Source of the DNA: Marinigracilibium pacificum
GTDB lineage: Bacteria; Bacteroidota; Bacteroidia; Cytophagales; Cyclobacteriaceae
Assembly (NCBI RefSeq): GCF_012926615.1
Contig: NZ_JABBNU010000014.1
Span: forward strand, 62,001 to 126,000
Direction of reading: 5' to 3'
Length of the DNA stretch: 64,000 nucleotides
In this document: positions 1 through 64,000 of the stretch, piece after piece
How the letters are laid out: each line of letters opens with the position of its first letter
How positions within the stretch are numbered: position 1 is the first letter of the stretch
The notes under the pieces: model-generated
What the model saw: the letters and a program-made list of their open reading frames with translations, nothing else
Database searches by the model: none
What the model was told of the DNA's origin: nothing
Translations under genes and position numbers: made by a program

Positions 1-689
1 TATCTTTCTTCCGTCTTTTCTTGTATAAGGTTTTTAGCAATTAAGGTTCGCCATATCACTGGCATTGGAAATTTAGGAGCTCCTTTTAATCCTCCATTAT
101 CATTATCAAATAATGAGTGTAACTTTTCTATTCCTGAATTTAGAATTTCAATTGATGGTATTTTATCGCTCTGCTGCAAATTGAGCTTTTTTGGAAGTGA
201 TACTGACAAAGCTTCCTTTAAACTTTCAGCAGCGTTTTTTATGTCATCATATTGAGTTTTGAATCCATTATGTAATCCCTTAAGCACATTTATCCATTGA
301 TCTGGCCTGAAGTATGTACCACCATAAAATGGACTTCCATCTGGTAATACAAAGACATTAAGAGGCCAGCCACCACTAATTCCCATCGCTTGTATGGCTT
401 CCATGTATAACTGATCAACATCAGGACGTTCTTCTCTGTCAACTTTAACACATACAAACCATTCATTCATCATGTCAGCAATGTCTTTGTCCTCAAAAGA
501 TTCTCTTTCCATGACATGACACCAATGACAAGAACTATACCCAATACTAATTAGTAAGGGTTTGTTTTCTTTTTTTGCATTTTCAAATGCTGAATCACCC
601 CAAGGAACCCAATTTACCGGGTTGTGAGCATGTTGTAATAAATATGGGCTTGATTCATGAATGAGGCTATTAGTGTGCTCGCTGCTCAT
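1..689 (-). CDS. DUF255 / thioredoxin-domain protein (YyaL/SPATA20-like), N-terminal part
   Basis: Partial gene: about 229 N-terminal residues are visible and the reading frame runs off the left edge. The protein opens with a stretch containing [17 protein letters not shown] and then a [14 protein letters not shown] segment, the hallmark of the DUF255/YyaL (SPATA20) family, a thioredoxin-like fold followed in full-length members by a six-hairpin glycosidase-like domain. Family members are about 670-700 residues, so roughly a third is here. The substrate of the family is not established. The start is the ATG at 689, which overlaps the end of the upstream GSCFA gene by 20 bp, so the two are probably co-transcribed. 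Family call is firm; function is unknown. Confidence 0.85.
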
Positions 690-1665
690 ATTTCTTCAGT
701 TTATAATCTATATCATCAATAAGAGAGTCAACCGGAAACTGCTCATTTAATACTAAAAGCATGTTTTTAGTTTCTTTAAGAAAAGAAATATATTTTACAC
801 CTCTTTGAAGAGGTCTGTGGTCAAGTCTCCTCTTTAATTTCTCATATTTAGAAATTAATTGAACAGTTTTTTCTGAGAGAAATGTATCCCAGAAATGCTC
901 TCTTATGTATTCAATAGCCAGATCATTAGGATGGATCAGGTCTTCATCGTAAAATCTATAATCACGGAGATCATCAAGGAGTAATTCATATGCAGGGTAG
1001 TAGGTGCAATCTTCATGATTTTCAACAAGGTCATTAACAGCCAAAAGGAGACTGGATTTACTCAGTTGATTTTCATGAAACCCATCTTTTATATGTCTTA
1101 CAGGACTTACTGTAAATACAATTCGGCATTCGGGATTGATAAATTTGATGTTTTCAATAGTTTGATGCCATGCCTTTACAATTTCCTGAACCGATAATAG
1201 TGATTTTGTAAAGTAGGACTGAGGGATTTTCTGACAATTTGCAACGATATCATCAGTAGGGTGGTAGCGATAAGCGTATGCAGTCCCGAATGTTATGAAA
1301 ATAGTTTTCGCTTCATACAGAGCCTGTCTAAGTTCCGAAAGACTATTGGTGATCTCAAAAAACAATTTCTGAGGATCTGAAGCATATAGTTTTGAATGAA
1401 AATCAAGACTAAAGAAATGTGATTCTCTTTCAACTATGTGTTCATTGTTAATTTGAAAAGCTTCAGATAAACTATTGTTAAATATTTTTGCCAGAGATAG
1501 AGGGTTAAAAATAATGCCCATCGGGTTTATTGTAGTCTGGAACCCTGCTTCTTTAAGACGTTTGCCAATATTTTCAGCAAAACATGATCCTGCTAAAAGG
1601 ATGTTTTCTCCTGCTTGTAATTCAAAAGATTCTTTGTTTGCTTTTATCTCGGTTCTGAACTTCAT
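670..1665 (-). CDS. GSCFA domain-containing protein
   Basis: A 331-residue protein whose N-terminus carries [12 protein letters not shown] (GSCFA at residues 26-30), the motif that names the GSCFA family (PF08885). The family resembles GDSL/SGNH esterases: the early Ser acts as nucleophile and a C-terminal D-x-x-H supplies the other catalytic residues; here an EDLIHPND segment near residue 245 fits. No signal peptide is seen, so it is probably cytoplasmic. The physiological substrate is unknown. It reads into the DUF255 gene with a 20-bp overlap, suggesting one transcript. Confidence 0.8.
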
Positions 1666-1712
1666 TTTGGGAATTTACACAAATAAATGTCGCTCAGCAT
1701 ATGATATAAAAT

Positions 1713-1745
1713 AAAAAAGCACTTCCAAATTGGAAGTGCTTTAAA
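1713..1745 (-). terminator. Intrinsic terminator of the rpsF-rpsR-rplI operon
   Basis: Near-perfect inverted repeat with arms AAAGCACTTCCAA and TTGGAAGTGCTTT (1716-1728 and 1730-1742), followed on the minus strand by a T-run (the A-tract at 1713-1718). It lies just after the rplI stop codon. Confidence 0.8.
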
Positions 1746-1763
1746 TATGATGTTCGAGTAGGT

Positions 1764-2207
1764 TTACTCAGCTACAACTGTAAATTTAACAGTTTGCTTA
1801 ACCTCTCTGTGAAGATCGATTTCAGCTTCGTACTCACCAAGGTTTTTAACCTCAGAAGAGATTGAAATCTGCTTTCTGTCTACTTCAATACCTTTCTCTT
1901 TAAGAGCATCAGCAATTTGAAGAGTAGTAACAGTTCCGAAGATTTTACCAGACTCACCAGCTTTTGCACCTAGTTCGATAGCTACACCTTCTAGTTTAGA
2001 AGCGATAGCTTCAGCATCTTGCTTAATCTTATCTTGCTTGTGTTCAGCTTGACGAGCAATTTCGCTCATCATTCTTTTATTAGAATCTGTTGCTAAAACA
2101 GCATATCCTTGAGGAATAAGGTAGTTACGTCCATAACCAGGCTTAACTTCAACTATGTCGTGTTTGTACCCTAATCCTTTTATGTCTTTCTTTAATATAA
2201 TTTCCAT
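1764..2207 (-). CDS. rplI: 50S ribosomal protein L9
   Basis: 147 residues, the usual length for bL9. The N-terminal rRNA-binding domain is clear (MEIILKKDIKGLGYKHDIVE, then the GYGRNYLIPQGYA segment at about residues 24-36), followed by the charged connecting helix and a C-terminal domain ending in VKFTVVAE. It binds 23S rRNA in the large subunit. It is the last gene of rpsF-rpsR-rplI, the widely conserved order, and is closed by the terminator just downstream. Confidence 0.97.
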   Translation of the reverse strand: MEIILKKDIKGLGYKHDIVEVKPGYGRNYLIPQGYAVLATDSNKRMMSEIARQAEHKQDKIKQDAEAIASKLEGVAIELGAKAGESGKIFGTVTTLQIADALKEKGIEVDRKQISISSEVKNLGEYEAEIDLHREVKQTVKFTVVAE

Positions 2208-2225
2208 TGTCTTGATTACTTTGGA

Positions 2226-2477
2226 TTATTTCAATGAGTCAGTTACATAAGGTAATAAGGCAAGGTGACGAGCACGCTTTACAGCTTGAGATACCTTTTT
2301 CTGATATTTAGCGCTAGTACCAGTGATACGACGAGGTAAAATTTTACCTTGCTCATTCACAAACTTTAATAGGAAGTTAGCGTCTTTGTAATCAACATAT
2401 TTAATGCCGTGCTTTCTGAATCGGCAATATTTCTTTCTGTTTTCCCCTCTGTTGATAGGTTCGTTCTGTAGTGTCAT
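2226..2477 (-). CDS. rpsR: 30S ribosomal protein S18
   Basis: 83 residues, typical of bS18. Core motifs are [15 protein letters not shown] near the N-terminus, [17 protein letters not shown] in the middle and [10 protein letters not shown] at the end. It binds 16S rRNA as a heterodimer with S6. The start codon overlaps the rpsF stop (ATGA-type junction), so translation is probably coupled. Confidence 0.97.
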
Positions 2478-2836
2478 TGTGCTGCCTCCTCTTTTTTCTT
2501 GTTAAATTCTCCTTTTCTTCTTCTTTCGTTGAATTCAATTGCATGCTTGTCTAGACTTACAGTTAAGAATCTCATAACTGCTTCGTCACGTCTGTACTCA
2601 GTTTCCAATACATCAATCAGAGAAGGCTCCGCTTTAAATTCAAATAGGTGATAAAAACCTGTAGATTTGTGCTGAATTGGATAAGCAAGTTTTCTTAGTC
2701 CCCAATTCTCGTCATTGACGATCTCAGCGCCACCATCAGTGATCACTTTCTTGAATTTAGCGACAGCATCCTTCATCTGAGACTCAGATAAAACGGGATT
2801 CAAGATGAATACTGTCTCAAAATTTTTTAATGCCAT
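2474..2836 (-). CDS. rpsF: 30S ribosomal protein S6
   Basis: 120 residues, bS6 family: a ferredoxin-like fold with the segments YETVFILNP-like opening ([13 protein letters not shown]), [22 protein letters not shown] and [12 protein letters not shown]. The tail ([16 protein letters not shown]) is charged and probably disordered. It is the first gene of the S6-S18-L9 operon; a -7-like box lies 36 bp upstream. Confidence 0.97.
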
Positions 2837-2871
2837 TTGTATAAAATTTAATGGTTTTGTTAAACGAACTG

Positions 2872-2879
2872 CAAAAATA
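2872..2879 (-). promoter_or_regulatory. Candidate -7 box for rpsF operon
   Basis: On the minus strand this reads TATTTTTG, an exact match to the Bacteroidota -7 consensus TAnnTTTG, about 36 bp before the rpsF start. The -33 element is only a T-run, so the match is partial. Confidence 0.4.
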
Positions 2880-2911
2880 GTCTATTGTGATGATATAAAA
2901 AAGGTGCTGTA

Positions 2912-2940
2912 TAAAAAAAGCAGCCATCAAGGCTGCTTTT
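2912..2940 (-). terminator. Intrinsic terminator after the DUF5689 lipoprotein gene
   Basis: Stem AAAGCAGCC / GGCTGCTTT with a 5-nt loop, followed on the minus strand by a seven-T run. It lies just past the stop codon at 2966 and ends the receptor/lipoprotein operon. Confidence 0.75.
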
Positions 2941-2965
2941 GGGAACATAAAAAACTGAATTATTA

Positions 2966-4963
2966 TTAATTAGATCCTGAAATCACGATTTGATCAAGAT
3001 ATACTGCTTCATTTCCACTGTTAGATTCGAATTCAACTATCAATTGGGCAGTAGTTTTACCACTTAAATTGCCATTTAATAGTGTCCACATACCTTCAAG
3101 ACCTAGATCATCAATGTCTTGTCCTTCGGTGTTGATTAATTCAATATTACCATCGTTAGTGATTACATAAACTTTTAAATAATCAGTTGCTTCATAACTG
3201 TCACTGTTAAAGAATACTGACATGGTAATGTCTACATTCGAATACGAACTGATGTCCACTGTTTCAAAAGTTAATTTAACTTTTCCATCAGTATCACTTA
3301 ATTGATATCCCTGGTTTCCTTCTGCATAGCTTCCTACTGCACCAGTAAAATCTGTAAATCCTACATAATCACCATCTGTTAATCCAACTCCATCTTGTGT
3401 GTTGTAATAAAATGCATCAAATGCCATTTCGTTACCCGAACCATCGTACTCAATCATCATTACAGAATCAGCATAGTTTGTTAAATCATGGTCTGTAGCC
3501 TGATCTCCCTGATCGATATATATTTTACCAAGAGAACCTTCTTCAAATGATGTATATGCAATAACGGCAGCAGGGTTATCTTCAGTTCCACTTACGCTAA
3601 TTGATTTACTTTCCATACCTGGTGAAGTAATAGAGATTTCTCCGCTAATAGATCCTGAAACTCCGGAATCTGGTGTGAACCTTACAAAAATTTCAATATT
3701 ACCTGCTTCAAATTCTCCTATTGAAAGAGTGATTTCAGATGAGAAGTTCACACCGTCAAGTGAGATTTCGAAATTGTTTGGAGCATATAGTGTAACATCT
3801 CCTATCAGGTCTGTAGCTGCAATTGTAAATGAAACTGCATCCGATGACTCACCAGATGTAATTGTACCGAAATCGGCCAAAGCACCATTGTCAACTCCGG
3901 TAAATATTATTTGAGTATTACCATTGCTTTCAAAGATGTCAGTCTCTTTAATTGGTATAAGTTGAGCTGAGTTATACATTCCGGCAATACCAGAAAGTGT
4001 TCCTTTTCCTGTTGGTATTACAATCTCCTTAAACGGAGCATAACTCTCAACTCTTAATACAGATTCATTACTTCCGTCTGAGAATTTAGTGTTACCTGCA
4101 ATTGTTGAACCATCCGGATTTGAGAAATATACATTTTCAATTGTTACTAATGTGCTTTGGTAATCATTAGAGTTAAGCTGCTCAATAGTGATAACAACAG
4201 GTGAGGGAAGAGTTCCAGCTCCTTTTGATTCCGCAAGAGAGAGATTCAGGTTTGAAATTTGAATTAACCCATTAAAATCGTAAAGTCTCCCTCCGTTTAT
4301 GTTTACAAGAACTGAATCTCCCTGAGTTAAAGTATTATTGTCTTGAAATCTTAATACAATTCCTCCAGTGTGATCCTGAATAAAAACATTTTTGCTCTGT
4401 ATGTTGTCATTTGTAGAAATTACAATACCACCTGTATATAAGTCTTCAGTAAATGTTGAGTCGTTATCAGTATTGCTTTCATAGATTGACTTTAACTCAG
4501 CAATGTTTAAGATTGTCATATCCGGTTCATCGTCCTTAATTGTAACAATGTGTTCCAAAGTTTCGCCAAGTTGAATCATTTCTGAATCTGAGCTTATAAC
4601 AAAGGAAATAGTTTTGTCTTCATTTCTATCAGCATTGTCAACAGGCTTTACGAAAAATGAAACTTTTGTAGCACCAGCTTCAAATGGTAAGGTAATAACA
4701 TCGTTGCTAGATGAAGGTGTAGTGACAAAATCACTTCCGGAAGTATTAGCGTCTGGAGTTAATGTTACTAATATTGTTCCTGACTGCTGGGCTTCAGTAC
4801 TGAAGTTGATTTCTACTAAAGTCCCCTGGCTTACGTTTTCCATTACAACTGAAGAAGCTGATTTAAAACCTACTTCAGGAATTACTACAGGCTCTTCGTC
4901 TTTACAGCTATTCAATGCTGTCATGGCCAGAACCAGAATTACTAAATATTTAATTTTCTGCAT
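2966..4963 (-). CDS. Surface lipoprotein with Calx-beta-like and DUF5689 domains
   Basis: 665 residues. Lipoprotein signal peptide with lipobox ALNSC (Cys20) followed by acidic KDEEP, a pattern that favours surface export in Bacteroidota. Residues about 30-147 look like a Calx-beta/immunoglobulin-type domain ending in IKDDEPD. Residues about 150-340 fit DUF5689 (start ILNIAELKSIYES; KNVFIQDHTGGIVLRF; GDSVLVNINGG). Residues about 350-465 form another beta-sandwich. The last 200 residues are a jelly-roll-like domain ending in AVYLDQIVISGSN. It is the last of four minus-strand genes led by a TonB receptor, so it probably captures substrate or anchors enzymes at the surface. Domain names are by eye; ligand unknown. 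Confidence 0.75.
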   Translation of the reverse strand: MQKIKYLVILVLAMTALNSCKDEEPVVIPEVGFKSASSVVMENVSQGTLVEINFSTEAQQSGTILVTLTPDANTSGSDFVTTPSSSNDVITLPFEAGATKVSFFVKPVDNADRNEDKTISFVISSDSEMIQLGETLEHIVTIKDDEPDMTILNIAELKSIYESNTDNDSTFTEDLYTGGIVISTNDNIQSKNVFIQDHTGGIVLRFQDNNTLTQGDSVLVNINGGRLYDFNGLIQISNLNLSLAESKGAGTLPSPVVITIEQLNSNDYQSTLVTIENVYFSNPDGSTIAGNTKFSDGSNESVLRVESYAPFKEIVIPTGKGTLSGIAGMYNSAQLIPIKETDIFESNGNTQIIFTGVDNGALADFGTITSGESSDAVSFTIAATDLIGDVTLYAPNNFEISLDGVNFSSEITLSIGEFEAGNIEIFVRFTPDSGVSGSISGEISITSPGMESKSISVSGTEDNPAAVIAYTSFEEGSLGKIYIDQGDQATDHDLTNYADSVMMIEYDGSGNEMAFDAFYYNTQDGVGLTDGDYVGFTDFTGAVGSYAEGNQGYQLSDTDGKVKLTFETVDISSYSNVDITMSVFFNSDSYEATDYLKVYVITNDGNIELINTEGQDIDDLGLEGMWTLLNGNLSGKTTAQLIVEFESNSGNEAVYLDQIVISGSN

Positions 4964-4990
4964 TTTTAGTTTTGGTTATTAGGTAAAAAT

Positions 4991-5965
4991 TTAGTTTAGC
5001 TCAATTGATAAATTGTCGATTACCCATGATGATGATCCATCAGATTTTGCCTCGATAAATTGGAATGCTACAACAAATTTACTTGCGCTAATTCCTTCAA
5101 TATTTAGGTTAATCGAAGTCCATACTTTTGATCCTACGGCAGGAGCCTGATTATCATAATCAGTAATTTCAGTCCAGCTTGCTGTGCCAGGTGCTCCGGA
5201 AGAATAGTCTGTACTGTATAATACTTTGATTCTTCCCGGTCCTGAGAAATTACTAAATACATCGAATTTGATGTTGGCACTTGTCTGTCCTGATAATTGA
5301 ATTGGATTGTTAATTAACCATGCATTTTCCTCTCCTGCATCTCCACCAAATCCCGAAGCATTTACTGCCCACGAACCATCGACTCCAAAATCTCTTAATC
5401 CCCAGCCTCTGTCTGTTTTAAAACCGTCAACAATAACCTCAGAGAATTCAGCAGGGATACCATACTTTTCTGTTTGGTCATTAAAGTCATAGAATTTTGA
5501 AATTGCACCTGTTGCCTGATCATTATCCTTGATTTGAATCTGTGAGGATATCACTCCAACCTGACCAAGTTCGAAATCTGTGCCCTCCGAAAGAATGTTG
5601 AAAATGAATGTCTTGTTGTTTTCTTCTACTGAATTATCAAGACTAACAAATTCAAATGAATTGTTTTCTTTGGAATAATTAATCGTAACAATATTATTTA
5701 CAGCAGCTGGAATTGTTACATAGTCAACTCCATATTCAAGACTATTATTTAATGGAATAACCTCAATAGATACATTTCCTGTTATATCTTTCTGATCATT
5801 CACATAAAGTTCGATCTCCTTTTTTTCTCCTTCATTGATTTCAAATGAAAGCGTTGAAAAACCAATTTTTGTTGTCAAATCAAATGGTTGATCGTCATCG
5901 CATGAAGTGAAGCCTAAAATGATTGTCAGGCTTAACAAGATTTTTGATATACTTAGTCTGCTCAT
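4991..5965 (-). CDS. Surface lipoprotein, choice-of-anchor-J-like C-terminal domain
   Basis: 324 residues with a lipobox FTSC (Cys22) followed by acidic DDD. The N-terminal 120 residues after the anchor resemble the Calx-beta-type domain of its neighbours (ending IQIKDND). The C-terminal half (from ISKFYDFNDQTEKYG) has the FGGDAGEENAWLINNPI and WVIDNLSIELN elements typical of choice-of-anchor J-like jelly rolls. It starts one base before the stop of the upstream lipoprotein gene and shares several motifs with it, so the two are probably ancient duplicates. No enzymatic motif is visible. Confidence 0.7.
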   Translation of the reverse strand: MSRLSISKILLSLTIILGFTSCDDDQPFDLTTKIGFSTLSFEINEGEKKEIELYVNDQKDITGNVSIEVIPLNNSLEYGVDYVTIPAAVNNIVTINYSKENNSFEFVSLDNSVEENNKTFIFNILSEGTDFELGQVGVISSQIQIKDNDQATGAISKFYDFNDQTEKYGIPAEFSEVIVDGFKTDRGWGLRDFGVDGSWAVNASGFGGDAGEENAWLINNPIQLSGQTSANIKFDVFSNFSGPGRIKVLYSTDYSSGAPGTASWTEITDYDNQAPAVGSKVWTSINLNIEGISASKFVVAFQFIEAKSDGSSSWVIDNLSIELN

Positions 5966-5966
5966 T

Positions 5967-7004
5967 TTATTCTCCTCTTATTTCTAAATTGTCAATTGTG
6001 TAGGAAACTGAATTTGAACTTGATGCATTGAAAAAATGAAATGCAATAAATAGTTTTTCACTTCCAACCGCATCAGATAGGTCTGCTGATACTTCTTTCC
6101 AGTATCCATCCGGTGCATTTGCAGCTCCCGAACCTTTTTCTGGAAGGTTTTGACTAAACTCATCAACAGTAATCCAAGTTGAGTTTTCAGGGTTTCCTGA
6201 CCCTGAATAGTCAGTTGAATATTTTAATTGCAACTCACCAGTTCCATTGAAGTAGCTTTCTACCATCATTGATAATACCAAAGAACTTAAAGATGACGGG
6301 TCAATCGGTTGTGAAGTTGATTCATTGATTACCTCATTAAGGTTTAGAATCATCCAGGCATTATCAGTACCAGCCTCACCTCCAAATGCACTTGCCTGAA
6401 CACCAGGAGTATCCTCAAATCCAAATGAGTCTCTGGTTTGCCATCCACGGTCTGTTTTATATCCAGGAGTGAATTCTACCGAAAATGGTGTAGTTGGTAC
6501 TTCATAGTTTCCGTATTCATTAAAGTCATACAGGGCTAATCTTTCAGGAGTATCAGCATCATAAATGCTCATTTTAAAATCTTCTCCTGCAGCTGATTTG
6601 AATTCACCATTGAATTGATCCAGTTTGAATGAAAAGTCATTTCCACCGGTATATTGACCATCGTATAATGAAACTACAGTAAATGAAGCTGTGTTTTGTC
6701 CTCTTTCGGCAAACAATGTTAGCTTGTTATCTTCTACCATTGGAGGATAAGTGATGTAATTAATGCCATATTGGGCATCTGTTTCAACATTGATATTTAC
6801 AGCAGCATCTGCAGCAATAACTCTGGAGAAGTTTAAAGTAACAACCTTACTATTTGTTGTCTCAGGTGTGCTTTCATTTAATGTTGCGTTGTAAACAGGC
6901 CCAAATGTTACAGAAACCTGTTCTTTTAATGATTCATCCTCACATGAAAAAATCATTAAGCTTATCAACCCGATAAATATTGATTGAATATTAAAATATT
7001 TCAT
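5967..7004 (-). CDS. Surface lipoprotein, choice-of-anchor-J-like C-terminal domain
   Basis: 345 residues. Lipobox IFSC (Cys21) followed by EDE. The arrangement matches the next gene: an N-terminal beta-sandwich ending near MSIYDADTPE, then a domain beginning LALYDFNEYGNYEVP with GWQTRDSFG, FGGEAGTDNAWMILNL and a final YTIDNLEIRGE. It follows the receptor gene by 11 bp and touches the next lipoprotein gene, so it belongs to the same operon and probably to one outer-membrane complex. It takes the place where a SusD gene would lie, but it has no visible SusD features. Confidence 0.7.
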   Translation of the reverse strand: MKYFNIQSIFIGLISLMIFSCEDESLKEQVSVTFGPVYNATLNESTPETTNSKVVTLNFSRVIAADAAVNINVETDAQYGINYITYPPMVEDNKLTLFAERGQNTASFTVVSLYDGQYTGGNDFSFKLDQFNGEFKSAAGEDFKMSIYDADTPERLALYDFNEYGNYEVPTTPFSVEFTPGYKTDRGWQTRDSFGFEDTPGVQASAFGGEAGTDNAWMILNLNEVINESTSQPIDPSSLSSLVLSMMVESYFNGTGELQLKYSTDYSGSGNPENSTWITVDEFSQNLPEKGSGAANAPDGYWKEVSADLSDAVGSEKLFIAFHFFNASSSNSVSYTIDNLEIRGE

Positions 7005-7015
7005 GATTAGTCTTT

Positions 7016-9610
7016 TTAGAAGTAGATATTCAAACCAGCGTTATAAGTGATTCCGAAGCCATAGTCTTCACCAATAAATCTTTGGTTACTTCTTCTGATG
7101 TACCTTTCGTCAAGCAGGTTATTGATGTTTCCAGATACTCTTGCTCTTAATCCGTTTATTTCGAAATAATAACCCGCATATAGATCAATGATTTTGTAGT
7201 TGTCAAGTTTACGAACTTCGATACTTTCATTGCCAATTGCGATCGTCGGATCGTATTCTTCATACAGTTTTCCGAAATAGTTTAGTCTGGTTCCTATGTA
7301 AAAATTCTTTATGCCTTTGTAATGTAAGCCTATAAAGCTTGTTGTTTGAGCTGAATTCCCCACAGGTAATCCGCCAGTATACATTTTCACTTCACTAGAG
7401 TTTCCTTCTTCGTCAGTTACTGTTGTTACTACATCGTCTTTGAATTTGTAGTCACCAAAAGATGCCATACCAGTAAGTTCTAATCCGTTGATCACCTGGA
7501 AGCGTACATCAAACTCAATCCCTTTATGTTCTTGAGACTGACCTGTCACAGCAAAGAATGTTCTTTCACCAGTGTCCTGATTTAATACTGATTGAACAAA
7601 AGCTTTGTCTGTCCATCTGATATAGTACATGTTTAGGTTTGCTCTTAAACGGCTGGTTCTATATGAATATCCTACTTCGGTCGCAAGGATTTTTTCATTT
7701 GTTAGTCCCTCAAGATAATCATTTGAGTACCTTGAATCTCTGAATGAATTAGCTAAGAATGGAGCTCTTGTGATATAACCACCATTAACAAATACATTTT
7801 GTTTTCCATCGATGGTATAGTTTAGTCCTGCCTTTGCATTGTAGTTGTTAAATACGCGTACGTCAGATTTTCCAAAGCTACTATTGATGTTATTATTACC
7901 ACCACTCCAGAAGTTACCATATCTGTACATTTGGCTTCTACTAACGTTCACAGAAACGAAAGCATTAAGATTTCCAAAATCATGCTCGTACTGGCCAAAT
8001 GCTGCACCCCATTTTACATGTCCATCGTAGTTGTAGTTTACCTTGTCTCCAAGGGTAGCGATGTTATTTGGATTCAGAATGTCATTATCTGTTCCATTAT
8101 ACTGGTCAAGATAAAATTCACCTCCTAGTAGATCCAAGACTGAAGCATAGTGAAGAGCTTTGTATGTTCTTAAGTCAACTCCTAACACTAAATTTCCCTG
8201 ATCAGAAATTTTCCAGTTAAGGTTTGATATTGCTCCAACCCAATTGTGGTTATTGTGTCTTGCTTCAAGATAATAAAGAGACTGTGCTCCTGAGATACTG
8301 TTTGTAGTTCCGTTGATATTACTAACAGATTGTTCGTTATCAGCATTTCTCTGATCGATCAATTCAAAATCGATGTATCCGTTATTATCATTAGGTATTG
8401 AAGGTGCGCCACTTGCTGATCTGATACTTGTGCCATAAGCACGAGCGATAGAAGTATATGCTGAAGTCGATAATGACATCTTGTCGTTGATCGTCCAGTA
8501 CCAGTTTAAGGTAGCCTGTGGTTTGTGCGAATATCCTTGTGAGCTATTAAATAATTGACCTCTGTAGTAACCAACTGAAGGGTTAAACCAGTAGTCGTTT
8601 CTTTTTTCATACTCATCAGTATTTGTATTCCATGCACGACCATAATTCGCTGGTGCACCAAAGATGGTGAACATCAGTGTGTGATCTTTATTGATAGTTT
8701 TTTGTGCATTGAAGAAATAAGACCATGCGTCAGTATATGCTCCTTTTTTGTATCCATCTCCTGTGGTGCGAGCTCCCTGGAAGGTAAATGCCCATCCGCC
8801 TTCTAGTTTTCCTGAGTGAAGCGTAAGTCCATAGCGGTTGTCCCAGGTGCCTGAGTTCATTCTGATGTCGAACTGTCCTCCTGCTTTTTCATCTGAAGGT
8901 TTTGTAACAATATTTATTGTTCCTCCAACAGAATTAAGACCCAGTTTTGATGCTCCCAGACCTCTTTGTACTTGCATATTGCTGGTGATTTCACTCAACC
9001 CGGCAAAATTTGACCAGTAAAGACGTCCATTTTCCATATCATTTAATGGCACACCATTGATCATAAACAAAATTTCTGTCTGCTCAAATCCTCTGATGTT
9101 TATTCTGGCATCTCCATAAGACCCACTTCCTTTTGTAGCGTATACACCAGGAGTTGAGTTTAGTAATTCAGGTAAAGCCATAGAACCAAGTTGCTCATCA
9201 ATAGTGATGGCTTTAATGGTTGAAGCAGCTACCGGAGTTTTTCTGTCAACAACAACATCTGCAAAAACTTCTACCTCACCAAGAGTTGTAACATCTTGAG
9301 ATAATTTGATAGTGCCAATTGAGTTTACACCATCTTTAATTTCAGCGGGAACCTCTTTGTCTTCATATCCTATGTAACTAAGTACAACAGTTGCATTGCC
9401 CGGTTGAAGTCCACCAATACTGAAATTTCCCTTAAGATCGGTAATAATACCCTTGTTGGTTGATTTTACGATTACAGAAACACCGATCAAAGGTTCTCCG
9501 TTCTCGGCATCAATTACCTTACCTGTGATGACAGCATTGTTTTGAGCAGAAATCTGTCCACTCAATACCATACACAGCGTAAGGATAAAGATCCTTAGCA
9601 TTTTTTTCAT
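7016..9610 (-). CDS. TonB-dependent receptor with carboxypeptidase-like regulatory domain
   Basis: 864 residues. Signal peptide 1-23 (ending ISAQ). Residues about 26-113 are a CarboxypepD_reg-like beta-sandwich (GKVIDAENGEPLIGVSVIVK; DLKGNFSI; YIGYEDKE). The plug domain follows (LNSTPGVYATKGSGSYGDARINIRGF; FMINGVPLNDMENG; VGGTINIVTK), then a 22-strand-type barrel ending in aromatic Phe (YNAGLNIYF). It imports a ligand across the outer membrane using TonB energy. At 864 residues it is shorter than SusC (about 1000), and no SusD gene follows; three anchor-J/DUF5689 lipoproteins do instead. The divergent nuclease-like genes suggest a nucleotide or phosphodiester-derived ligand, which is inference. 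Confidence 0.9.
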   Translation of the reverse strand: MKKMLRIFILTLCMVLSGQISAQNNAVITGKVIDAENGEPLIGVSVIVKSTNKGIITDLKGNFSIGGLQPGNATVVLSYIGYEDKEVPAEIKDGVNSIGTIKLSQDVTTLGEVEVFADVVVDRKTPVAASTIKAITIDEQLGSMALPELLNSTPGVYATKGSGSYGDARINIRGFEQTEILFMINGVPLNDMENGRLYWSNFAGLSEITSNMQVQRGLGASKLGLNSVGGTINIVTKPSDEKAGGQFDIRMNSGTWDNRYGLTLHSGKLEGGWAFTFQGARTTGDGYKKGAYTDAWSYFFNAQKTINKDHTLMFTIFGAPANYGRAWNTNTDEYEKRNDYWFNPSVGYYRGQLFNSSQGYSHKPQATLNWYWTINDKMSLSTSAYTSIARAYGTSIRSASGAPSIPNDNNGYIDFELIDQRNADNEQSVSNINGTTNSISGAQSLYYLEARHNNHNWVGAISNLNWKISDQGNLVLGVDLRTYKALHYASVLDLLGGEFYLDQYNGTDNDILNPNNIATLGDKVNYNYDGHVKWGAAFGQYEHDFGNLNAFVSVNVSRSQMYRYGNFWSGGNNNINSSFGKSDVRVFNNYNAKAGLNYTIDGKQNVFVNGGYITRAPFLANSFRDSRYSNDYLEGLTNEKILATEVGYSYRTSRLRANLNMYYIRWTDKAFVQSVLNQDTGERTFFAVTGQSQEHKGIEFDVRFQVINGLELTGMASFGDYKFKDDVVTTVTDEEGNSSEVKMYTGGLPVGNSAQTTSFIGLHYKGIKNFYIGTRLNYFGKLYEEYDPTIAIGNESIEVRKLDNYKIIDLYAGYYFEINGLRARVSGNINNLLDERYIRRSNQRFIGEDYGFGITYNAGLNIYF

Positions 9611-9726
9611 TTGTGATTATTGTTTGGTCTAAAATTTAAAAACTTGTGTTAGTCGGTTTTTTAAAAATTTGGTTGATTGTTCTGATCCTTAGTTTAAAAA
9701 TTCGAATGAATCTTACATTCGCGCTG

Positions 9727-9734
9727 CAAAATTA
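9727..9734 (-). promoter_or_regulatory. Candidate -7 box for the TonB receptor operon
   Basis: Minus strand reads TAATTTTG, matching TAnnTTTG. No good -33 element was found at 18-20 nt, and it would give a leader of about 110 nt, so this is tentative. No exact match was found for the divergent plus-strand gene in the 239-bp spacer. Confidence 0.25.
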
Positions 9735-9849
9735 TAATTGTTTTTGTCAATTAAAAGAAGCTAGTGTTAATAATTTGTTAACATATTTATAGTAGAATAT
9801 TCTATTTGATTCATTATTCTTGCATTTTTGTAAATAAAAATCTTTTCAA

Positions 9850-10878
9850 ATGATCAGAATATTACATGTTTTTTTATTTCTAGCTTTTGCATTTTTAGGA
9901 GTTGCTCAGGAGAAAGAATCTTATTCGAACACAGCTACTATTGGCTTTTATAACATGGAAAATCTATTCGATACTATAGATGATCCGAATATAAGAGATG
10001 AAGAGTTTTTGCCTGGCGGGGACAAACAATGGACTCGTGAACGGTATATGAAAAAGCTATCGAATATGGCTAAGATCATAGCCTCTATGGATGGTGGGCC
10101 AAATGTACTTGGCGTATGTGAAGTTGAGAATAGAAGAGTTATGGAACACTTGATTATTATTTTAAGAAGATATGGTCTTAATTATAATCTTGTTCATTTT
10201 GATTCTCCTGATATTAGAGGTATAGATGTAGCTTTACTTTATGATCCTTCATTTTTGAGACCTTTCTATACTGAGCAATTAAAAGTTTCTGATCCGGCTG
10301 ATGAAGAGTTCATCACTCGTGATATTTTATACGTGAAAGGATTGGCAGGCAATGACACTTTGCATTTTTTCGTGAATCACTGGCCATCAAGAAGAGGAGG
10401 TAAGGAAGATAAACGAATATTAGCTGCAAAGGTGTTGAGAAATAAAGTTGACGAACTGGAGAAAATTAACCCTCTAGCTAAAATTATTATTATGGGTGAT
10501 TTTAATGATGACCCGATTAACAAATCCATAAAAAGTGAATTGAGAGCAGAGGGGAAGCTTGAAGATTTGGAGCCTGGTGAATTGTTTAATACTTCATATA
10601 AAACTCATAAAAAGGGGTATGGAACGCTTGCTTATCGTGGTGCCTGGAATTTATTTGATCAAATTATAATCAGTAATGGGCTAATCAATTCAAATAATTC
10701 AGAAGGGGTTTATTATATAGATGAGTCATTTTCAATTTATGTTCGTGAGGAAATGCTTGTCCAAGATGGCGAGTATAAGGGGTATCCTTTTAGAACTTTT
10801 GTTGGAGATAGGTTTGACGGTGGTTATAGTGATCACTTTCCTACCTACATTAAGTTAACTTTCAATCAGATTAAATAA
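9850..10878 (+). CDS. Exported endonuclease/exonuclease/phosphatase family protein
   Basis: 342 residues. Cleavable signal peptide (about 1-19, ending LGVAQ). The EEP (DNase I-like) fold motifs are all present: FYNMENLFDT near residue 35, the metal-binding Glu in GVCEVENR, RGIDVALLYD, VNHWPSRRGG, MGDFNDDP and the terminal SDHFP. Members cut phosphodiester bonds in nucleic acids or sugar phosphates using Mg2+. Export implies action in the periplasm or outside. It starts divergently from the TonB receptor operon and is followed 19 bp later by a second EEP gene. Confidence 0.85.
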   Translation: MIRILHVFLFLAFAFLGVAQEKESYSNTATIGFYNMENLFDTIDDPNIRDEEFLPGGDKQWTRERYMKKLSNMAKIIASMDGGPNVLGVCEVENRRVMEHLIIILRRYGLNYNLVHFDSPDIRGIDVALLYDPSFLRPFYTEQLKVSDPADEEFITRDILYVKGLAGNDTLHFFVNHWPSRRGGKEDKRILAAKVLRNKVDELEKINPLAKIIIMGDFNDDPINKSIKSELRAEGKLEDLEPGELFNTSYKTHKKGYGTLAYRGAWNLFDQIIISNGLINSNNSEGVYYIDESFSIYVREEMLVQDGEYKGYPFRTFVGDRFDGGYSDHFPTYIKLTFNQIK

Positions 10879-10897
10879 TAGTAACCAAAACATTATT

Positions 10898-11788
10898 ATG
10901 TCAATTAATTACAAACAACTTTCTTTGTTGATCGTATTACTTTTTGTTTTTTCTTGTAAAGAGGAAATATCTGAAAAGGTTAAACCAAATCCTGATGACA
11001 AGGAAGATCCGGTAGATTTACCCACCGATGGACCAACACTTGCGACCGATTCAACATTAGAGGTGATGACATGGAATCTAGAATTTTTTCCATTGGATGG
11101 AGATCCTAATGTTGTAAGTGTAGTAGCTAGAATGATAGATTCTCTAGATGTTGATTTGATTGGTTTCCAGGAAATTGATGATATGAGTGAGTTTCAACGT
11201 TTGGATAACTTGTTGACAGAGTGGGAAGGAAAGGTAGTTTCTAATTCTGCAGGATTAAATCTGGCTTATATGTGGAGATCCTCATCTTTTACATCTGTTT
11301 CATCAGTTACTTCAATTTTGACGTCAGATATTAATTACTTTGCAGGTAGGCCACCGATAATGATTGAAGTAACACATAAAAATGGTCAGGTTGCAAGAGT
11401 CGTTAATCTTCACATGAAATGTTGTGAAAATGGCCAAGCAAGAAGAAAAGAGGCTTCATCAAGACTTAAGTCATTTCTTGATACCAATTACCCTAATGAC
11501 AAGATTCTTGTTGTTGGAGATTACAATGAGGAGATAAATGACAGTAATGGGGCATATGATAATTTTACTGATGACCCGAATTACAAATTTGCTGATCTTA
11601 CAATTGAGGAAGGGTCAAGCTCGTATTGGAGTTATCCTTCATACCCAAGTCATATTGATCACATTTTGGTTTCAAATGAGTTGTTTAACAGCATTGTTAA
11701 TACTCAAACAATGAAGTTAAATCAAAATTACTCTAAGTATTTATTTGATGTATCTGACCATTTGCCGGTTATGACTATTATTAAATAA
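10898..11788 (+). CDS. Endonuclease/exonuclease/phosphatase family lipoprotein
   Basis: 296 residues. Lipobox VFSC (Cys20) followed by KEE, then a Pro/Asp-rich linker to about residue 50. EEP motifs: TWNLEFFP, GFQEID (metal Glu), VNLHMKCCENG, VVGDYNEE (Asp-x-Asn), SHIDHILVS and SDHLPV. The second EEP protein in a row differs from its neighbour mainly in being lipid-anchored, so one enzyme is likely soluble and the other on the membrane. Exact substrate cannot be told from sequence; DNA, RNA or phosphodiesters are all possible. Confidence 0.85.
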   Translation: MSINYKQLSLLIVLLFVFSCKEEISEKVKPNPDDKEDPVDLPTDGPTLATDSTLEVMTWNLEFFPLDGDPNVVSVVARMIDSLDVDLIGFQEIDDMSEFQRLDNLLTEWEGKVVSNSAGLNLAYMWRSSSFTSVSSVTSILTSDINYFAGRPPIMIEVTHKNGQVARVVNLHMKCCENGQARRKEASSRLKSFLDTNYPNDKILVVGDYNEEINDSNGAYDNFTDDPNYKFADLTIEEGSSSYWSYPSYPSHIDHILVSNELFNSIVNTQTMKLNQNYSKYLFDVSDHLPVMTIIK

Positions 11789-11790
11789 AT

Positions 11791-11826
11791 AAAAAAGGGC
11801 TTGAAATTTTCAAGCCCTTTTTTATT
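11791..11826. terminator. Bidirectional terminator between convergent genes
   Basis: Stem AAAAAGGGCTTGAAA / TTTCAAGCCCTTTTT flanked by A- and T-tracts, between the EEP lipoprotein gene (+) and the coiled-coil protein gene (-). It can serve both strands. Confidence 0.85.
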
Positions 11827-11843
11827 ATTTGTTCTAAGTAGTA

Positions 11844-12803
11844 TTATTTAACTACAAAAGATTCTTCTCCTATTATATAATCATCACACCAAATTTCTAC
11901 AAGGTATTCACCTTCTTCGTATTCACTGCCTTTTGTATATAGGAAGCTAAGTTGCTGTCTTGTATTGTCAAAAAGGATATTTTGCTTACTGGTGTAAAAC
12001 TCTTCTTTGTTGTTTAGCATGAAAGTACCTGAACCTTTTGCAACATCAAAAATAACTTGACCATTGCCGTCAATTACTCTTATGAAAATATCTTTTCCTT
12101 CAATTGGAGCAACATCATTTTTAGCAAGATTAAAAGCAACTTTTAGTTGTTCTACATGTCGGTTTTTAAATTCACCCTCTCTTTCTTTTCCTCTGTCATT
12201 AACAGCTGCTACTACAATGTTTTCAGCCTTAAGCCTTGAAGCCATTTCAACTTTAGACTGTAGTTGCTCCTGAACTTGAGATAGCTGCCCAATACTATCA
12301 CTTAAATTCTCTTTTTCAGTTTTAAGGTCAGTGTTTTCAGTATAAAGGGCTTCATTAATAGCCTTAAGCTCTGTGATTTCATTATCTTTTTTCTTAAGGA
12401 GCTCTTCGTAGCCTTCAACCTTGTTTTTTAGTCTGTTTAGGTTTGAAGTAGCCCAGTTAGCTTGAGATTTGAACTTTTCTTTCTCAGCTTCCAATTCAGC
12501 TTTAACTTTTTTCAATTCCTCTACATCTCCTCCAAGTCTTTCGATAGTGGCAATTTTTTCTTCTAATTCAACACTAAGCTCATCGAGTTTTTTAACCTGA
12601 GCAGAAATTTCAGATTGCATGGCACTTTCTCTTACCTGATATTCCTTGTTATCTTGCCACCATAAGTAACCCAGTACCAGATTGATCAGAAAGAGCACTC
12701 CGATCAAAACTGTGATTACAGTTTTGTTAGTGCCTGAACCTTCTTTCTTTGGTTGGCCGGCTCCAGGCTTTTGTGTTGCCTGTGTGTTCTTTTCTTCGCT
12801 CAT
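11844..12803 (-). CDS. Single-pass membrane protein with long coiled coil, function unknown
   Basis: 319 residues. A Lys/Gly/Pro-rich cytoplasmic N-terminus (1-26) is followed by one membrane segment at about 27-49 (VITVLIGVLFLINLVLGYLWW). Residues about 55-195 are nearly all heptad-like coiled coil (repeated E/K/L/N). The C-terminal 110 residues form a compact beta-rich domain (VAFNLAKNDVAPIEGKDIFIRV; GEYLVEIWCDDYIIGEESFVVK). The layout suggests a periplasmic sensor or scaffold held off the membrane by the coil. Similar proteins are sometimes labelled chromosome-segregation proteins only because of the coil; I would not carry that label over. Confidence 0.65.
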   Translation of the reverse strand: MSEEKNTQATQKPGAGQPKKEGSGTNKTVITVLIGVLFLINLVLGYLWWQDNKEYQVRESAMQSEISAQVKKLDELSVELEEKIATIERLGGDVEELKKVKAELEAEKEKFKSQANWATSNLNRLKNKVEGYEELLKKKDNEITELKAINEALYTENTDLKTEKENLSDSIGQLSQVQEQLQSKVEMASRLKAENIVVAAVNDRGKEREGEFKNRHVEQLKVAFNLAKNDVAPIEGKDIFIRVIDGNGQVIFDVAKGSGTFMLNNKEEFYTSKQNILFDNTRQQLSFLYTKGSEYEEGEYLVEIWCDDYIIGEESFVVK

Positions 12804-12891
12804 ATATTATTTCTAATTAATTTTGTTGTTCAACGCAAACAATTTAATATTCGTATTTTTTACTGCTATAAAAGTAAAATAAAATATAAAC

Positions 12892-13488
12892 ATGCAAAAT
12901 AATAAAATGAATGAAATTTACTGGCAGGAAAGGTGGGAAAATGGTCAGACTGGTTGGGATATAGGCTACGCTTCTCCTCCAATTGCCGAATATGTAAACC
13001 AATTATCAGATAAATACCAAAAAATTCTTATTCCAGGAGTGGGAAACGGATATGAAGCTATTTATCTGAAAGAGAATGGATTCAAAAATGTTTATGTAAT
13101 TGACCTTGCACAAAAACCTTTAGATAACATCAAAGAAAGATTTCCTGATTTTCCTGATGATCATTTGATTCATGGAGATTTTTTTGAGCATGAAGATCAA
13201 TATGATCTAATACTCGAACAAACTTTTTTTTGTGCACTTGATCCCGGTTTGAGGAGTGATTACAAAAATAAAATGCTAGGCCTATTAAATCCAGGAGGAA
13301 AACTCACAGGATTGTGGTTTACATTTCCTCTTACAGATCAGGGTCCTCCTTTTGGTGGGAGTCCTCAAGAATATCATAATTTGTTCAAAAATGATTTTAA
13401 TATCAAAGTTGCCGAACCTTGCTATAATTCAATACCGCCAAGAATGGGTAATGAGTTTTTTATGATTTTACAGAGGCCTACTCATTAG
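12892..13488 (+). CDS. TPMT-family SAM-dependent methyltransferase
   Basis: 198 residues. The opening IYWQERWENGQTGWDIG is typical of the thiopurine methyltransferase (TPMT) family, with the SAM-binding motif I at ILIPGVGNGYEA (about residues 44-55), the acidic motif II at YVIDLAQKP, and DLILEQTFFCALDP. The natural substrate in bacteria is unclear. Two ATGs five codons apart (12892 and 12907) are both possible starts; the second (MNEIYW) fits the family N-terminus better. The 3' end overlaps the convergent gene by 21 bp. Confidence 0.8.
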   Translation: MQNNKMNEIYWQERWENGQTGWDIGYASPPIAEYVNQLSDKYQKILIPGVGNGYEAIYLKENGFKNVYVIDLAQKPLDNIKERFPDFPDDHLIHGDFFEHEDQYDLILEQTFFCALDPGLRSDYKNKMLGLLNPGGKLTGLWFTFPLTDQGPPFGGSPQEYHNLFKNDFNIKVAEPCYNSIPPRMGNEFFMILQRPTH

Positions 13489-14253
13489 GTGCTCGTATGT
13501 TTCAGGGTAGTCAGGTCCCCTGAGTAGCAAGCCAGAATGATAAAAATCCAGTCTGATAGGGTAGTGGTTTGACTTAGCAATTTCAAACCATGCTTTCTTC
13601 ATTCCTGGAGACCAATATATATCACCAATTAAAATTGCTGATTTACTGGCCATAAATGGTTCGAGTAAATTAAAATATTTGATTGTTGCTTCAAAAGTAT
13701 GATTAGCATCAATGTATGCCAGGTCTATTTGAGGATTTTTTGTATTAAGAAATTGAGGTAAAGTTTCATCGATATTTCCTTTTAAGACTGAAATGTTTTT
13801 TGAATTACTTGATTTGAATTCATTTTCTGCAATACTGGCAATGTTGTGACTTCCTTCGAAAGTATAAACAGAAGTGTTGCTTCCTGCAATTGACATACTT
13901 AATGTCGAGACACCTAAATTGGTTCCAAGCTCAACTATTGTTTGAGGATTATATGAAATTATATAATTAGAAAGAATCTTCCTGATTGTTTTGGATGAGG
14001 TGCTAGTTCTTAGAATATCACACACTTTCCTCTCTGAGGATTTGAGCTTACTACTACCTGCTCCAAGATCTTCTACTTCGATGATTGAAGTGTTATTTTT
14101 TAACCTTTCAATATAGTCAACAACTTGCTTGGGCTCGATGAAATTAGTTCTTATTAGTTTCTGATAAAGATCAAATAAGAAGGGCGAGTGTAAACTATGG
14201 TCATTGACACATTTAAGCCAATGATTAAAGGCATGCTTAACTTGAAAGTACAA
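13468..14253 (-). CDS. Class I SAM-dependent methyltransferase
   Basis: 261 residues. The N-terminal third (YFQVKHAFNHWLKCVNDHSLHSPFLFDLY) is an alpha-helical extension common in Bacteroidota members. The Rossmann core follows: TIVELGTNLGVSTLSM (motif I, about residue 100), VYTFEGSHN, DLAYIDANHTFEATIKYF and AILIGDIYWSPGM, an O-methyltransferase-like series. Substrate unknown. It lies 8 bp after apaG on the same strand and overlaps the end of the convergent TPMT-like gene by 21 bp. Confidence 0.75.
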   Translation of the reverse strand: MYFQVKHAFNHWLKCVNDHSLHSPFLFDLYQKLIRTNFIEPKQVVDYIERLKNNTSIIEVEDLGAGSSKLKSSERKVCDILRTSTSSKTIRKILSNYIISYNPQTIVELGTNLGVSTLSMSIAGSNTSVYTFEGSHNIASIAENEFKSSNSKNISVLKGNIDETLPQFLNTKNPQIDLAYIDANHTFEATIKYFNLLEPFMASKSAILIGDIYWSPGMKKAWFEIAKSNHYPIRLDFYHSGLLLRGPDYPETYEHLMSRPL

Positions 14254-14261
14254 TTATTTGA

Positions 14262-14648
14262 TTAGTTTAATCTGAATGGTGCAACCATAGAAAATTCAGG
14301 GATATTCACTAAAAATTGATTGCCATCTACTACTTTTTCCATCAGATAAGTTCCATACATTTTTCCGATACCAGACTTTAAATTACAACCACTAACATAT
14401 TTATGTTGTTGTCCGGGTTCGATAATAGGTTGTTGTCCAACTACACCTTCCCCTTCAACTTCTCTTACTACTGTAGCTGCATCATGAATAAACCAATGTC
14501 TTCGAAGTAATTTAACAGTGTACTGACTATTATTTTCAATTGTAATACGATATGTGAAAACATAATGATATTGAGAAGGAGAAGAATACTCCGGTTGATA
14601 TTCTGTTTCTACTGAAATTTTAACTCCTTTTGTTATTTCTGTTACCAT
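14262..14648 (-). CDS. apaG: ApaG domain protein
   Basis: 128 residues, the normal ApaG length. It shows the family pattern: a hydrophobic Ig-like strand set with YVFTYRITIENNSQYTVKLLRRHWFI, EVEGEGVVGQQPIIEPGQQHKYVSG and GTYLM. ApaG is linked genetically to Co2+/Mg2+ resistance and Ap4A levels, but its biochemical role is not settled. It is the first gene before the methyltransferase and may share its transcript. Confidence 0.9.
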   Translation of the reverse strand: MVTEITKGVKISVETEYQPEYSSPSQYHYVFTYRITIENNSQYTVKLLRRHWFIHDAATVVREVEGEGVVGQQPIIEPGQQHKYVSGCNLKSGIGKMYGTYLMEKVVDGNQFLVNIPEFSMVAPFRLN

Positions 14649-14754
14649 TATCAGTTACACTCTGGGTTATTATTAATAAATATAATAATATTTGAAAATT
14701 ATCTGCATTATTATGTAGGTAAAACTGAATTTAAAAATAAAAGTTTCGATATAG

Positions 14755-15417
14755 ATGCAAATACTTCTCACGAACGAATGGAAAAATGCTTTAAAAAGTG
14801 AATTAGAAAAGGAATATTTTTTGAATTTGAAAGAATTTTTAAATGATGAATATTCTAAACATATAATTTATCCACCTGAAAGCCTGGTTTTTAATGCTTT
14901 GAATATGTGTCGACCTCAGGATTGTAAGGTCGTTATTTTAGGTCAGGACCCATACCATGGTCCGGGGCAGGCTCATGGTTTAAGTTTTTCAGTTAATGAT
15001 GGTGTTAAATTTCCACCGAGTTTAAGAAATATATTCAAAGAACTTAGGTCGGATCTTAATGTTGATGTTCCGTTTAGTGGTAATCTTGAGAAATGGGCTA
15101 AGCAAGGGGTTTTGTTATTAAATGCAACACTTACAGTTAGGGCCGGGCAGGCAGGATCACATCAAAAAAAAGGATGGGAGATATTTACTGATTCCACTAT
15201 TGAAGAGCTTGGAAAAAAGTATTCGGGTATAGCATTTGTATTATGGGGTAGCTATGCTTCAAAAAAAGAAAGCTTGATTGATCAGGAAAAACATCTGGTA
15301 ATAAAGTCTGCCCACCCTAGTCCATTAAGTGCCCATCGTGGATTTTTTGACTCAAAGCCATTTAGCAAAGTAAATTCATATTTGATTTCACAAGGTAGGG
15401 AACCTATAGAATGGTAA
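14755..15417 (+). CDS. ung: Uracil-DNA glycosylase
   Basis: 220 residues, family-1 UDG. The water-activating loop VVILGQDPYHGPGQAHGLSFSV is exact, with catalytic Asp65; the uracil-recognition region PPSLRNIFKEL, the LLLNATLTVRAGQAGSH strand and the leucine/minor-groove loop SAHPSPLSAHRGFF are all present. It removes uracil from DNA in base-excision repair. It is a single-gene unit ending in a bidirectional terminator shared with lepB. Confidence 0.97.
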   Translation: MQILLTNEWKNALKSELEKEYFLNLKEFLNDEYSKHIIYPPESLVFNALNMCRPQDCKVVILGQDPYHGPGQAHGLSFSVNDGVKFPPSLRNIFKELRSDLNVDVPFSGNLEKWAKQGVLLLNATLTVRAGQAGSHQKKGWEIFTDSTIEELGKKYSGIAFVLWGSYASKKESLIDQEKHLVIKSAHPSPLSAHRGFFDSKPFSKVNSYLISQGREPIEW

Positions 15418-15445
15418 AAAAAAGTCCTCAAAAAATTGAGGACTT
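15416..15445. terminator. Bidirectional terminator between ung and lepB
   Basis: Stem AAGTCCTCAA / TTGAGGACTT (15422-15431 and 15436-15445) with an A-tract on one side and a T-rich tract on the other, between two convergent stop codons. Confidence 0.75.
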
Positions 15446-15454
15446 ATATATTTT

Positions 15455-16873
15455 TTATTCTCTGTGGTCAATTAAACCGAGGCGATTAAACCTATACCCA
15501 CTGAATAACCCGTAGTTAGGATCTTTTGACCAGTGAATAAATAGAGGATAACCCATTATATGATCCTCAGGAACAAAACCCCAGTACCTTGAATCAAGTG
15601 AGTTATGACGGTTATCACCCATCATAAAATAGTAGTTTTGTTTAAAAGTATATTCATTTACTTTTTGGCCATCAATGAATAACCCTTCTTTATTAAACTC
15701 TACATCCTTAAGGTGTTCATAATCAACAATTACATTACCATATATGGCCAGATTTTCCGCAGTCATTTCCATTTTCATTCCTTTTGCCGGAATTAATAAT
15801 GGACCATACCAATCTTTATTCCATTCCTGGAATTTAATTGACGGCCAGATAGAACTTTCACCTTCACCTTGATTAGAAGTAATTCTTTCTACCTTTGAAA
15901 TGTCAGGAGATGCTTCTAATGTCTGAGCTGTATGCTCAGGAATACGAGCAATATACCCACCATCCATAATTCCAATTTCTCTAATAGAGTGCTTGTTTAG
16001 GAATTTTTCATTGAAATTTGCATTGGTAGTTATTTTATACTCAAACTGTCTTTCATTTGGATCAAACGCGTTTTCGCCATTAATAAACAGCTCAGAATCT
16101 TTTATTTCAATTATATCACCACCTACAGCTACACACCTTTTAACATAGTACTCTTTCATATCTACCGGTAGAAGGTTTCCATTCTCGTCTAGATCTCTTG
16201 GCCAGTTGAATACTACGATATCGTTTCTTTCAACATCCTTAAAACCAGGGATTTGAATTGGAGGTAATTGAAGTAAAGTGCTATATGATTTAGCGGGGCC
16301 TAATCTTTTATGAGTCAGAGGGACCTGTAATGGCGTTTCTGGTGTTCTTACTCCATAATGAAGCTTACTAACAAACAAGTAATCACCTGTTAGTAATGTG
16401 TTTTCCATACTTGATGTAGGGATTGTAAATGCTCCAAGCACTCCCCATTTCATTACAGTTACTGCAAAAACTGCAAAAACAATTGATTCTGACCAGTCTC
16501 TGTTTTTCTTTTTTAGTTCTCTTGCTTCCTTTGGAGTTATAACCCACTTTGGTTTTTCAACAAAGCCAAGATATGGCAAATAGAAAAACGGAACAGCAAG
16601 AGTAAAAGCCATTGGAATGAACTGCGCTTTGTTAAACCCTCGTAGAAATTCAATCATTAAAGCTGCCCAGATTATTAAATTAATATAAGGGACAAAGATT
16701 AAAATCTTCCACCAGAAAGGTTTTTCAGCAACATCGGTTAGAATTATCAGATTGTAAATTGGAACAAGAGCTTTCCAACCTTCAATTCCAGCCAATTCAA
16801 ACAATTTATATAATCCGGCTTTATATAGAATATACAGAACAGCCAGAATGATAAAAAATGTAGTATAGCTCAT
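15455..16873 (-). CDS. lepB: Signal peptidase I (long form)
   Basis: 472 residues, much longer than the E. coli enzyme (about 324) but usual for this phylum. Three hydrophobic segments fill the first 105 residues (DUF5684-like membrane part), then a membrane segment at about 130-150 leads to the catalytic domain. Catalytic Ser155 lies in IPTSSMENTL and Lys245 in YYVKRCVAVGGD; the MMGDNRHNSLDSRYWGFVP box comes near the end. It cleaves signal peptides of exported proteins on the outer face of the inner membrane. A large insert (about residues 270-400) separates the catalytic boxes. It is the last gene of the parA-parB-DUF5683-dapB-lepB cluster. Confidence 0.93.
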   Translation of the reverse strand: MSYTTFFIILAVLYILYKAGLYKLFELAGIEGWKALVPIYNLIILTDVAEKPFWWKILIFVPYINLIIWAALMIEFLRGFNKAQFIPMAFTLAVPFFYLPYLGFVEKPKWVITPKEARELKKKNRDWSESIVFAVFAVTVMKWGVLGAFTIPTSSMENTLLTGDYLFVSKLHYGVRTPETPLQVPLTHKRLGPAKSYSTLLQLPPIQIPGFKDVERNDIVVFNWPRDLDENGNLLPVDMKEYYVKRCVAVGGDIIEIKDSELFINGENAFDPNERQFEYKITTNANFNEKFLNKHSIREIGIMDGGYIARIPEHTAQTLEASPDISKVERITSNQGEGESSIWPSIKFQEWNKDWYGPLLIPAKGMKMEMTAENLAIYGNVIVDYEHLKDVEFNKEGLFIDGQKVNEYTFKQNYYFMMGDNRHNSLDSRYWGFVPEDHIMGYPLFIHWSKDPNYGLFSGYRFNRLGLIDHRE

Positions 16874-16906
16874 TATTAAAATATATTATCTTAAAAGTTT
16901 TTTCTA

Positions 16907-17641
16907 TTAAAGAGGAAGAAAGTCTTTCATGTTAAGAACACCTTCCTTGTCTTTTATCCATTCTGCTACTAATACAGCACCCAGAGCAAATCCCATTCTG
17001 CTGTGAGCTGTATGCTTAATAGATATTTCATCAATTTCCGAACCATAAATAACTTCATGAGTTCCCGGAGTAGGGTCAATTCGTTTACTTACGATTGGTA
17101 CAATATTTTCAGGGAATTCAGCAGAGCCATTTTCCTCTTCAAATAATTTCCAATTTTGGATATCAGGATGATTTTTAACGATACCTTCCGCAAGTGTAAT
17201 AGCTGTTCCTGAAGGGGCATCCTTTTTTGATGTATGATGAATCTCTTCCATCTGAACGTTGTATTCAGGGTATCTGCTCATCAAATTAGCCATCCATTCA
17301 TTAAGTCTGAAGAAAAGATTAACTCCAATGCTGTAGTTAGAAGCATAAAAGAAGGTTCCATTGTGTTGTTTGGCGTAACTCTTAACTTCATCCATCTTGT
17401 CAAGCCATCCCGTGGTTCCAGACACGACTTTAACCTTTTGGTCTATACAAGCCTTGATATTTTCTGCTGCTGCTTCAGGCTGGCTAAATTCAATCGCTAC
17501 TTCGGCTCCGTTTTGGGATAGTTGTTTTAGAACGTTTGCACCTCTTTCTTCAACTATGTTTACAATTTCATGTCCGCGTTCCAGGGCGATTTTTTCAATG
17601 GTCTGACCCATTTTGCCATATCCAATAATTGCTAATTTCAC
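16907..17641 (-). CDS. dapB: 4-hydroxy-tetrahydrodipicolinate reductase
   Basis: 244 residues. N-terminal dinucleotide-binding motif IIGYGKMG (6-13), GTTGW at about 75-79, and the signature EEIHHTSKKDAPSGTA with the catalytic His pair and Lys. It reduces hydroxy-tetrahydrodipicolinate with NAD(P)H on the lysine/diaminopimelate route, so it feeds peptidoglycan synthesis. It is 25 bp after the DUF5683 gene and 33 bp before lepB on the same strand. Confidence 0.96.
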   Translation of the reverse strand: MKLAIIGYGKMGQTIEKIALERGHEIVNIVEERGANVLKQLSQNGAEVAIEFSQPEAAAENIKACIDQKVKVVSGTTGWLDKMDEVKSYAKQHNGTFFYASNYSIGVNLFFRLNEWMANLMSRYPEYNVQMEEIHHTSKKDAPSGTAITLAEGIVKNHPDIQNWKLFEEENGSAEFPENIVPIVSKRIDPTPGTHEVIYGSEIDEISIKHTAHSRMGFALGAVLVAEWIKDKEGVLNMKDFLPL

Positions 17642-17666
17642 TTTAATTCTAGGTTTATTGTGTTGT

Positions 17667-18287
17667 TTATTTGAGTTTCAAACTTAGCGCAAAACCAGCC
17701 TGGTAATCACCTGTTGCCAATTGGTAATTGACCGGTTTAATATTAACGGCGTTAAAATACTTTTTATTTACCCTAAATTCAATTAAATGAGCGTCAACAT
17801 GTGCATCAACAATGTTTAGGGTATATAATACAACTCCTAGGATAATAAGGAGGTCTCTGTTTCTTCTATATTCATCAGCAAGGTTAACTAGTTGGTCTTC
17901 GCTAAAACCAATCTCATTACTGCCGGTATTTTGTTGATCATATAGATAGCCCAGTAATTCCTGGTATTGATTGTTATTCCAGTTGATGAAATATATATCC
18001 GCAGCCGCCAGTCCATAAATTAGAGGTGCTTTCCAATACCTTTTGTTATAAATCTGTCCCAAGCCGGGCACAACAGCAGATAGTAATCCGGCTTTTCTTG
18101 GGTTTGGTAAAGTTTCGTATCTACGACTTAACCTTTCGCTTTTAGTCAAGTCCTTTTTACGAACTTTTGATGAATCTGATAAAACCCTAACAGGCTCAGT
18201 ATAAAGGGTGTCTTTATCCTGAGCCTGTATTTTGTTTATTCCTGATGCTGTTATGATCAGGATTATTAAGATTCTAATCAATTTCAT
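17667..18287 (-). CDS. DUF5683 domain-containing protein
   Basis: 206 residues. A signal peptide (about 1-22, ending NKIQAQ) precedes the DUF5683 core: KAGLLSAVVPGLGQIYNKRYWKAPLIYG (at about residues 62-90), then a hydrophobic helix, NRDLLIILGVVLYTLNIVDAHVDAHL and a beta C-terminus. This is a conserved Bacteroidota envelope protein of unknown function whose gene regularly sits between parB and dapB. Its start codon shares one base with the parB stop, so translation is coupled to parB. Confidence 0.85.
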   Translation of the reverse strand: MKLIRILIILIITASGINKIQAQDKDTLYTEPVRVLSDSSKVRKKDLTKSERLSRRYETLPNPRKAGLLSAVVPGLGQIYNKRYWKAPLIYGLAAADIYFINWNNNQYQELLGYLYDQQNTGSNEIGFSEDQLVNLADEYRRNRDLLIILGVVLYTLNIVDAHVDAHLIEFRVNKKYFNAVNIKPVNYQLATGDYQAGFALSLKLK

Positions 18288-19183
18288 TATAATCCTTCAA
18301 TAAGATCGAGAATTCTCGAGAGATCATCCGGGTTAGTAAAAGGTATTGTTATGTTTCCTTTTCTGTTATCCTTACTTGCTACAGTAACTTTCGTGCCAAA
18401 GTGACTTGAAAGTTTGTTTTGTATAGTTTTTATTTCCGGAGAAACGTCTTCAGGTTTTTGAGGTTTTGGTTTTTGAGGTTGATTTAATGACCTAACCAAT
18501 TCTTCAACTTTTCTTACCGAAAGATCTTCCTGAACAATTTTTTTGAAGATATCTAACTGATGATCAATTGATTCAATGGTAATTAATGCACGAGCATGTC
18601 CCATGCTTATTTTACCATCTCTTAGACCTGCCTGAATATCAGGTGGTAATTTCAATAATCTTAAATAATTATTAACCGTAGTTCTGTTTTTTCCAACACG
18701 GTCACCAAGTTCTTCTTGCTTAAGTTCACATTCAGCCATAAGTCGCTGATAAGAAAGAGCAATTTCGATTGCATTCAGGTTTTCACGTTGAATGTTCTCG
18801 ATTAATGCCATTTCCAGCATTTGCTGATCATTGGCAATTCTTATGTAAGCAGGGATTTTTTCTAACCCGGCTCTTCTTGATGCCTGAGTTCTTCTTTCAC
18901 CTGAAATCAACTGATATCTCCCTTTTTCAAGTTCTCTAACAGTGATAGGCTGAATTATCCCCTGAATTTTTATTGATTCAGCAAGTTCATTTAAAGCTTG
19001 CTCGTCAAAATCTGTTCTTGGCTGAAATGGATTGACTTCAATAGCATCTACAGGAATCTCGTTAATAGATCCTGAAGCTTTTTTTACTATTTCAGCCCTT
19101 TGTTCGGGTGAAGGGGTATCAGCCAAAAGAGCCCCTAAACCTTTACCTAAAGCATTTCTTTTTTTCTGTGGTGACTTACTCAT
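18287..19183 (-). CDS. parB: Chromosome-partitioning protein ParB
   Basis: 298 residues. N-terminal opening KKRNALGKGLGALLAD is the ParA-contact region; ParB/Srx CTPase domain at about 38-130 (VNPFQPRT; GIIQPITVRE; LISGERRTQASRRAG; ALIENIQRENLNAIEIA); central HTH with QEELGDRVGKNRTTVNNYLRLLKLP; C-terminal dimerisation segment. It binds parS, spreads as a CTP-dependent clamp and stimulates ParA. No parS-like palindrome (TGTTnCACGTGnAACA type) was noticed in this window. Confidence 0.95.
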   Translation of the reverse strand: MSKSPQKKRNALGKGLGALLADTPSPEQRAEIVKKASGSINEIPVDAIEVNPFQPRTDFDEQALNELAESIKIQGIIQPITVRELEKGRYQLISGERRTQASRRAGLEKIPAYIRIANDQQMLEMALIENIQRENLNAIEIALSYQRLMAECELKQEELGDRVGKNRTTVNNYLRLLKLPPDIQAGLRDGKISMGHARALITIESIDHQLDIFKKIVQEDLSVRKVEELVRSLNQPQKPKPQKPEDVSPEIKTIQNKLSSHFGTKVTVASKDNRKGNITIPFTNPDDLSRILDLIEGL

Positions 19184-19201
19184 CGGTCCTCGTTCTTACT
19201 A

Positions 19202-19972
19202 CTACGCTTCTACGTTATTCTCAATAATTTCTTTTGCCAGGTTTAGATAAGAAATTGCACCTTTACTTTCTGCATCATGGATAATTGCCGGAACTCCAAA
19301 ACTAGGAGATTCACTCAATTTGATGTTTCGAGGTATTATAGTATTAAACACTAATTCCTTGAAGTGTGCAGTTACTTCTTCAACTACCTGGTTAGACAAA
19401 CGTAATCTCACATCATACATTGTCAATAAGATGCCTTCAATTTCAAGTTCAGGATTAAGTCTTGACTGAATAATCTTGATAGTATTTAATAGCTTACCAA
19501 GACCTTCAAGTGCAAAATACTCACACTGAACAGGGATAATTACTGAATCTGCAGCAGTCATTGCATTAACAGTAATCAGACCTAATGAAGGCGAACAGTC
19601 TACTATAATATAATCATAATTATCTGCAACTTTTCCTAGGGCATCACGCATTCTGGTTTCACGCCCATCGATGTCCACCATCTCTACTTCAGCACCAACC
19701 AAGTTGATATGTGACGGAAGAATGTCAAGATACTCAATATCTGTCTTAACGATAGCTTCATCCACGTCAATATCATTGACCATACATTCATAGATACTTA
19801 CTTCAACAGCTTTCGGGTCCATTCCAACACCAGAAGTACTATTCGCCTGCGGGTCTGCATCGACCACAAGAGTCTTATGATCCAAAGCTGCTAAACTGGC
19901 AGCTAGGTTGATGGCAGTTGTAGTTTTACCTACGCCACCTTTTTGGTTAGCAATCGCGATAACTTTGCCCAT
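19202..19972 (-). CDS. parA: ParA family partition ATPase
   Basis: 256 residues. Deviant Walker [10 protein letters not shown] at 11-19, [10 protein letters not shown], the Walker [19 protein letters not shown] and the ANQKGG start mark it as a chromosomal ParA/Soj. It binds DNA as an ATP dimer and works with ParB in chromosome segregation. It is the first of five genes in the cluster running to lepB, separated from parB by 18 bp. Confidence 0.96.
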
Positions 19973-20202
19973 GGATATAGGATAAATTATAGGTTTGATT
20001 TAATTAAATAAAGTTGACTCGATCTCTATCGAATTCAAGTTCCAAATATTATCAATTTTGGTTGGATTTCATAATTAATAAAATCTTCTTGTGTAAATTT
20101 ACCTTCAATATTACAGGGACAGCAATGATTTGCCATTCTATTTGTTTTTAAGCTAAAATAAGTGAATATTTAACCCCGAATTATTTTTGAGATAAAAGTT
20201 CC

Positions 20203-21960
20203 ATGAGTAAAATTTTTATAACTATGCTTAAGAAGTTATGCTATTCATTAATGCTACTCGTTCTGTTTGCTTCATGTGGTGGAGATGGTAATAACGAGGG
20301 CCAGAATGACCTTGCTGGTAAGAAAGTATTCAGATACAACCAGGCGGAAGGTCTTAGTTCATTAGATCCTGCATTTGCTCGAAATCAGGCAAATATCTGG
20401 GCTACAACACAGCTGTTTAGTGGTTTATTTGAACTAACAGATGAATTATACACTGCTCCAAACCTTGCAGATACATGGAAAATTTCTGAAGATGGATTGG
20501 TTTACACAATTACTATCCAAAAGGGAGTTAAATTCCATGATAATGATTGTTTTGAAGGTGGAGAAGGTAGAGAGTTAAAAGCTTCAGACTTTGTTTATTC
20601 TTTTAAAAGAATCTTAGACCCTGCTACTGCTAGTACTGGTGCTTGGGTTTTCAGAGATAAAATTAAAGCTAATGAAAACGGTGAAATTGCTGAGGATTGG
20701 GTAACTGCTGTTGATGATTACACTTTACAAATCACTCTAAAAGAGCCATTTGCTCCGTTCTTAGAAATTCTTACTATGCCTTATACTTTCCCTGTTCCTC
20801 AGGAAGCAGTAGAGAAATATGGTAAGGATTTCCGTACTAATCCGGTTGGTACAGGTCCATTTAAGCTTCAAACATGGAAAGAGAACAACACTCTTATCAT
20901 GGTTAAAAACGAAGATTACTGGAGAAAAGACATTAATGGTAAAGGGTTACCTTACCTTGATGCTGTTGAAGTATCATTCATTAATGATAAAAATCAGGAA
21001 TTATTAACGTTCCAGCAAGGTAACCTTGACTTCGTTTCAGGTATCCTTTCTGCTTCTGTTGATTTAATCCTTAATAAAGATGGTCAGCCAAAAGCTGAAT
21101 TTGAGAAAGAACATAAGTGTAAAATCTTCAAAGAGCCTTACTTAAATACTGAGTATATCGGTTTTATGATGGATAAATCAGTTTATGAGGATCCAAATCA
21201 CCCATTCTTAAATAAAGACTTTAGAAAAGCATTAAACTATGCTATAAACAGAGAAGAGCTTGTTTCTGGTCTTCTTAACAACCTTGGTCGTCCGGGTAAC
21301 TCAGGAATCGTTCCTGCTGCTTTACCTTCATTTGACGAAGATGTTGTGAAAGGTTATAGCTACGATACTAAGAAAGCTGAAGAGTTATTGAAGAAATCTG
21401 GTTACGATGCTTCAAAATACCCTTCATTCGAACTTTATACTACTATTCAATCTAAGGATATCATTGAATATCTTAAGAATCAGTGGAATAGCATTGGTGT
21501 AGATGTTAATATTCAAATTAACCAGGTTCCTCAACATCAGGAAATGGTAGATAATGGTAAAGTTAAGTTCTTCAGAGGTTCTTGGTTAGGTGACTATCCG
21601 GATGCTGAAAACTATTTATCAATGTTCTACAGCAAGTACTATGCACCTGCAGGACCAAATAAGACACATTTTAACAACGCTAAGTTTGATAGCCTTTACA
21701 ATGTAGCAAAAGAAACTAATGACGGTTTCAAAAGATTTGATCTTTATCAGCAAATGGACAATATTATTGTTGATGAGGCTCCAGTTATTGTTCTTTTCTA
21801 TGATGAGGTAATTAGACTTGTTCACAGCAATGTTAAAAATCTTGAGTCAAACCCAATGAACGTTCTTAAATTAGAGAAAGTTGATAAGGGTGATGCTGAA
21901 ACTTTAGCAGCTTCTACAGAAAGCTCTGAAGGTAGCGAAGTTGAGATTATTACTGAATAG
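20203..21960 (+). CDS. Peptide ABC transporter substrate-binding lipoprotein (family 5, OppA/DppA-like)
   Basis: 585 residues. Lipobox LFASC (Cys25) followed by GGDG. SBP family 5 features: ADTWKISEDGLVYTITI, KGVKFHDND, LKASDFVYSFKRILDP, FRTNPVGTGPFKL, FRKALNYAINREELV and a C-terminal APVIVLFYDEVIRLV. It would bind oligopeptides for import. The usual permease and ATPase genes are not next to it; it has its own terminator and appears monocistronic, which is frequent for this family in the phylum. An internal ATG at 20224 gives a more typical lipoprotein signal (Cys18), so the true start may be there. Confidence 0.88.
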   Translation: MSKIFITMLKKLCYSLMLLVLFASCGGDGNNEGQNDLAGKKVFRYNQAEGLSSLDPAFARNQANIWATTQLFSGLFELTDELYTAPNLADTWKISEDGLVYTITIQKGVKFHDNDCFEGGEGRELKASDFVYSFKRILDPATASTGAWVFRDKIKANENGEIAEDWVTAVDDYTLQITLKEPFAPFLEILTMPYTFPVPQEAVEKYGKDFRTNPVGTGPFKLQTWKENNTLIMVKNEDYWRKDINGKGLPYLDAVEVSFINDKNQELLTFQQGNLDFVSGILSASVDLILNKDGQPKAEFEKEHKCKIFKEPYLNTEYIGFMMDKSVYEDPNHPFLNKDFRKALNYAINREELVSGLLNNLGRPGNSGIVPAALPSFDEDVVKGYSYDTKKAEELLKKSGYDASKYPSFELYTTIQSKDIIEYLKNQWNSIGVDVNIQINQVPQHQEMVDNGKVKFFRGSWLGDYPDAENYLSMFYSKYYAPAGPNKTHFNNAKFDSLYNVAKETNDGFKRFDLYQQMDNIIVDEAPVIVLFYDEVIRLVHSNVKNLESNPMNVLKLEKVDKGDAETLAASTESSEGSEVEIITE

Positions 21961-21987
21961 CATATAAATTAGATTAACATGGAAGAG

Positions 21988-22016
21988 GCCTGCTTGAATT
22001 TCAAGCAGGCTTTTTT
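21988..22016 (+). terminator. Terminator of the peptide-binding lipoprotein gene
   Basis: Perfect 10-bp stem GCCTGCTTGA / TCAAGCAGGC with a 3-nt loop and six Ts, 27 bp after the stop codon. Confidence 0.88.
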
Positions 22017-22308
22017 CAATTATAAGCATATATAATACTAGCTATTTGATCAATATGATTTGGGTGAGGTAGATGATGATCTTCAAGTTTATAATATATT
22101 GCTTCTCACCATTTATGCGTAACTGCCCCCTTATTCGTTTTTAGAAGGTAACAAAAGGTGTCTTAGAAAGAAGGATTATTATATATCTGTATAATTGAAG
22201 CTAAAACTTCTGATAACAACCGTATCATTTTATGTATTTTATTACATAAAGATTTTTTTCATTTATCCGAATTAGTTTAGTTGTTACTAATGTCATAAAG
22301 CTTATAAA
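22017..22308. other. Intergenic stretch without recognised features
   Basis: Between two facing terminators. AT-rich, no ORF with coding character, no tRNA-like or riboswitch-like pattern was seen. Confidence 0.5.
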
Positions 22309-22342
22309 ACAAAAAGCCCGACTGAGTAATCAGTCGGGCTTT
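22309..22342 (-). terminator. Terminator of the pyrG-yidC operon
   Basis: Perfect 13-bp stem AAAGCCCGACTGA / TCAGTCGGGCTTT with a four-base loop and an A-tract that reads as Ts on the minus strand. Confidence 0.88.
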
Positions 22343-22363
22343 GATTTATTTGAAATGTCTTTA

Positions 22364-24256
22364 TTATTTCTTTTTTGTTTTCTTAGCCTTAGCTTCTTGA
22401 GCTTTCATAGCTTCTTCAAGCTTAGACTGGAATTTAGACTTTTTACCACCTTTAAGCTTTCTGTTTTCTTCGATCTGTTGTTCAATCTTTTCTTCATTGA
22501 TCATAAACTTCTTGATTAAAGTCTGCTGACCAAAGGTGATAGTATTAGAAAGGAAGTAGTAATAAGTTAGACCCGCAGGGAATGAATTCAATACAAACAT
22601 AATGATAACAGGAGTGAAGTATTGAATAGTCTTCATTGGTCCTTGCATTTGAGCACTGTTCATTTGACTATTTGTGTAAGTCATTAGAATGGTTGAAAGT
22701 GTCATCAACAAAGTAAACAATGAAACGTGATTACCATAAAATGGAATATTAAATGGAAGCGTTGCAATGCTATCGTAAGTAGACAGGTCATTTGCCCAAA
22801 GGAAAGACTCACCTCTTAGTTCAACTGAATACGGGAAGAAGTTAAACAGAGCAAACAGAATAGGCATTTGTAATAACATTGGAATACAACCGCTCATTGC
22901 CGCAAATGGACTTACCCCCATTTTTTGATAGAGCTTCATTGTTTCCTGCTGAACCTTTGCCTGATCGTCTCCGTACTTTTCTTTTAATTGATCAGTTTCT
23001 GGTTTTAAAAGGTTGTTAAGCACTTTCATTTTTGCCATTGACTTATAAGATTTATAAGTTAATGGAGAAAGCATAAGCTTAATGATCAACACAAGCATGA
23101 AGATAATTAATCCATAATTACCTGTGAATCTTTCAAGGAAATGGAAAATAGGTAATACTAATCCTTTATTTATAAAGGCTAGAATTTTCCAGCCGAATCG
23201 AACGTTTTCCTTAAAGTCAGGTGCTCCTTCAACGGCTTCCATAACATAGTAGTTATTTGGACCGAAGTAGTATTTCAAAGATGAATTCTCTCCATTTAAA
23301 TCACTTAATGGAATTGATGCTTTAGCATAAAGTTCTTTTACTGTAGTTGTATCAGATTCCGGAGGAGTAATTGTCTTGAATTGAGTGTTGGTAAATCCTT
23401 TGTCAGCAATCAATGCTGCCGAGAAGTACTTTTGAGACATGCTAAACCATTTTACAGGTGTAGCTAAAGTATCGTACTGTGGATCAGTTGAAGCCGCATC
23501 AAGCGATTTAAACTCTTCGTTATCAGATCTGAAATAATTGATTGTAGTTTCTGGTCTTGATCCTACACGTACACCTTCAAGTTGCTTTTCAAGCCTTTTA
23601 GTATGGTTGTCCCAAGATATAACCAGGCTTTTACCATTTGTGTTAACACCTTTGAAATCTAGATCATAATCTACTGTAAATTGATTATGCGCAAGTTTAT
23701 AAGTTACAATTATAGACTTTCCTGAAGTTCCGGTAGATTCAAATTTTATTTCAGACTCAGAGCCTTCTGATACTGATACAGTTTTGGGAGAACTACTAGA
23801 GAAAAACAGATCTGTTAGATCAATGGTTTTCCCATCTATTTCAGTGATTAATGATTGTTTAGAACTGTTTTCATCAATTAAGAATAAAGGTTCTCCAAGA
23901 TAGGTTTCTCTATCTTTTAATCGAACTGATTTTATAATTGCACCTTTTGAACTGATTTTAACTTCTAAAAGGTTGTTCTCAAGAGTGAAAAAATCTTCAT
24001 TACCGTTAGCACTTGGGGCAAAAGCACCGTATTTACTATTGGCAATTGCTTGTTTTACTGAGTCACTCTCCTCAGACTCTATTACAGAGACTTCTTCACT
24101 AGCTTTTTGCTCATTTGACTCAGTGATTACCTGTTCGGTTTGACCAGGATTGTTTTCAGTCGTTTCATCTACCTTTGGTTCATCAAAAAAGAACTGTGTG
24201 TAGATAATAAACATGACTGCGATCAGGGATAACCCAATTGCTTGATTTCTATCCAT
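22364..24256 (-). CDS. yidC: Membrane protein insertase YidC
   Basis: 630 residues. N-terminal signal-anchor helix (about 5-25, IGLSLIAVMFIIYTQFFF), acidic linker, a large periplasmic beta domain (about 85-345), then the 60-kDa insertase domain from about 365: LVLPIFHFLERFTGNYGLIIFMLVLIIKL, SPLTYKSYKSMAKM, GVSPFAAMSGCIPMLLQMPILFALF, and a basic Lys-rich tail suited to ribosome contact. It inserts and folds inner-membrane proteins with or without SecYEG. The gene follows pyrG after 12 bp on the same strand and ends at a strong terminator. Confidence 0.96.
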   Translation of the reverse strand: MDRNQAIGLSLIAVMFIIYTQFFFDEPKVDETTENNPGQTEQVITESNEQKASEEVSVIESEESDSVKQAIANSKYGAFAPSANGNEDFFTLENNLLEVKISSKGAIIKSVRLKDRETYLGEPLFLIDENSSKQSLITEIDGKTIDLTDLFFSSSSPKTVSVSEGSESEIKFESTGTSGKSIIVTYKLAHNQFTVDYDLDFKGVNTNGKSLVISWDNHTKRLEKQLEGVRVGSRPETTINYFRSDNEEFKSLDAASTDPQYDTLATPVKWFSMSQKYFSAALIADKGFTNTQFKTITPPESDTTTVKELYAKASIPLSDLNGENSSLKYYFGPNNYYVMEAVEGAPDFKENVRFGWKILAFINKGLVLPIFHFLERFTGNYGLIIFMLVLIIKLMLSPLTYKSYKSMAKMKVLNNLLKPETDQLKEKYGDDQAKVQQETMKLYQKMGVSPFAAMSGCIPMLLQMPILFALFNFFPYSVELRGESFLWANDLSTYDSIATLPFNIPFYGNHVSLFTLLMTLSTILMTYTNSQMNSAQMQGPMKTIQYFTPVIIMFVLNSFPAGLTYYYFLSNTITFGQQTLIKKFMINEEKIEQQIEENRKLKGGKKSKFQSKLEEAMKAQEAKAKKTKKK

Positions 24257-24268
24257 TATAATTATTTG

Positions 24269-26333
<2,065 letters not shown>

Positions 26334-26365
26334 TTTGATAAAACCGAATTGATCGACTACTTTTG
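26334..26365 (+). promoter_or_regulatory. Promoter of cca
   Basis: TTTG at 26334-26337, a 20-nt spacer and TACTTTTG at 26358-26365, both matching the Bacteroidota promoter consensus. The expected start of transcription is about 20 nt before the cca ATG. Confidence 0.6.
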
Positions 26366-26392
26366 AAAATTGAGTGAGTCACAGAAAATTGA

Positions 26393-27820
26393 ATGGTGGA
26401 CCTAAGAGCACATTTAGAAGAATTAGCAATATTTGGTATTGTTGGAGAAGCAGCTAAAGAGATTGGAGTTGATGTATACTGCGTAGGTGGATATGTTAGA
26501 GACCTGATTTTAAAAAGACCATCGAAAGACATTGATTTTGTTTGTGTTGGTAGTGGTATTGAATTAGCCAGAGTAGTTGCAGATAAATTGCCAGGTAAAA
26601 AGCAAGTTAATTACTTTAAGAATTTTGGTACTGCCATGATAAATTCTGGTGAATTTGAACTTGAGTTTGTTGGCGCCAGAAAAGAATCATACAGAAAAGA
26701 TAGTCGTAAACCTGTTGTGGAAGATGGTACTCTTGAAGATGATCAGAACAGGAGAGATTTCACCATTAATGCATTAGCAATAAGTTTGAATGAAGGTGAT
26801 TATGGACAATTAGTTGATCCCTTTGAAGGAACCAAGGATCTTCGCAGGAAGTTGATCAGAACTCCTCTTGATCCCGATATTACTTTTTCGGATGACCCTT
26901 TACGGATGATGCGTGCCATTCGGTTTGCTTCACAATTAAATTTTGATATCGAACCTGATACCTTTGAATCACTTATGAGAAATGTGGAAAGGATTGATAT
27001 CGTAAGTAAGGAGCGAATAACAGATGAACTAAATAAGATTATTCTTTCTCCTAAACCATCATATGGGTTTAAGCTTTTGTTTCAATCCGGCCTTCTTAAG
27101 CATATTTTTCCTGAAATGGTTGAATTGCATGGTGTTGAGAAACGAAACGGACAGTCGCATAAGGATAATTTTTACCACACATTAGAAGTTCTTGATAATG
27201 TATCTGAGGTCTCAGATGATTTATGGCTTCGATGGGCTGCAATTTTACATGATATTGCAAAACCTCCTACAAAACGTTTTAATTCAAAGGTGGGGTGGAC
27301 ATTTCATGGCCATGAAGATAAAGGAGCTCGAATGGTTCCGGGAATTTTCAGACGAATGAAATTACCTCTGAATGAAAAAATGAAGATGGTTCAGAAATTG
27401 GTGAAACTTCATCTTCGACCGATTGCATTGGTTAAGGATACCGTTACCGATAGCGCAGTGAGAAGAGTATTGTATGAGGCTGGAGAGTATATTGATGAAT
27501 TGATGATGCTTTGTAAAGCAGATATTACTTCGAAGAATCATGAAAGAGTAAAAAGGTATCTTAAGAATTTTGAAAAGGTAGAGCAGAAAATGAAGGAAGT
27601 TGAAGAAAAAGATCAGCTTCGTAATTTTCAATTATCAATAACTGGTGAAGATATCATGGAAGCGTTTGATATAAAGCCATCAAAAGTTATTGGAGATATA
27701 AAAGAAGAAATAATGGAAGCTGTTTTAGAGGGGACAGTTCCTAATGATAAAGCACAGACCTACCCTCTGATGTTAGAAATTGGTAATAGATTAGGACTTA
27801 AACAAAAACAACAATCATGA
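26393..27820 (+). CDS. cca: CCA tRNA nucleotidyltransferase / poly(A) polymerase family protein with HD domain
   Basis: 475 residues. Nucleotidyltransferase head: YCVGGYVRDLILKRPSKDIDFV (residues 29-50) with the DxD metal pair, then FVGARKESYR and the neck signature RRDFTINALA. RNA-binding region with DPLRMMRAIRFASQL and ERITDELNKI. An HD domain follows (WAAILHDIAKPPT). It adds or repairs the CCA 3' end of tRNAs; the HD part may give phosphatase/phosphodiesterase activity. Upstream is a good promoter. The TPR gene overlaps its stop by 4 bp. Confidence 0.92.
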   Translation: MVDLRAHLEELAIFGIVGEAAKEIGVDVYCVGGYVRDLILKRPSKDIDFVCVGSGIELARVVADKLPGKKQVNYFKNFGTAMINSGEFELEFVGARKESYRKDSRKPVVEDGTLEDDQNRRDFTINALAISLNEGDYGQLVDPFEGTKDLRRKLIRTPLDPDITFSDDPLRMMRAIRFASQLNFDIEPDTFESLMRNVERIDIVSKERITDELNKIILSPKPSYGFKLLFQSGLLKHIFPEMVELHGVEKRNGQSHKDNFYHTLEVLDNVSEVSDDLWLRWAAILHDIAKPPTKRFNSKVGWTFHGHEDKGARMVPGIFRRMKLPLNEKMKMVQKLVKLHLRPIALVKDTVTDSAVRRVLYEAGEYIDELMMLCKADITSKNHERVKRYLKNFEKVEQKMKEVEEKDQLRNFQLSITGEDIMEAFDIKPSKVIGDIKEEIMEAVLEGTVPNDKAQTYPLMLEIGNRLGLKQKQQS

Positions 27821-28554
27821 GAATATTTTTAATAGCTCTGTTTATAAGCGGGGCATTTTTTACACTACAGGCACAACAAGATTCAACTCAAAGAGCTTTA
27901 ACCCCTGAGGAAATTGCAGCACAGAAGCAGTTTCAGCAAATGGGAATGGCATTTACACAGCTTGCTGTATCAAAATACCAAATTGCTAAAAGATATAATG
28001 ACCGTAATAATATTAAAAGTGCCATCTATGAGTTAATAGCTATCAATCCTAATAATGTTAACTTGCTTGATACTTTAGCATTGATGTATTTCGAAGAAAG
28101 AAATTATATTTCTGCAGCTTTGGTAACCAAGGATGTATTGCAGGTTTTACCGGAAGATAAAATGGCTTTGGAAATATCTGCACTAAGTTATGAGAATTTA
28201 GGAGTTCTGGATCAAGCTGTTACCAGATATGAAACTTTATATTTAAAGAATAATGATCCTGTTACTTTGTATAAGATAGCTGGATTGAATCTGGATTTGA
28301 AAAGATATAGTGAATTTGACTCTAATGTTAGTGCTATTTTAGAAAATCAATCATTTAAAGACACCAAACTTGAAATCAACAATGGGAATGGAGGTACGCA
28401 GCAAGTAACTATGGAAACAGCTGTGAGATATTTACAAGGAGTTAGGTATGAGGAAATAGGAGATAAGAATCAGGCAAAGGAATTTTATAATAAAGCACTA
28501 GCTTTAGATCCACAGTTTACTGCCGCAAAAGCTGCATTAGATAAATTGAAATAA
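27817..28554 (+). CDS. Exported tetratricopeptide-repeat protein
   Basis: 245 residues. Signal peptide about 1-19 (FFTLQAQ). At least three TPR-like helical pairs: YNDRNNIKSAIYELIAINPNN, YFEERNYISAALVTKDVLQVLPED, SYENLGVLDQAVTRYETL, and a C-terminal EIGDKNQAKEFYNKALALDP. It is likely periplasmic and mediates protein contacts. The ATGA overlap with cca indicates coupled translation, although no functional link with tRNA processing is obvious. Confidence 0.8.
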   Translation: MRIFLIALFISGAFFTLQAQQDSTQRALTPEEIAAQKQFQQMGMAFTQLAVSKYQIAKRYNDRNNIKSAIYELIAINPNNVNLLDTLALMYFEERNYISAALVTKDVLQVLPEDKMALEISALSYENLGVLDQAVTRYETLYLKNNDPVTLYKIAGLNLDLKRYSEFDSNVSAILENQSFKDTKLEINNGNGGTQQVTMETAVRYLQGVRYEEIGDKNQAKEFYNKALALDPQFTAAKAALDKLK

Positions 28555-28574
28555 ATTAAAATACAACAATATAG

Positions 28575-28610
28575 ACCGAAGTAGTGAAAACCTGCTTCGG
28601 TTTTTTTTGT
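28575..28610 (+). terminator. Terminator of the cca-TPR operon
   Basis: Stem ACCGAAGTAG / CTGCTTCGGT (one G-U pair) followed by eight Ts. Confidence 0.82.
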
Positions 28611-28711
28611 CTAGTTTAAATAACCAATCAGATTTATAATCATTGTTATTTTAACAAATCAGACTTGTTGAAAAGTGAAGTGTTATACTTTGTAAGTGAA
28701 TTATAAGGCAT

Positions 28712-28741
28712 AAAAAAACCGGACCTAAAGTCCGGTTTTTT
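28712..28741. terminator. Terminator of the barrel protein gene (bidirectional form)
   Basis: AAAAAACCGGAC / GTCCGGTTTTTT stem with five-base loop; symmetric A and T tracts allow use on either strand. It lies just after the stop of the minus-strand barrel gene. Confidence 0.85.
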
Positions 28742-28760
28742 TATTATGTAAAATCTTTAA

Positions 28761-29279
28761 TTACAGACCGAAAGTAACACCAATAAGAGCATTACCAGTT
28801 CCAGTTCCTCCTCCAAATTCAACCATTGCTCCAAAGTTTGGAGAGAAGAAGTATTTTGCACCAACATTTATTCCAAGATAAATAGTTGAAGAATTTCCAT
28901 CATACGGACCGTAATCATCATTCCAATCATCATTCCATGCAGCGTATCCAAGTTCTAAACCTCCATAAAGATCTAATTCTTGAGGTACATTTATATGTCT
29001 TGAAAAGTGGTAGTTACCAACTGCAGCTAAAGTGAATACAGAGGCATCATATCTATAACCAGCATGTCTGTAAGTTTTTGAAGCATAAGAAATTCTAGGT
29101 CCAACCGTGATGAAATCTGTAACTCCAAATTGTACATCTGCAAAAATAGGAACTCCCCATCCACTTGTTCCAACACCTACACTAATTTGAGTTAAACCTT
29201 TATCAGGACCCCATCCTTGTGCATTAGATGTAAAAGCAAACGCAACTATTGCTAGTAAGCTTAAAAGTAATTGTCTCAT
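28761..29279 (-). CDS. Small outer-membrane beta-barrel protein
   Basis: 172 residues from the ATG at 29279. Signal peptide MRQLLLSLLAIVAFAFTSNAQ, then alternating strands rich in aromatic and Gly residues (FADVQFGVTDFITVGPRISYA; YFSPNFGAMVEFGGGTGTG; final NALIGVTFGL). It fits a porin-family/OmpX-like barrel of about eight strands. An upstream in-frame ATG at 29300 falls inside the -7 promoter box, so it cannot be the start. Function not known; probably structural or a minor channel. Confidence 0.78.
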   Translation of the reverse strand: MRQLLLSLLAIVAFAFTSNAQGWGPDKGLTQISVGVGTSGWGVPIFADVQFGVTDFITVGPRISYASKTYRHAGYRYDASVFTLAAVGNYHFSRHINVPQELDLYGGLELGYAAWNDDWNDDYGPYDGNSSTIYLGINVGAKYFFSPNFGAMVEFGGGTGTGNALIGVTFGL

Positions 29280-29297
29280 AGTTTGAAATTTTTTGTT

Positions 29298-29327
29298 CAA
29301 AAGTATAATTAAAAAAAATAGTTCAAA
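29298..29327 (-). promoter_or_regulatory. Promoter of the barrel protein gene
   Basis: On the minus strand TTTG (complement of 29324-29327), an 18-nt spacer and TACTTTTG (complement of 29298-29305). Both boxes match the Bacteroidota consensus and fix the translation start at 29279. Confidence 0.65.
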
Positions 29328-29393
29328 GAGTTATAAATCTAAAAAAAACACTTGAAGTAAGGTTTTGATTGATATTAGATAAAACGGTTATTC

Positions 29394-29933
29394 TTAATTG
29401 TCTTTACCGAATTTTTTATTGTAATCTTCAAAGCTTTTGTTGATAATCTCTAAAGCAATTTCTCTGTTTTGGAAATCTTCAACAACTACTTCTTTATGTT
29501 CCAGCTTCTTATAGTCCTCAAAGAAAGCTCTCATTTCCCTAAGCATATGTTCAGGAAGATCACTAATGTCATTAAGGTGGTTAACGCTCATGTCCTGATC
29601 AGCTACTGCAATGATTTTATCATCAGCTTCACCGTTATCGAGCATGCGCATTACACCAATAACTTTTGCAGGAGTAATACACATCGGAACGATTTCTACT
29701 TGTGAAAATACAAGGATATCCAAAGGGTCATGGTCATCGCAATAAGTTTTAGGGATGAAACCATAGTTAGCTGGGTAATAAACATTTGAATATAAAACCC
29801 TGTCCAGAATCAATAATCCTGATTCCTTATCTAATTCGTATTTTGCTCTACTATTTTTAGGTATTTCGATAATTCCATTTACAATATCCGGTGCTCCTGT
29901 ACCCGGATCAACATCATGCCAAGGATTCAACAT
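29394..29933 (-). CDS. ppa: Inorganic pyrophosphatase, family I
   Basis: 179 residues. Family I signature [11 protein letters not shown] with the metal-binding Asp residues, preceded by [14 protein letters not shown] and followed by [21 protein letters not shown]. It hydrolyses pyrophosphate to drive biosynthesis. Single gene; a TAATTTTG -7-like box lies about 30 bp upstream on the minus strand. Confidence 0.95.
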
Positions 29934-30108
29934 AGTATATTTTTGTTTTAAATAAAGGTGCGCAAAATTAAATTATTCAACTCTAAACACCTTAAATTTC
30001 ATGTATTAATTCAATCATCGGGGTATTATTTTTAATATTTTGTAATCTTTATTGCATTCATGCAACCCTTTCAAATTTGTTCAATCTTTATAGTGAAAAT
30101 AAAAAGAA

Positions 30109-30663
30109 TTGAAATCCGCAGAACACGAAATACACTTTGAACTGATCGACTTGTGTAGGCAAGGAGACAGGAAAGCTCAGTATGAGATATACAAGCTATA
30201 TGTAAAGGCAATGCTTAACACCGCCTTTAGAATTGTAGGTGAAAAGCAGGCTGCCGAAGATGTTGTTCAGGATTCATTTATAAAAGCATTTAATAATTTA
30301 TATGCCTTCGAAGGACGTTCGAGGTTTGGAGCCTGGCTGAAGAGGATTGTTGTGAATGAATCTTTGCAGGTAATAAAGAAAAATAAGTTTGAGTGGGTAG
30401 GAGAGGAAGAAATTGTTGATCACTACGATAATGAAGATGAATCATATTTAGATGATGTTGATGTGATCAGGGTTAAAAAGTGTCTGGAAGAACTGCCTGA
30501 AGGATTTAGAGTGGTCTTATCTCTTTATTTAATCGAAGGATATGATCATAATGAAATAGGGGAGATCCTGGGGATAAGCCCGAATACTTCCAAAACTCAA
30601 TATATGAGAGGCAAAAAGAAATTAAAAGAGTCAATACTAAATCATCAGAGAGATGAAAGATAA
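30109..30663 (+). CDS. ECF RNA polymerase sigma factor
   Basis: 184 residues with sigma2 (LIDLCRQGDRKAQYEIYKLYVKAMLNTAFRIVG; EDVVQDSFIKAFNNL) and sigma4 (LEELPEGFRVVLSLYLIEGYDHNEIGEILGISPNTSKTQYMRGKKKL). The start must be a non-ATG codon: TTG at 30109 is the best, since the next in-frame ATG would delete much of region 2. It overlaps the following putative anti-sigma gene by 11 bp. It probably controls its own operon and an envelope-stress-type regulon. Confidence 0.88.
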   Translation: MKSAEHEIHFELIDLCRQGDRKAQYEIYKLYVKAMLNTAFRIVGEKQAAEDVVQDSFIKAFNNLYAFEGRSRFGAWLKRIVVNESLQVIKKNKFEWVGEEEIVDHYDNEDESYLDDVDVIRVKKCLEELPEGFRVVLSLYLIEGYDHNEIGEILGISPNTSKTQYMRGKKKLKESILNHQRDER

Positions 30664-31240
30664 AGATAAATTAAAAGGATATTTCCAAGACAATAGAGAT
30701 GGTTTTGATGATTTGGAACCAACGTCAGAGCTCTGGGAGAAAATTGAAAAGGAACTAAAGCCTGAAGGTAGAAAGGAAGCTAAAGTTGTCCAATTTAATT
30801 GGTGGAGAGCAGCTGCAGTTTTGTTTATGGTATGTACTTTCGGATTGGCAATGAAAATGTTTCTGTTTAATGATTCTTCGGATGTTAAGACTACTATTGC
30901 TTCATACGAAATTCCAAGTGTTAATAATGATATTTCTTTTGATCAGGTAAATACTGAAAAGTACTATTTCCAGGTGATTGATGAGAAAAGGAAAGAAATT
31001 AATGAATTGGGTGCTCCTGAATCGATCAGCGAAGCATACGATAAAGAACTCAAAGATCTGTTAATTGATTATAAATCGCTTAAGACTCAGCTTGAAGCTA
31101 ACCCCGGGAATGAACAGCTTATTCAGGCTCTAGTCAAAAACCTAAAATTGCAAATCGATTTACTCAATGAGCAGCTTACCATACTTAATAATTACAAAAG
31201 CTACGAAAATGAAAATAATGAGAACTATACAAACAGCTAA
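30653..31240 (+). CDS. Putative membrane anti-sigma factor
   Basis: 195 residues. A cytoplasmic N-terminus with PTSELWEKIEKEL, then one membrane segment at about residues 51-70 (AAAVLFMVCTFGLAMKMFLF), then a periplasmic helical part rich in Lys/Glu/Leu. Position (directly after and overlapping an ECF sigma gene) and topology fit an anti-sigma factor, although no zinc-binding HxxxCxxC is seen. Function is inferred from context. Confidence 0.6.
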   Translation: MKDKDKLKGYFQDNRDGFDDLEPTSELWEKIEKELKPEGRKEAKVVQFNWWRAAAVLFMVCTFGLAMKMFLFNDSSDVKTTIASYEIPSVNNDISFDQVNTEKYYFQVIDEKRKEINELGAPESISEAYDKELKDLLIDYKSLKTQLEANPGNEQLIQALVKNLKLQIDLLNEQLTILNNYKSYENENNENYTNS

Positions 31241-32273
31241 TCTTCTGATACTTATGCTTCTTGCATCTGTATTTATCACATCGGCCGGTGATCTGGATGT
31301 GAGAAAGGAGAAAGAGTATGATAAACAGTTTAAAGTGAATAAATCAACTGTTGTCAAGATCAAGAATAAATTCGGGAAGGTAAATATTGTTCCATGGTCT
31401 GAAAACTATGTTAAAATAGATGTTCAGGTGGTAGTTGAAGCCCGAAGTGATGATAAGGCTAATCAGTTATTGGATAAGATTGAAATAGATTTCATTGGAA
31501 GCGATAACTCTTCCGAGGTTGGTGCAATAACCGAGATGCGCGGAAGTATAAATACTTCTAAAAATGAAAGGTTTGAGATAAATTATGAGGTGAAGGTTCC
31601 TGCTTCACAGCCAATGGATATTTCCCATCAGTTTGGAACGATTGTATCTGGAAACTTGACTGGTAAAATTGAAATTTCACATCAGCACGGAAATGCAATG
31701 CTTGGCGATATACTCGGCAATGATTCTAAAATAAAGATGCAGTTTGGAGATCTTGATGTCGGGAAAATGTCTAATGCAGAAATTAATATCCAGCACTGTG
31801 GCAATGTAACAATTGAAAAAGCAGAGAATATTATTCTTAATAGCCAACATTCAAAAATTGCTTTTGGAGAAGTTAAAAATGTTGAAATCGAGCTTCAGCA
31901 CGGACAGTTTAAATCAGATAAATTAGCTTCAATTGAAGGTGATATCCAGTTTAGTAAATTTGAAGTAGGTACATTGACAGGTAAACTGGATCTGGATGTT
32001 CAGCATACTGGTTCATTTGAAATTGAAAAAGTTGCTTCATCCGTAAGCAATATAAATTTAGATGTCCAGTTTTCTTCGCCGAAATTGAGATTTGAAAACA
32101 TCAGTGCCTGGGATATGGAAATTGAGGTTAATCACGGTGGAGTAAGCCATCCTTCTGATTTCTCTTTTAATTATGTTGATAAGAAAACAACATCAGCTAC
32201 ATATAGAAAGAATGGAAACTCTGGGAAAAAACTAACGGTTGATGGTCAGTTTTCAAGTGTAACCATCAAGTAA
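31209..32273 (+). CDS. Exported DUF4097-like beta-solenoid protein
   Basis: 354 residues from the ATG at 31209; an upstream in-frame ATG (31167) would bury the signal peptide, and 31218 is another option. Signal peptide ends near ITSAGD. The rest is beta-rich: about ten short strands follow a pattern in which Q-H-G and Q-F-G/S-type turns alternate about every 20 residues (SHQFGT, SHQHGN, MQFGD, IQHCG, SQHSK, LQHGQ, IQFSK, VQHTG, VQFSS, VNHGG). This fits a DUF4097/adhesin-type right-handed helix. It overlaps the anti-sigma gene by 32 bp, so it is probably part of the same envelope-sensing operon. Confidence 0.7.
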   Translation: MKIMRTIQTANLLILMLLASVFITSAGDLDVRKEKEYDKQFKVNKSTVVKIKNKFGKVNIVPWSENYVKIDVQVVVEARSDDKANQLLDKIEIDFIGSDNSSEVGAITEMRGSINTSKNERFEINYEVKVPASQPMDISHQFGTIVSGNLTGKIEISHQHGNAMLGDILGNDSKIKMQFGDLDVGKMSNAEINIQHCGNVTIEKAENIILNSQHSKIAFGEVKNVEIELQHGQFKSDKLASIEGDIQFSKFEVGTLTGKLDLDVQHTGSFEIEKVASSVSNINLDVQFSSPKLRFENISAWDMEIEVNHGGVSHPSDFSFNYVDKKTTSATYRKNGNSGKKLTVDGQFSSVTIK

Positions 32274-32984
32274 TTAAAAATCGTTACTGAGTTTTACTTC
32301 TTCTTTTGAAGAGTCAATCACCTTACCGGAATCACATTTTAGAATTCTGGTAGGGTGTTTTTTTACAAGCTGATGATCATGAGTAGCCATTAATATTGCA
32401 GTACCTGATCTGTTAATTTCCTGGAATAATTTGAAGATACCATCTGAAACTTCAGGATCGAGGTTTCCGGTAGGTTCGTCTGCCACTAGCATCGCAGGTT
32501 CATTAATCAACGCCCTGGCAATTGCTACACGTTGCTGTTCACCACCACTTAATTGATGAGGGTATTTTTGAGGTACAGAACCCAAACCGACCTGCATAAG
32601 AACATCGGTCATTCTGTTTTTAATCTTAGAGCTTTCAGTCCATCCTGTAGCTTTCATTACAAATTGAAGATTTTCAGAAACCGTTCGGTCATCAAATAAC
32701 TGGAAATCCTGAAAAACTATACCAAGCTTTCTTCTTAAAAAAGGAACTTGGGATGAATTGATGGTTTTAAGATTGAAACCTGCCACTTCAACATTTCCTT
32801 GTTTCAATGGCAGGTCTGCATATAATGTTTTTAACAATGAACTTTTACCAGATCCTGTTCTTCCAACTAAAAAGGCAAATTCTCCTTTAGACAATTCGAA
32901 ATTTACATTCGAAAGTATAGGATTACCCGATTGGAAAATTGTCAAGTTTTCTACTTTAACTAATGGATCAGATGAAAAAGTCAT
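32274..32984 (-). CDS. ftsE: FtsE-like ABC transporter ATP-binding protein
   Basis: 236 residues. Walker A GRTGSGKS at 41-48, Q-loop [15 protein letters not shown], signature [15 protein letters not shown], Walker [13 protein letters not shown], and H-loop MATHDH. The length and the opening [12 protein letters not shown] match FtsE, which works with FtsX in cell division and peptidoglycan hydrolase control. No ftsX is next to it, as is common in this phylum, so another MacB/LolD-type partner cannot be excluded. Its stop directly abuts the convergent DUF4097 gene. Confidence 0.8.
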
Positions 32985-32996
32985 GTTTTTTATTTA

Positions 32997-33653
32997 TTAA
33001 CCGTTAACTTTTTTATGGTCAGCTAAAAACTTCGCAAGTCCAGAGTCAGTTAATGGATGGTTTAATAATCCAGTGATAACACTTAATGGACAAGTAGCAA
33101 CATCAGCACCAATTTCAGCACATTTGATTAAGTGCATTGTATGACGAACTGACGCAGCTAATACTTCAGTAGTATAACCATAGTTACCGTAAATATGAAC
33201 AATTTGATCGATAAGTTCCAGGCCGTCCTGTGAAATGTCATCAAGCCTTCCGATGAATGGAGAAACGTAGCTGGCACCAGCTTTTGCAGCAAGTAAAGCT
33301 TGTCCTGCACTAAATACTAATGTGCAATTTGTTCTTATTCCTTCAGATGTAAACCATTTGATTGCTTTAACACCATCTTTGATCATTGGAACTTTAACTA
33401 CGATCTTATCATCGATCTTAGCTAATTCTTTCCCTTCTTTGATCATGTTGTCAAAATCAGTTGCAATTACTTCAGCACTTACGTTGTTGTCAACGATATC
33501 ACAGATTGCTTTATAATGATTTCTTACGTTTTCGTCGCCGGAAATTCCTTCTTTTGCCATTAGTGAAGGGTTCGTAGTAACTCCGTCAAGTATTCCAAGA
33601 TCGTATGCTTCTTTGATTTCTGCCAGGTTGGCTGTGTCAATAAAGAATTTCAT
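32997..33653 (-). CDS. fsa: Fructose-6-phosphate aldolase / transaldolase-like protein
   Basis: 218 residues, the short transaldolase/FSA type. Start [31 protein letters not shown], Schiff-base Lys87 in KIVVKVPM, then [31 protein letters not shown] and [10 protein letters not shown]. Either transaldolase (pentose phosphate) or FSA activity is possible; sequence by eye cannot separate them with confidence. It is 12 bp from ftsE on the same strand and has a good promoter. Confidence 0.88.
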
Positions 33654-33680
33654 GTTGCAGATGTTAGTTTAAATTTGCTG

Positions 33681-33710
33681 CAAAACTAAATCTTTATTGG
33701 TTAAGTCAAA
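33681..33710 (-). promoter_or_regulatory. Promoter of fsa-ftsE
   Basis: On the minus strand TTTG (complement of 33707-33710), an 18-nt gap and TAGTTTTG (complement of 33681-33688). The predicted transcript starts about 20 nt before the ATG. Confidence 0.6.
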
Positions 33711-33740
33711 AGAAATAAAGTGGATAAGAATAGGCTGGAC

Positions 33741-33838
33741 AAAAAAAAGGCGAGCCGACATCGCACCGCTCAACTATCTACCCTTGCTTCATTCCTGACC
33801 TGGGGGAGTTCGATAGGAGCTGGTCGTGCCTGCTCGCG
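33741..33838 (-). ncRNA. ffs: Signal recognition particle RNA, small bacterial type
   Basis: On the minus strand the conserved SRP helix-8 loop core reads CCCAGGTCAGGAATGAAGCA, equivalent to the AGGUCaGGAA...GAAGCAg core of 4.5S RNA. The ends pair (GCGAGC near 33837 with GCTCGC near 33750), and an eight-T terminator tract follows (A-tract at 33741-33748). A TACCTTTG -7 box (complement of 33843-33850) sits directly before the 5' end. Length about 90 nt fits the small Bacteroidota SRP RNA, which binds Ffh for co-translational targeting. Confidence 0.93.
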
Positions 33839-33842
33839 GATG

Positions 33843-33850
33843 CAAAGGTA
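33843..33850 (-). promoter_or_regulatory. -7 box of the SRP RNA gene
   Basis: Minus strand TACCTTTG, exact TAnnTTTG, ending 5-7 nt before the RNA start. The -33 region is weak. Confidence 0.5.
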
Positions 33851-33976
33851 GACAAAACAGCTAATTTTCCACAGAAATGAAGCTTTTTTTCGAAATTTTT
33901 TTATAATTCCTTGATTTTCAGACAACCATTTTGATTTTAAATTGTATTCTTGGTATAGAGATTTAATTTTTTAATC

Positions 33977-35068
33977 ATGTCGAAAACATATTCAGTCAAG
34001 TGGCGCCAGATCTGGGCCCTTATTTTTTTGGATATCGCAATTCTGATTAGCTGGATTGCATACCATAAATATCAACCTGTTGTTCTTGATATTTTTGGTT
34101 TTTCATCCATCACAAAAGAGTTTCTGATTATTCAGGCTCTAATTTTATTAGTAACTCCGCCTGCTGCAGGAATATTTGCTGATAAGATATGGCTTAAAAA
34201 GAAAGAAAAGTTACCTCTTATTAAATCAGGAATTAACCTTGTAACAATGGTTTTTATGACTGTGGCCTTTACAGTTTTTATTCAGCCTGACGGATGGTGG
34301 AGGTTCCTGGTGCCAATTTTAATAGTATTTTGGTTAATACTTATGAATGTATTTCATAGTCCTGCATTTTCTACTTTTGAGATGTTTGTTCCAGAGAAGA
34401 AATATCCGCAGGTAATGGCCTTGTTTATTGTTTTGATTCAGTTGGCTCAAGCTATTGAACCTGTAATTATTGATGTTCTTGATATCTTTGGTGGTCCGAT
34501 AACCTTTGCAGTAGGAGGTATTCTTGTTTTTGCAACGGGTTTTTACCTTCAGAGGCAATTCACAAATTTAAATACTTCTACCAAAAGAAGATTATCTGTA
34601 AAAAAGGCTACCACTTCTGAAAGTAAACCATGGTTGGTCTTTGGTTTAGGGTTGATCTTTGGAATTGCGACAAACTTCTTTTTTAACCAATTACCAGAGT
34701 TGATCGATGAGTTTGGCGTGATGAGTTTTATAGATGTTTCCGGAGCTGTTAAAACTGGGTTGGTTATTGCATTCTCTGCTCTTTTTTGTTACCCTATTTC
34801 ATTGTTAGTTTCTAAAATAGGACTAAACAAATCAATGATAATATCGATAATATTGTGCATTCTCTTCGGTGGGGTGATTTTCCTGTCAACAGGTACTACA
34901 ACAACTATAGCCATACTCTTGTTTGCTCTGGCATATGCCGGACTTTCAGTAAGCGCTATTCCTAGTGCTTTTGTAAATCTTAATCCTCAACATAAAGTTT
35001 TTGGGTTGGGATTATTCTTTGCAGCAGCCGAATTTCCTAGCAGTATCTTTGAAATTCTGAGTGTATAA
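33977..35068 (+). CDS. Major facilitator superfamily-like membrane protein
   Basis: 363 residues with about ten hydrophobic segments. A charged loop AGIFADKIWLKKKEK between helices 2 and 3 resembles the MFS loop 2-3 motif. The middle (RQFTNLNTSTKRRLSVKKATTSESKPW) is a cytoplasmic loop between two halves. MFS carriers usually have 12 helices and about 400 residues, so this is a short or divergent member. Substrate unknown. It is monocistronic with its own terminator. Confidence 0.65.
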   Translation: MSKTYSVKWRQIWALIFLDIAILISWIAYHKYQPVVLDIFGFSSITKEFLIIQALILLVTPPAAGIFADKIWLKKKEKLPLIKSGINLVTMVFMTVAFTVFIQPDGWWRFLVPILIVFWLILMNVFHSPAFSTFEMFVPEKKYPQVMALFIVLIQLAQAIEPVIIDVLDIFGGPITFAVGGILVFATGFYLQRQFTNLNTSTKRRLSVKKATTSESKPWLVFGLGLIFGIATNFFFNQLPELIDEFGVMSFIDVSGAVKTGLVIAFSALFCYPISLLVSKIGLNKSMIISIILCILFGGVIFLSTGTTTTIAILLFALAYAGLSVSAIPSAFVNLNPQHKVFGLGLFFAAAEFPSSIFEILSV

Positions 35069-35073
35069 AATAT

Positions 35074-35102
35074 AAAGGCCGGGAAATTACCGGCCTTTTT
35101 TA
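35074..35102 (+). terminator. Terminator of the MFS-like gene
   Basis: Stem AAAGGCCGG / CCGGCCTTT followed by Ts. Its 3' half overlaps the stop codon region of the convergent 83-aa gene. Confidence 0.82.
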
Positions 35103-35338
35103 ATTTTTTCGAGATATAAATTGAATTCTAGAGGATTACCTTTTTCGAATCCATCCTCTTCAAGGTCATCATAAATCTCATCATCAAACTCTCTTTCTTC
35201 CTTCTTTAAATGCCCTTCTGTTGAAATTAAGATTTCAGTACCCGTAAGATCCATTGGGTTTATTTGTAGAAGGATAATCCCTTCAGGAAGTTCCTTTTTA
35301 AAATATTCAAAAACTACTGCAGACTTTTTCATCCTCAA
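35087..35338 (-). CDS. Hypothetical acidic protein, 83 aa
   Basis: Small protein not recognised. It has a basic start (MRMKKSAVVFEYFKKEL) and a strongly acidic middle (EREFDDEIYDDLEEDG) and no signal or membrane segment. Codon use looks ordinary and the start is fairly close to the neighbouring gene on the same strand, so it may be real. Its stop lies inside the hairpin of the MFS terminator, which is unusual but not disqualifying. Confidence 0.5.
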   Translation of the reverse strand: MRMKKSAVVFEYFKKELPEGIILLQINPMDLTGTEILISTEGHLKKEEREFDDEIYDDLEEDGFEKGNPLEFNLYLEKIKKGR

Positions 35339-35381
35339 AATTAATCAGGCTAAGTTTAATTTTCTGCTTTAATAGACTTAT

Positions 35382-35858
35382 TTAAACGAAAACCGGTGTA
35401 TGAGTGATTTTTGGTTTTACATTTCCTTTCATTTGCCCCTCTTCAGCTAGTTTTTCTTCTAAAAGATCGGCCCAGGCAATCATATATTTAACGACATCTT
35501 CTCTTTTATTATGTCTTAAATAATCTTTGCCAGGAATTCTTTCCAGTACTTCTTTATTTTTTAGTCTTTCCAGATCTATTAAATCTTCTATTGTTAATCC
35601 TGAATTTACCATGGTATTAATGATCAGGTCAAAAGGCTGGGCACTGGTTGGACAGTAATCCATAGCCTGTTCTGTCCAGTCTCCATATTTTTGCATGGCA
35701 TAGGCATGAATTTCTTTTTTACTTAAATGAGTGATTTCCTGTGCTAGAAATCCGCAATTACAACTACCCATATGTCCCCATTGATAGTTTTTGTCAGTAT
35801 TCAACTTCTTAATTGTTCTTCGAAGTGCATCAATTAGTGATCTGTTTGGTTTTGCCAT
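35382..35858 (-). CDS. Conserved hypothetical protein, 158 aa
   Basis: Cytoplasmic, helical. Notable features: HMGSCNCGFLAQEITHL (a Cys-x-Cys after His, near residue 30-48), YGDWTEQAMDYCPTS, and a C-terminal YMIAWADLLEEKLAEEG. The Cys/His set could bind metal. It looks like a Bacteroidota-conserved family, but I cannot name it. It may share a transcript with the 83-aa gene 43 bp downstream. Confidence 0.65.
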   Translation of the reverse strand: MAKPNRSLIDALRRTIKKLNTDKNYQWGHMGSCNCGFLAQEITHLSKKEIHAYAMQKYGDWTEQAMDYCPTSAQPFDLIINTMVNSGLTIEDLIDLERLKNKEVLERIPGKDYLRHNKREDVVKYMIAWADLLEEKLAEEGQMKGNVKPKITHTPVFV

Positions 35859-35965
35859 AATGATATTATTTTGTCACACTAAAAATTTACCACTTATCAA
35901 AATGATTAACCATTGAATCATATATATTGTTACTTTTATTTTTTTAAACAAATAGATCGTATCGA

Positions 35966-38002
35966 ATGAAAAAGTTATATGTCTTATTACTCGCAGCTGG
36001 TTTTGTTGCGTGTCAATCAGAAGATGGCGGTCAGAGTGAGGCGAATAATTCTATCGACCTTTCTTTGATGGATACTACAGTACGTGCTCAGGATGACTTC
36101 TTTACTTATGTAAATGGTAAGTGGGTTGAAAATACTGAGATTCCTGGAGACCAGGGACGTTGGGGTAGTTTTAATGAATTGAGAGAATCAAGCTCTGAAA
36201 CAGTAAAATCAGTTCTTGAAAATGCTTTGAATAGCGGTGAACTAAAAGAAGGTTCTGATGAATACAAAGCTGGCTTATTCTACAATGTAGGAATGGATTC
36301 AATGCTTGCAGAAAATGTTGGTATGAAACCACTTCAGAGATATTTTGAATTAATAGACAATATCTCGGACAAAAAATCACTTCAGGATTACATCGTTAAC
36401 GACCATAAGAGAGGTGGAAGTGCTTTTTTTGGTTTTGGTGTAATGGCTGACCTTAAGGATAGTGAAATCAATGCTGCCTATATGTGGCAATCTGGTCTTG
36501 GTCTTCCAGATCGTGACTATTATTTTAAAGATGACAGCGTTTCAAAAAATCTTCGTGAAGAATATGTAAAGCATGTTCAGAGAATGTTTGAAATGACTGG
36601 AGACGATGCAGCTGTTGCAGCTGAAAAGGCATCTACGGTAATGGCAATGGAAACTATTCTTGCTGATTCTTCAAGAACAAGAGTAGAAATGAGAAACATT
36701 CCGGCTTTATATAATAAGTATGCGGTTTCTGATTTGTCATCTCTTAATGATGAGATCAACTGGAATGAATATTTCGCTGGAATTGGTCTTCCTGAACTTG
36801 ATAGCATTGTTGTTTCAGTTCCTGAATTTTTACAAGGAGTAGACGGAATCATTGCTAAAGGTGATGTTGAGTCATGGAAAGCTTATTTAAAATGGCACCT
36901 TATTAACAGATATGCAAATTATCTGAATCACGAAATTGTAGCTGCTGACTTTGAGTTTTTCAGCAAAAAACTTCGTGGTACTGAAGAAATGAGACCAAGA
37001 TGGAAAAGAGTTCTAGGAATGGTTAATGGTGTTGCCGGAGAAGCGGTAGGTAAACTTTATGTTGCTGAAGCATTCCCTGCTGAAGCAAAAACTAAAGCTA
37101 AGGAAATGGTTGATAACATTCTTGATGCTTTTGGTGATAGAATTAAGAATCTTGACTGGATGACAGACAGCACTAAGACTAAAGCTCTTGAGAAGCTTGG
37201 TACTATTACTGTTAAAATCGGATATCCTGATGAGTGGAAAGATTACAGCGAGCTTGTAATTACTGAAAACAGCCTTGTAGAAAATGTTATCAGTGCAAGT
37301 GAATGGAATTTCAAAGAAGAAATTGAAAAAGTTGGTAAGCCAGTAGATAGAAAAGAGTGGGGCATGACTCCTCAAACTGTAAATGCTTATTACAACCCAT
37401 TAAACAATGAAATCGTATTCCCTGCAGCTATCCTTCAACCTCCTTTCTTTGATTTTAAAGCTGATGACGCCGTAAATTATGGTGGTATTGGTGCGGTAAT
37501 TGGTCATGAAGTATCTCATGGTTTTGATGATAACGGATCAAGATTTGATTCTGAAGGTAACATGGTTAACTGGTGGAGCGAAACAGATGCTGAGCAGTTT
37601 AAGTCAAAATCTGAAGTGTTAATCAGTCAGTTTGATGCTTTTGAAGCACTACCTGATGTACATGTAAATGGAAAACTAACTTTAGGTGAAAACATTGGAG
37701 ATCTTTGTGGACTGTCTGTTGCTTATGATGGTTTGATGGATCATTATGCTAACACTGAAAAACCAGGTGAAATTGCCGGGTTTACTCCTGAGCAAAGGTT
37801 CTTCATGTCTTGGGCTACAATCTGGAGAATCAAGTACAGAGATGAAACGTTGAGAAACCAAATTCAAACGGATTCACATTCACCAGGAATGTTCAGAGCA
37901 AATGGACCACTTAAAAATATTGATTCATTCTATTCAGCTTTTGGTGTTAAAGAAGGTGACGGAATGTATATCCCTCAAAGTGAAAGAGTAGTTATCTGGT
38001 AA
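35966..38002 (+). CDS. M13 (neprilysin/PepO) family metallopeptidase, lipoprotein
   Basis: 678 residues. Lipobox FVAC (Cys16). N-terminal M13 domain (DDFFTYVNGKWVENTEIPGD; VGMDS; YMWQSGLGLPDRDYY) and C-terminal catalytic domain with NAYYNPLNNEIVFPAAILQPPFF, the zinc motif HEVSH at 514-518 (in IGHEVSHGFDDNGSRFD) and the third ligand Glu575 in GENIGDLCG. It hydrolyses peptides at the cell envelope. The C-terminus is truncated-looking only by one or two residues relative to the usual CxxW ending (here ERVVIW), which is normal in this phylum. Confidence 0.94.
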   Translation: MKKLYVLLLAAGFVACQSEDGGQSEANNSIDLSLMDTTVRAQDDFFTYVNGKWVENTEIPGDQGRWGSFNELRESSSETVKSVLENALNSGELKEGSDEYKAGLFYNVGMDSMLAENVGMKPLQRYFELIDNISDKKSLQDYIVNDHKRGGSAFFGFGVMADLKDSEINAAYMWQSGLGLPDRDYYFKDDSVSKNLREEYVKHVQRMFEMTGDDAAVAAEKASTVMAMETILADSSRTRVEMRNIPALYNKYAVSDLSSLNDEINWNEYFAGIGLPELDSIVVSVPEFLQGVDGIIAKGDVESWKAYLKWHLINRYANYLNHEIVAADFEFFSKKLRGTEEMRPRWKRVLGMVNGVAGEAVGKLYVAEAFPAEAKTKAKEMVDNILDAFGDRIKNLDWMTDSTKTKALEKLGTITVKIGYPDEWKDYSELVITENSLVENVISASEWNFKEEIEKVGKPVDRKEWGMTPQTVNAYYNPLNNEIVFPAAILQPPFFDFKADDAVNYGGIGAVIGHEVSHGFDDNGSRFDSEGNMVNWWSETDAEQFKSKSEVLISQFDAFEALPDVHVNGKLTLGENIGDLCGLSVAYDGLMDHYANTEKPGEIAGFTPEQRFFMSWATIWRIKYRDETLRNQIQTDSHSPGMFRANGPLKNIDSFYSAFGVKEGDGMYIPQSERVVIW

Positions 38003-38023
38003 TCAGATTTTATATAAAACCAG

Positions 38024-38056
38024 GCCATCGGAGTTTTCTTCGATGGCTTTTTTTTT
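38024..38056 (+). terminator. Terminator of the M13 peptidase gene
   Basis: Stem GCCATCG / CGATGGC followed by nine or more Ts. Repeat copy A begins five bases after the T-run. Confidence 0.82.
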
Positions 38057-38060
38057 ATCA

Positions 38061-38185
38061 GCGTTATAAACGCAATTCTCTAACAACCTCTTATGCTTCG
38101 CTAAACAAGGGCAATGAATAGTAACGTGAGTCAATCGTCCTTGTTTGGAACGAGGATGTTAGAGGTTGGTATTTGTAATGTCTTG
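38061..38185 (+). repeat. Structured 125-bp repeat, copy A
   Basis: One of three copies (others 39803-39928 and 41192-41317) in the same orientation. It opens with a small hairpin GCGTT-ATA-AACGC, then a long hairpin: outer arms 38078-38085 (CTCTAACA) and 38157-38164 (TGTTAGAG), a middle CCTC/GAGG part, inner arms AAACAAGG (38103-38110) and CCTTGTTT (38139-38146). It ends with a small hairpin GGTAT-TTGTA-ATGTC. About 85% identical to copies B and C, with differences that keep the stems. A further CGACATTTGTAATGTCG palindrome follows at 38214-38230. Confidence 0.85.
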
Positions 38186-38267
38186 TTTAGTTTATTCTTC
38201 AATTACTGCTGCTCGACATTTGTAATGTCGTACCCCTATCGTAGGATCTGTGATCTGGATTAAATTA

Positions 38268-38310
38268 CCCCCCCTGGCGCGCGTTGCTTTTTCAGCATAA
38301 CGCGTGCCGT
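38268..38310 (-). repeat. REP palindrome upstream of the transposase gene (left copy)
   Basis: Imperfect palindrome GGCGCGCGTT ... AACGCGTGCC (38276-38285 / 38299-38308) preceded by a C-tract (CCCCCCCT). It is the inverted counterpart of the REP at 38951-38988 on the other side of the transposase gene: both share the GGCGCGCGT stem next to a C or G tract. Confidence 0.75.
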
Positions 38311-38399
38311 ACATTTTCCATCTCAATTCCATTATTTATTTTGATATAGTCTCTATCTGATATATTTTTCCAGTATCAACTATTGCCTAATCAAAACTG

Positions 38400-38954
38400 A
38401 TGTCTGAAAAGTATAAATTTAATAATCCGGAAGGGATATATTTTGTTACTTGTACTGTAGTTTTTTGGATTGATTTATTTACCAGGAAAGAGTATAAGCA
38501 TGTTTTATTGGATACGTTGGAGTATTATCAGAGAAAAAGAGGATTAACTGTTCATGCCTATTGTATCATGCCAAGCCATATCCATATGATATTAAGCGTG
38601 AATAAAGACGGTGAAAGCTTATCTGCTATAATGCGAGATTTTAAAAAACTTAGTAATAAGCGGATCATATCGGAAATAGGCAGAATTAATGAAAGTAGAA
38701 GTGAGTGGTTGTTAAGAGCTTTTAAACATGCAGGGAGTAAATTGAAAAGGATAACTTCAAATAAGATATGGATGGATGGAAACCATCCGATAGAATTGGA
38801 TAATAATATAATGATTGAGCAAAGACTTGATTATATCCATAATAATCCGGTAGATGCAGAAATAGTAGATGAGGCTGAAAATTACTGGTACAGTTCAGCA
38901 AGAGATTATTTTGATTATAAAAAGGGGCTTTTAAATGTGGAGCTGTTATTGTAG
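38400..38954 (+). CDS. REP-associated tyrosine transposase (RAYT, IS200/Y1 family)
   Basis: 184 residues. Y1 transposase HUH motif in CIMPSHIHMIL (His60, His62), an early GIYFVTCTVVFWIDLF strand, and the C-terminal helix with the catalytic Tyr in EQRLDYIHNNPVDAEIV. RAYTs cut and join single-stranded REP palindromes; they are domesticated or single-copy relatives of IS200 transposases. It is flanked on both sides by inverted REP palindromes; the right one starts on the stop codon. The gene appears intact. Confidence 0.92.
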   Translation: MSEKYKFNNPEGIYFVTCTVVFWIDLFTRKEYKHVLLDTLEYYQRKRGLTVHAYCIMPSHIHMILSVNKDGESLSAIMRDFKKLSNKRIISEIGRINESRSEWLLRAFKHAGSKLKRITSNKIWMDGNHPIELDNNIMIEQRLDYIHNNPVDAEIVDEAENYWYSSARDYFDYKKGLLNVELLL

Positions 38955-38988
38955 TCACGCGTATTGCTTCGCTACGCGCGCCAGGGGG
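38951..38988 (+). repeat. REP palindrome downstream of the transposase gene (right copy)
   Basis: GTAG at 38951-38954 (overlapping the TAG stop) followed by a hairpin CACGCGTA ... TACGCGCG and CCAGGGGG. A 5' GTAG tetranucleotide before the palindrome is the classic recognition guide of RAYT proteins. It matches, in inverse orientation, the left REP at 38268-38310. Confidence 0.78.
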
Positions 38989-39108
38989 AGTTTATCTTTC
39001 TGATCTATCCAGACTCATATTTCGTTTTGGTAATACAATTGTCCACTAACTTTTAAAAAATCAAAAATAACATTATGATTTTGCAACTAAATATAGTTAC
39101 TTTAAGTT

Positions 39109-39351
39109 ATGTCTAAAAGGGAGAAACTACTTCAACGGTTTCTAACCATTCCATCGGATTTTCATTATTCTGAGATGGTTAATTTGTTAGGCTATTTTGG
39201 CTTCAAGGAAGTTAAAAAAGGAAAAACTTCGGGTTCCAGGGTAAAGTTTGAAAATGCAGAAGGTGTTCCAATAATGCTTCATAAACCTCACCCTAATGGA
39301 ATTATGAAAAGGTATCAAATGATTCAGATAAAGGAGGTTTTAGGATTATGA
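39109..39351 (+). CDS. hicA: HicA family mRNA interferase toxin
   Basis: 80 residues. A dsRBD-like fold: YSEMVNLLGYFGFKEVKKGKTSGSRVKFEN, then LHKPHPNG with the HPH-type segment and a final helix. HicA toxins cut mRNA when free of HicB. The catalytic His of most HicA is in a GSHhx strand; here that stretch reads GSRV, and the remaining His residues are in HKPHP, so activity should be checked. The gene overlaps hicB by 4 bp (ATGA). Confidence 0.82.
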   Translation: MSKREKLLQRFLTIPSDFHYSEMVNLLGYFGFKEVKKGKTSGSRVKFENAEGVPIMLHKPHPNGIMKRYQMIQIKEVLGL

Positions 39352-39689
39352 AATATTTAAATTATAAAGGATATGCTGGAAGTATTGAGTACAGTCCGGA
39401 TGATAATTTACTTTACGGTAAAGTGTTAGGTATTAAAGGGTTGATCTCTTATGAAGGAGAAACCGGCAAACAATTAGAACAAGACTTTATCCAGGCAATA
39501 AATGAATATCTTAATGATTGTAAAGTAAAGGGAATTATGGCAGAAAAACCTTTCAAGGGGAGCTTTAATGTTCGGATTTCCGCAAAACTTCATGAGAAGG
39601 TGGCTTTAATGGCTATGGAATTGAAAACATCTTTAAATAATTTAGTTGCGGAAGCAATCAGAGAAAAAGTAACTAATGAAGGAGGCTAA
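39348..39689 (+). CDS. hicB: HicB family antitoxin
   Basis: 113 residues. N-terminal partial RNase H-like fold (MKYLNYKGYAGSIEYSPDDNLLYGKVLGIKGLISYEGE) and a C-terminal ribbon-helix-helix DNA-binding segment (FNVRISAKLHEKVALMAMELKTSLNNLVAEAI). It neutralises HicA and represses the operon. The order toxin-antitoxin with ATGA overlap is usual for hicAB. A Rho-independent terminator follows. Confidence 0.88.
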   Translation: MKYLNYKGYAGSIEYSPDDNLLYGKVLGIKGLISYEGETGKQLEQDFIQAINEYLNDCKVKGIMAEKPFKGSFNVRISAKLHEKVALMAMELKTSLNNLVAEAIREKVTNEGG

Positions 39690-39764
39690 TGTTCTGTTAT
39701 CAATTTTATTAGAATCAATATTAGGTTGATTCAAGGATTAAAAAGATTAATAAAACATAAAAAA

Positions 39765-39794
39765 AGTCTTCAGATTATTTCTGGAGGCTTTTTA
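39765..39794 (+). terminator. Terminator of hicAB
   Basis: AGTCTTCAGA / TCTGGAGGCT stem (with G-U pairs) followed by five Ts. It is part of the duplicated block; the second copy (41153-41183) has a degraded stem. Confidence 0.68.
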
Positions 39795-39802
39795 ATTTAT
39801 CT

Positions 39803-39928
39803 GCGTTACAAACGCAGTTCTTGGACACCCTCGTTATGCTTCGCTAAACAAGGGCAATTAATAGTAACGTGAGTCAATCGTCCTTGTTTGGAACGAGGAT
39901 GTTTGAGGTTGGCATTTGTAATGCCTTG
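39803..39928 (+). repeat. Structured 125-bp repeat, copy B
   Basis: Hairpin GCGTT-ACA-AACGC; long hairpin with outer arms CTTGGACA (39820-39827) and TGTTTGAG (39900-39907), middle CCTCGTT/AACGAGG (perfect here), inner AAACAAGG/CCTTGTTT; final hairpin GGCAT-TTGTA-ATGCC. Compared with copy A the outer arms differ at six positions but still pair, using G-U pairs. Confidence 0.85.
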
Positions 39929-40011
39929 CTGTTAGAAGTCTAGCGATAGCGTGAATTCAAACTTTTAATGAAAAACTTTACTGCCTTATGCTGACAGATA
40001 TTTCCCCAACA

Positions 40012-40060
40012 GGCGCAAGTATATTTAAAACGTCTAGCTCTGGTTCAAGTTTGAACCTGG
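40012..40060 (+). repeat. Short direct repeat D1
   Basis: About 50 bp, containing GCGCAAG, CTAGCTCTGGTTCAAGTTTG and the palindrome GGTTCAA-GT-TTGAACC. A second copy D2 is at 41045-41094 in the same orientation, immediately before repeat block C. Confidence 0.65.
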
Positions 40061-40208
40061 ACCAATCGTATTAGTTCTTTTAAAATCCCAACCTAACTGT
40101 TTTGCTCCGGATTGAGCCTTCATTTCCAGATAAGTAAAATGATTGAATTTAAGTTCCTGTATGGGCGGGAAACTCATTAATATTCTATAGTTTCGCTTAA
40201 CGACAACA

Positions 40209-40299
40209 GCACAAGAAAAATCTTGCGCCAGAGGGGGGGTAAATAAGAGATGTTCGCTTAATGACACCGGTACAAGTGAAAACTTGCACCAGGAGAGGG
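40209..40299 (+). repeat. Two G-tract palindromes (REP-like)
   Basis: 40209-40229 GCACAAG...CTTGCGCC followed by AGAGGGGGGG, and 40269-40290 GGTACAAG...CTTGCACC followed by AGGAGAGGG. Both follow a TTCGCTTAA(C/T)GACA sequence. Same architecture (palindrome, then CC, A, G-tract) as the RAYT-flanking REPs, but a different stem sequence. A probable decayed inverted copy lies at 41030-41060. Confidence 0.55.
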
Positions 40300-40463
40300 A
40301 ATTTAGAAATCAAGCATAGATTGATAGATCTGATAATAGGGGGGATATCAGAAAATGGTCGAGTTTTACCTTAATAAATTTGCAGAACAGGGTATAGTAT
40401 TCGATTTCACTAAGTTAGAAAAGAATTTAAAGGCATAACAAGAATTTTATAACAAAAAATATA
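40300..40463. other. Region with possible gene remnant
   Basis: 40354-40437 can be read as a 27-codon ORF starting MVEFYLNKFAEQ, too short to identify; it may be a leftover of a gene removed by rearrangement among the repeats, or chance. Nothing else is recognised. Confidence 0.25.
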
Positions 40464-40487
40464 TTGATTTTGAGGCTGATAGTAAAG

Positions 40488-41021
40488 ATGTCGATGTTAC
40501 TTTTTAGTGTTTTAAGTATTCATATAGCTTGTGAACCTAAAGACTCCAACTTAATAACAATTAATTCTAATAAAGGTATTACCTTGAATATGTTGATTGA
40601 TTATTATGATGAATTAAATGGTTATTGGGATAATGATGGTGTTTCGTCCAAATTTATTATTGAATTAGGAGATGAAAATAAGTTTCCTTTTAAATCTAGA
40701 ATTGTTAAAATACCTGATAATTTTCATAGAGAATTGGGACAAGTAAATTTTCCTTTGAAATGCGAAATGGTTTATGTTAATAAAAGACAGGTTTTATATA
40801 AAAACCAAGAGTATTCATGTGAAAATTTATCCTTTCTTATAAAGGATCAAAAGATCAAAAAAATATGTTTAGTAAGTCATAATAAAAATGAAAATTATTA
40901 TTTTATTTTAAAGTGCTTAATGAAATCAATTAGTAAAGAATACGGAGATAAAAGTGGAACTAATTTAGATATAGAGATTATATTTTATAAACCATCTAAT
41001 GATTTAATTTACCCTATTTAG
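40488..41021 (+). CDS. Orphan putative lipoprotein, function unknown
   Basis: 177 residues from the ATG at 40488; the longer reading (TTG at 40464) is unlikely because it adds charged residues before the signal peptide. Lipobox HIAC (about residue 16) in MSMLLFSVLSIHIACE. The rest is an unrecognised alpha/beta protein (MLIDYYDELNGYWDNDG; KICLVSHNKNENYYFILKCLMK). Base composition is more AT-rich than neighbours and it sits between repeat blocks, which suggests transfer. No homologous family was recognised. Confidence 0.55.
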   Translation: MSMLLFSVLSIHIACEPKDSNLITINSNKGITLNMLIDYYDELNGYWDNDGVSSKFIIELGDENKFPFKSRIVKIPDNFHRELGQVNFPLKCEMVYVNKRQVLYKNQEYSCENLSFLIKDQKIKKICLVSHNKNENYYFILKCLMKSISKEYGDKSGTNLDIEIIFYKPSNDLIYPI

Positions 41022-41044
41022 TCCGTCTGCCCCCCCCTCCCCAC

Positions 41045-41094
41045 AAGCGCAAGATTATCTTAACCGACTAGCTCTGGTTCAAGTTTGAACCTGG
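41045..41094 (+). repeat. Short direct repeat D2
   Basis: Partner of D1 (40012-40060), about 80% identical. It is followed by another palindrome CCTGGTT-TG-AACCAGG at 41100-41115. Confidence 0.65.
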
Positions 41095-41130
41095 ATCAAC
41101 CTGGTTTGAACCAGGATTTTCAAGATTCAA

Positions 41131-41393
41131 AGATTAATAAAACATAAAACAAAAGCCTTCAAATTATTTCTGGCGGCTTTTTAATTTATCTGCGTTACAA
41201 ACGCAGTTCTTGGACACCCTCGTTATGCTTCGCTAAACAAGGGCGATGAATAGTAACGTGAGTCAATCGTCCTTGTTTGGAACGAGGATGTTTGAGGTTG
41301 GCATTTGTAATGCCTTGCTGTTATAAGTCTAACGATAGCGTGAATTCAAACTTTTAATGAAAAACTTTACTGCCTTATATTGACAGATATTTC
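41131..41393 (+). repeat. Direct repeat C block (about 263 bp)
   Basis: Second copy of the 39744-40004 block. It contains the degraded terminator, structured repeat copy C (41192-41317) and the shared tail. Confidence 0.85.
41192..41317 (+). repeat. Structured 125-bp repeat, copy C
   Basis: Almost identical to copy B (few substitutions in loops, e.g. in the stretch after AAACAAGG). Outer arms CTTGGACA (41209-41216) and TGTTTGAG (41289-41296). Confidence 0.85.
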
Positions 41394-41533
41394 ACTTATT
41401 ATTTGGTTGTATCAATATGCCTTATGAGTAGTTATTTTTATCAAAGACTCATTGGTTACTATAGTATAATCGTTCAATATGACGGGTAGAGTGGGGTGGG
41501 TAATAAGTGATGATTTTTGATTTTAATTTGATT

Positions 41534-41560
41534 GTAGTGGGGCGTAGCATGCTATGCCCC
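41534..41560 (+). repeat. GTAG-led palindrome
   Basis: GTAG (41534-41537), one base, then GGGGCGTAGCA / TGCTATGCCCC (41539-41560), an 11-bp stem with one mismatch and no loop. The GTAG-before-palindrome layout resembles RAYT REPs. Confidence 0.5.
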
Positions 41561-41668
41561 CGCCATTGAGCATTAAAATTATTTCTTAAGTTGTTTTGTT
41601 CAGACAATTAAAATTTGTTAGTTAATTGTTAATATTTATGGAAATAATTAAAATTTAATCTATAAATG

Positions 41669-41699
41669 TTTGACAATTTAAATTGAACGATTACATTTG
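41669..41699 (+). promoter_or_regulatory. Promoter of the trp operon
   Basis: TTTG at 41669-41672, 19-nt spacer, TACATTTG at 41692-41699: both elements match the Bacteroidota housekeeping promoter. The expected transcription start is about 41704-41707, directly before the leader peptide. Confidence 0.72.
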
Positions 41700-41716
41700 T
41701 TTTTCAAATGACGACA

Positions 41717-41761
41717 ATGAATATACATAACGCATGGTACTGGTGGTACATCGAAAGATGA
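41717..41761 (+). CDS. trpL: trp operon leader peptide
   Basis: 14 codons reading MNIHNAWYWWYIER, then TGA. Three of 14 codons are Trp (TGG at 41735, 41741, 41744) with Tyr between and after. An in-frame ATG at 41708 would add MTT but is almost at the predicted transcript start, so 41717 is preferred. It senses charged tRNA-Trp by ribosome stalling. Too small for routine gene calling; supported by promoter, codon content and the terminator before trpE. Confidence 0.85.
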   Translation: MNIHNAWYWWYIER

Positions 41762-41835
41762 ACACGGAACCGTTATGTAGTTTAAGATATAGAAAATAAA
41801 TCTTTAAAGCTTGCCGGTTTCGGCAAGCTTTTTTT
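41724..41835 (+). promoter_or_regulatory. trp attenuator (leader RNA with alternative hairpins)
   Basis: Three elements are readable. (1) 41724-41732 TACATAACG pairs perfectly with 41771-41779, enclosing the Trp codons. (2) 41765-41772 CGGAACCG can pair with 41815-41822 CGGTTTCG (one G-U), an antiterminator. (3) The terminator is stem AAAGCTTGCC / GGCAAGCTTT (41806-41815 / 41822-41831) followed by Ts. A ribosome stalled on Trp codons would open (1) and free segment 41765-41779 for (2); a ribosome at the stop codon (41759-41761) would cover 41765-41772 and let (3) form. This resembles the Bacteroid-trp leader motif described in earlier RNA surveys, by memory. Confidence 0.78.
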
Positions 41836-41859
41836 TTGCGCTAAACTTTTTGAAGAAAA

Positions 41860-43269
41860 ATGAAATATAGGTTTAAATCATCGGTAAAGCGGTTTTTAGC
41901 TGATACAGTTACTCCGGTAAATCTCTACCTCAAACTTAGAGACAAGTTTCCAGGGACTATCCTCCTGGAGAGTTCGGATTACCACGGGCATGATAATAGC
42001 TACTCATATATTTGCTTTGACCCTGTCGCATCATTCATCGTAGATAAGGGAGAATTGACAATACAATATCCCGATTCTAAACAGGTAACTGAAAAGGTTG
42101 ACAGAACTTCAGTTGTTGAAAAACTGACTGCTTTTTCAAAGCAATTTGAAGCAAGTGATATTAACCTTCCTTTCGCTGTTAACGGATTATTTGGATACAT
42201 GGCTTATGATGCAGTTCAGTATTATGAAGATCTGGATTTGATCGAGAAAGATGATGAAAACCATATTCCTGAGATCAGATATGCTGTTTACCGTCACATT
42301 TTAGTGATTGACCACTTCAAAAACAGTTGTTTCCTGATTTCTCACCATTCCGAAGAGGGCGATTCAATTGACGATAAGGAAATCCTTTCTCTGATTAATA
42401 ATAAGAACTATCCTGGTTATACTTTTTCGATAACAAAACATGAAACTGCCAATATTGCGGATGATGACTTTCTGGATATTCTTGACAAAGGTCAGCAGGC
42501 TTGTTTTGCAGGTGATGTATTTCAAATAGTATTAAGTAGAAGGTTTAATGTCGGGTTTGCTGGTGATGAGTTTAATGTCTATCGTGCACTTAGATCTATT
42601 AATCCTTCGCCATACCTGTTCTACTTTGACTATGGTAGTTACAAAATCTTTGGTTCTTCACCTGAAGCACAACTGGTTATAAATGATGGCCAGGCAGGTA
42701 TTTTTCCTATTGCGGGAACTTTCAGAAGAACAGGTAATGACAAAACAGACGCTGAGCTTGCCGAAAAATTACTTGAAGATCCCAAAGAAAATTCTGAGCA
42801 TTTGATGTTGGTGGATTTGGCAAGAAATGACCTTAGCAGATCTGCACAATCTGTTGAAGTAGAAACATATAAGGAGGTACAGTTTTATTCTCATGTTATA
42901 CATCTGGTATCTAAAGTTACCGGGAAGCTAAACGGAGCTTCAAGTCCGATAAGGCTGGTTGCAGATACTTTCCCGGCTGGTACTCTATCTGGCGCTCCAA
43001 AATATAAGGCCATGTCTATTATTGATTCGTTAGAGCCTACCTCAAGAAGTTATTACGGAGGCGCAATTGGTTACCTGGGATTTAATGGTGATTTCAATCA
43101 TGCGATTATGATCCGTTCATTTCTGAGTAAGCAAAACAAATTGTACTATCAGGCAGGAGCGGGAGTTGTGGCTAAATCGGATATCGAAAGTGAACTTCAG
43201 GAAGTAAATAATAAGGTTGCTGCACTAAGACAGGCAATTGAAGACGCAGAACAGATCAACAAAGCATAA
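41860..43269 (+). CDS. trpE: Anthranilate synthase component I
   Basis: 469 residues. Chorismate-binding core at C-terminal half: IFQIVLSRRF-like (FQIVLSRRFNVGF), FGSSPEAQLV, FPIAGTFRRTGND, LMLVDLARNDLSR, SHVIHLVSKVTGKL, ADTFPAGTLSGAPKYKAM, and the final YQAGAGVVAKSDIESELQEVNNK. The N-terminal lobe has LESSDYHGHDNSYSY (Trp-feedback site of the family, LLES-type). It makes anthranilate with TrpG. First gene of a seven-gene trp operon controlled by the attenuator. Confidence 0.95.
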   Translation: MKYRFKSSVKRFLADTVTPVNLYLKLRDKFPGTILLESSDYHGHDNSYSYICFDPVASFIVDKGELTIQYPDSKQVTEKVDRTSVVEKLTAFSKQFEASDINLPFAVNGLFGYMAYDAVQYYEDLDLIEKDDENHIPEIRYAVYRHILVIDHFKNSCFLISHHSEEGDSIDDKEILSLINNKNYPGYTFSITKHETANIADDDFLDILDKGQQACFAGDVFQIVLSRRFNVGFAGDEFNVYRALRSINPSPYLFYFDYGSYKIFGSSPEAQLVINDGQAGIFPIAGTFRRTGNDKTDAELAEKLLEDPKENSEHLMLVDLARNDLSRSAQSVEVETYKEVQFYSHVIHLVSKVTGKLNGASSPIRLVADTFPAGTLSGAPKYKAMSIIDSLEPTSRSYYGGAIGYLGFNGDFNHAIMIRSFLSKQNKLYYQAGAGVVAKSDIESELQEVNNKVAALRQAIEDAEQINKA

Positions 43270-43281
43270 AAAGAAAAGCAG

Positions 43282-43857
43282 GTGAAAATTTTAGTTTTAG
43301 ATAATTACGACTCGTTTACCTACAACCTGGTTCATATTTTAAGGGATCTGGGACATGAAGGAAATACAGATATTTTCAGGAATGACAAGATTACTTTGGA
43401 GCAGATAAACAATTACGATAAAATTCTTATTTCTCCGGGTCCGGGTTTGCCTTATGAAGCAGGAGTTTTGCCTGAGATGTTAAAACAGTATGGAGCTTCA
43501 AAAAGTATTCTGGGAGTTTGTCTCGGTTGCCAGGCAATTGCTGAAGCTTATGGAGGAGAATTATACAATCTTGATACTGTAATTCATGGAGTAGCAATGG
43601 AAACGCTTATTAAAGATCAAGAGGAACCACTTTTTAAAGGGTTGCCAGAAAAGGTCATTACCACCCGTTATCATTCCTGGGCCGTCAAGCCCGAATCATT
43701 AAAAAATACCCCGGTAAAAATTACTGCAATTGATTCTGAAGGTGTCATAATGGCTTTGAGTCATGAGTCCCACGATGTCAGGGGAGTGCAGTTTCATCCG
43801 GAATCTGTAATGACTCCGGAAGGAAGTAAAATGATCGAAAACTGGTTATCCATTTAA
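43282..43857 (+). CDS. trpG: Anthranilate synthase component II (glutamine amidotransferase)
   Basis: 191 residues, GTG start at 43282. Type 1 glutamine amidotransferase: LVLDNYDSFTYNLVH, ISPGPGLP, nucleophile Cys80 in GVCLGCQAIAE, and QFHPESVMTPEG with His/Glu. It supplies ammonia to TrpE. Ends 10 bp before trpD. Confidence 0.95.
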   Translation: MKILVLDNYDSFTYNLVHILRDLGHEGNTDIFRNDKITLEQINNYDKILISPGPGLPYEAGVLPEMLKQYGASKSILGVCLGCQAIAEAYGGELYNLDTVIHGVAMETLIKDQEEPLFKGLPEKVITTRYHSWAVKPESLKNTPVKITAIDSEGVIMALSHESHDVRGVQFHPESVMTPEGSKMIENWLSI

Positions 43858-43867
43858 TCATATAGTT

Positions 43868-44854
43868 ATGAAAGAGATTTTAAATACATTATTTGAATAT
43901 AAAACACTTACTGAAGAACAAGCGAAAACTGTTCTGATGAACCTGGCTGGTGGAAAGTATAATGCTGCCCAAATGGCTTCATTTTTAACAGTTTACATGA
44001 TGAGAAGTATCACTGTAGAAGAACTGAGTGGCTTTCGCAAGGCAATGATGGAGTTATGTGTTCCTATTGATCTTTCGGAATTTGATGCCATAGATTTGTG
44101 TGGTACAGGTGGTGATGGTAAAAACACCTTTAATATTTCTACTTTAAGCTCATTTGTTGTTGCAGGAGCAGGAGTTAAGGTTGCTAAGCACGGAAATAAT
44201 GGAGTTTCATCAGCATGTGGGTCTTCAAATTTACTTGCACACCTTGGCTATGAGTTTACAAATGATGAGTCAACTCTTAAAAAGCAGATTGATGAAACTG
44301 GAATTTGTTTTTTACATGCTCCGTTATTTCACCCGGCAATGAAAAATGTTGCTCCGGTAAGGAAAGATCTGGGAGTTAAGACCTTCTTTAATATGCTGGG
44401 TCCAATGGTAAATCCGGCAAGTCCGTCGAAACAGCTGACTGGTGTGTTTAGTCTTGAGTTAGCCAGACTTTATGCCTACTTGTTTCAGCAAACAGACCGA
44501 GATTTTGTTGTTCTTCATGCTCTTGATGGTTATGATGAAATTTCCCTAACAGGAGATTTTAAAGCAATTACTAATGTTGGTGAATCTATCTTTTCACCTA
44601 AAGATCTTGGATTAGAGAAAGTATCTGCAGACCAGATTTATGGTGGTGAAACTGTTGAATCTTCAGCAAAGATTTTCATAGATATTCTGGAAGGAAAAGG
44701 AACAAAAGCTCAGCAAGAAGTTGTATTGGCAAATTCTGCAATGGCACTTAAATGTGCTGACAAAACCCTGTCTGCTGAAGACGCTGTGGGACTTGCAAAA
44801 GAATCACTTGAATCAGGAAAAGCATATTCGGTACTTAAAAAACTAGTTGCGTAA
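43868..44854 (+). CDS. trpD: Anthranilate phosphoribosyltransferase
   Basis: 328 residues. Glycine-rich PRPP site DLCGTGGDGKNTFNISTLSS (about residues 77-95), VAKHGNNGVSSACGSSNLLA, FLHAPLFHPAMKNVAPVRKDLGVKTFFNMLGPMVNP, and a C-terminal GLAKESLESGKA. It joins anthranilate to PRPP. Its stop overlaps the trpC start by one base. Confidence 0.96.
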   Translation: MKEILNTLFEYKTLTEEQAKTVLMNLAGGKYNAAQMASFLTVYMMRSITVEELSGFRKAMMELCVPIDLSEFDAIDLCGTGGDGKNTFNISTLSSFVVAGAGVKVAKHGNNGVSSACGSSNLLAHLGYEFTNDESTLKKQIDETGICFLHAPLFHPAMKNVAPVRKDLGVKTFFNMLGPMVNPASPSKQLTGVFSLELARLYAYLFQQTDRDFVVLHALDGYDEISLTGDFKAITNVGESIFSPKDLGLEKVSADQIYGGETVESSAKIFIDILEGKGTKAQQEVVLANSAMALKCADKTLSAEDAVGLAKESLESGKAYSVLKKLVA

Positions 44855-45669
44855 TGAATATTCTGGATAGAATTATATTAGATAAAAAGGCAGAAGTAGA
44901 AGAGAAAAAGGAGTTGATTCCTGTCAAAATGCTTCAAAAAAGTATCTTGTTTGAAACAATGCCTGTTTCGATGAGCAAATACATAAAAAGGCCGGATAAG
45001 AGCGGTGTAATTGCCGAGATTAAAAGGAAATCACCGAGCAAAGGCGATATAAATCCGTTTATATCTGTAGAAGAGATTTCTATTGGGTATATGCAAGCCG
45101 GTGCTTCAGCTTTGTCAGTATTGACAGATAAGAAATACTTCGGAGGCACTAATGAGGATGTTCAAATAGCTAGAAAGTTCAACTATTGTCCGATCCTTAG
45201 AAAGGAGTTTATAGTTGATAAATATCAGATTATCGAGGCGAAATCAATTGGAGCTGATTGCATCTTGCTTATAGCCTCAGTTTTGAGTCCGGTAGAAATT
45301 GAAAAATTCACCAAACTGGCCCATGACCTGGGAATGGAAGTTTTACTCGAAGTTCATAACGAAGAAGAGTTAAAAGCAAACCTTGATTCAAAAGCAGATT
45401 TATTCGGAGTCAATAATCGAAACTTGAAGACTTTTGATGTTGATCTTGAAAACTCTATTTCTTTACTTTCAATGATACCCGATGAAAAGGTCAAAATAGC
45501 AGAAAGTGGCATTCACAGGCCTGAAGACCTTGTTTATTTAAAGAATAACGGATTTGATGGATTCTTGATTGGAGAAAGGTTTATGAGGTACTCAAGGCCG
45601 CACGAAGAAGCAAGAAAGTTTTTATCCAAAGTCAAAGAAATTGAAACCTACTATGCAACAAAAGGCTAA
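44854..45669 (+). CDS. trpC: Indole-3-glycerol-phosphate synthase
   Basis: 271 residues. TIM barrel: VIAEIKRKSPSKGDI, GASALSVLTDKKYFGGTNED, ILRKEFIVDKYQIIEAKSIGADCILLIASVL, LLEVHNEEEL, FGVNNRNLKTFDVD, IAESGIHRPEDL and GFLIGERFM. Single-function (no trpF fusion). Overlaps trpF by 17 bp. Confidence 0.96.
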   Translation: MNILDRIILDKKAEVEEKKELIPVKMLQKSILFETMPVSMSKYIKRPDKSGVIAEIKRKSPSKGDINPFISVEEISIGYMQAGASALSVLTDKKYFGGTNEDVQIARKFNYCPILRKEFIVDKYQIIEAKSIGADCILLIASVLSPVEIEKFTKLAHDLGMEVLLEVHNEEELKANLDSKADLFGVNNRNLKTFDVDLENSISLLSMIPDEKVKIAESGIHRPEDLVYLKNNGFDGFLIGERFMRYSRPHEEARKFLSKVKEIETYYATKG

Positions 45670-46309
45670 ATCAGATTCATTGAAAATCAAGGTCTGCGGC
45701 ATGCGGGATCTTGAAAATATTAATGGGCTAATTGATCTTGGCGTTGATTACATGGGACTTATATTTTACCCGGCTTCATCAAGGTATATCGGTGAGGAAT
45801 CAAGCTACAAAGAAGTTTCCGGAGTAGAAAAAGTAGGTGTTTTTGTAAACTCAACTGTTGATCAGATTCAGGAAGCCATATCAATTCATGGATTATCATT
45901 GGTCCAGTTACATGGTAATGAATCTCCCGAATTTGCAAAGCAAGTTAAAAGCCTGGGTGTACAGGTAATCAAGGCATTTTCAGTGAAAAGTATTAGTGAT
46001 CTTCAAAAAGCAGATTCTTATAGTGAAGCTGTTGATTACTACTTGTTTGATACGAAAGGAAAAAATCCGGGAGGTAATGGTAAAGCATTTGACTGGCCAA
46101 TTCTAAATAGCAGGGCATTTGCAAGACCGTTTTTTCTTGCTGGTGGCCTAAACAGCAATAATATCGAAGGGATTAGTGTTATTAATAATCCTGCCTTTTA
46201 TGCTGTGGATTTAAACAGTGGCGTGGAGGATTCTCCAGCTCAAAAGAATATTAAAGAAATTGAAAAAATCAAAAATAAACTAGCTGGTATATGTCAAAAT
46301 ATTCAGTAG
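45653..46309 (+). CDS. trpF: Phosphoribosylanthranilate isomerase
   Basis: 218 residues from the ATG at 45653 (a TTG at 45641 would add four residues). [80 protein letters not shown] and [16 protein letters not shown] are all classic TrpF. Its 3' end overlaps trpB by 19 bp, so translation is coupled along the operon. Confidence 0.95.
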
Positions 46310-47475
46310 ATGAAAGAGGATATTATGGTAAGTATGGAGGGGCTTTTATTCCTGAAATGCTTTATCCAAATGTTGAGGAGTTAAAACAGAACTACCTCAA
46401 AATCATTAATGAAGAAGGATTTCAAAAGGAGTTCAGGGCTTTGTTAAAGGATTACGTTGGAAGGCCCACTCCATTATATTTTGCAAGCCGCCTGTCTAAC
46501 GAGTATGGTGCTAAAATCTATCTTAAAAGAGAGGATTTATGTCATACTGGTGCTCATAAGGTGAATAATACGATTGGTCAGATATTGTTAGCAAAGCGTC
46601 TGGGCAAGAAAAAAATCATTGCCGAGACAGGTGCTGGTCAGCATGGTGTGGCCACTGCAACAGTTTGTGCTTTGGCAGGTCTTGATTGCAAAGTTTATAT
46701 GGGGGCTATTGATATGGAAAGACAGAAGCCCAATGTTGAGAGAATGCGAATTCTTGGAGCAGAGGTCATTCCGGCTGAATCAGGTAGCAAAACACTTAAA
46801 GATGCTACAAATGAAGCCATGCGTCACTGGATTAATGACCCTGAAGGCACTCATTACATAATAGGTTCGGTTGTCGGTCCACATCCCTATCCGGATATGG
46901 TTGCCCGCTTTCAGTCTGTGATCAGCGAGGAGGTTAAAAAACAACTTCTAGAGGCTGAGGGAAGAGAAAATCCTGATTATGTAGTTGCTTGTGTAGGAGG
47001 AGGAAGCAATGCAGCAGGTATTTATTATCACTATCTGGATAATCCTGAAGTAAAAATTATTGCTGCCGAGGCTGCTGGAAAAGGAGTTGAATCAGGTGAA
47101 ACTGCAGCGACTACTTTTAAAGGAACGCCAGGTGTTTTACATGGAAGTATGACACTGCTGATGCAAACTTCAGACGGGCAGGTTGTAGAACCTTATAGTA
47201 TTTCTGCCGGACTGGATTATCCTGGTATCGGACCTTTACATGCTCACCTGTTTGATACTGGCAGAGCACGATTTATCGCAGTTGATGATGAGCAATCTAT
47301 GCAAGCCGGAGTGGAACTTAGTCGACTGGAAGGAATAATTCCAGCTGTTGAGTCTGCCCATGCTTTGTCAGCTTTAAAGCAAATGGAATTAAAAGAAGAT
47401 GATGTAGTTGTAGTTAACCTGTCTGGAAGGGGAGATAAGGATCTTCAAACATATATAAACTGGGGTAAATATTGA
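46291..47475 (+). CDS. trpB: Tryptophan synthase beta chain
   Basis: 394 residues. PLP Lys in [15 protein letters not shown] (motif HKxNN at about residue 87), [10 protein letters not shown] preceded by [44 protein letters not shown] and [13 protein letters not shown]-type segment ([16 protein letters not shown]). It joins indole to serine. Four bp before trpA. Confidence 0.97.
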
Positions 47476-47479
47476 TATT

Positions 47480-48274
47480 ATGTCTGAAAACAGAATAAAA
47501 CAATTATTTGAGAAAAAGTCTGAGCGGGTACTGACTGTATATTTTACAGCCGGCTATCCTCAGCTTAATGATACAATGGAGGTTCTTTCTCAACTGGAAA
47601 ATTCAGGCGCAGATATGGTTGAGATTGGCATTCCATATTCTGATCCGGTAGCTGATGGTCCGACAATTCAGGAAAGTAACGGAGTAGCACTCGAGAATGG
47701 CATTAGCCTGGGGTTAATTTTTGATCAGATCAAAGACATGCGTAAATCCGTAAGTGTTCCTGTTGTCTTAATGGGGTATTTTAATCCGATTCTTCAATTT
47801 GGATTAGAAGAATTCTGTAAGAAATGTCAGGAATGCGGGGTGGATGGAGTGATTATTCCAGACCTGCCAATTGTAGAATATATTGAGCAATACAAAGCCT
47901 TGTTTGAGCAATATTCTTTATTGAATATTTACCTGATAACACCACAAACTTCTGAAAAAAGGATCCGAATGATTGATGAAAATACTTCAGGATTTATTTA
48001 CATGGTAAGTAATAGTTCAATAACAGGAGCCAAATCAGAAATTTCTGATAATCAACTTGGGTACTTCCAGCGAATCAGGAATATGAATCTAAGGAATCCA
48101 CGATTAATCGGGTTTGGGATTAGTGATGCAAAAACATTTGATATAGCATCTGAATATTCTTCAGGAGCCATAATCGGTAGTGCATTTATTAAAGCGCTAA
48201 AAGGTGAAGGGACTATTGCAGAAAAGACAAGTTCATTTATCGGAGAAGTTAAAGGAATAAAACAGAACTTATGA
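47480..48274 (+). CDS. trpA: Tryptophan synthase alpha chain
   Basis: 264 residues. LTVYFTAGYPQLNDT, VEIGIPYSDPVADGPTIQESN, VLMGYFNPILQFG, GVDGVIIPDLP, ISDAKT-type GFGISDAK and IGSAFIKAL. It cleaves indoleglycerol phosphate. Overlaps the DAHP synthase gene by 4 bp (ATGA). Confidence 0.95.
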   Translation: MSENRIKQLFEKKSERVLTVYFTAGYPQLNDTMEVLSQLENSGADMVEIGIPYSDPVADGPTIQESNGVALENGISLGLIFDQIKDMRKSVSVPVVLMGYFNPILQFGLEEFCKKCQECGVDGVIIPDLPIVEYIEQYKALFEQYSLLNIYLITPQTSEKRIRMIDENTSGFIYMVSNSSITGAKSEISDNQLGYFQRIRNMNLRNPRLIGFGISDAKTFDIASEYSSGAIIGSAFIKALKGEGTIAEKTSSFIGEVKGIKQNL

Positions 48275-49284
48275 TTATTCAATTAAAAGAAAATATAACC
48301 GAAGACTTAGTGTCGGAGGTAAAGGAGAAGCTTTCAGACATTGGGTATAGCGCAAATGAGGTGAAGACTCAAAAGGCAAGATATCTGGTGGGTATTGGAA
48401 AATCAGATTTTGATATCAGGGCTATTGGTCAATTGCCAGGAATACATGATATCCATATCGTTTCTGATGATTATAAGCTGGTTTCGAATAAATGGAAAGT
48501 TGATCCGACAGTAATTGATCTTGGAGATGGAATTACAATTGGAGGGAATGATCTGGCTTTGATGTCTGGTCCTTGTAGTATCGAGGGAGAGCAACAGATT
48601 GTAGATACGATAAATTTTCTGAAATCTCAGGGAGTGAAGATAATGCGGGGAGGAGTTTACAAACCACGTAGTTCTCCATATTCGTTCAGAGGCATGGGGA
48701 TTGAAGGGCTTAAATTATGGAGTAGTCTTGCTAGAGAAGCCGGATTAAAGATCATCACAGAAGTAATGCAGGTTTCGCAGATTGAAGAAATGCACGACTA
48801 CATTGATATTTATCAGGTAGGAGCAAGAAATACCCAGAATTTTAACCTGTTAGATGAACTTGGTAAGGTTGATAAGCCTGTAATGATTAAACGAGGTATT
48901 TCAGGCACAATTGATGAATTGCTGTATTCAGCGGAATATGTGTTTTCCGGAGGTAATGAGAAATTGCTTCTTTGCGAAAGAGGTATTCGTACTTATGAAA
49001 AAGCTTCACGAAACACCTTTGATATCAATGCAATCCCAATATTAAAAGAGAAAACGCACCTGCCTGTTATTGCTGATCCGTCACATGGTATTGGAATCAG
49101 GAGACATGTTGGTGAGGTGGCATTAGCATCGGTAATTGCCGGAGCAGACGGGGTGATTTTTGAGTCGCATTCTTGTCCTGAAAAAGCATATAGTGACGGG
49201 CAACAAACGCTGGATTTCAATGAGTCAGAGAAACTTATCATGGCAATGAGAGAGATTCATAAATTGAAGAAAACGTTATACTAA
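48271..49284 (+). CDS. aroF: 3-deoxy-7-phosphoheptulonate synthase (DAHP synthase, type I-beta)
   Basis: 337 residues. An N-terminal ferredoxin-like domain (about 1-75; MIIQLKENITEDLVSEVKE) precedes the TIM barrel: ALMSGPCSIEGEQQI, MRGGVYKPRSSPYSFRGMGIEGLKLW, EVMQVSQIEEMHDYIDIYQVGARNTQNF, VMIKRGISGTIDELL, LCERGIRTYE, VIADPSHGIGIRRHV. The N-terminal domain is the usual Tyr/Phe-binding regulatory module of the I-beta class. It makes the first intermediate of aromatic synthesis; being last in the trp transcript links shikimate flux to Trp attenuation. Confidence 0.93.
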   Translation: MIIQLKENITEDLVSEVKEKLSDIGYSANEVKTQKARYLVGIGKSDFDIRAIGQLPGIHDIHIVSDDYKLVSNKWKVDPTVIDLGDGITIGGNDLALMSGPCSIEGEQQIVDTINFLKSQGVKIMRGGVYKPRSSPYSFRGMGIEGLKLWSSLAREAGLKIITEVMQVSQIEEMHDYIDIYQVGARNTQNFNLLDELGKVDKPVMIKRGISGTIDELLYSAEYVFSGGNEKLLLCERGIRTYEKASRNTFDINAIPILKEKTHLPVIADPSHGIGIRRHVGEVALASVIAGADGVIFESHSCPEKAYSDGQQTLDFNESEKLIMAMREIHKLKKTLY

Positions 49285-49438
49285 TAATAGCACCTAACAG
49301 TTGTAAGGTTATTGCGATTTTAATTTCATGAATAATTAATTTTTTACTAATTTCACCTTTGAAGAATTAAATTGCTTTGGTACGCATCATAGTGAAATAA
49401 AATTCGTTTTTAACAATAGACAACAATAATCCGATAAT

Positions 49439-50221
49439 ATGAGTACTGAATTTGAAAAACACAGTGGACTTCCAATAATGAGTCAGGAATATGGTTCATA
49501 CACTGAGGAAGACTTTAAAGTGTGGAAACTTTTATACGAACGACAGAAGGAAAATATTCCCAAATATGCTTCTGAAGAGTATATAAGAGGATTGGAATTG
49601 ATCAAGTTTAAAGCTGATGAGATTCCGGATATTTACAAGACTAATGATATTCTAAAGGAGATTACAGGATGGGAAATTTTCATCGTACCGGGATTAATCG
49701 ATGATGATAAATTTTTCCAGTTGATGTCAAATAAAAAGTTTCCTAGTTCTACATGGTTAAGAAAGCTGGAAGAGCTTGATTATTTGGAAGAACCGGATAT
49801 GTTCCATGATATTTATGGACACGTGCCGTTATTAACAAATCAGTCTTTTGTTAATTTCCTTCAGGACCTGTCAAAATTGGGATTAAAGTACATTGATAAC
49901 CCTCATGCTATTCATTTACTTTCAAGGGTATATTGGTTTACTGTAGAATTTGGTCTTATCAGAGAAAATGGTGAATTAAGAATTTATGGTGCAGGTATTT
50001 TGTCTTCAAAAGGAGAAACAGAATATGCGACAACTGATAAACCTGAGCATATTGAGTATGATGTTGAAACGATGTTAGATACATCATATAGAAAAGATGT
50101 GTTCCAGACAAAATATTTTATAATAGATAGTTACGAACAACTGTATGAATCAATTGGAGAAATTGACAGGCTTTTAGCAAAAAAAGTTGCTGAGCATGAA
50201 GATTCTACGGTTGCAGAGTAG
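49439..50221 (+). CDS. phhA: Phenylalanine 4-monooxygenase
   Basis: 260 residues, aromatic amino-acid hydroxylase. SQEYGSYTEEDFKVWKLLYERQ at the start; active-site iron ligands His123 and His128 in DMFHDIYGHVPLLTN and Glu170 in VYWFTVEFGLI; then ELRIYGAGILSSKGE. It makes tyrosine from phenylalanine with O2 and pterin. It stands alone 155 bp after the trp/DAHP operon and has its own terminator. Confidence 0.95.
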   Translation: MSTEFEKHSGLPIMSQEYGSYTEEDFKVWKLLYERQKENIPKYASEEYIRGLELIKFKADEIPDIYKTNDILKEITGWEIFIVPGLIDDDKFFQLMSNKKFPSSTWLRKLEELDYLEEPDMFHDIYGHVPLLTNQSFVNFLQDLSKLGLKYIDNPHAIHLLSRVYWFTVEFGLIRENGELRIYGAGILSSKGETEYATTDKPEHIEYDVETMLDTSYRKDVFQTKYFIIDSYEQLYESIGEIDRLLAKKVAEHEDSTVAE

Positions 50222-50249
50222 TATTTATCTTCTAAAACCAATAAATTTG

Positions 50250-50281
50250 AAAGCACCTTTAAAAGGGTGCTTTTAATTTTG
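50250..50281 (+). terminator. Terminator of phhA
   Basis: AAAGCACC / GGGTGCTTT stem followed by TTAATTTT, 30 bp after the phhA stop. Confidence 0.75.
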
Positions 50282-50307
50282 ATACCAAATCAACCCTGAT
50301 AGAAATA

Positions 50308-50394
50308 ATGTTTTTTTTAATAGAAAAACGATCTCATATATTTCTTTTAAATGAAGACCATCATCATTGTCTTCATCATCATCATTGCCATTGA
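50308..50394 (+). CDS. Candidate his leader peptide
   Basis: 28 codons from ATG 50308 to TGA 50392-50394 with no interruption. The last 11 residues are HHHCLHHHHCH: eight His codons of 11, with a ninth (His10) earlier. It lies 70 bp before hisH. High His content directly ahead of histidine genes strongly suggests a his leader peptide for stalling control. Caveat: the DNA is a CAT-repeat, which reads as Ile-rich in another frame that also has an ATG (50351), so the frame assignment rests on the gene downstream. Confidence 0.65.
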   Translation: MFFLIEKRSHIFLLNEDHHHCLHHHHCH

Positions 50395-50463
50395 TCATAT
50401 ATCAGTTCAAGATCAATCAAACCCTCTTTCTATTCTTTTAATTCTTAATACTTTAGTGCTTAG
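50395..50463 (+). promoter_or_regulatory. his leader 3' region without an intrinsic terminator
   Basis: The only clear stem is ATTGATC (50390-50396) with GATCAAT (50411-50417), which covers the leader stop codon. What follows (to about 50450) is pyrimidine-rich and G-poor with no hairpin plus T-run. Control, if present, would have to be translational or Rho-dependent. Confidence 0.4.
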
Positions 50464-51069
50464 ATGGATACAGCTATAATAAAATACAATGCAGGTAATG
50501 TACAATCGGTAAAATATGCCCTGGACAGGATTGGAGTAAAATACAGATTAACTGATAATGCTTCTGAGATAATGTCTGCTGACAAGGTTATCTTCCCTGG
50601 TGTTGGAGAGGCAAGTACAGCAATGAATTATCTGAAGGAGAATGGTCTGGATAATGTGTTGAGAAGCCTTACTCAGCCTACTTTGGGGGTATGTCTGGGC
50701 TTGCAGCTTATGTGTAAACACACAGAAGAAAATGATACTGAATGTCTGGGCCTATTCGACATTGATGTTAAGAAGTTTAAAACTGATCCAAATACGGTAA
50801 TACCTTATAAAATACCTCATATGGGGTGGAACAAACTTGCCTATAAGGAACATCCCCTTTTTGAAGGAATGCCTGCACAACCGCAATTTTATTTTGTTCA
50901 TAGCTATTATGCACCATTGTCAAAATATACGCTTGCATCAGCAAACTATATGCATGATTTTAGTGTTGTCATCCAGAGAAATAATTTTTATGCAATCCAG
51001 CCGCATCCGGAAAAAAGTTCTGATGCTGGAAGCTTGTTTTTAAAGAATTTTATAGAAAAGATCAAATAA
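50464..51069 (+). CDS. hisH: Imidazole glycerol phosphate synthase, glutaminase subunit
   Basis: 201 residues. IKYNAGNVQSVKYALDRIG, VIFPGVGEASTAM, nucleophile Cys77 in GVCLGLQLMC, PHMGWNKL, YFVHSYYAP and QPHPEKS with His/Glu. It gives ammonia to HisF. First gene of hisH-A-F-IE; hisG, D, C and B are not in this window. Confidence 0.95.
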   Translation: MDTAIIKYNAGNVQSVKYALDRIGVKYRLTDNASEIMSADKVIFPGVGEASTAMNYLKENGLDNVLRSLTQPTLGVCLGLQLMCKHTEENDTECLGLFDIDVKKFKTDPNTVIPYKIPHMGWNKLAYKEHPLFEGMPAQPQFYFVHSYYAPLSKYTLASANYMHDFSVVIQRNNFYAIQPHPEKSSDAGSLFLKNFIEKIK

Positions 51070-51072
51070 CCA

Positions 51073-51810
51073 ATGACTACTAGATTAATACCGGCAATCG
51101 ATATTATAGAAGGAAAATGTGTCAGACTTACCCAGGGTGATTATGGGAAAAAGAAGGTGTATAATGAAAAACCTGAAGAAGTTGCAAAAGAATTTCTTGA
51201 TCATGGACTAAATAACCTTCATTTGGTTGATCTTGATGGTGCTCGTAATAAACAAATTGTGAATTTGAAGGTGCTGGAGAAAATTGCTTCTCTTAATGGA
51301 ATTCATGTTGATTTTGGAGGTGGAATAAAACGCGATCAGGATGTAACTGATGCATTTAATGCAGGGGCAGCACAGATAACGGGGGGGAGTATTGCTGCCA
51401 AAGAACCGGAGACTTTTTTGAATTGGGTTCAGAAATATGGTTCGGAAAAAATTATTCTTGGTGCCGATGCCCGTGATAAATTGATTGCTGTTAGCGGATG
51501 GGAAGAAAGCTCAGACTTGGAAGTAACTCAATTTATTAAAGATTATGCTTCCAAAGGAGTGTCATATGTTATCTGTACTGATGTAGCGAAAGATGGATTA
51601 CTCCAGGGCCCTTCATTTGATTTATATAAAGAGATAATGGGCAAAACTGAAAATATCAAACTAATTGCCAGCGGAGGTGTGTCTGGAATTGAAGATATTC
51701 AGGGGTTAATTGATATGAAGATGGAAGGGATAATTATTGGCAAAGCCATTTATGAAAATAAAGTAACGCTGTCTCAGCTATCACAATTAATTATAAATAC
51801 AAATGCTTAG
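51073..51810 (+). CDS. hisA: 1-(5-phosphoribosyl)-5-[(5-phosphoribosylamino)methylideneamino]imidazole-4-carboxamide isomerase
   Basis: 245 residues. [78 protein letters not shown] and [10 protein letters not shown]. HisA TIM barrel with both phosphate-binding repeats; it opens the ring of ProFAR. Overlaps hisF by 8 bp. Confidence 0.96.
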
Positions 51811-52558
51811 CAAAAGAATCATTCCTTGTCTGGATATTAAAGAAGGCAGAACGGTAAAAGGGATAAATTTTGTCGACCTGGTTGATGCCGGAGATCCGGT
51901 AGAGCAAGCAGCTATTTATGCTAAGCAAGGTGCAGATGAGCTCGTGTTTCTGGATATCACCGCCACAGTTGAAAATAGAAAAACACTGATTGAATTAGTT
52001 AAAAAGGTAGCTAGTCAGATAGATATTCCATTTACAGTAGGAGGTGGGATTTCATCTGTTGAAGATGTTTCAGCACTGTTGAATGCCGGAGCAGATAAAA
52101 TATCTATTAATTCTTCAGCTGTAAAAGATCCTGAATTGATAGACAGGCTTGCTCTTGAGTTTGGAAGTCAATGTGTGGTTGTAGCCATAGATACCAGATT
52201 TGTTGATGGAGAACATATAGTGCATGTCAGAGGAGGGCGAACTCCAACTGAAAAACGAACTCCTCAATGGATAAAAGAGGTTAATGAACGGGGTGCTGGC
52301 GAGTTATTGCTTACCTCAATGGATCACGATGGTACAAAACAGGGGTTTGCATGTGAATTACTTCGTGAAGTTAACAATATGGTAGATATCCCCGTAATTG
52401 CTAGTGGCGGGGCTGGTAAGATGGAGCATTTTTATGATGTGTTTACTCATGGAAATGCAGATGCAGGACTGGCTGCAAGTATCTTTCATTTTCATGAAAT
52501 TGATATTCCCGAGCTTAAGAAATATTTAATTGAAAAAGGATTAACGATCAGATTATAA
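51803..52558 (+). CDS. hisF: Imidazole glycerol phosphate synthase, cyclase subunit
   Basis: 251 residues. [93 protein letters not shown] and [12 protein letters not shown]. It forms the imidazole ring with HisH. Its stop shares one base with the hisI start. Confidence 0.97.
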
Positions 52559-53172
52559 TGGATAATAACCTGAATATCGATACACTTGATTTTGCTAAAG
52601 GTGATGGTTTGATACCGGCCATCATTCAGGACGTTTCAACTAAAAATGTTCTGATGATGGGCTATATGAATAGAGAGTCACTTGAGAAAACTCTGGAAAC
52701 AGGCTTAGTGACATTTTATAGCCGGTCAAAACAAAGACTTTGGACTAAGGGAGAAACAAGCGGGAATGTCTTGAAGCTGGTTAGTATAAAACAGGATTGT
52801 GATGCAGATACTTTGCTGGTATACGCAAAACCTTCAGGACCGACATGTCATACAGGATCGGATACTTGTTTCGATGAGTCAAATAAAGGTAATGTTGCGT
52901 TCATCGATTATTTGAAAAAAGTCATAAAAGACAGGTATGAGTCTCCAACGGATGAATCATATACTTCCTCCTTGTTCAAAAAGGGGATAAATAAAGTCGC
53001 TCAAAAAGTAGGAGAGGAGGCAGTAGAGATTGTTATTGAAGCAAAAGATGATAATAAAGATTTGTTTTTAGGAGAAGCAGCGGATCTTTTATATCATTAC
53101 CTGGTTCTTCTTCAAGCTAAAGAGATTGACTTGGAAGAAGTAATTGAAGTGTTACAAAAAAGACATAAATAA
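52558..53172 (+). CDS. hisIE: Phosphoribosyl-AMP cyclohydrolase / phosphoribosyl-ATP pyrophosphatase
   Basis: 204 residues, bifunctional. HisI part (1 to about 108): [52 protein letters not shown] and [12 protein letters not shown] with the zinc Cys residues. HisE part (about 110-204): [44 protein letters not shown]. It performs the second and third steps of His synthesis. The ctlX gene follows 6 bp later. Confidence 0.97.
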
Positions 53173-53178
53173 GAATAT

Positions 53179-54120
53179 ATGAGCCAATCAATTCAGGCAG
53201 CACCAGCTGTTATGATGGTAAGACCGGTGAAGTTTGGAGCTAATCCGGAAACAGCACAGTCGAATGCTTTTCAACAATCTGATGAGCAGGGTACCAGTGA
53301 AGAAACTCAGCAAAAGGCTTTAGAAGAATTTGATTCTTTTGTGGATCTGCTTCGGGCTCACGATATCGAGGTGATGGTTGTTCAGGATACTGAAGAACCT
53401 CATACTCCTGATAGTATTTTTCCTAATAACTGGATTTCAATGCATTCCGGTGGTTTGGTTATTAAATATCCAATGGAGGCAGTCAATCGACGTAACGAGC
53501 GTAGAGAGGATATTGAAAAACTGCTTACCAGTGCCGGATACAATGTGAAGGAAATCATTGATGTTTCTGGTTCTGAAAATGACGGTGAGTTTTTAGAAGG
53601 GACAGGGTCTATCATTTTTGACTATGATAATAATCTGGCCTATGCTAATTTATCTTCAAGAACTCATGAGGGATTACTAAATGATGTTTGTGGTCGAATT
53701 GGCTTTGAACCGGTAATTTTTCATGCTTATGATCAGAAATATGGCAAAGATGTCTATCATACAAATGTTGTGATGTGTCTTGCCAACGAATTTGTTGTGA
53801 TTTGTCTTGATGCAATTCCGGAAGAAGAACACGGGTTACTATTAGACAAATTTGAACAAACAGATAAGAAGGTGATTGCGATAAGCTATGAACAGATGAA
53901 TAATTTTGCCGGAAATATGCTCGAAGTTAAAAGCAAAAGCGGTGAGTCGTATACTGTGATGTCTAAAACGGCATATGATTCATTAGTGCCGGGTCAGATT
54001 TCAGCAATCGAAAGTTTTTCAAATATATTAACTCCGGTTATCCCTACTATTGAAAAGTACGGGGGAGGAAGTGTAAGATGTATGCTTGCAGGAATCTGGT
54101 TAGAAAAGAATCAAGATTAA
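53179..54120 (+). CDS. ctlX: CtlX-like citrulline-utilisation hydrolase / amidinotransferase family
   Basis: 313 residues, amidinotransferase (arginine deiminase-like) fold. Hallmarks: AVMMVRPVKFGANPETAQSN, DTEEPHTPDSIFPNNW, GEFLEGTGSIIFDYDN, YANLSSRTHEGLL, VYHTNVVMCLANEF and the catalytic Cys near the end in GGGSVRCMLAGIWL. CtlX is thought to act on citrulline or related guanidino/ureido compounds in this phylum; the exact reaction is uncertain. Its position closing a his cluster hints at shared expression, but no His-pathway role is implied. Confidence 0.83.
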   Translation: MSQSIQAAPAVMMVRPVKFGANPETAQSNAFQQSDEQGTSEETQQKALEEFDSFVDLLRAHDIEVMVVQDTEEPHTPDSIFPNNWISMHSGGLVIKYPMEAVNRRNERREDIEKLLTSAGYNVKEIIDVSGSENDGEFLEGTGSIIFDYDNNLAYANLSSRTHEGLLNDVCGRIGFEPVIFHAYDQKYGKDVYHTNVVMCLANEFVVICLDAIPEEEHGLLLDKFEQTDKKVIAISYEQMNNFAGNMLEVKSKSGESYTVMSKTAYDSLVPGQISAIESFSNILTPVIPTIEKYGGGSVRCMLAGIWLEKNQD

Positions 54121-54151
54121 CTGCACTATTAATAGTAGAAATTATTATTTT

Positions 54152-54189
54152 AACCCTGACAACTAACTTTAGATCGTCAGGGTTTTTTT
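54152..54189 (+). terminator. Terminator of the his-ctlX operon, abutting the next start codon
   Basis: 9-bp stem AACCCTGAC / GTCAGGGTT (54152-54160 / 54176-54184), T-run 54183-54189, and the next gene's ATG at 54190. The loop holds TAACTTTA, one base off TAnnTTTG, which might serve as the -7 of the next gene. Confidence 0.7.
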
Positions 54190-55692
54190 ATGGAGAAATT
54201 TGATTTATGTGTCATAGGAGCAGGACCTTCAGGTTATGCAGCAGCAATGAGGGCTCTTGATTATAATAAAAAGGTTTTATTGGTAGAGGGTAAGAAACTT
54301 GGAGGAGCCGGGTTATGGAACGGCGCTTTGAGTAGTAAAACCTGGTGGGAGCTGAGCAGGCAAATTTCAACAGTCCGTCATCATCTCAATCTTCAGGGAA
54401 AAGACATGCCACGACTTCGTTTTAAGGAGGTTTTTAACGAGGTGATGAATGCTACTAATATGCGTCAGGCACAATTGCAAAGCCAGATATTACATGCTGA
54501 AAATACTGATGTAGATGAGAATATAACTTTTAAACGAGGGAAAGCATTTATTGAAACCCCTAATCAGGTGCGAATCACTTTAGAAGATGGATCAGAAGAA
54601 GTAGTTGGAACAGAATTTATCGTAATGGCCACCGGTAGCAGACCAAGACAGTTACCTGATATCAAAATAGATGAGAAGTATATCCTTAGTAGTGATGGAA
54701 TTGAACATTTACGAGACTTCCCAAAAAGTATAGTTATTCTGGGTGCCGGTGTTATTGGATGTGAATATGCCACTGTTTTTTCAAATTTTGGTTATACAAA
54801 AGTTCATTTGATAGATAAAGGGAACAGGATATTGCCGTTTGAAGACACAGATATTGTTAAGCGAATAGAAGGGAATTTTGAGAAGAATAATGTTCTGATA
54901 CATAGAAATTCAAGGCTAATAAGGATGGAGGTTGTTGAAGATAGAGTGGAATATGAACTGGAATATCACAATGGAAGAAAACAACTCTTTACTGTAGAAA
55001 AGGCACTCGTGTCTGTTGGTAGAGTGCCAAATATTGAAAACCTCTGGTCAGAGAATGTGAAAATTGAAAAAGACGAAAGGGGTGTAATTAATGATGATAC
55101 CAAAACCACTGTTTCGAATATTCATGCTGTAGGAGATATTACCTCTGACATGGCTCTCGTCAATATTGGAGAATTAGAAGGTCGTCATGCTATTGATCAG
55201 ATTTTTGGCAATACAAATAAGGAATTGAGCTATAAAAACGTTAGTACTATAATGTTTCTCAATCCTGAAGTAGCCGGAGTTGGACTTAATGAGCAGCAAT
55301 GCAAAGAAAAAGGGTATAATTTCCGTGTTGTGACTATGGATTATGAATGCATTCCAAGGGCAATTGCCAGACAACTTACGGATGGCTTTATGAAGATTAT
55401 CGTTACAGATGATAATGACATGAAAATATTAGGTATGCGTGTTGTCGGGTTTTCAGCATCGGCATCGATCGAGGCAATTGCATTGATGATTCATCTTAAT
55501 CTTGGAATTGAACAAATGGCTGAATTGGTGCATCCACACCCTAGTATTACAGAAGGAATACAGGAATGTGCAAGAATTTTGTGTGGAAAGTCTATTTTAA
55601 AGCCACATTTATTAAAAGAACATGTAACTTGCAGAGCCTGGAGATCAGGCGATTATATAGATTTGTTAAATCTGAATCTAATTGGTGAATGA
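54190..55692 (+). CDS. Dihydrolipoyl-dehydrogenase-family flavoprotein lacking redox cysteines
   Basis: 500 residues. FAD motif DLCVIGAGPSGYAAAMRA (residues 5-22), NAD motif IVILGAGVIGCEYA, VGRVPNI, HAVGDIT and the C-terminal dimer interface with HPHPSITE. In the position of GGTCLNVGCIPSK it reads GGAGLWNGALSSK (residues 38-50), so both redox Cys are replaced by Gly41 and Ala46 while the Lys is kept. It cannot do thiol-disulfide chemistry the normal way; NAD(P)H oxidase, transhydrogenase (SthA-like) or other flavin chemistry is more likely. It begins on the base after a terminator T-run and overlaps an exported rhodanese gene by 4 bp. Confidence 0.88.
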   Translation: MEKFDLCVIGAGPSGYAAAMRALDYNKKVLLVEGKKLGGAGLWNGALSSKTWWELSRQISTVRHHLNLQGKDMPRLRFKEVFNEVMNATNMRQAQLQSQILHAENTDVDENITFKRGKAFIETPNQVRITLEDGSEEVVGTEFIVMATGSRPRQLPDIKIDEKYILSSDGIEHLRDFPKSIVILGAGVIGCEYATVFSNFGYTKVHLIDKGNRILPFEDTDIVKRIEGNFEKNNVLIHRNSRLIRMEVVEDRVEYELEYHNGRKQLFTVEKALVSVGRVPNIENLWSENVKIEKDERGVINDDTKTTVSNIHAVGDITSDMALVNIGELEGRHAIDQIFGNTNKELSYKNVSTIMFLNPEVAGVGLNEQQCKEKGYNFRVVTMDYECIPRAIARQLTDGFMKIIVTDDNDMKILGMRVVGFSASASIEAIALMIHLNLGIEQMAELVHPHPSITEGIQECARILCGKSILKPHLLKEHVTCRAWRSGDYIDLLNLNLIGE

Positions 55693-56192
55693 GATTTGTA
55701 TTGATTTTTGTTTTATTAGTTATGGGTATTTTTTCATCTAATGCTCAATCCGAAGTTCAAAGTACATCTTTTAATTTTTTATTGAAGACAATGCTTGAGC
55801 ATTCTGTTGAGGAAATTAATGCTGATGAAGCTTTGCGAAGGCCTGATGCATTATTTTTAGATACCAGAACTTTTGATGAGTTTGCAGTAAGCCATATTCC
55901 TGCTAGTAACTGGGTAGGGTATGAGGAGTTTGAACTTGAGAAACTGGAAGATGTAAATAAAGAAACAACAATTATAGTTTACTGCAGCATTGGTTATCGC
56001 TCAGAGAAAATCACTGAAAAACTTGTTGAGGCCGGATTTACCAATGTATATAATTTATATGGAGGTATTTTTGAATGGGTAAATAGATCCTATCCAATAG
56101 TTGATAGCTATGGAAACCCTACTGAACAGATTCATGCCTATAATCGTAAATGGGGTGTTTGGCTAAGCCGTGGTGAAAAAATCTATCAATAA
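55689..56192 (+). CDS. Exported rhodanese-domain protein
   Basis: 167 residues. Signal peptide about 1-19 (FSSNAQ). Rhodanese fold: DALFLDTRTFDEFAVSHIPASNWVGYEEF, active-site Cys99 in IVYCSIGYRSEK, and NLYGGIFEWVN. The CSIGYR loop is a standard six-residue rhodanese loop. It would act in the periplasm, on sulfur or thiol substrates. Coupled to the flavoprotein gene by an ATGA overlap; convergent with the next gene, whose stop touches its end. Confidence 0.85.
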   Translation: MRFVLIFVLLVMGIFSSNAQSEVQSTSFNFLLKTMLEHSVEEINADEALRRPDALFLDTRTFDEFAVSHIPASNWVGYEEFELEKLEDVNKETTIIVYCSIGYRSEKITEKLVEAGFTNVYNLYGGIFEWVNRSYPIVDSYGNPTEQIHAYNRKWGVWLSRGEKIYQ

Positions 56193-56780
56193 TCAATTTG
56201 ACTCCAACTCATTACCTACAATAAGGTCTATTCTTGTAGTTTTGGTTGTAATCAAATCCAGATTTTCACAATTATCAGTATCAGAGTCTGTCCAGGTCAG
56301 GGTAAGCTTCTTCTCTTTGTTAATGTCAGTTGTGATAAATAATTCATTATCATAAGATTCATTCCACTGCGTTATTTTTAAATATGCCGGGAAATCATCT
56401 TCCAGATTATTAGAAATTATATAGCCCCCGGGAAACACATCGATAACCTGCTCAGGTTTGTTTTCTCCGGAAATTATCACTTTTAAATGGTCGTCACATT
56501 TCTTGTTGTGAACATCATGAGTGGAAATTAGCCTGTCATCTTTAAGTCTGAAAAATAGCACGATACCATTTTCAGCTTTACCAACCTTAAATTTTAGAAG
56601 GTCATCTATTCTACCATTAATCTCCATCCATTCCTGAGTTTGCCAACCAACCTCATCAACCACTCCATCTAGCTTAAAATCAGTGATTTCAGGTAGCTCA
56701 ATTGAAGTTTTTAGTTCCTTTCTTTCCTGACAACCAGAAAAAATTAATAAGGATAATATAAATAGTTTAACCTGCTTCAT
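56193..56780 (-). CDS. CBM9-like lipoprotein
   Basis: 195 residues. Lipobox FSGC (Cys17). The rest fits the carbohydrate-binding module family 9-like/DOMON-like sandwich: LDGVVDEVGWQTQEWMEI near the start, GIVLFFRLKDDRLIS, DDHLKVIISG, FPGGYII and LTLTWTDSD near the end. Such modules are often surface-exposed in this phylum; ligand unknown. It overlaps the preceding aminotransferase gene by 14 bp, so the two are likely co-transcribed. Confidence 0.65.
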   Translation of the reverse strand: MKQVKLFILSLLIFSGCQERKELKTSIELPEITDFKLDGVVDEVGWQTQEWMEINGRIDDLLKFKVGKAENGIVLFFRLKDDRLISTHDVHNKKCDDHLKVIISGENKPEQVIDVFPGGYIISNNLEDDFPAYLKITQWNESYDNELFITTDINKEKKLTLTWTDSDTDNCENLDLITTKTTRIDLIVGNELESN

Positions 56781-57960
56781 TTATTGCTTTTTCCAGTTGT
56801 TCACATGCCCAATCTATTTCATCATCAGATATAACTAGAGGAGGAGCTACCCTCATTGATCTGTCATTAAATAAAAACCAGTCCGTCATTACTCCGTATT
56901 CTATTGCTTTATCGATGATCGATTTAAGCTGTTCAAAAGAATCAAATTCTATCGCCATCATTAATCCGGCAGACCTGATTTCTCTAATTTTTTTAACTCC
57001 TTTTAGGTTATCTTTAAATCGCTGAGCTTTCATTTCAGCCTGCTCATAAATTTTCGTTTCGCGCAATGTATTTACTGTTGCCAATGCAGCCGCAGCAGAT
57101 ACCGGATGCCCTCCAAAAGTAGTGATATGACCTAGAATAGGGTTTTCAGAAAGGGAAGACATAATCTCCTGAGAGGAAATAAATGCACCAATCGGCATGC
57201 CGCCACCTAATCCTTTTGCAGATAATAATATGTCAGGGGTGATTCCATAATGCTCAAAAGCCCAGAATTTCCCAGTTCTTCCCATTCCAGCCTGTATTTC
57301 GTCAAGTACGAGTAAGGTTCCAGTTTCTGTACATCTTTTTCTTACTGCTTTCCAGTAATCCATTGATCCTTCGATAACACCAGACTCACCACGAACGGTT
57401 TCCACAAAAAATGCAGCAGTTTCTTCCGTGATGTATTCCTCAAAATGATCAAAATTCCCAAATTCAATATGACTGATTCCGGGTAGTAATGGACGGTAAT
57501 TTTGCTTGAATGTTTCATTTCCCATTAACGAAAGCGAACCATTTGTACTACCATGATATGCATCAAAACAAGATACTATTTTACTTCTACCAGTGTATCT
57601 CTTGGCTAACTTCATTGCTCCCTCAGTCGCTTCTGTTCCTGAATTAACCAGATAAACAACGCTTAGTTCTTCAGGTAAGGTATCTGCTAAAGCTTTAGCC
57701 AGCTTTACCTGAGGACTTTGTATAAACTCACCATAAACCAATAAGTGCATATATTCACCCACCTGCTTTCTTACCGCCTCAACAACCGCAGGATGACAAT
57801 GCCCAAGATTACTAACTGCAATTCCCGAAATCAAATCGAGGTATTTCTTATTGTCTGGTCCATACATCCATACACCTTCGGCCCTTTCGATTTCTACCAT
57901 TAATGGAAATTCCGAAGTCTTTGCTAAATGAGATTGAAATAATTGTCTGTTTGTGAGCAT
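56767..57960 (-). CDS. Class III PLP-dependent aminotransferase
   Basis: 397 residues from the ATG at 57960; the longer reading to 58020 adds a 20-residue tail with no family similarity. PLP-fold motifs: YLDLISGIAVSNLGHCHPAVVEAV, VYLVNSGTEATEGAMKLAKRYTG, DAYHGSTNGSLSLMG, VLDEIQAGMGRTGKFWAFEHYGITPDILLSAKGLGGG with the Schiff-base Lys. The ArgD/GABA-aminotransferase group; likely acetylornithine/ornithine or omega-amino acid use. No arg genes lie nearby to decide. Confidence 0.85.
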   Translation of the reverse strand: MLTNRQLFQSHLAKTSEFPLMVEIERAEGVWMYGPDNKKYLDLISGIAVSNLGHCHPAVVEAVRKQVGEYMHLLVYGEFIQSPQVKLAKALADTLPEELSVVYLVNSGTEATEGAMKLAKRYTGRSKIVSCFDAYHGSTNGSLSLMGNETFKQNYRPLLPGISHIEFGNFDHFEEYITEETAAFFVETVRGESGVIEGSMDYWKAVRKRCTETGTLLVLDEIQAGMGRTGKFWAFEHYGITPDILLSAKGLGGGMPIGAFISSQEIMSSLSENPILGHITTFGGHPVSAAAALATVNTLRETKIYEQAEMKAQRFKDNLKGVKKIREIRSAGLMMAIEFDSFEQLKSIIDKAIEYGVMTDWFLFNDRSMRVAPPLVISDDEIDWACEQLEKAINEAG

Positions 57961-58141
57961 GCGGCAAAAATAATCAGTATTTGGTGGTTGACCAATTGCA
58001 TTTGAGCAGATACAAAGCATTAAACCATATGAATAAGCAAATTATTGTGTCCTTTCTATGAAAAAGACTATTTAATGAACAGTAATAAATCATTCTCAAA
58101 GAAGTGGATTGAAGTATATTTTTCCTTATTTTTGGGCTTTG

Positions 58142-58159
58142 ATTAGAATTAGTCTAAAT
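58142..58159 (+). promoter_or_regulatory. Candidate iron-regulator operator before feoAB
   Basis: Palindrome ATTAGA-ATTAG-TCTAAAT (core TTAGA/TCTAA) 22 bp before feoA. Its halves resemble those bound by Fur or DtxR-type iron regulators. Not tested. Confidence 0.4.
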
Positions 58160-58180
58160 AAGTCTCTTAACATTGTGTAA

Positions 58181-58411
58181 ATGACGGCAACATTAGCTTC
58201 ACTTCAAGAAAAAGGCAAGGCAAGAATTTTATCATTCCAGGATGATAGAATAGCTTCAAAGCTTTTAAGTATGGGTATTTTACCCGGATCGACAATTCAA
58301 GTGGTGCGTAAATTGCCTGGTAAAGGGGCTATATATTTGAAAGCTAACGGATTTGGGGTTGCTTTGCGCAACCAGGAAGCTGCAAGTGTTTTACTTGAAG
58401 AGCAGATTTGA
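58181..58411 (+). CDS. feoA: Ferrous iron transport protein A
   Basis: 76 residues, SH3-like FeoA: TLASLQEKGKARILSFQDDRIASKLLSMGILPGSTIQVVRKLP and VALRNQEAASVLL. It assists FeoB, possibly by regulating its GTPase. Four bp before feoB. Confidence 0.92.
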   Translation: MTATLASLQEKGKARILSFQDDRIASKLLSMGILPGSTIQVVRKLPGKGAIYLKANGFGVALRNQEAASVLLEEQI

Positions 58412-58414
58412 TCT

Positions 58415-60544
58415 ATGAGTAACAATAACCTACCTACCCTGGCATTGCTGGGAAACCCGAACTGCGGTAAATCATCAATTTTTAATATTCTTACAGGTCT
58501 CAGACAAAAAGTCGGAAACTTTCCTGGTGTCACTGTTGATAAGAAAATAGGGACAACCAAGTTGGTTAATGAGACTGTTAAAGTAATTGATTTTCCAGGA
58601 ACGTATAGTTTGTACCCAACAAGTAAGGATGAATCAATAATAATCAAAACTTTTAGTAATCCTCAGGATGAGAATTACCCTGATGTGGTGGTTTATGTAG
58701 CTGATGTTACCAAACTAGAACCACAGATGTTATTGTTGACACAGATTCTAGATCTGAATATTCCGGTGGTTCTGGCATTAAATATGACAGATCTTGCTGA
58801 AGAGAATAAGCTAACTTTTGATGAAGAAAAGCTAAGACAGAAATTTGGTATTCCTGTAGTAGCTGTTAGTAGCAGGAAGGAAGAAAATATTGATAAGTTA
58901 AAGGAAGCAGCTCATCAGGTGTTAAGTGGTTCAAAGCACCTGGATCAGAAACATAAGGCATTTTATAAGCTTTCAGAAAACGAAAAACACATATCACGGG
59001 AAATTAGTGAATCTCTTAATATAAAAAATGATTATCGCTCAATCCTCGTTGCTCATCATTTTCATAAAATGAACTGGATTGATGCCGAGCAAAAAGAGAT
59101 TGTTAAGTCTGTTGTTGATAAATATGAGTTTAATGATCTGAGAAGCCAGATCAATGAAACAATGGCAAGATATGATCGCTTTGCTCCAATTGTCAGAGAT
59201 GCTGTAAGGAAATCTAATGATGAAGCCAGATCATTAACAGACAAAATTGACAGGGTTCTTACCCATAAGATCCTGGGACCAGTAATATTTTTTGCAATGA
59301 TGTTTCTGATTTTTCATGCAATATTTTCGTGGTCATCATATCCAATGGATGCTATTGACTGGATGTTTGCTGAAGCCGGAAATTTTATCAAGACTAATTT
59401 GCCAGATACCTGGTATACTTCATTACTGGCTGATGGTATTATAGCAGGTCTGGGTGGTGTACTAGTTTTTATTCCACAAATAGCAATTCTATTCCTGTTA
59501 ATTACCATACTTGAAGAGATCGGCTATATGTCAAGAGCCGTATTTATGTTTGATAATATCATGCAAAAATTCGGTCTAAATGGAAGATCAATTGTAGCAC
59601 TTATTTCAGGAGGTGCCTGTGCTGTGCCTGCGGTAATGGCTACAAGAACAATAAGTAACTGGAAGGAAAGGCTTATAACCATTCTTGTAACTCCACTAAT
59701 AAGTTGTTCTGCCCGTATTCCCGTTTATACGCTACTCATAGCTTTTGCAGTACCACCAATTATGCTTGGTGGGTTTGTTAATGCACAGGCATTAATGTTT
59801 ATGGGACTCTATTTATTAGGGATTGTTGGTGCTCTTGTTGCCGCTATTGTATTCAAATGGATACTAAAAACAGAAGAGCATAGCTTTCTGATGATTGAAC
59901 TTCCTCCTTATAGAAAGCCGAATGTAAAGAATGTCCTTCTTACTGTAAGAGAAAAAGTTGAGGCATTTGTGTTTCAGGCAGGGAAGGTTATCATGATTAT
60001 ATCAGTGATATTATGGTTTTTAGCCAGCTACGGCCCCGGAGATGCAATGGAAACGGCAAAGAATGATGCAATTGAGGTTGCTCAGGCTAAAAATTTAACT
60101 GAAGATGAAACTGAAGACTTGATTGCTTCAAAACAAATTGAAAGCAGCTATGCAGGATATTTTGGAAAGGCAATAGAACCTTCTATCAAACCATTAGGCT
60201 TTAACTGGCAGATTGGAATTGCAATTATTACTTCATTTGCCGCAAGAGAGGTTTTTGTTGGTACAATGGCTACAATTTACAGTATTGCCAGTAAGGAAGA
60301 TGATGAAGCTACTATCAGAAGTAAGCTGATGAAAGCTTCAGATCCTGATACAGGCGAAAAAACCTATACAGTGGCCACCTCGGTGTCGTTACTTCTCTTT
60401 TATGTTTTTGCTATGCAGTGTATGAGTACACTAGCAGTAGTCAAAAGAGAAACAAAGTCATGGAAGTGGCCGGTAATTCAATTTGTATTTATGGGAGTGA
60501 TGGCTTACTTGTCTTCATTTATAGCCTATCAGTTACTCTCTTAA
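58415..60544 (+). CDS. feoB: Ferrous iron transport protein B
   Basis: 709 residues. N-terminal G domain: G1 GNPNCGKSS (residues 13-21), G2 FPGVTVDKK, G3 DFPGTYSL, G4 ALNMTDLAE; GDI-type helical domain to about 270. Membrane domain with Gate 1 SGGACAVPAVMATRTI and LVTPLISCSARIPVY, Gate 2 ITSFAAREVFVGTMATIYSI. It imports Fe2+. The C-terminal FeoC is absent, as usual in this phylum. Confidence 0.95.
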   Translation: MSNNNLPTLALLGNPNCGKSSIFNILTGLRQKVGNFPGVTVDKKIGTTKLVNETVKVIDFPGTYSLYPTSKDESIIIKTFSNPQDENYPDVVVYVADVTKLEPQMLLLTQILDLNIPVVLALNMTDLAEENKLTFDEEKLRQKFGIPVVAVSSRKEENIDKLKEAAHQVLSGSKHLDQKHKAFYKLSENEKHISREISESLNIKNDYRSILVAHHFHKMNWIDAEQKEIVKSVVDKYEFNDLRSQINETMARYDRFAPIVRDAVRKSNDEARSLTDKIDRVLTHKILGPVIFFAMMFLIFHAIFSWSSYPMDAIDWMFAEAGNFIKTNLPDTWYTSLLADGIIAGLGGVLVFIPQIAILFLLITILEEIGYMSRAVFMFDNIMQKFGLNGRSIVALISGGACAVPAVMATRTISNWKERLITILVTPLISCSARIPVYTLLIAFAVPPIMLGGFVNAQALMFMGLYLLGIVGALVAAIVFKWILKTEEHSFLMIELPPYRKPNVKNVLLTVREKVEAFVFQAGKVIMIISVILWFLASYGPGDAMETAKNDAIEVAQAKNLTEDETEDLIASKQIESSYAGYFGKAIEPSIKPLGFNWQIGIAIITSFAAREVFVGTMATIYSIASKEDDEATIRSKLMKASDPDTGEKTYTVATSVSLLLFYVFAMQCMSTLAVVKRETKSWKWPVIQFVFMGVMAYLSSFIAYQLLS

Positions 60545-60547
60545 ATA

Positions 60548-61321
60548 TTATCTGCTTTCTTTTATTCTCTTTTCGATAGAGTTCCAGAAGATGATTCTAT
60601 CTTTTAGAGCTGAAGAGCTGTATTCAAATGCATCCTGCCACTTTGATTGATTATTACCACAAAGTGAGTTGATCATTTTTAGAGCTAAAGGACCATGATG
60701 GTCTCCATCAACTTCAATATGTCGTTCAAAATAATAGATGTACGGATTAAGGTTGATGGTTGAGTTACGCTCCATTTTCTGTAGAATAACACTAAACATG
60801 TCCGGTATCAGATCTTCTCTTCCAAATGTGAAAAGAGCAGTAAGGATATGAGGTTCGCCTTTTTTTATGTATTCAAATGTTTTTATGGTGAATTCTTTTG
60901 CTTCTTCCGGAATTGAAGAGTTCTCAATATAGCTACTTACTGAATTAAGATCTTCTGGCAGGTTCTTAATAAAGTTTCTAAATACTGAGGTATCAGCTCC
61001 CGCAGTTTCCATGGCATTTAGATACATTTCAAGGTGTGAAGCAGCATTTCCATTTTCATCGAGGTCACTTTCTTCCCCTAAAACAATCTCATTAATTAAT
61101 CTGCATATCTCTGGGTCTTTGGCTGGTTTCCATGGAATGGATGTTGTAGTAAGCTTCAATTGTAATGCTTTTAGTAATGACATGAAGTCCCAGACAGCAT
61201 AGACATGGCTTTCCATGAATAGGTGTAATTCACTTACAGATTTTACTTCCTGATAAAGTGAATGATTTAATAAACTGTTTCTGAATGGTTCGAGTTCGTG
61301 TTTTAATTCTTTGATATTCAT
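60548..61321 (-). CDS. DUF3050 protein, possible heme-oxygenase-like diiron fold
   Basis: 257 residues, mostly alpha-helical. The opening LEPFRNSLLNHSLYQEV, SELHLFMESHVYAVWDFMSLLKAL, PWKPAKDPEICRLINEIVLGEESD and ALFTFGREDLIP are DUF3050 hallmarks. Near the end ERHIEVDGDHHGPLALKM contains H201-x3-D205-x2-H208. The fold is compatible with heme-oxygenase-like diiron proteins; other metal ligands (Glu/His near 31-39, Glu83/84) are guesses. Its ATG follows directly after a hairpin and T-run. Near feoB but on the other strand; reaction unknown. Confidence 0.75.
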   Translation of the reverse strand: MNIKELKHELEPFRNSLLNHSLYQEVKSVSELHLFMESHVYAVWDFMSLLKALQLKLTTTSIPWKPAKDPEICRLINEIVLGEESDLDENGNAASHLEMYLNAMETAGADTSVFRNFIKNLPEDLNSVSSYIENSSIPEEAKEFTIKTFEYIKKGEPHILTALFTFGREDLIPDMFSVILQKMERNSTINLNPYIYYFERHIEVDGDHHGPLALKMINSLCGNNQSKWQDAFEYSSSALKDRIIFWNSIEKRIKESR

Positions 61322-61385
61322 AAAAAATCTGCCTTAACTATATTAGATAATGCTTACGCAGAATTCTTAATATAGTTAAGGCAGA
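61322..61385 (-). terminator. Perfect 18-bp inverted repeat with T-run, directly before the DUF3050 start
   Basis: Arms 61328-61345 and 61368-61385 are exact complements with a 22-nt spacer. Read on the minus strand the hairpin is followed by TTTTTT and then the ATG of the DUF3050 gene (61321). It follows the OmpA-like gene stop (61407) by 22 bp, so it may end that transcript. Confidence 0.7.
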
Positions 61386-61406
61386 AGCTTACTTATTTTA
61401 TGAAAA

Positions 61407-63419
61407 TTAAATAGCCAGGATTTTCACCTCAACCCTTCGATTTTTAGCCATGTTTTCTTCAGAGTCATTAGGTGCAATTGGTTTTTTATCACCATACCCA
61501 ACAGTAGTAATTCTTTCTGATGATATTCCTGCCTTTACTAAGACATTTTTAACAGCAATTACCCGTTGCTCAGATAATTGAAGCTTATTTTCAAAGCTAC
61601 CTCTGTTATCAGTATGACCTCCTAATTCTATTACTAGAGTCGGATTATCACGCATCATTTTTATTAGTCTGTTGATTTCAGCCTTACTAATTGGTAAAAT
61701 GTTAGCTGTAGCTTCTTCAAAAAAGATATTATTAAATGGAATAACTTCGCCAACCTCTTTAGGGTAAAGTCTAAGGTTATGCCTTATTTCTCTGAAGTAA
61801 TTGATATTTCTGAGATCAAGATTTTCATTCGATGCTAAATATCCTTCAGCCTCTGCAGTAAAGTCATAATACTTACCTACAGGTAAAATGAATTGATAGT
61901 GGCCATTTGAAAGGGTATTTTTGTATCTGTCGGTTTCAGCACCGGATTCCATATCAGATAAAATCAGTGAAGCATCAATTGGACCTTCAGAGTCATTGTC
62001 AAATATTCTACCAGTCATTAATACTACTGGCTCCGGTTTATAGTTTGCATTCAGCAGAATTCTGAATATGTCATTCTTTCTTTTGTAGGAGTTCATGTCA
62101 GAAGTGAAATAACCATAATCACCCTTTGCTGTTACCGTAAAATATTCTTCGTTACCTGCAGTATTTACTGCTGTGCCAAGGTTTTCCGGTTCTGACCAAT
62201 TTCTGTAGGTGTCATCTAGTCTTCTGGAAACATAAATGTCCGAACCACCAATCGGGCTAAATCCTTTGGAAGAAAAGTATAATGTTTTCCCATCACTTGC
62301 CAGAAAAGGTGCAAAGTCGTCATGTTCGCTATTAACACCTTTAAGAAGTATAGGTGCACTCCAAGAAAAATCACTTTTTTTGAAAGAAACATAAAGGTTT
62401 TTATCACCACCACCTTCAGGTATGAAACTTAATATCAGCTGATTTCCCGAAGGTGATAATGCTGCATCCATAAACAGTCCATCAAATTCCAAACCGGAAA
62501 TACTCATTGGTATAGGTGTAGTCCAACCATCATTTCTCCTGTTTGTCACAAGCATACCTCTCTCCGAATTTGGTGTGGTGCCAGAAATAAGAAAAGTCCC
62601 TCCATCAGAACCAATACTTAAAATACGATCAAAACCTTTGGTGTTTAGATCACCGAAATTACGGTCTTTGGTAAACTGATCAGCAAGGGCATTTGAGATA
62701 TAATTATCTCCTTTGTCCTGCTTCCTCTTTTTATTTAAATAGAAATTTTTACGGTTGAAAAACAGCGTGCTACCATCAGCAGTCACAATTGGGTAATATT
62801 CTGCTGCCTCATCATTTACAATTGAACCCAAATGCTCTCTACCGGTCCTAATTTTAAGATCAGGGTTATTACCAGCAGAAGGGAGATTTAATGAAAGGAT
62901 TTCTCTTCTTAAAAGAGGTATGTCAGCAGTTCTACTTATACCAACAGCATCAATTTGAGGCATTTCAGTAGTATTATGAGAACTGAAATGCAGAGTTAAG
63001 GATTCAATCTTTGTATCTGTTAGTGGAACTTTGATAAATAACCAGTTTACCTTGGGAACCAAAACTTCAGGTTCGCTTCGATAAACTTCCATCTTTTTAC
63101 CTTTTATGTCTTTAAGAACAACCTTAGTCACTCTTCCAGGCAGGTAATTTTCTATTATGACTACCGTTTGAACCTGATGAGGAGAATAAAATGATAGCTC
63201 AACACTTCCGACAGTGTTAAAATCGGTAAGCTCAATTGTTCCTGATGACGGAGCTCCTTGAATTGCATTTGGCTTTCCAAGAATTTGAGATTTATCATGT
63301 TCTGTATTATCAGATATGTGGGTAGAAGATAGCACTGAAGTCGCCCACTGGATGTTTTGAGCATCTATTGATATACATGTAAAAAGTATAAAGAGTATAA
63401 AAAACAACTGTTTATTCAT
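61407..63419 (-). CDS. OmpA-family protein with PD40/WD40-like beta-propeller repeats
   Basis: 670 residues. Signal peptide about 1-20 (SIDAQ). The N-terminal part (to about 175) is a beta-sandwich. Residues about 200-440 carry PD40-type blades: AEYYPIVTADGSTLFFNRK, MDAALSPSGNQLILSF, DDFAPFLASDGKTLYFSSKGF, GGSDIYVSRR. A carboxypeptidase-type strand set follows (about 465-545), then the OmpA C-terminal domain from about 560 with FFEEATANILPISKAEI, ELGGHTDNRGSFENKLQLSEQRVIAV and GYGDKKPIAPNDSEENMAKNRRVEV. It binds peptidoglycan and is probably envelope-located. Transcribed towards the DUF3050 gene, with a strong hairpin between them. Confidence 0.88.
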   Translation of the reverse strand: MNKQLFFILFILFTCISIDAQNIQWATSVLSSTHISDNTEHDKSQILGKPNAIQGAPSSGTIELTDFNTVGSVELSFYSPHQVQTVVIIENYLPGRVTKVVLKDIKGKKMEVYRSEPEVLVPKVNWLFIKVPLTDTKIESLTLHFSSHNTTEMPQIDAVGISRTADIPLLRREILSLNLPSAGNNPDLKIRTGREHLGSIVNDEAAEYYPIVTADGSTLFFNRKNFYLNKKRKQDKGDNYISNALADQFTKDRNFGDLNTKGFDRILSIGSDGGTFLISGTTPNSERGMLVTNRRNDGWTTPIPMSISGLEFDGLFMDAALSPSGNQLILSFIPEGGGDKNLYVSFKKSDFSWSAPILLKGVNSEHDDFAPFLASDGKTLYFSSKGFSPIGGSDIYVSRRLDDTYRNWSEPENLGTAVNTAGNEEYFTVTAKGDYGYFTSDMNSYKRKNDIFRILLNANYKPEPVVLMTGRIFDNDSEGPIDASLILSDMESGAETDRYKNTLSNGHYQFILPVGKYYDFTAEAEGYLASNENLDLRNINYFREIRHNLRLYPKEVGEVIPFNNIFFEEATANILPISKAEINRLIKMMRDNPTLVIELGGHTDNRGSFENKLQLSEQRVIAVKNVLVKAGISSERITTVGYGDKKPIAPNDSEENMAKNRRVEVKILAI

Positions 63420-63644
63420 GTGTAGAAAAATTTCAATAAAGATAAATAAATAATACGAGAAAATGTTTACAATTATTGTGTATGGGATAAGCCTAACAAT
63501 TGATCGTTTTTTTAAAATAAAGCTTTTTAATTTGTGTTTTTGTTAATAATATTTCATTTTTGTTTGAATACCCGTAAATAATAGTTCCTTTTATTAAGGG
63601 AGTGTTTATTGTTGCTCACAATAAAACAGGTAAAGATCATTCTT

Positions 63645-64000
63645 ATGAAAGTTATTAAGTTCGGAGGAACCTCCGTGGGGAGCCCTCATGCCATTAGAGA
63701 AGTGCAGAATATCATTGAAGGATTTGATGCAAATGGTGAGAAAATCGCTGTTGTTGTATCTGCACAGTCAGGTATTACCAATAAACTTGTCCGAATCGGT
63801 ACGTTGGCTGCTGATCAGGATGAGGAATACACGACGGTGTTTAATGATATTGAAACACAGTTGATGAACTTAATTACTGAATTAATGCCAATTAACAGGC
63901 AAAGTCAGATTATTGCTGAAATTAAAAAGCTATTAAACGACCTTGAAGATGTTGTTCATGGGGTTTATTTATTAAGGGAACTTACACCACGATCTGCAGA
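63645..64000 (+). CDS. Aspartate kinase (N-terminal part, possibly fused to homoserine dehydrogenase)
   Basis: 118 residues visible before the right edge. Opening MKVIKFGGTSVGSPHAIREV has the aspartokinase KFGGTSV motif, and IAVVVSAQSGITNKLVR follows. In this phylum the first gene of threonine synthesis is usually a ThrA-type kinase/dehydrogenase fusion, but the window ends too soon to decide between ThrA and LysC. Confidence 0.9.
   Translation, partial: MKVIKFGGTSVGSPHAIREVQNIIEGFDANGEKIAVVVSAQSGITNKLVRIGTLAADQDEEYTTVFNDIETQLMNLITELMPINRQSQIIAEIKKLLNDLEDVVHGVYLLRELTPRSA

Follow-up and report, generated by a model that had tools for sequence, protein, structure and literature searches.

A 125-nt palindromic repeat of Marinigracilibium pacificum is probably a REP/BIME-like element of a group-5-type RAYT

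A 125-nt element of Marinigracilibium pacificum, present in three copies in a stretch of 64 kb (the window, 64,000 nucleotides), can be assigned, with a probability of roughly 0.8, to the REP/BIME-like palindromic repeats of a group-5-type RAYT (REP-associated tyrosine transposase; TnpAREP subclass 2.6). An orphan RNA is an improbable reading. The element consists of two half-units inverted relative to each other, which together form an imperfect palindrome; each half-unit contains two small hairpins, in the order inner hairpin (type CCTCGTT-TGY-AACGAGG), short GAG linker and end hairpin (type GCATT-TGT-AATGC). Two palindromes are thus inverted within one element, as in BIMEs and REPINs, and a covariance model, R1, matches many of the same elements on both strands. 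The enzyme serving the element would be a RAYT encoded elsewhere in the genome, the C23 RAYT, and not the RAYT of the window; on this view the three copies here would be passengers.

All three copies of about 125 nt described in the initial annotation were found in the sequence, with their coordinates, hairpins and arms (Table 1). Copy A is 96% identical to B and to C, in each case over 95 nt. Copies B and C lie within one duplicated block, which leaves two independent sequences in the window, not enough by themselves for a covariation claim. The arms cited as covarying between A and B/C are present, but they represent this single comparison; likewise, the T-run noted before each copy exists, but in two cases rather than three. 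The broader proposal of a selected-looking structure with covarying stems has held, because the stems show compensating changes once more copies are added. Folding as single-stranded DNA beats dinucleotide shuffles on both strands of all three copies, with z scores on the + and - strands of -3.6 and -3.8 for copy A, -4.2 and -5.9 for copy B (1 of 200 shuffles equalled it on the + strand), and -5.8 and -6.6 for copy C. A hairpin scan found a sole TGY-loop hairpin in the window beyond copies A-C.

Table 1. Element copies, their hairpins and neighboring features in the window
Feature	Position	Strand	Description
Copy A	38059..38187	.	imperfect palindrome; R1 131.7 bits
Copy A hp2' (5' end hairpin)	38061..38073	-	GCGTT-ATA-AACGC read on +
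Copy A hp1' (inner hairpin, 5' half)	38087..38110	-	1 base shorter than in B/C
Copy A hp1 (inner hairpin, 3' half)	38139..38155	+	CCTTGTT-TGG-AACGAGG
Copy A hp2 (3' end hairpin)	38168..38182	+	GGTATT-TGT-AATGTC
Further TGY-loop hairpin	38214..38230	+	CGACATT-TGT-AATGTCG; hairpin scan
Window RAYT gene	38400..38954	+	48% identical to C23 RAYT
Copy-B block	39730..40004	+	duplicated at 41119-41393; 275 nt, 92%
Copy B	39801..39927	.	R1 150.8 bits
Copy B hp2'	39801..39817	-	CTGCGTT-ACA-AACGCAG on +
Copy B hp1'	39829..39853	-	CCTCGTT ... AACAAGG on +
Copy B hp1	39882..39898	+	CCTTGTT-TGG-AACGAGG
Copy B hp2	39911..39925	+	GGCATT-TGT-AATGCC
Copy-C block	41119..41393	+	duplicate of 39730-40004
Copy C	41190..41316	.	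R1 153.8 bits
Copy C hp2'	41190..41206	-	
Copy C hp1'	41218..41242	-	
Copy C hp1	41271..41287	+	
Copy C hp2	41300..41314	+	

The C23 RAYT gene (G000:C23:252.8-253.4 kb) has element material on both flanks, the upstream copy being weak. A syntenic RAYT block with copies beside it is found in all three congeneric genomes, and secondary structures that have copies elsewhere in the genome flank both the C23 RAYT and its orthologues in the two genus mates. The C23 RAYT scores 104.3 bits and the window RAYT 98.2 bits against NF047646 (REP-associated tyrosine transposase; cut-off 80), whereas the C23 RAYT reaches 30 bits on the NCBIfam IS200 model, below the cut-off of 55. Residues H61, H63 and Y145 are invariant (n=27). 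The predicted RAYT structure (pLDDT 93) has its best Protein Data Bank match in 4er8, a RAYT bound to a REP hairpin, with the ISDra2 and IS608 transposases ranking behind. The window RAYT was considered as the cognate enzyme and rejected: it is flanked by its own, different inverted repeat (I3) and, being 48% identical to the C23 RAYT, is probably not the enzyme. Two other RAYTs of the genome, L040 and L046, have hairpins that by eye carry other loops.

Across 59 genomes, the element and a RAYT of at least 55% identity, a cut-off chosen after the list had been seen, occur together in 8, the element alone in 1, the RAYT alone in 2 and neither in 48 (Fisher's test, 1.8e-7). Without the three genomes of the same genus the counts are 5, 1, 2 and 48 (p 3.2e-5). 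The R1 matches in outgroup genomes are mostly weak, with a best E per genome of 4e-7 to 1e-2, and in one genome, G030, R1 finds matches although no close RAYT is present.

Related RAYT genes carry hairpins of the same kind at 64 of 80 loci, all fetched with one query, and the element, for which the initial annotation knew no name, thus appears to be a REP-like palindrome of a RAYT. Upstream of these genes loop TGY outnumbers RCA by 87 to 14, and downstream RCA outnumbers TGY by 64 to 11; that is, the TGY hairpins face inward from both sides. Hairpin density is 2.88 per kb upstream and 2.05 per kb downstream, compared to 0.05-0.11 farther away, an approximately 26-fold enrichment. In a second sample, of 27 loci, the pattern is the same (26:6 upstream, 22:3 downstream). 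An oriented hairpin is absent within 400 nt at 16 of the 80 loci and is absent at 8 of the 27. At E<=0.01, R1 itself has matches in 10 of the 80 loci, and doublets of two TTTGYAA hairpins were detected by script in only 8.

The pairing around TTTGYAA words, which were not chosen by pairing, supports this picture. Outer pairs 1-4 of inward words are Watson-Crick in 0.89, 0.85, 0.88 and 0.74 of cases, compared to 0.44, 0.41, 0.38 and 0.37 far away. With one word per locus the four pairs form in 56, 53, 55 and 46 of 63, against shuffled means of 27.5, 19.3, 19.3 and 20.3 (0 of 2000 shuffles for each). Words in the wrong orientation near RAYTs (69 words, 39 loci) pair at 0.49-0.59, somewhat above background. 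G-T and A-C mismatches are even in number near RAYTs, except at outer pair 5 (61:8, or 22:5 with one per locus). The stems vary with compensating changes, while the tip is usually constant; the Mantel correlation between RAYT and stem is small (r 0.19, 0 of 2000). A GT[AG]G foot, the mark of the canonical REP, stands 0-2 nt 5' of the stem in 2 of 145 hairpins near related RAYTs.

Bacteria are believed to retain REP-transposases as domesticated enzymes. In the mechanism proposed for the element, the TGY strand of each half-unit would fold when the DNA becomes single-stranded, and the RAYT would bind the hairpin, probably reading its apex. The HuH histidines and the tyrosine could then nick and rejoin strands beside the hairpin, so that elements would be copied or moved to intergenic sites and tandem arrays would grow locally, while the RAYT gene itself would remain in place. 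A tentative extension, at somewhat less than even odds, is a Bacteroidota-wide lineage of REP-transposases that may recognize chiefly a fixed TT-TGY-AA tip on a free stem, without a GTAG foot, and act on units that flank their own gene on both sides, face inward and sometimes comprise two hairpins. If true, the phylum-wide apex motif on free stems would provide a simple, testable rule for a RAYT group in which no studied member was found. It would also name a class of hairpin repeats in the intergenic regions of Bacteroidota.

Classical REPs occur as hundreds of scattered copies. The present element differs from classical REP/BIME/REPIN systems in having tens of clustered, partly tandem copies and two hairpins per half, and in that the GT[AG]G foot is nearly absent. 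It shares with them inverted pairs of palindromes, an intergenic location and a stationary RAYT gene (PMC6006769, PMC8266576); strand-specific recognition of folded single-stranded DNA is expected to be shared as well. The three systems dissected for recognition in PMC8266576 carry the GTAG foot. In two group-3 systems of the same paper no change is accepted at certain positions of the loop, so that the reading of a loop has precedent. The IS200/IS605 transposases resemble the present system in their Y1 HuH fold and in the hairpins near the ends, but the C23 RAYT is below the IS200-model cut-off and no RAYT lies between the ends of an element among the copies looked at.

RAYT group 5 is TnpAREP subclass 2.6, for which flanking 'atypical secondary structures' are on record (Quentin et al. 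2018, PMC6006769). The same source describes these enzymes as mostly from Bacteroidetes, about 179 aa long, with motifs NH[LIV]H, WQ, YIH[QN]NP and SS and a median HuH-Y spacing of 82, and their flanking structures as copied elsewhere in the genome and lacking a GT[AG]G foot. The present system agrees in its Bacteroidetes host, HuH and YIHxNP motifs, flanking structures with genome copies and missing foot. In the C23 RAYT, NHIH, SS and a length of 182 aa agree with the published subclass, whereas YIHDNP and WK deviate. Among 82 RAYTs (the 80 loci, the C23 RAYT and the window RAYT), NH[LIV]H is found in 43, YIH[QN]NP in 33, YSS in 57 and WQ, by a rough pattern, in 39; the median spacing is 85 and the median length 176. 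The placement of the enzyme in group 5 is thus suggested by its partly matching motifs, its phylum and its flanks. The sections used of PMC6006769 give no consensus for the flanking structures, whereas the measurements made here cover a TTTGYAA apex, an inward orientation, half-units of two hairpins and a palindromic pair. The element is of a known kind, but the shared apex and inward layout were not found in print, supplementary material and tables aside; the supplementary table of PMC6006769 may already record part of them.

BLAST finds 52 matches to the element in its own genome. The covariance-model search for copies that the initial annotation had proposed gave 36, 15 and 48 R1 matches in the own genome and two genus mates (G000, G001 and G002). 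Merged across strands, these are 35, 10 and 34 places, grouped into 11, 5 and 10 clusters and in part tandem; copies thus exist beyond the three. In the own genome 51 of 52 copies lie outside ORFs of at least 100 aa. The compared sites, which carry other repeats too, showed neither a clean empty site nor a target duplication, so that movement of the element is something we infer. Some REPs have been proposed as mRNA 3'-end stabilizers or terminators, and an element of RAYT origin could have been co-opted for such a present role at gene ends. The strong hairpins and the flanking ORFs of the 52 copies (convergent 30, tandem 21, divergent 1, array copies counted singly) would suit this role, which is compatible with a RAYT repeat. 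It is nevertheless unlikely, since 20 of 51 copies are at least 300 nt from the nearest gene end, many of them in tandem arrays; the positions may merely reflect tolerated insertion sites.

It is more doubtful still that the element is a structured non-coding or cis-regulatory RNA (riboswitch or sRNA) made from the + strand, as the stability of its fold, its G-U pairs and the compensating changes in its stems might suggest. The G-T:A-C ratio on the + strand is 1:11 and 0:48 in the two hairpins of the 5' half and 16:5 and 7:1 in those of the 3' half, although 46 of the 48 A-C come from one column and the counted copies are related. The reversal between halves places the wobbles on the TGY-loop strand, hence on the - strand in the 5' half and on the + strand in the 3' half, and both strands fold; the initial assignment of the structure to the + strand therefore fails. 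An RNA product is also opposed by the many palindromic elements that R1 matches on both strands and by the lack of orientation bias toward the nearest gene end (of the 51 copies with such an end, 23 lie in the same and 28 in the opposite orientation). Furthermore, the hairpins that flank RAYT genes point inward on either side, and Rfam at the gathering threshold has no family on any copy (the only match in the window is RF04183 at 33746-33844). Such palindromes can mimic structured RNAs, covariation included.

Pairing was surveyed in 49 distinct copies, with the own genome and the genus mates scored separately. The 3' end hairpin, reported initially as paired in every copy, has standard pairs in 0.99 (own) and 0.98 (genus mates) of cells. 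The outer arms described with it are present in the window, but have standard pairs in 0.79 and 0.80 of cells, a weak helix outside the window; in an alignment of nine copies, six fail to form one of the outer-arm pairs. End-to-end pairing is kept in 0.74 of cells in the genus mates, compared to 0.98 for the own pairing of each end hairpin, and the outer arms and end-to-end pairing were rejected as the selected fold. The long inner pairings CCTCGTT/AACGAGG and AAACAAGGGCAAT/ATCGTCCTTGTTT are kept at 0.92/0.94 and 0.88/0.85, respectively. The local inner hairpin hp1' is kept at 0.84/0.85, no better than these, so that a long central hairpin, though weakened, keeps some plausibility as the fold. 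The same end-hairpin values, with the recurrence of inward hairpins at RAYT genes across the phylum, make it highly improbable that the inverted-repeat ends and multiple intergenic copies belong to a MITE-like element of a DDE transposase with an incidental RAYT link. Integron attC-like recombination sites, suggested by same-strand copies with small genes, including a HicAB pair, between them, are hardly credible, given the symmetric palindromic form of the copies, their link to a RAYT and the lack of an attC core evident by eye.

The pepO-trpE spacer is 3857 bp long here, whereas both genus mates have one of about 455 bp, and the RAYT, HicAB, ORF and copies are thus all extra here. The HicAB pair and the small ORF sit between the copies.

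The three elements of about 125 nt in the window, copies A, B and C, are most likely REP/BIME-like palindromes of a group-5-type RAYT (REP-associated tyrosine transposase), a known kind; the initial annotation's 'no name' is not borne out. They are a variant of this kind in which the apex is conserved and each of the paired halves has two hairpins. All three copies are present in the sequence where the initial annotation had placed them. Their common 95-nt core is 96% identical. Copies B and C lie inside one duplicated block (275 nt, 92%) and therefore count as a single event. Folded as single-stranded DNA, each copy beats dinucleotide shuffles on both the + and - strands (z -3.6 to -6.6); for the + strand of copy B, 1 of 200 shuffles folded equally well. 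Rfam has no family at the gathering threshold at the element copies.

Features of the window and parts of the element (window coordinates)
Feature	Coordinates	Sequence or content	Place in element	Basis
Copy A	38059..38187			
Copy B	39801..39927			
Copy C	41190..41316			
5' end hairpin		CTGCGTT-ACA-AACGCAG	outermost 5' part, then CTC	read from copies
Inner hairpin, 5' half		CCTCGTT...AACAAGG	after CTC, before variable middle	read from copies
Variable middle			between inner hairpins of 5' and 3' halves	read from copies
Inner hairpin, 3' half		CCTCGTT-TGY-AACGAGG	then GAG	read from copies
3' end hairpin		GGCATT-TGT-AATGCC	after GAG	read from copies
pepO-like/trpE-like spacer	38003-41859	3857 bp		
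Window RAYT	38400-38954 (+)			
Inverted repeat around window RAYT	38267-38287 / 38971-38991	C-run and G-T wobble in stem		
HicA/HicB toxin-antitoxin pair	39109-39351 and 39348-39689	between A and B		
Repeats	40005-40130, 40192-40299			by eye
ORF	40464-41021	no Pfam match		
Bacteroidales small SRP RNA	33746-33844 (-)	Rfam RF04183		

When reverse-complemented, the 3' half resembles the 5' half. Between congeners, the stem of the 3' end hairpin varies as GGCATT/AATGCC, GGCGAT/ATCGCC, GGCAAT/ATTGCC and GGCGTT/AACGCC; its loop is TGT as a rule, with TGG, TTT and TAT also present. Pairing was evaluated in 49 distinct copies (18, 4 and 27 from three genomes), to which merging of identical sequences had reduced an initial 52. 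The fraction of cells with standard pairs, in the own genome and the congeners respectively, is 0.99 and 0.98 for the 3' end hairpin and 0.88 and 0.98 for the 5' end hairpin. The two inner hairpins have 0.91/0.99 and 0.84/0.85, two long inner pairings 0.92/0.94 and 0.88/0.85, and the outer arm proposed initially 0.79/0.80; when the end hairpins are paired with one another the values are 0.86/0.74. Of the 6 pairs of the 3' end hairpin, 3 show compensating Watson-Crick changes; such changes occur once in every other local hairpin, at 1 of 8 pairs in the outer arm and 1 of 12 end to end, and at none in the long inner pairings among these copies. The small end hairpins are the best evidence of selection; the long central hairpin is a possible fold with weaker support.

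The initial annotation took the + strand as the structured one, as RNA or single-stranded DNA. Read on +, the two hairpins of the 5' half have G-T to A-C cell counts of 1:11 and 0:48, and those of the 3' half 16:5 and 7:1, so that the wobbles of each half sit on its TGY-loop strand and the + strand is not the sole structured strand. One column supplies 46 of the 48, and without it 36 G-T and 7 A-C cells are left on the TGY strands; the copies being related, these cells represent fewer events. The structural sense of the annotation was good, but its RNA option is not borne out. Of 52 copies, 51 are outside ORFs of at least 100 aa. With array copies counted singly, the neighbours of the 52 are convergent (30), tandem (21) or divergent (1), and both orientations to the nearest gene end are seen (23 same, 28 opposite). 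This placement agrees better with insertion at tolerated intergenic sites than with a strand-specific RNA.

A blast search with copy B gave 52 matches in the own genome (4.96 Mb, 37 contigs), chiefly on contigs C23, C7, C33, C1 and C6. Its SRP RNA and the relatives of its RAYT make this genome probably one of the Bacteroidota. A covariance model, R1, built from nine of its copies, matched 36 times there and 15 and 48 times in the two congeners. Many elements match on both strands because they are imperfect palindromes; after merging, the own genome has 35 places in 11 clusters, and the congeners have 10 in 5 and 34 in 10. Some congener arrays are tandem series with periods of about 182 and 186 nt. 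Among more distant genomes, 6 of 56 have R1 matches, mostly weak.

The RAYT in the window neighbours the copies and has its own inverted repeat, which by eye resembles hairpins at several flavobacterial RAYT loci. Pfam gives seven Y1 transposase matches in the own genome; similarity to another RAYT, at 252.8-253.4 kb of contig C23, gives eight. Element material flanks the C23 RAYT: full copies lie on one side, and on the other side there is a weak copy (R1, 41 bits). The block of this RAYT is syntenic in the two congeners, and their RAYTs share 73 and 74% identity with it. It scores 104 bits (cut-off 80) on the NCBIfam model for REP-associated tyrosine transposases, and H61, H63 and Y145 are invariant across 27 aligned sequences. 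The structure nearest to its predicted fold (pLDDT 93) is 4er8, in which a RAYT is in complex with a REP hairpin (E 1.8e-8, TM 0.61/0.66, rmsd 6.0), followed by IS200/IS605 transposases; the sequence match to 4er8 is weak (E 0.0013). Of 59 genomes, 8 have both the element and a RAYT of 55% identity or more, a cut-off set afterwards; 1 has the element alone, 2 have the RAYT alone and 48 have neither. As its transposase family suggests, the RAYT would nick, copy and insert the element; no empty site is readable in the compared sites.

Relatives of the C23 RAYT on genome contigs provided 80 loci, the best of 110, all but one (L103) named as groups of Bacteroidota. Within 400 nt of these genes, perfect hairpins of at least 6 pairs around three loop bases have TGY rather than RCA loops upstream (87 vs 14) and RCA rather than TGY loops downstream (64 vs 11); at 1-2.4 kb either class occurs at 0.05-0.11 per kb. 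At least one inward hairpin is found at 64 of the 80 loci, on both sides at 42, and none at 16. A further 27 loci, taken from the genomes of relatives and perhaps sharing organisms with the first sample, give counts of 26:6 and 22:3, with 19 positive loci. Independently of pairing, all inward TTTGYAA words (n=185) were taken: outer pairs 1-4 are Watson-Crick in 0.89, 0.85, 0.88 and 0.74, compared to 0.44, 0.41, 0.38 and 0.37 for far-away words (n=185) and 0.50, 0.49, 0.50 and 0.59 for near, wrongly oriented ones (n=69). With one word per locus (n=63), 56, 53, 55 and 46 are paired vs shuffled means of 27.5, 19.3, 19.3 and 20.3, counts reached in 0 of 2000 shuffles. All four Watson-Crick types are seen at each of these pairs; outer pair 5 is G-T in 61 vs A-C in 8 (22 vs 5, one per locus). 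Four consecutive C precede the stem (5') in 28 hairpins (18 loci) and follow it (3') in 2. RAYT distance correlates weakly with stem distance (r 0.19), beyond permutation (0 of 2000). A scan of the 64-kb window for TGY hairpins of this kind gave five, all at 38.2-41.3 kb. Seven of the 80 RAYT genes (L080, L082, L095, L114, L128, L150, L155) have stops or a frame shift, and some of these retain perfect flanking hairpins.

According to Quentin et al. (2018, PMC6006769), TnpAREP subclass 2.6 corresponds to RAYT group 5, is mostly from Bacteroidetes, and is flanked by atypical secondary structures that lack GT[AG]G and have copies elsewhere in the genome. The GT[AG]G foot is found in 2 of 145 hairpins near the related RAYTs; the published subclass-2.6 motifs fit only partially. 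In other RAYT groups the folded REP is recognised strand-specifically, and in two group-3 systems some loop positions tolerate no change, as Corneloup et al. (2021, PMC8266576) describe. TTTGTAA and TTTGCAA are absent from the main text of PMC3733652, where GTAG and CGTC palindromes are described. The apex rule was not found in the open-access journal literature searched.

In the two genus mates the spacer that here holds the copies is shorter, at about 455 bp, and a small ORF takes the place of the RAYT, HicAB, the ORF and copies A, B and C. By eye, the two repeats between B and C resemble the sequences flanking a further RAYT gene in the own genome (contig C5, L046), and are perhaps a second REP-like family beside the element. 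Another palindrome, GGGGCGTTGCATGCAACGCCCC, and a variant of it lie at ~4480-4510 and 7945-7975 of L038, a region syntenic to the element pair of one congener (G002).
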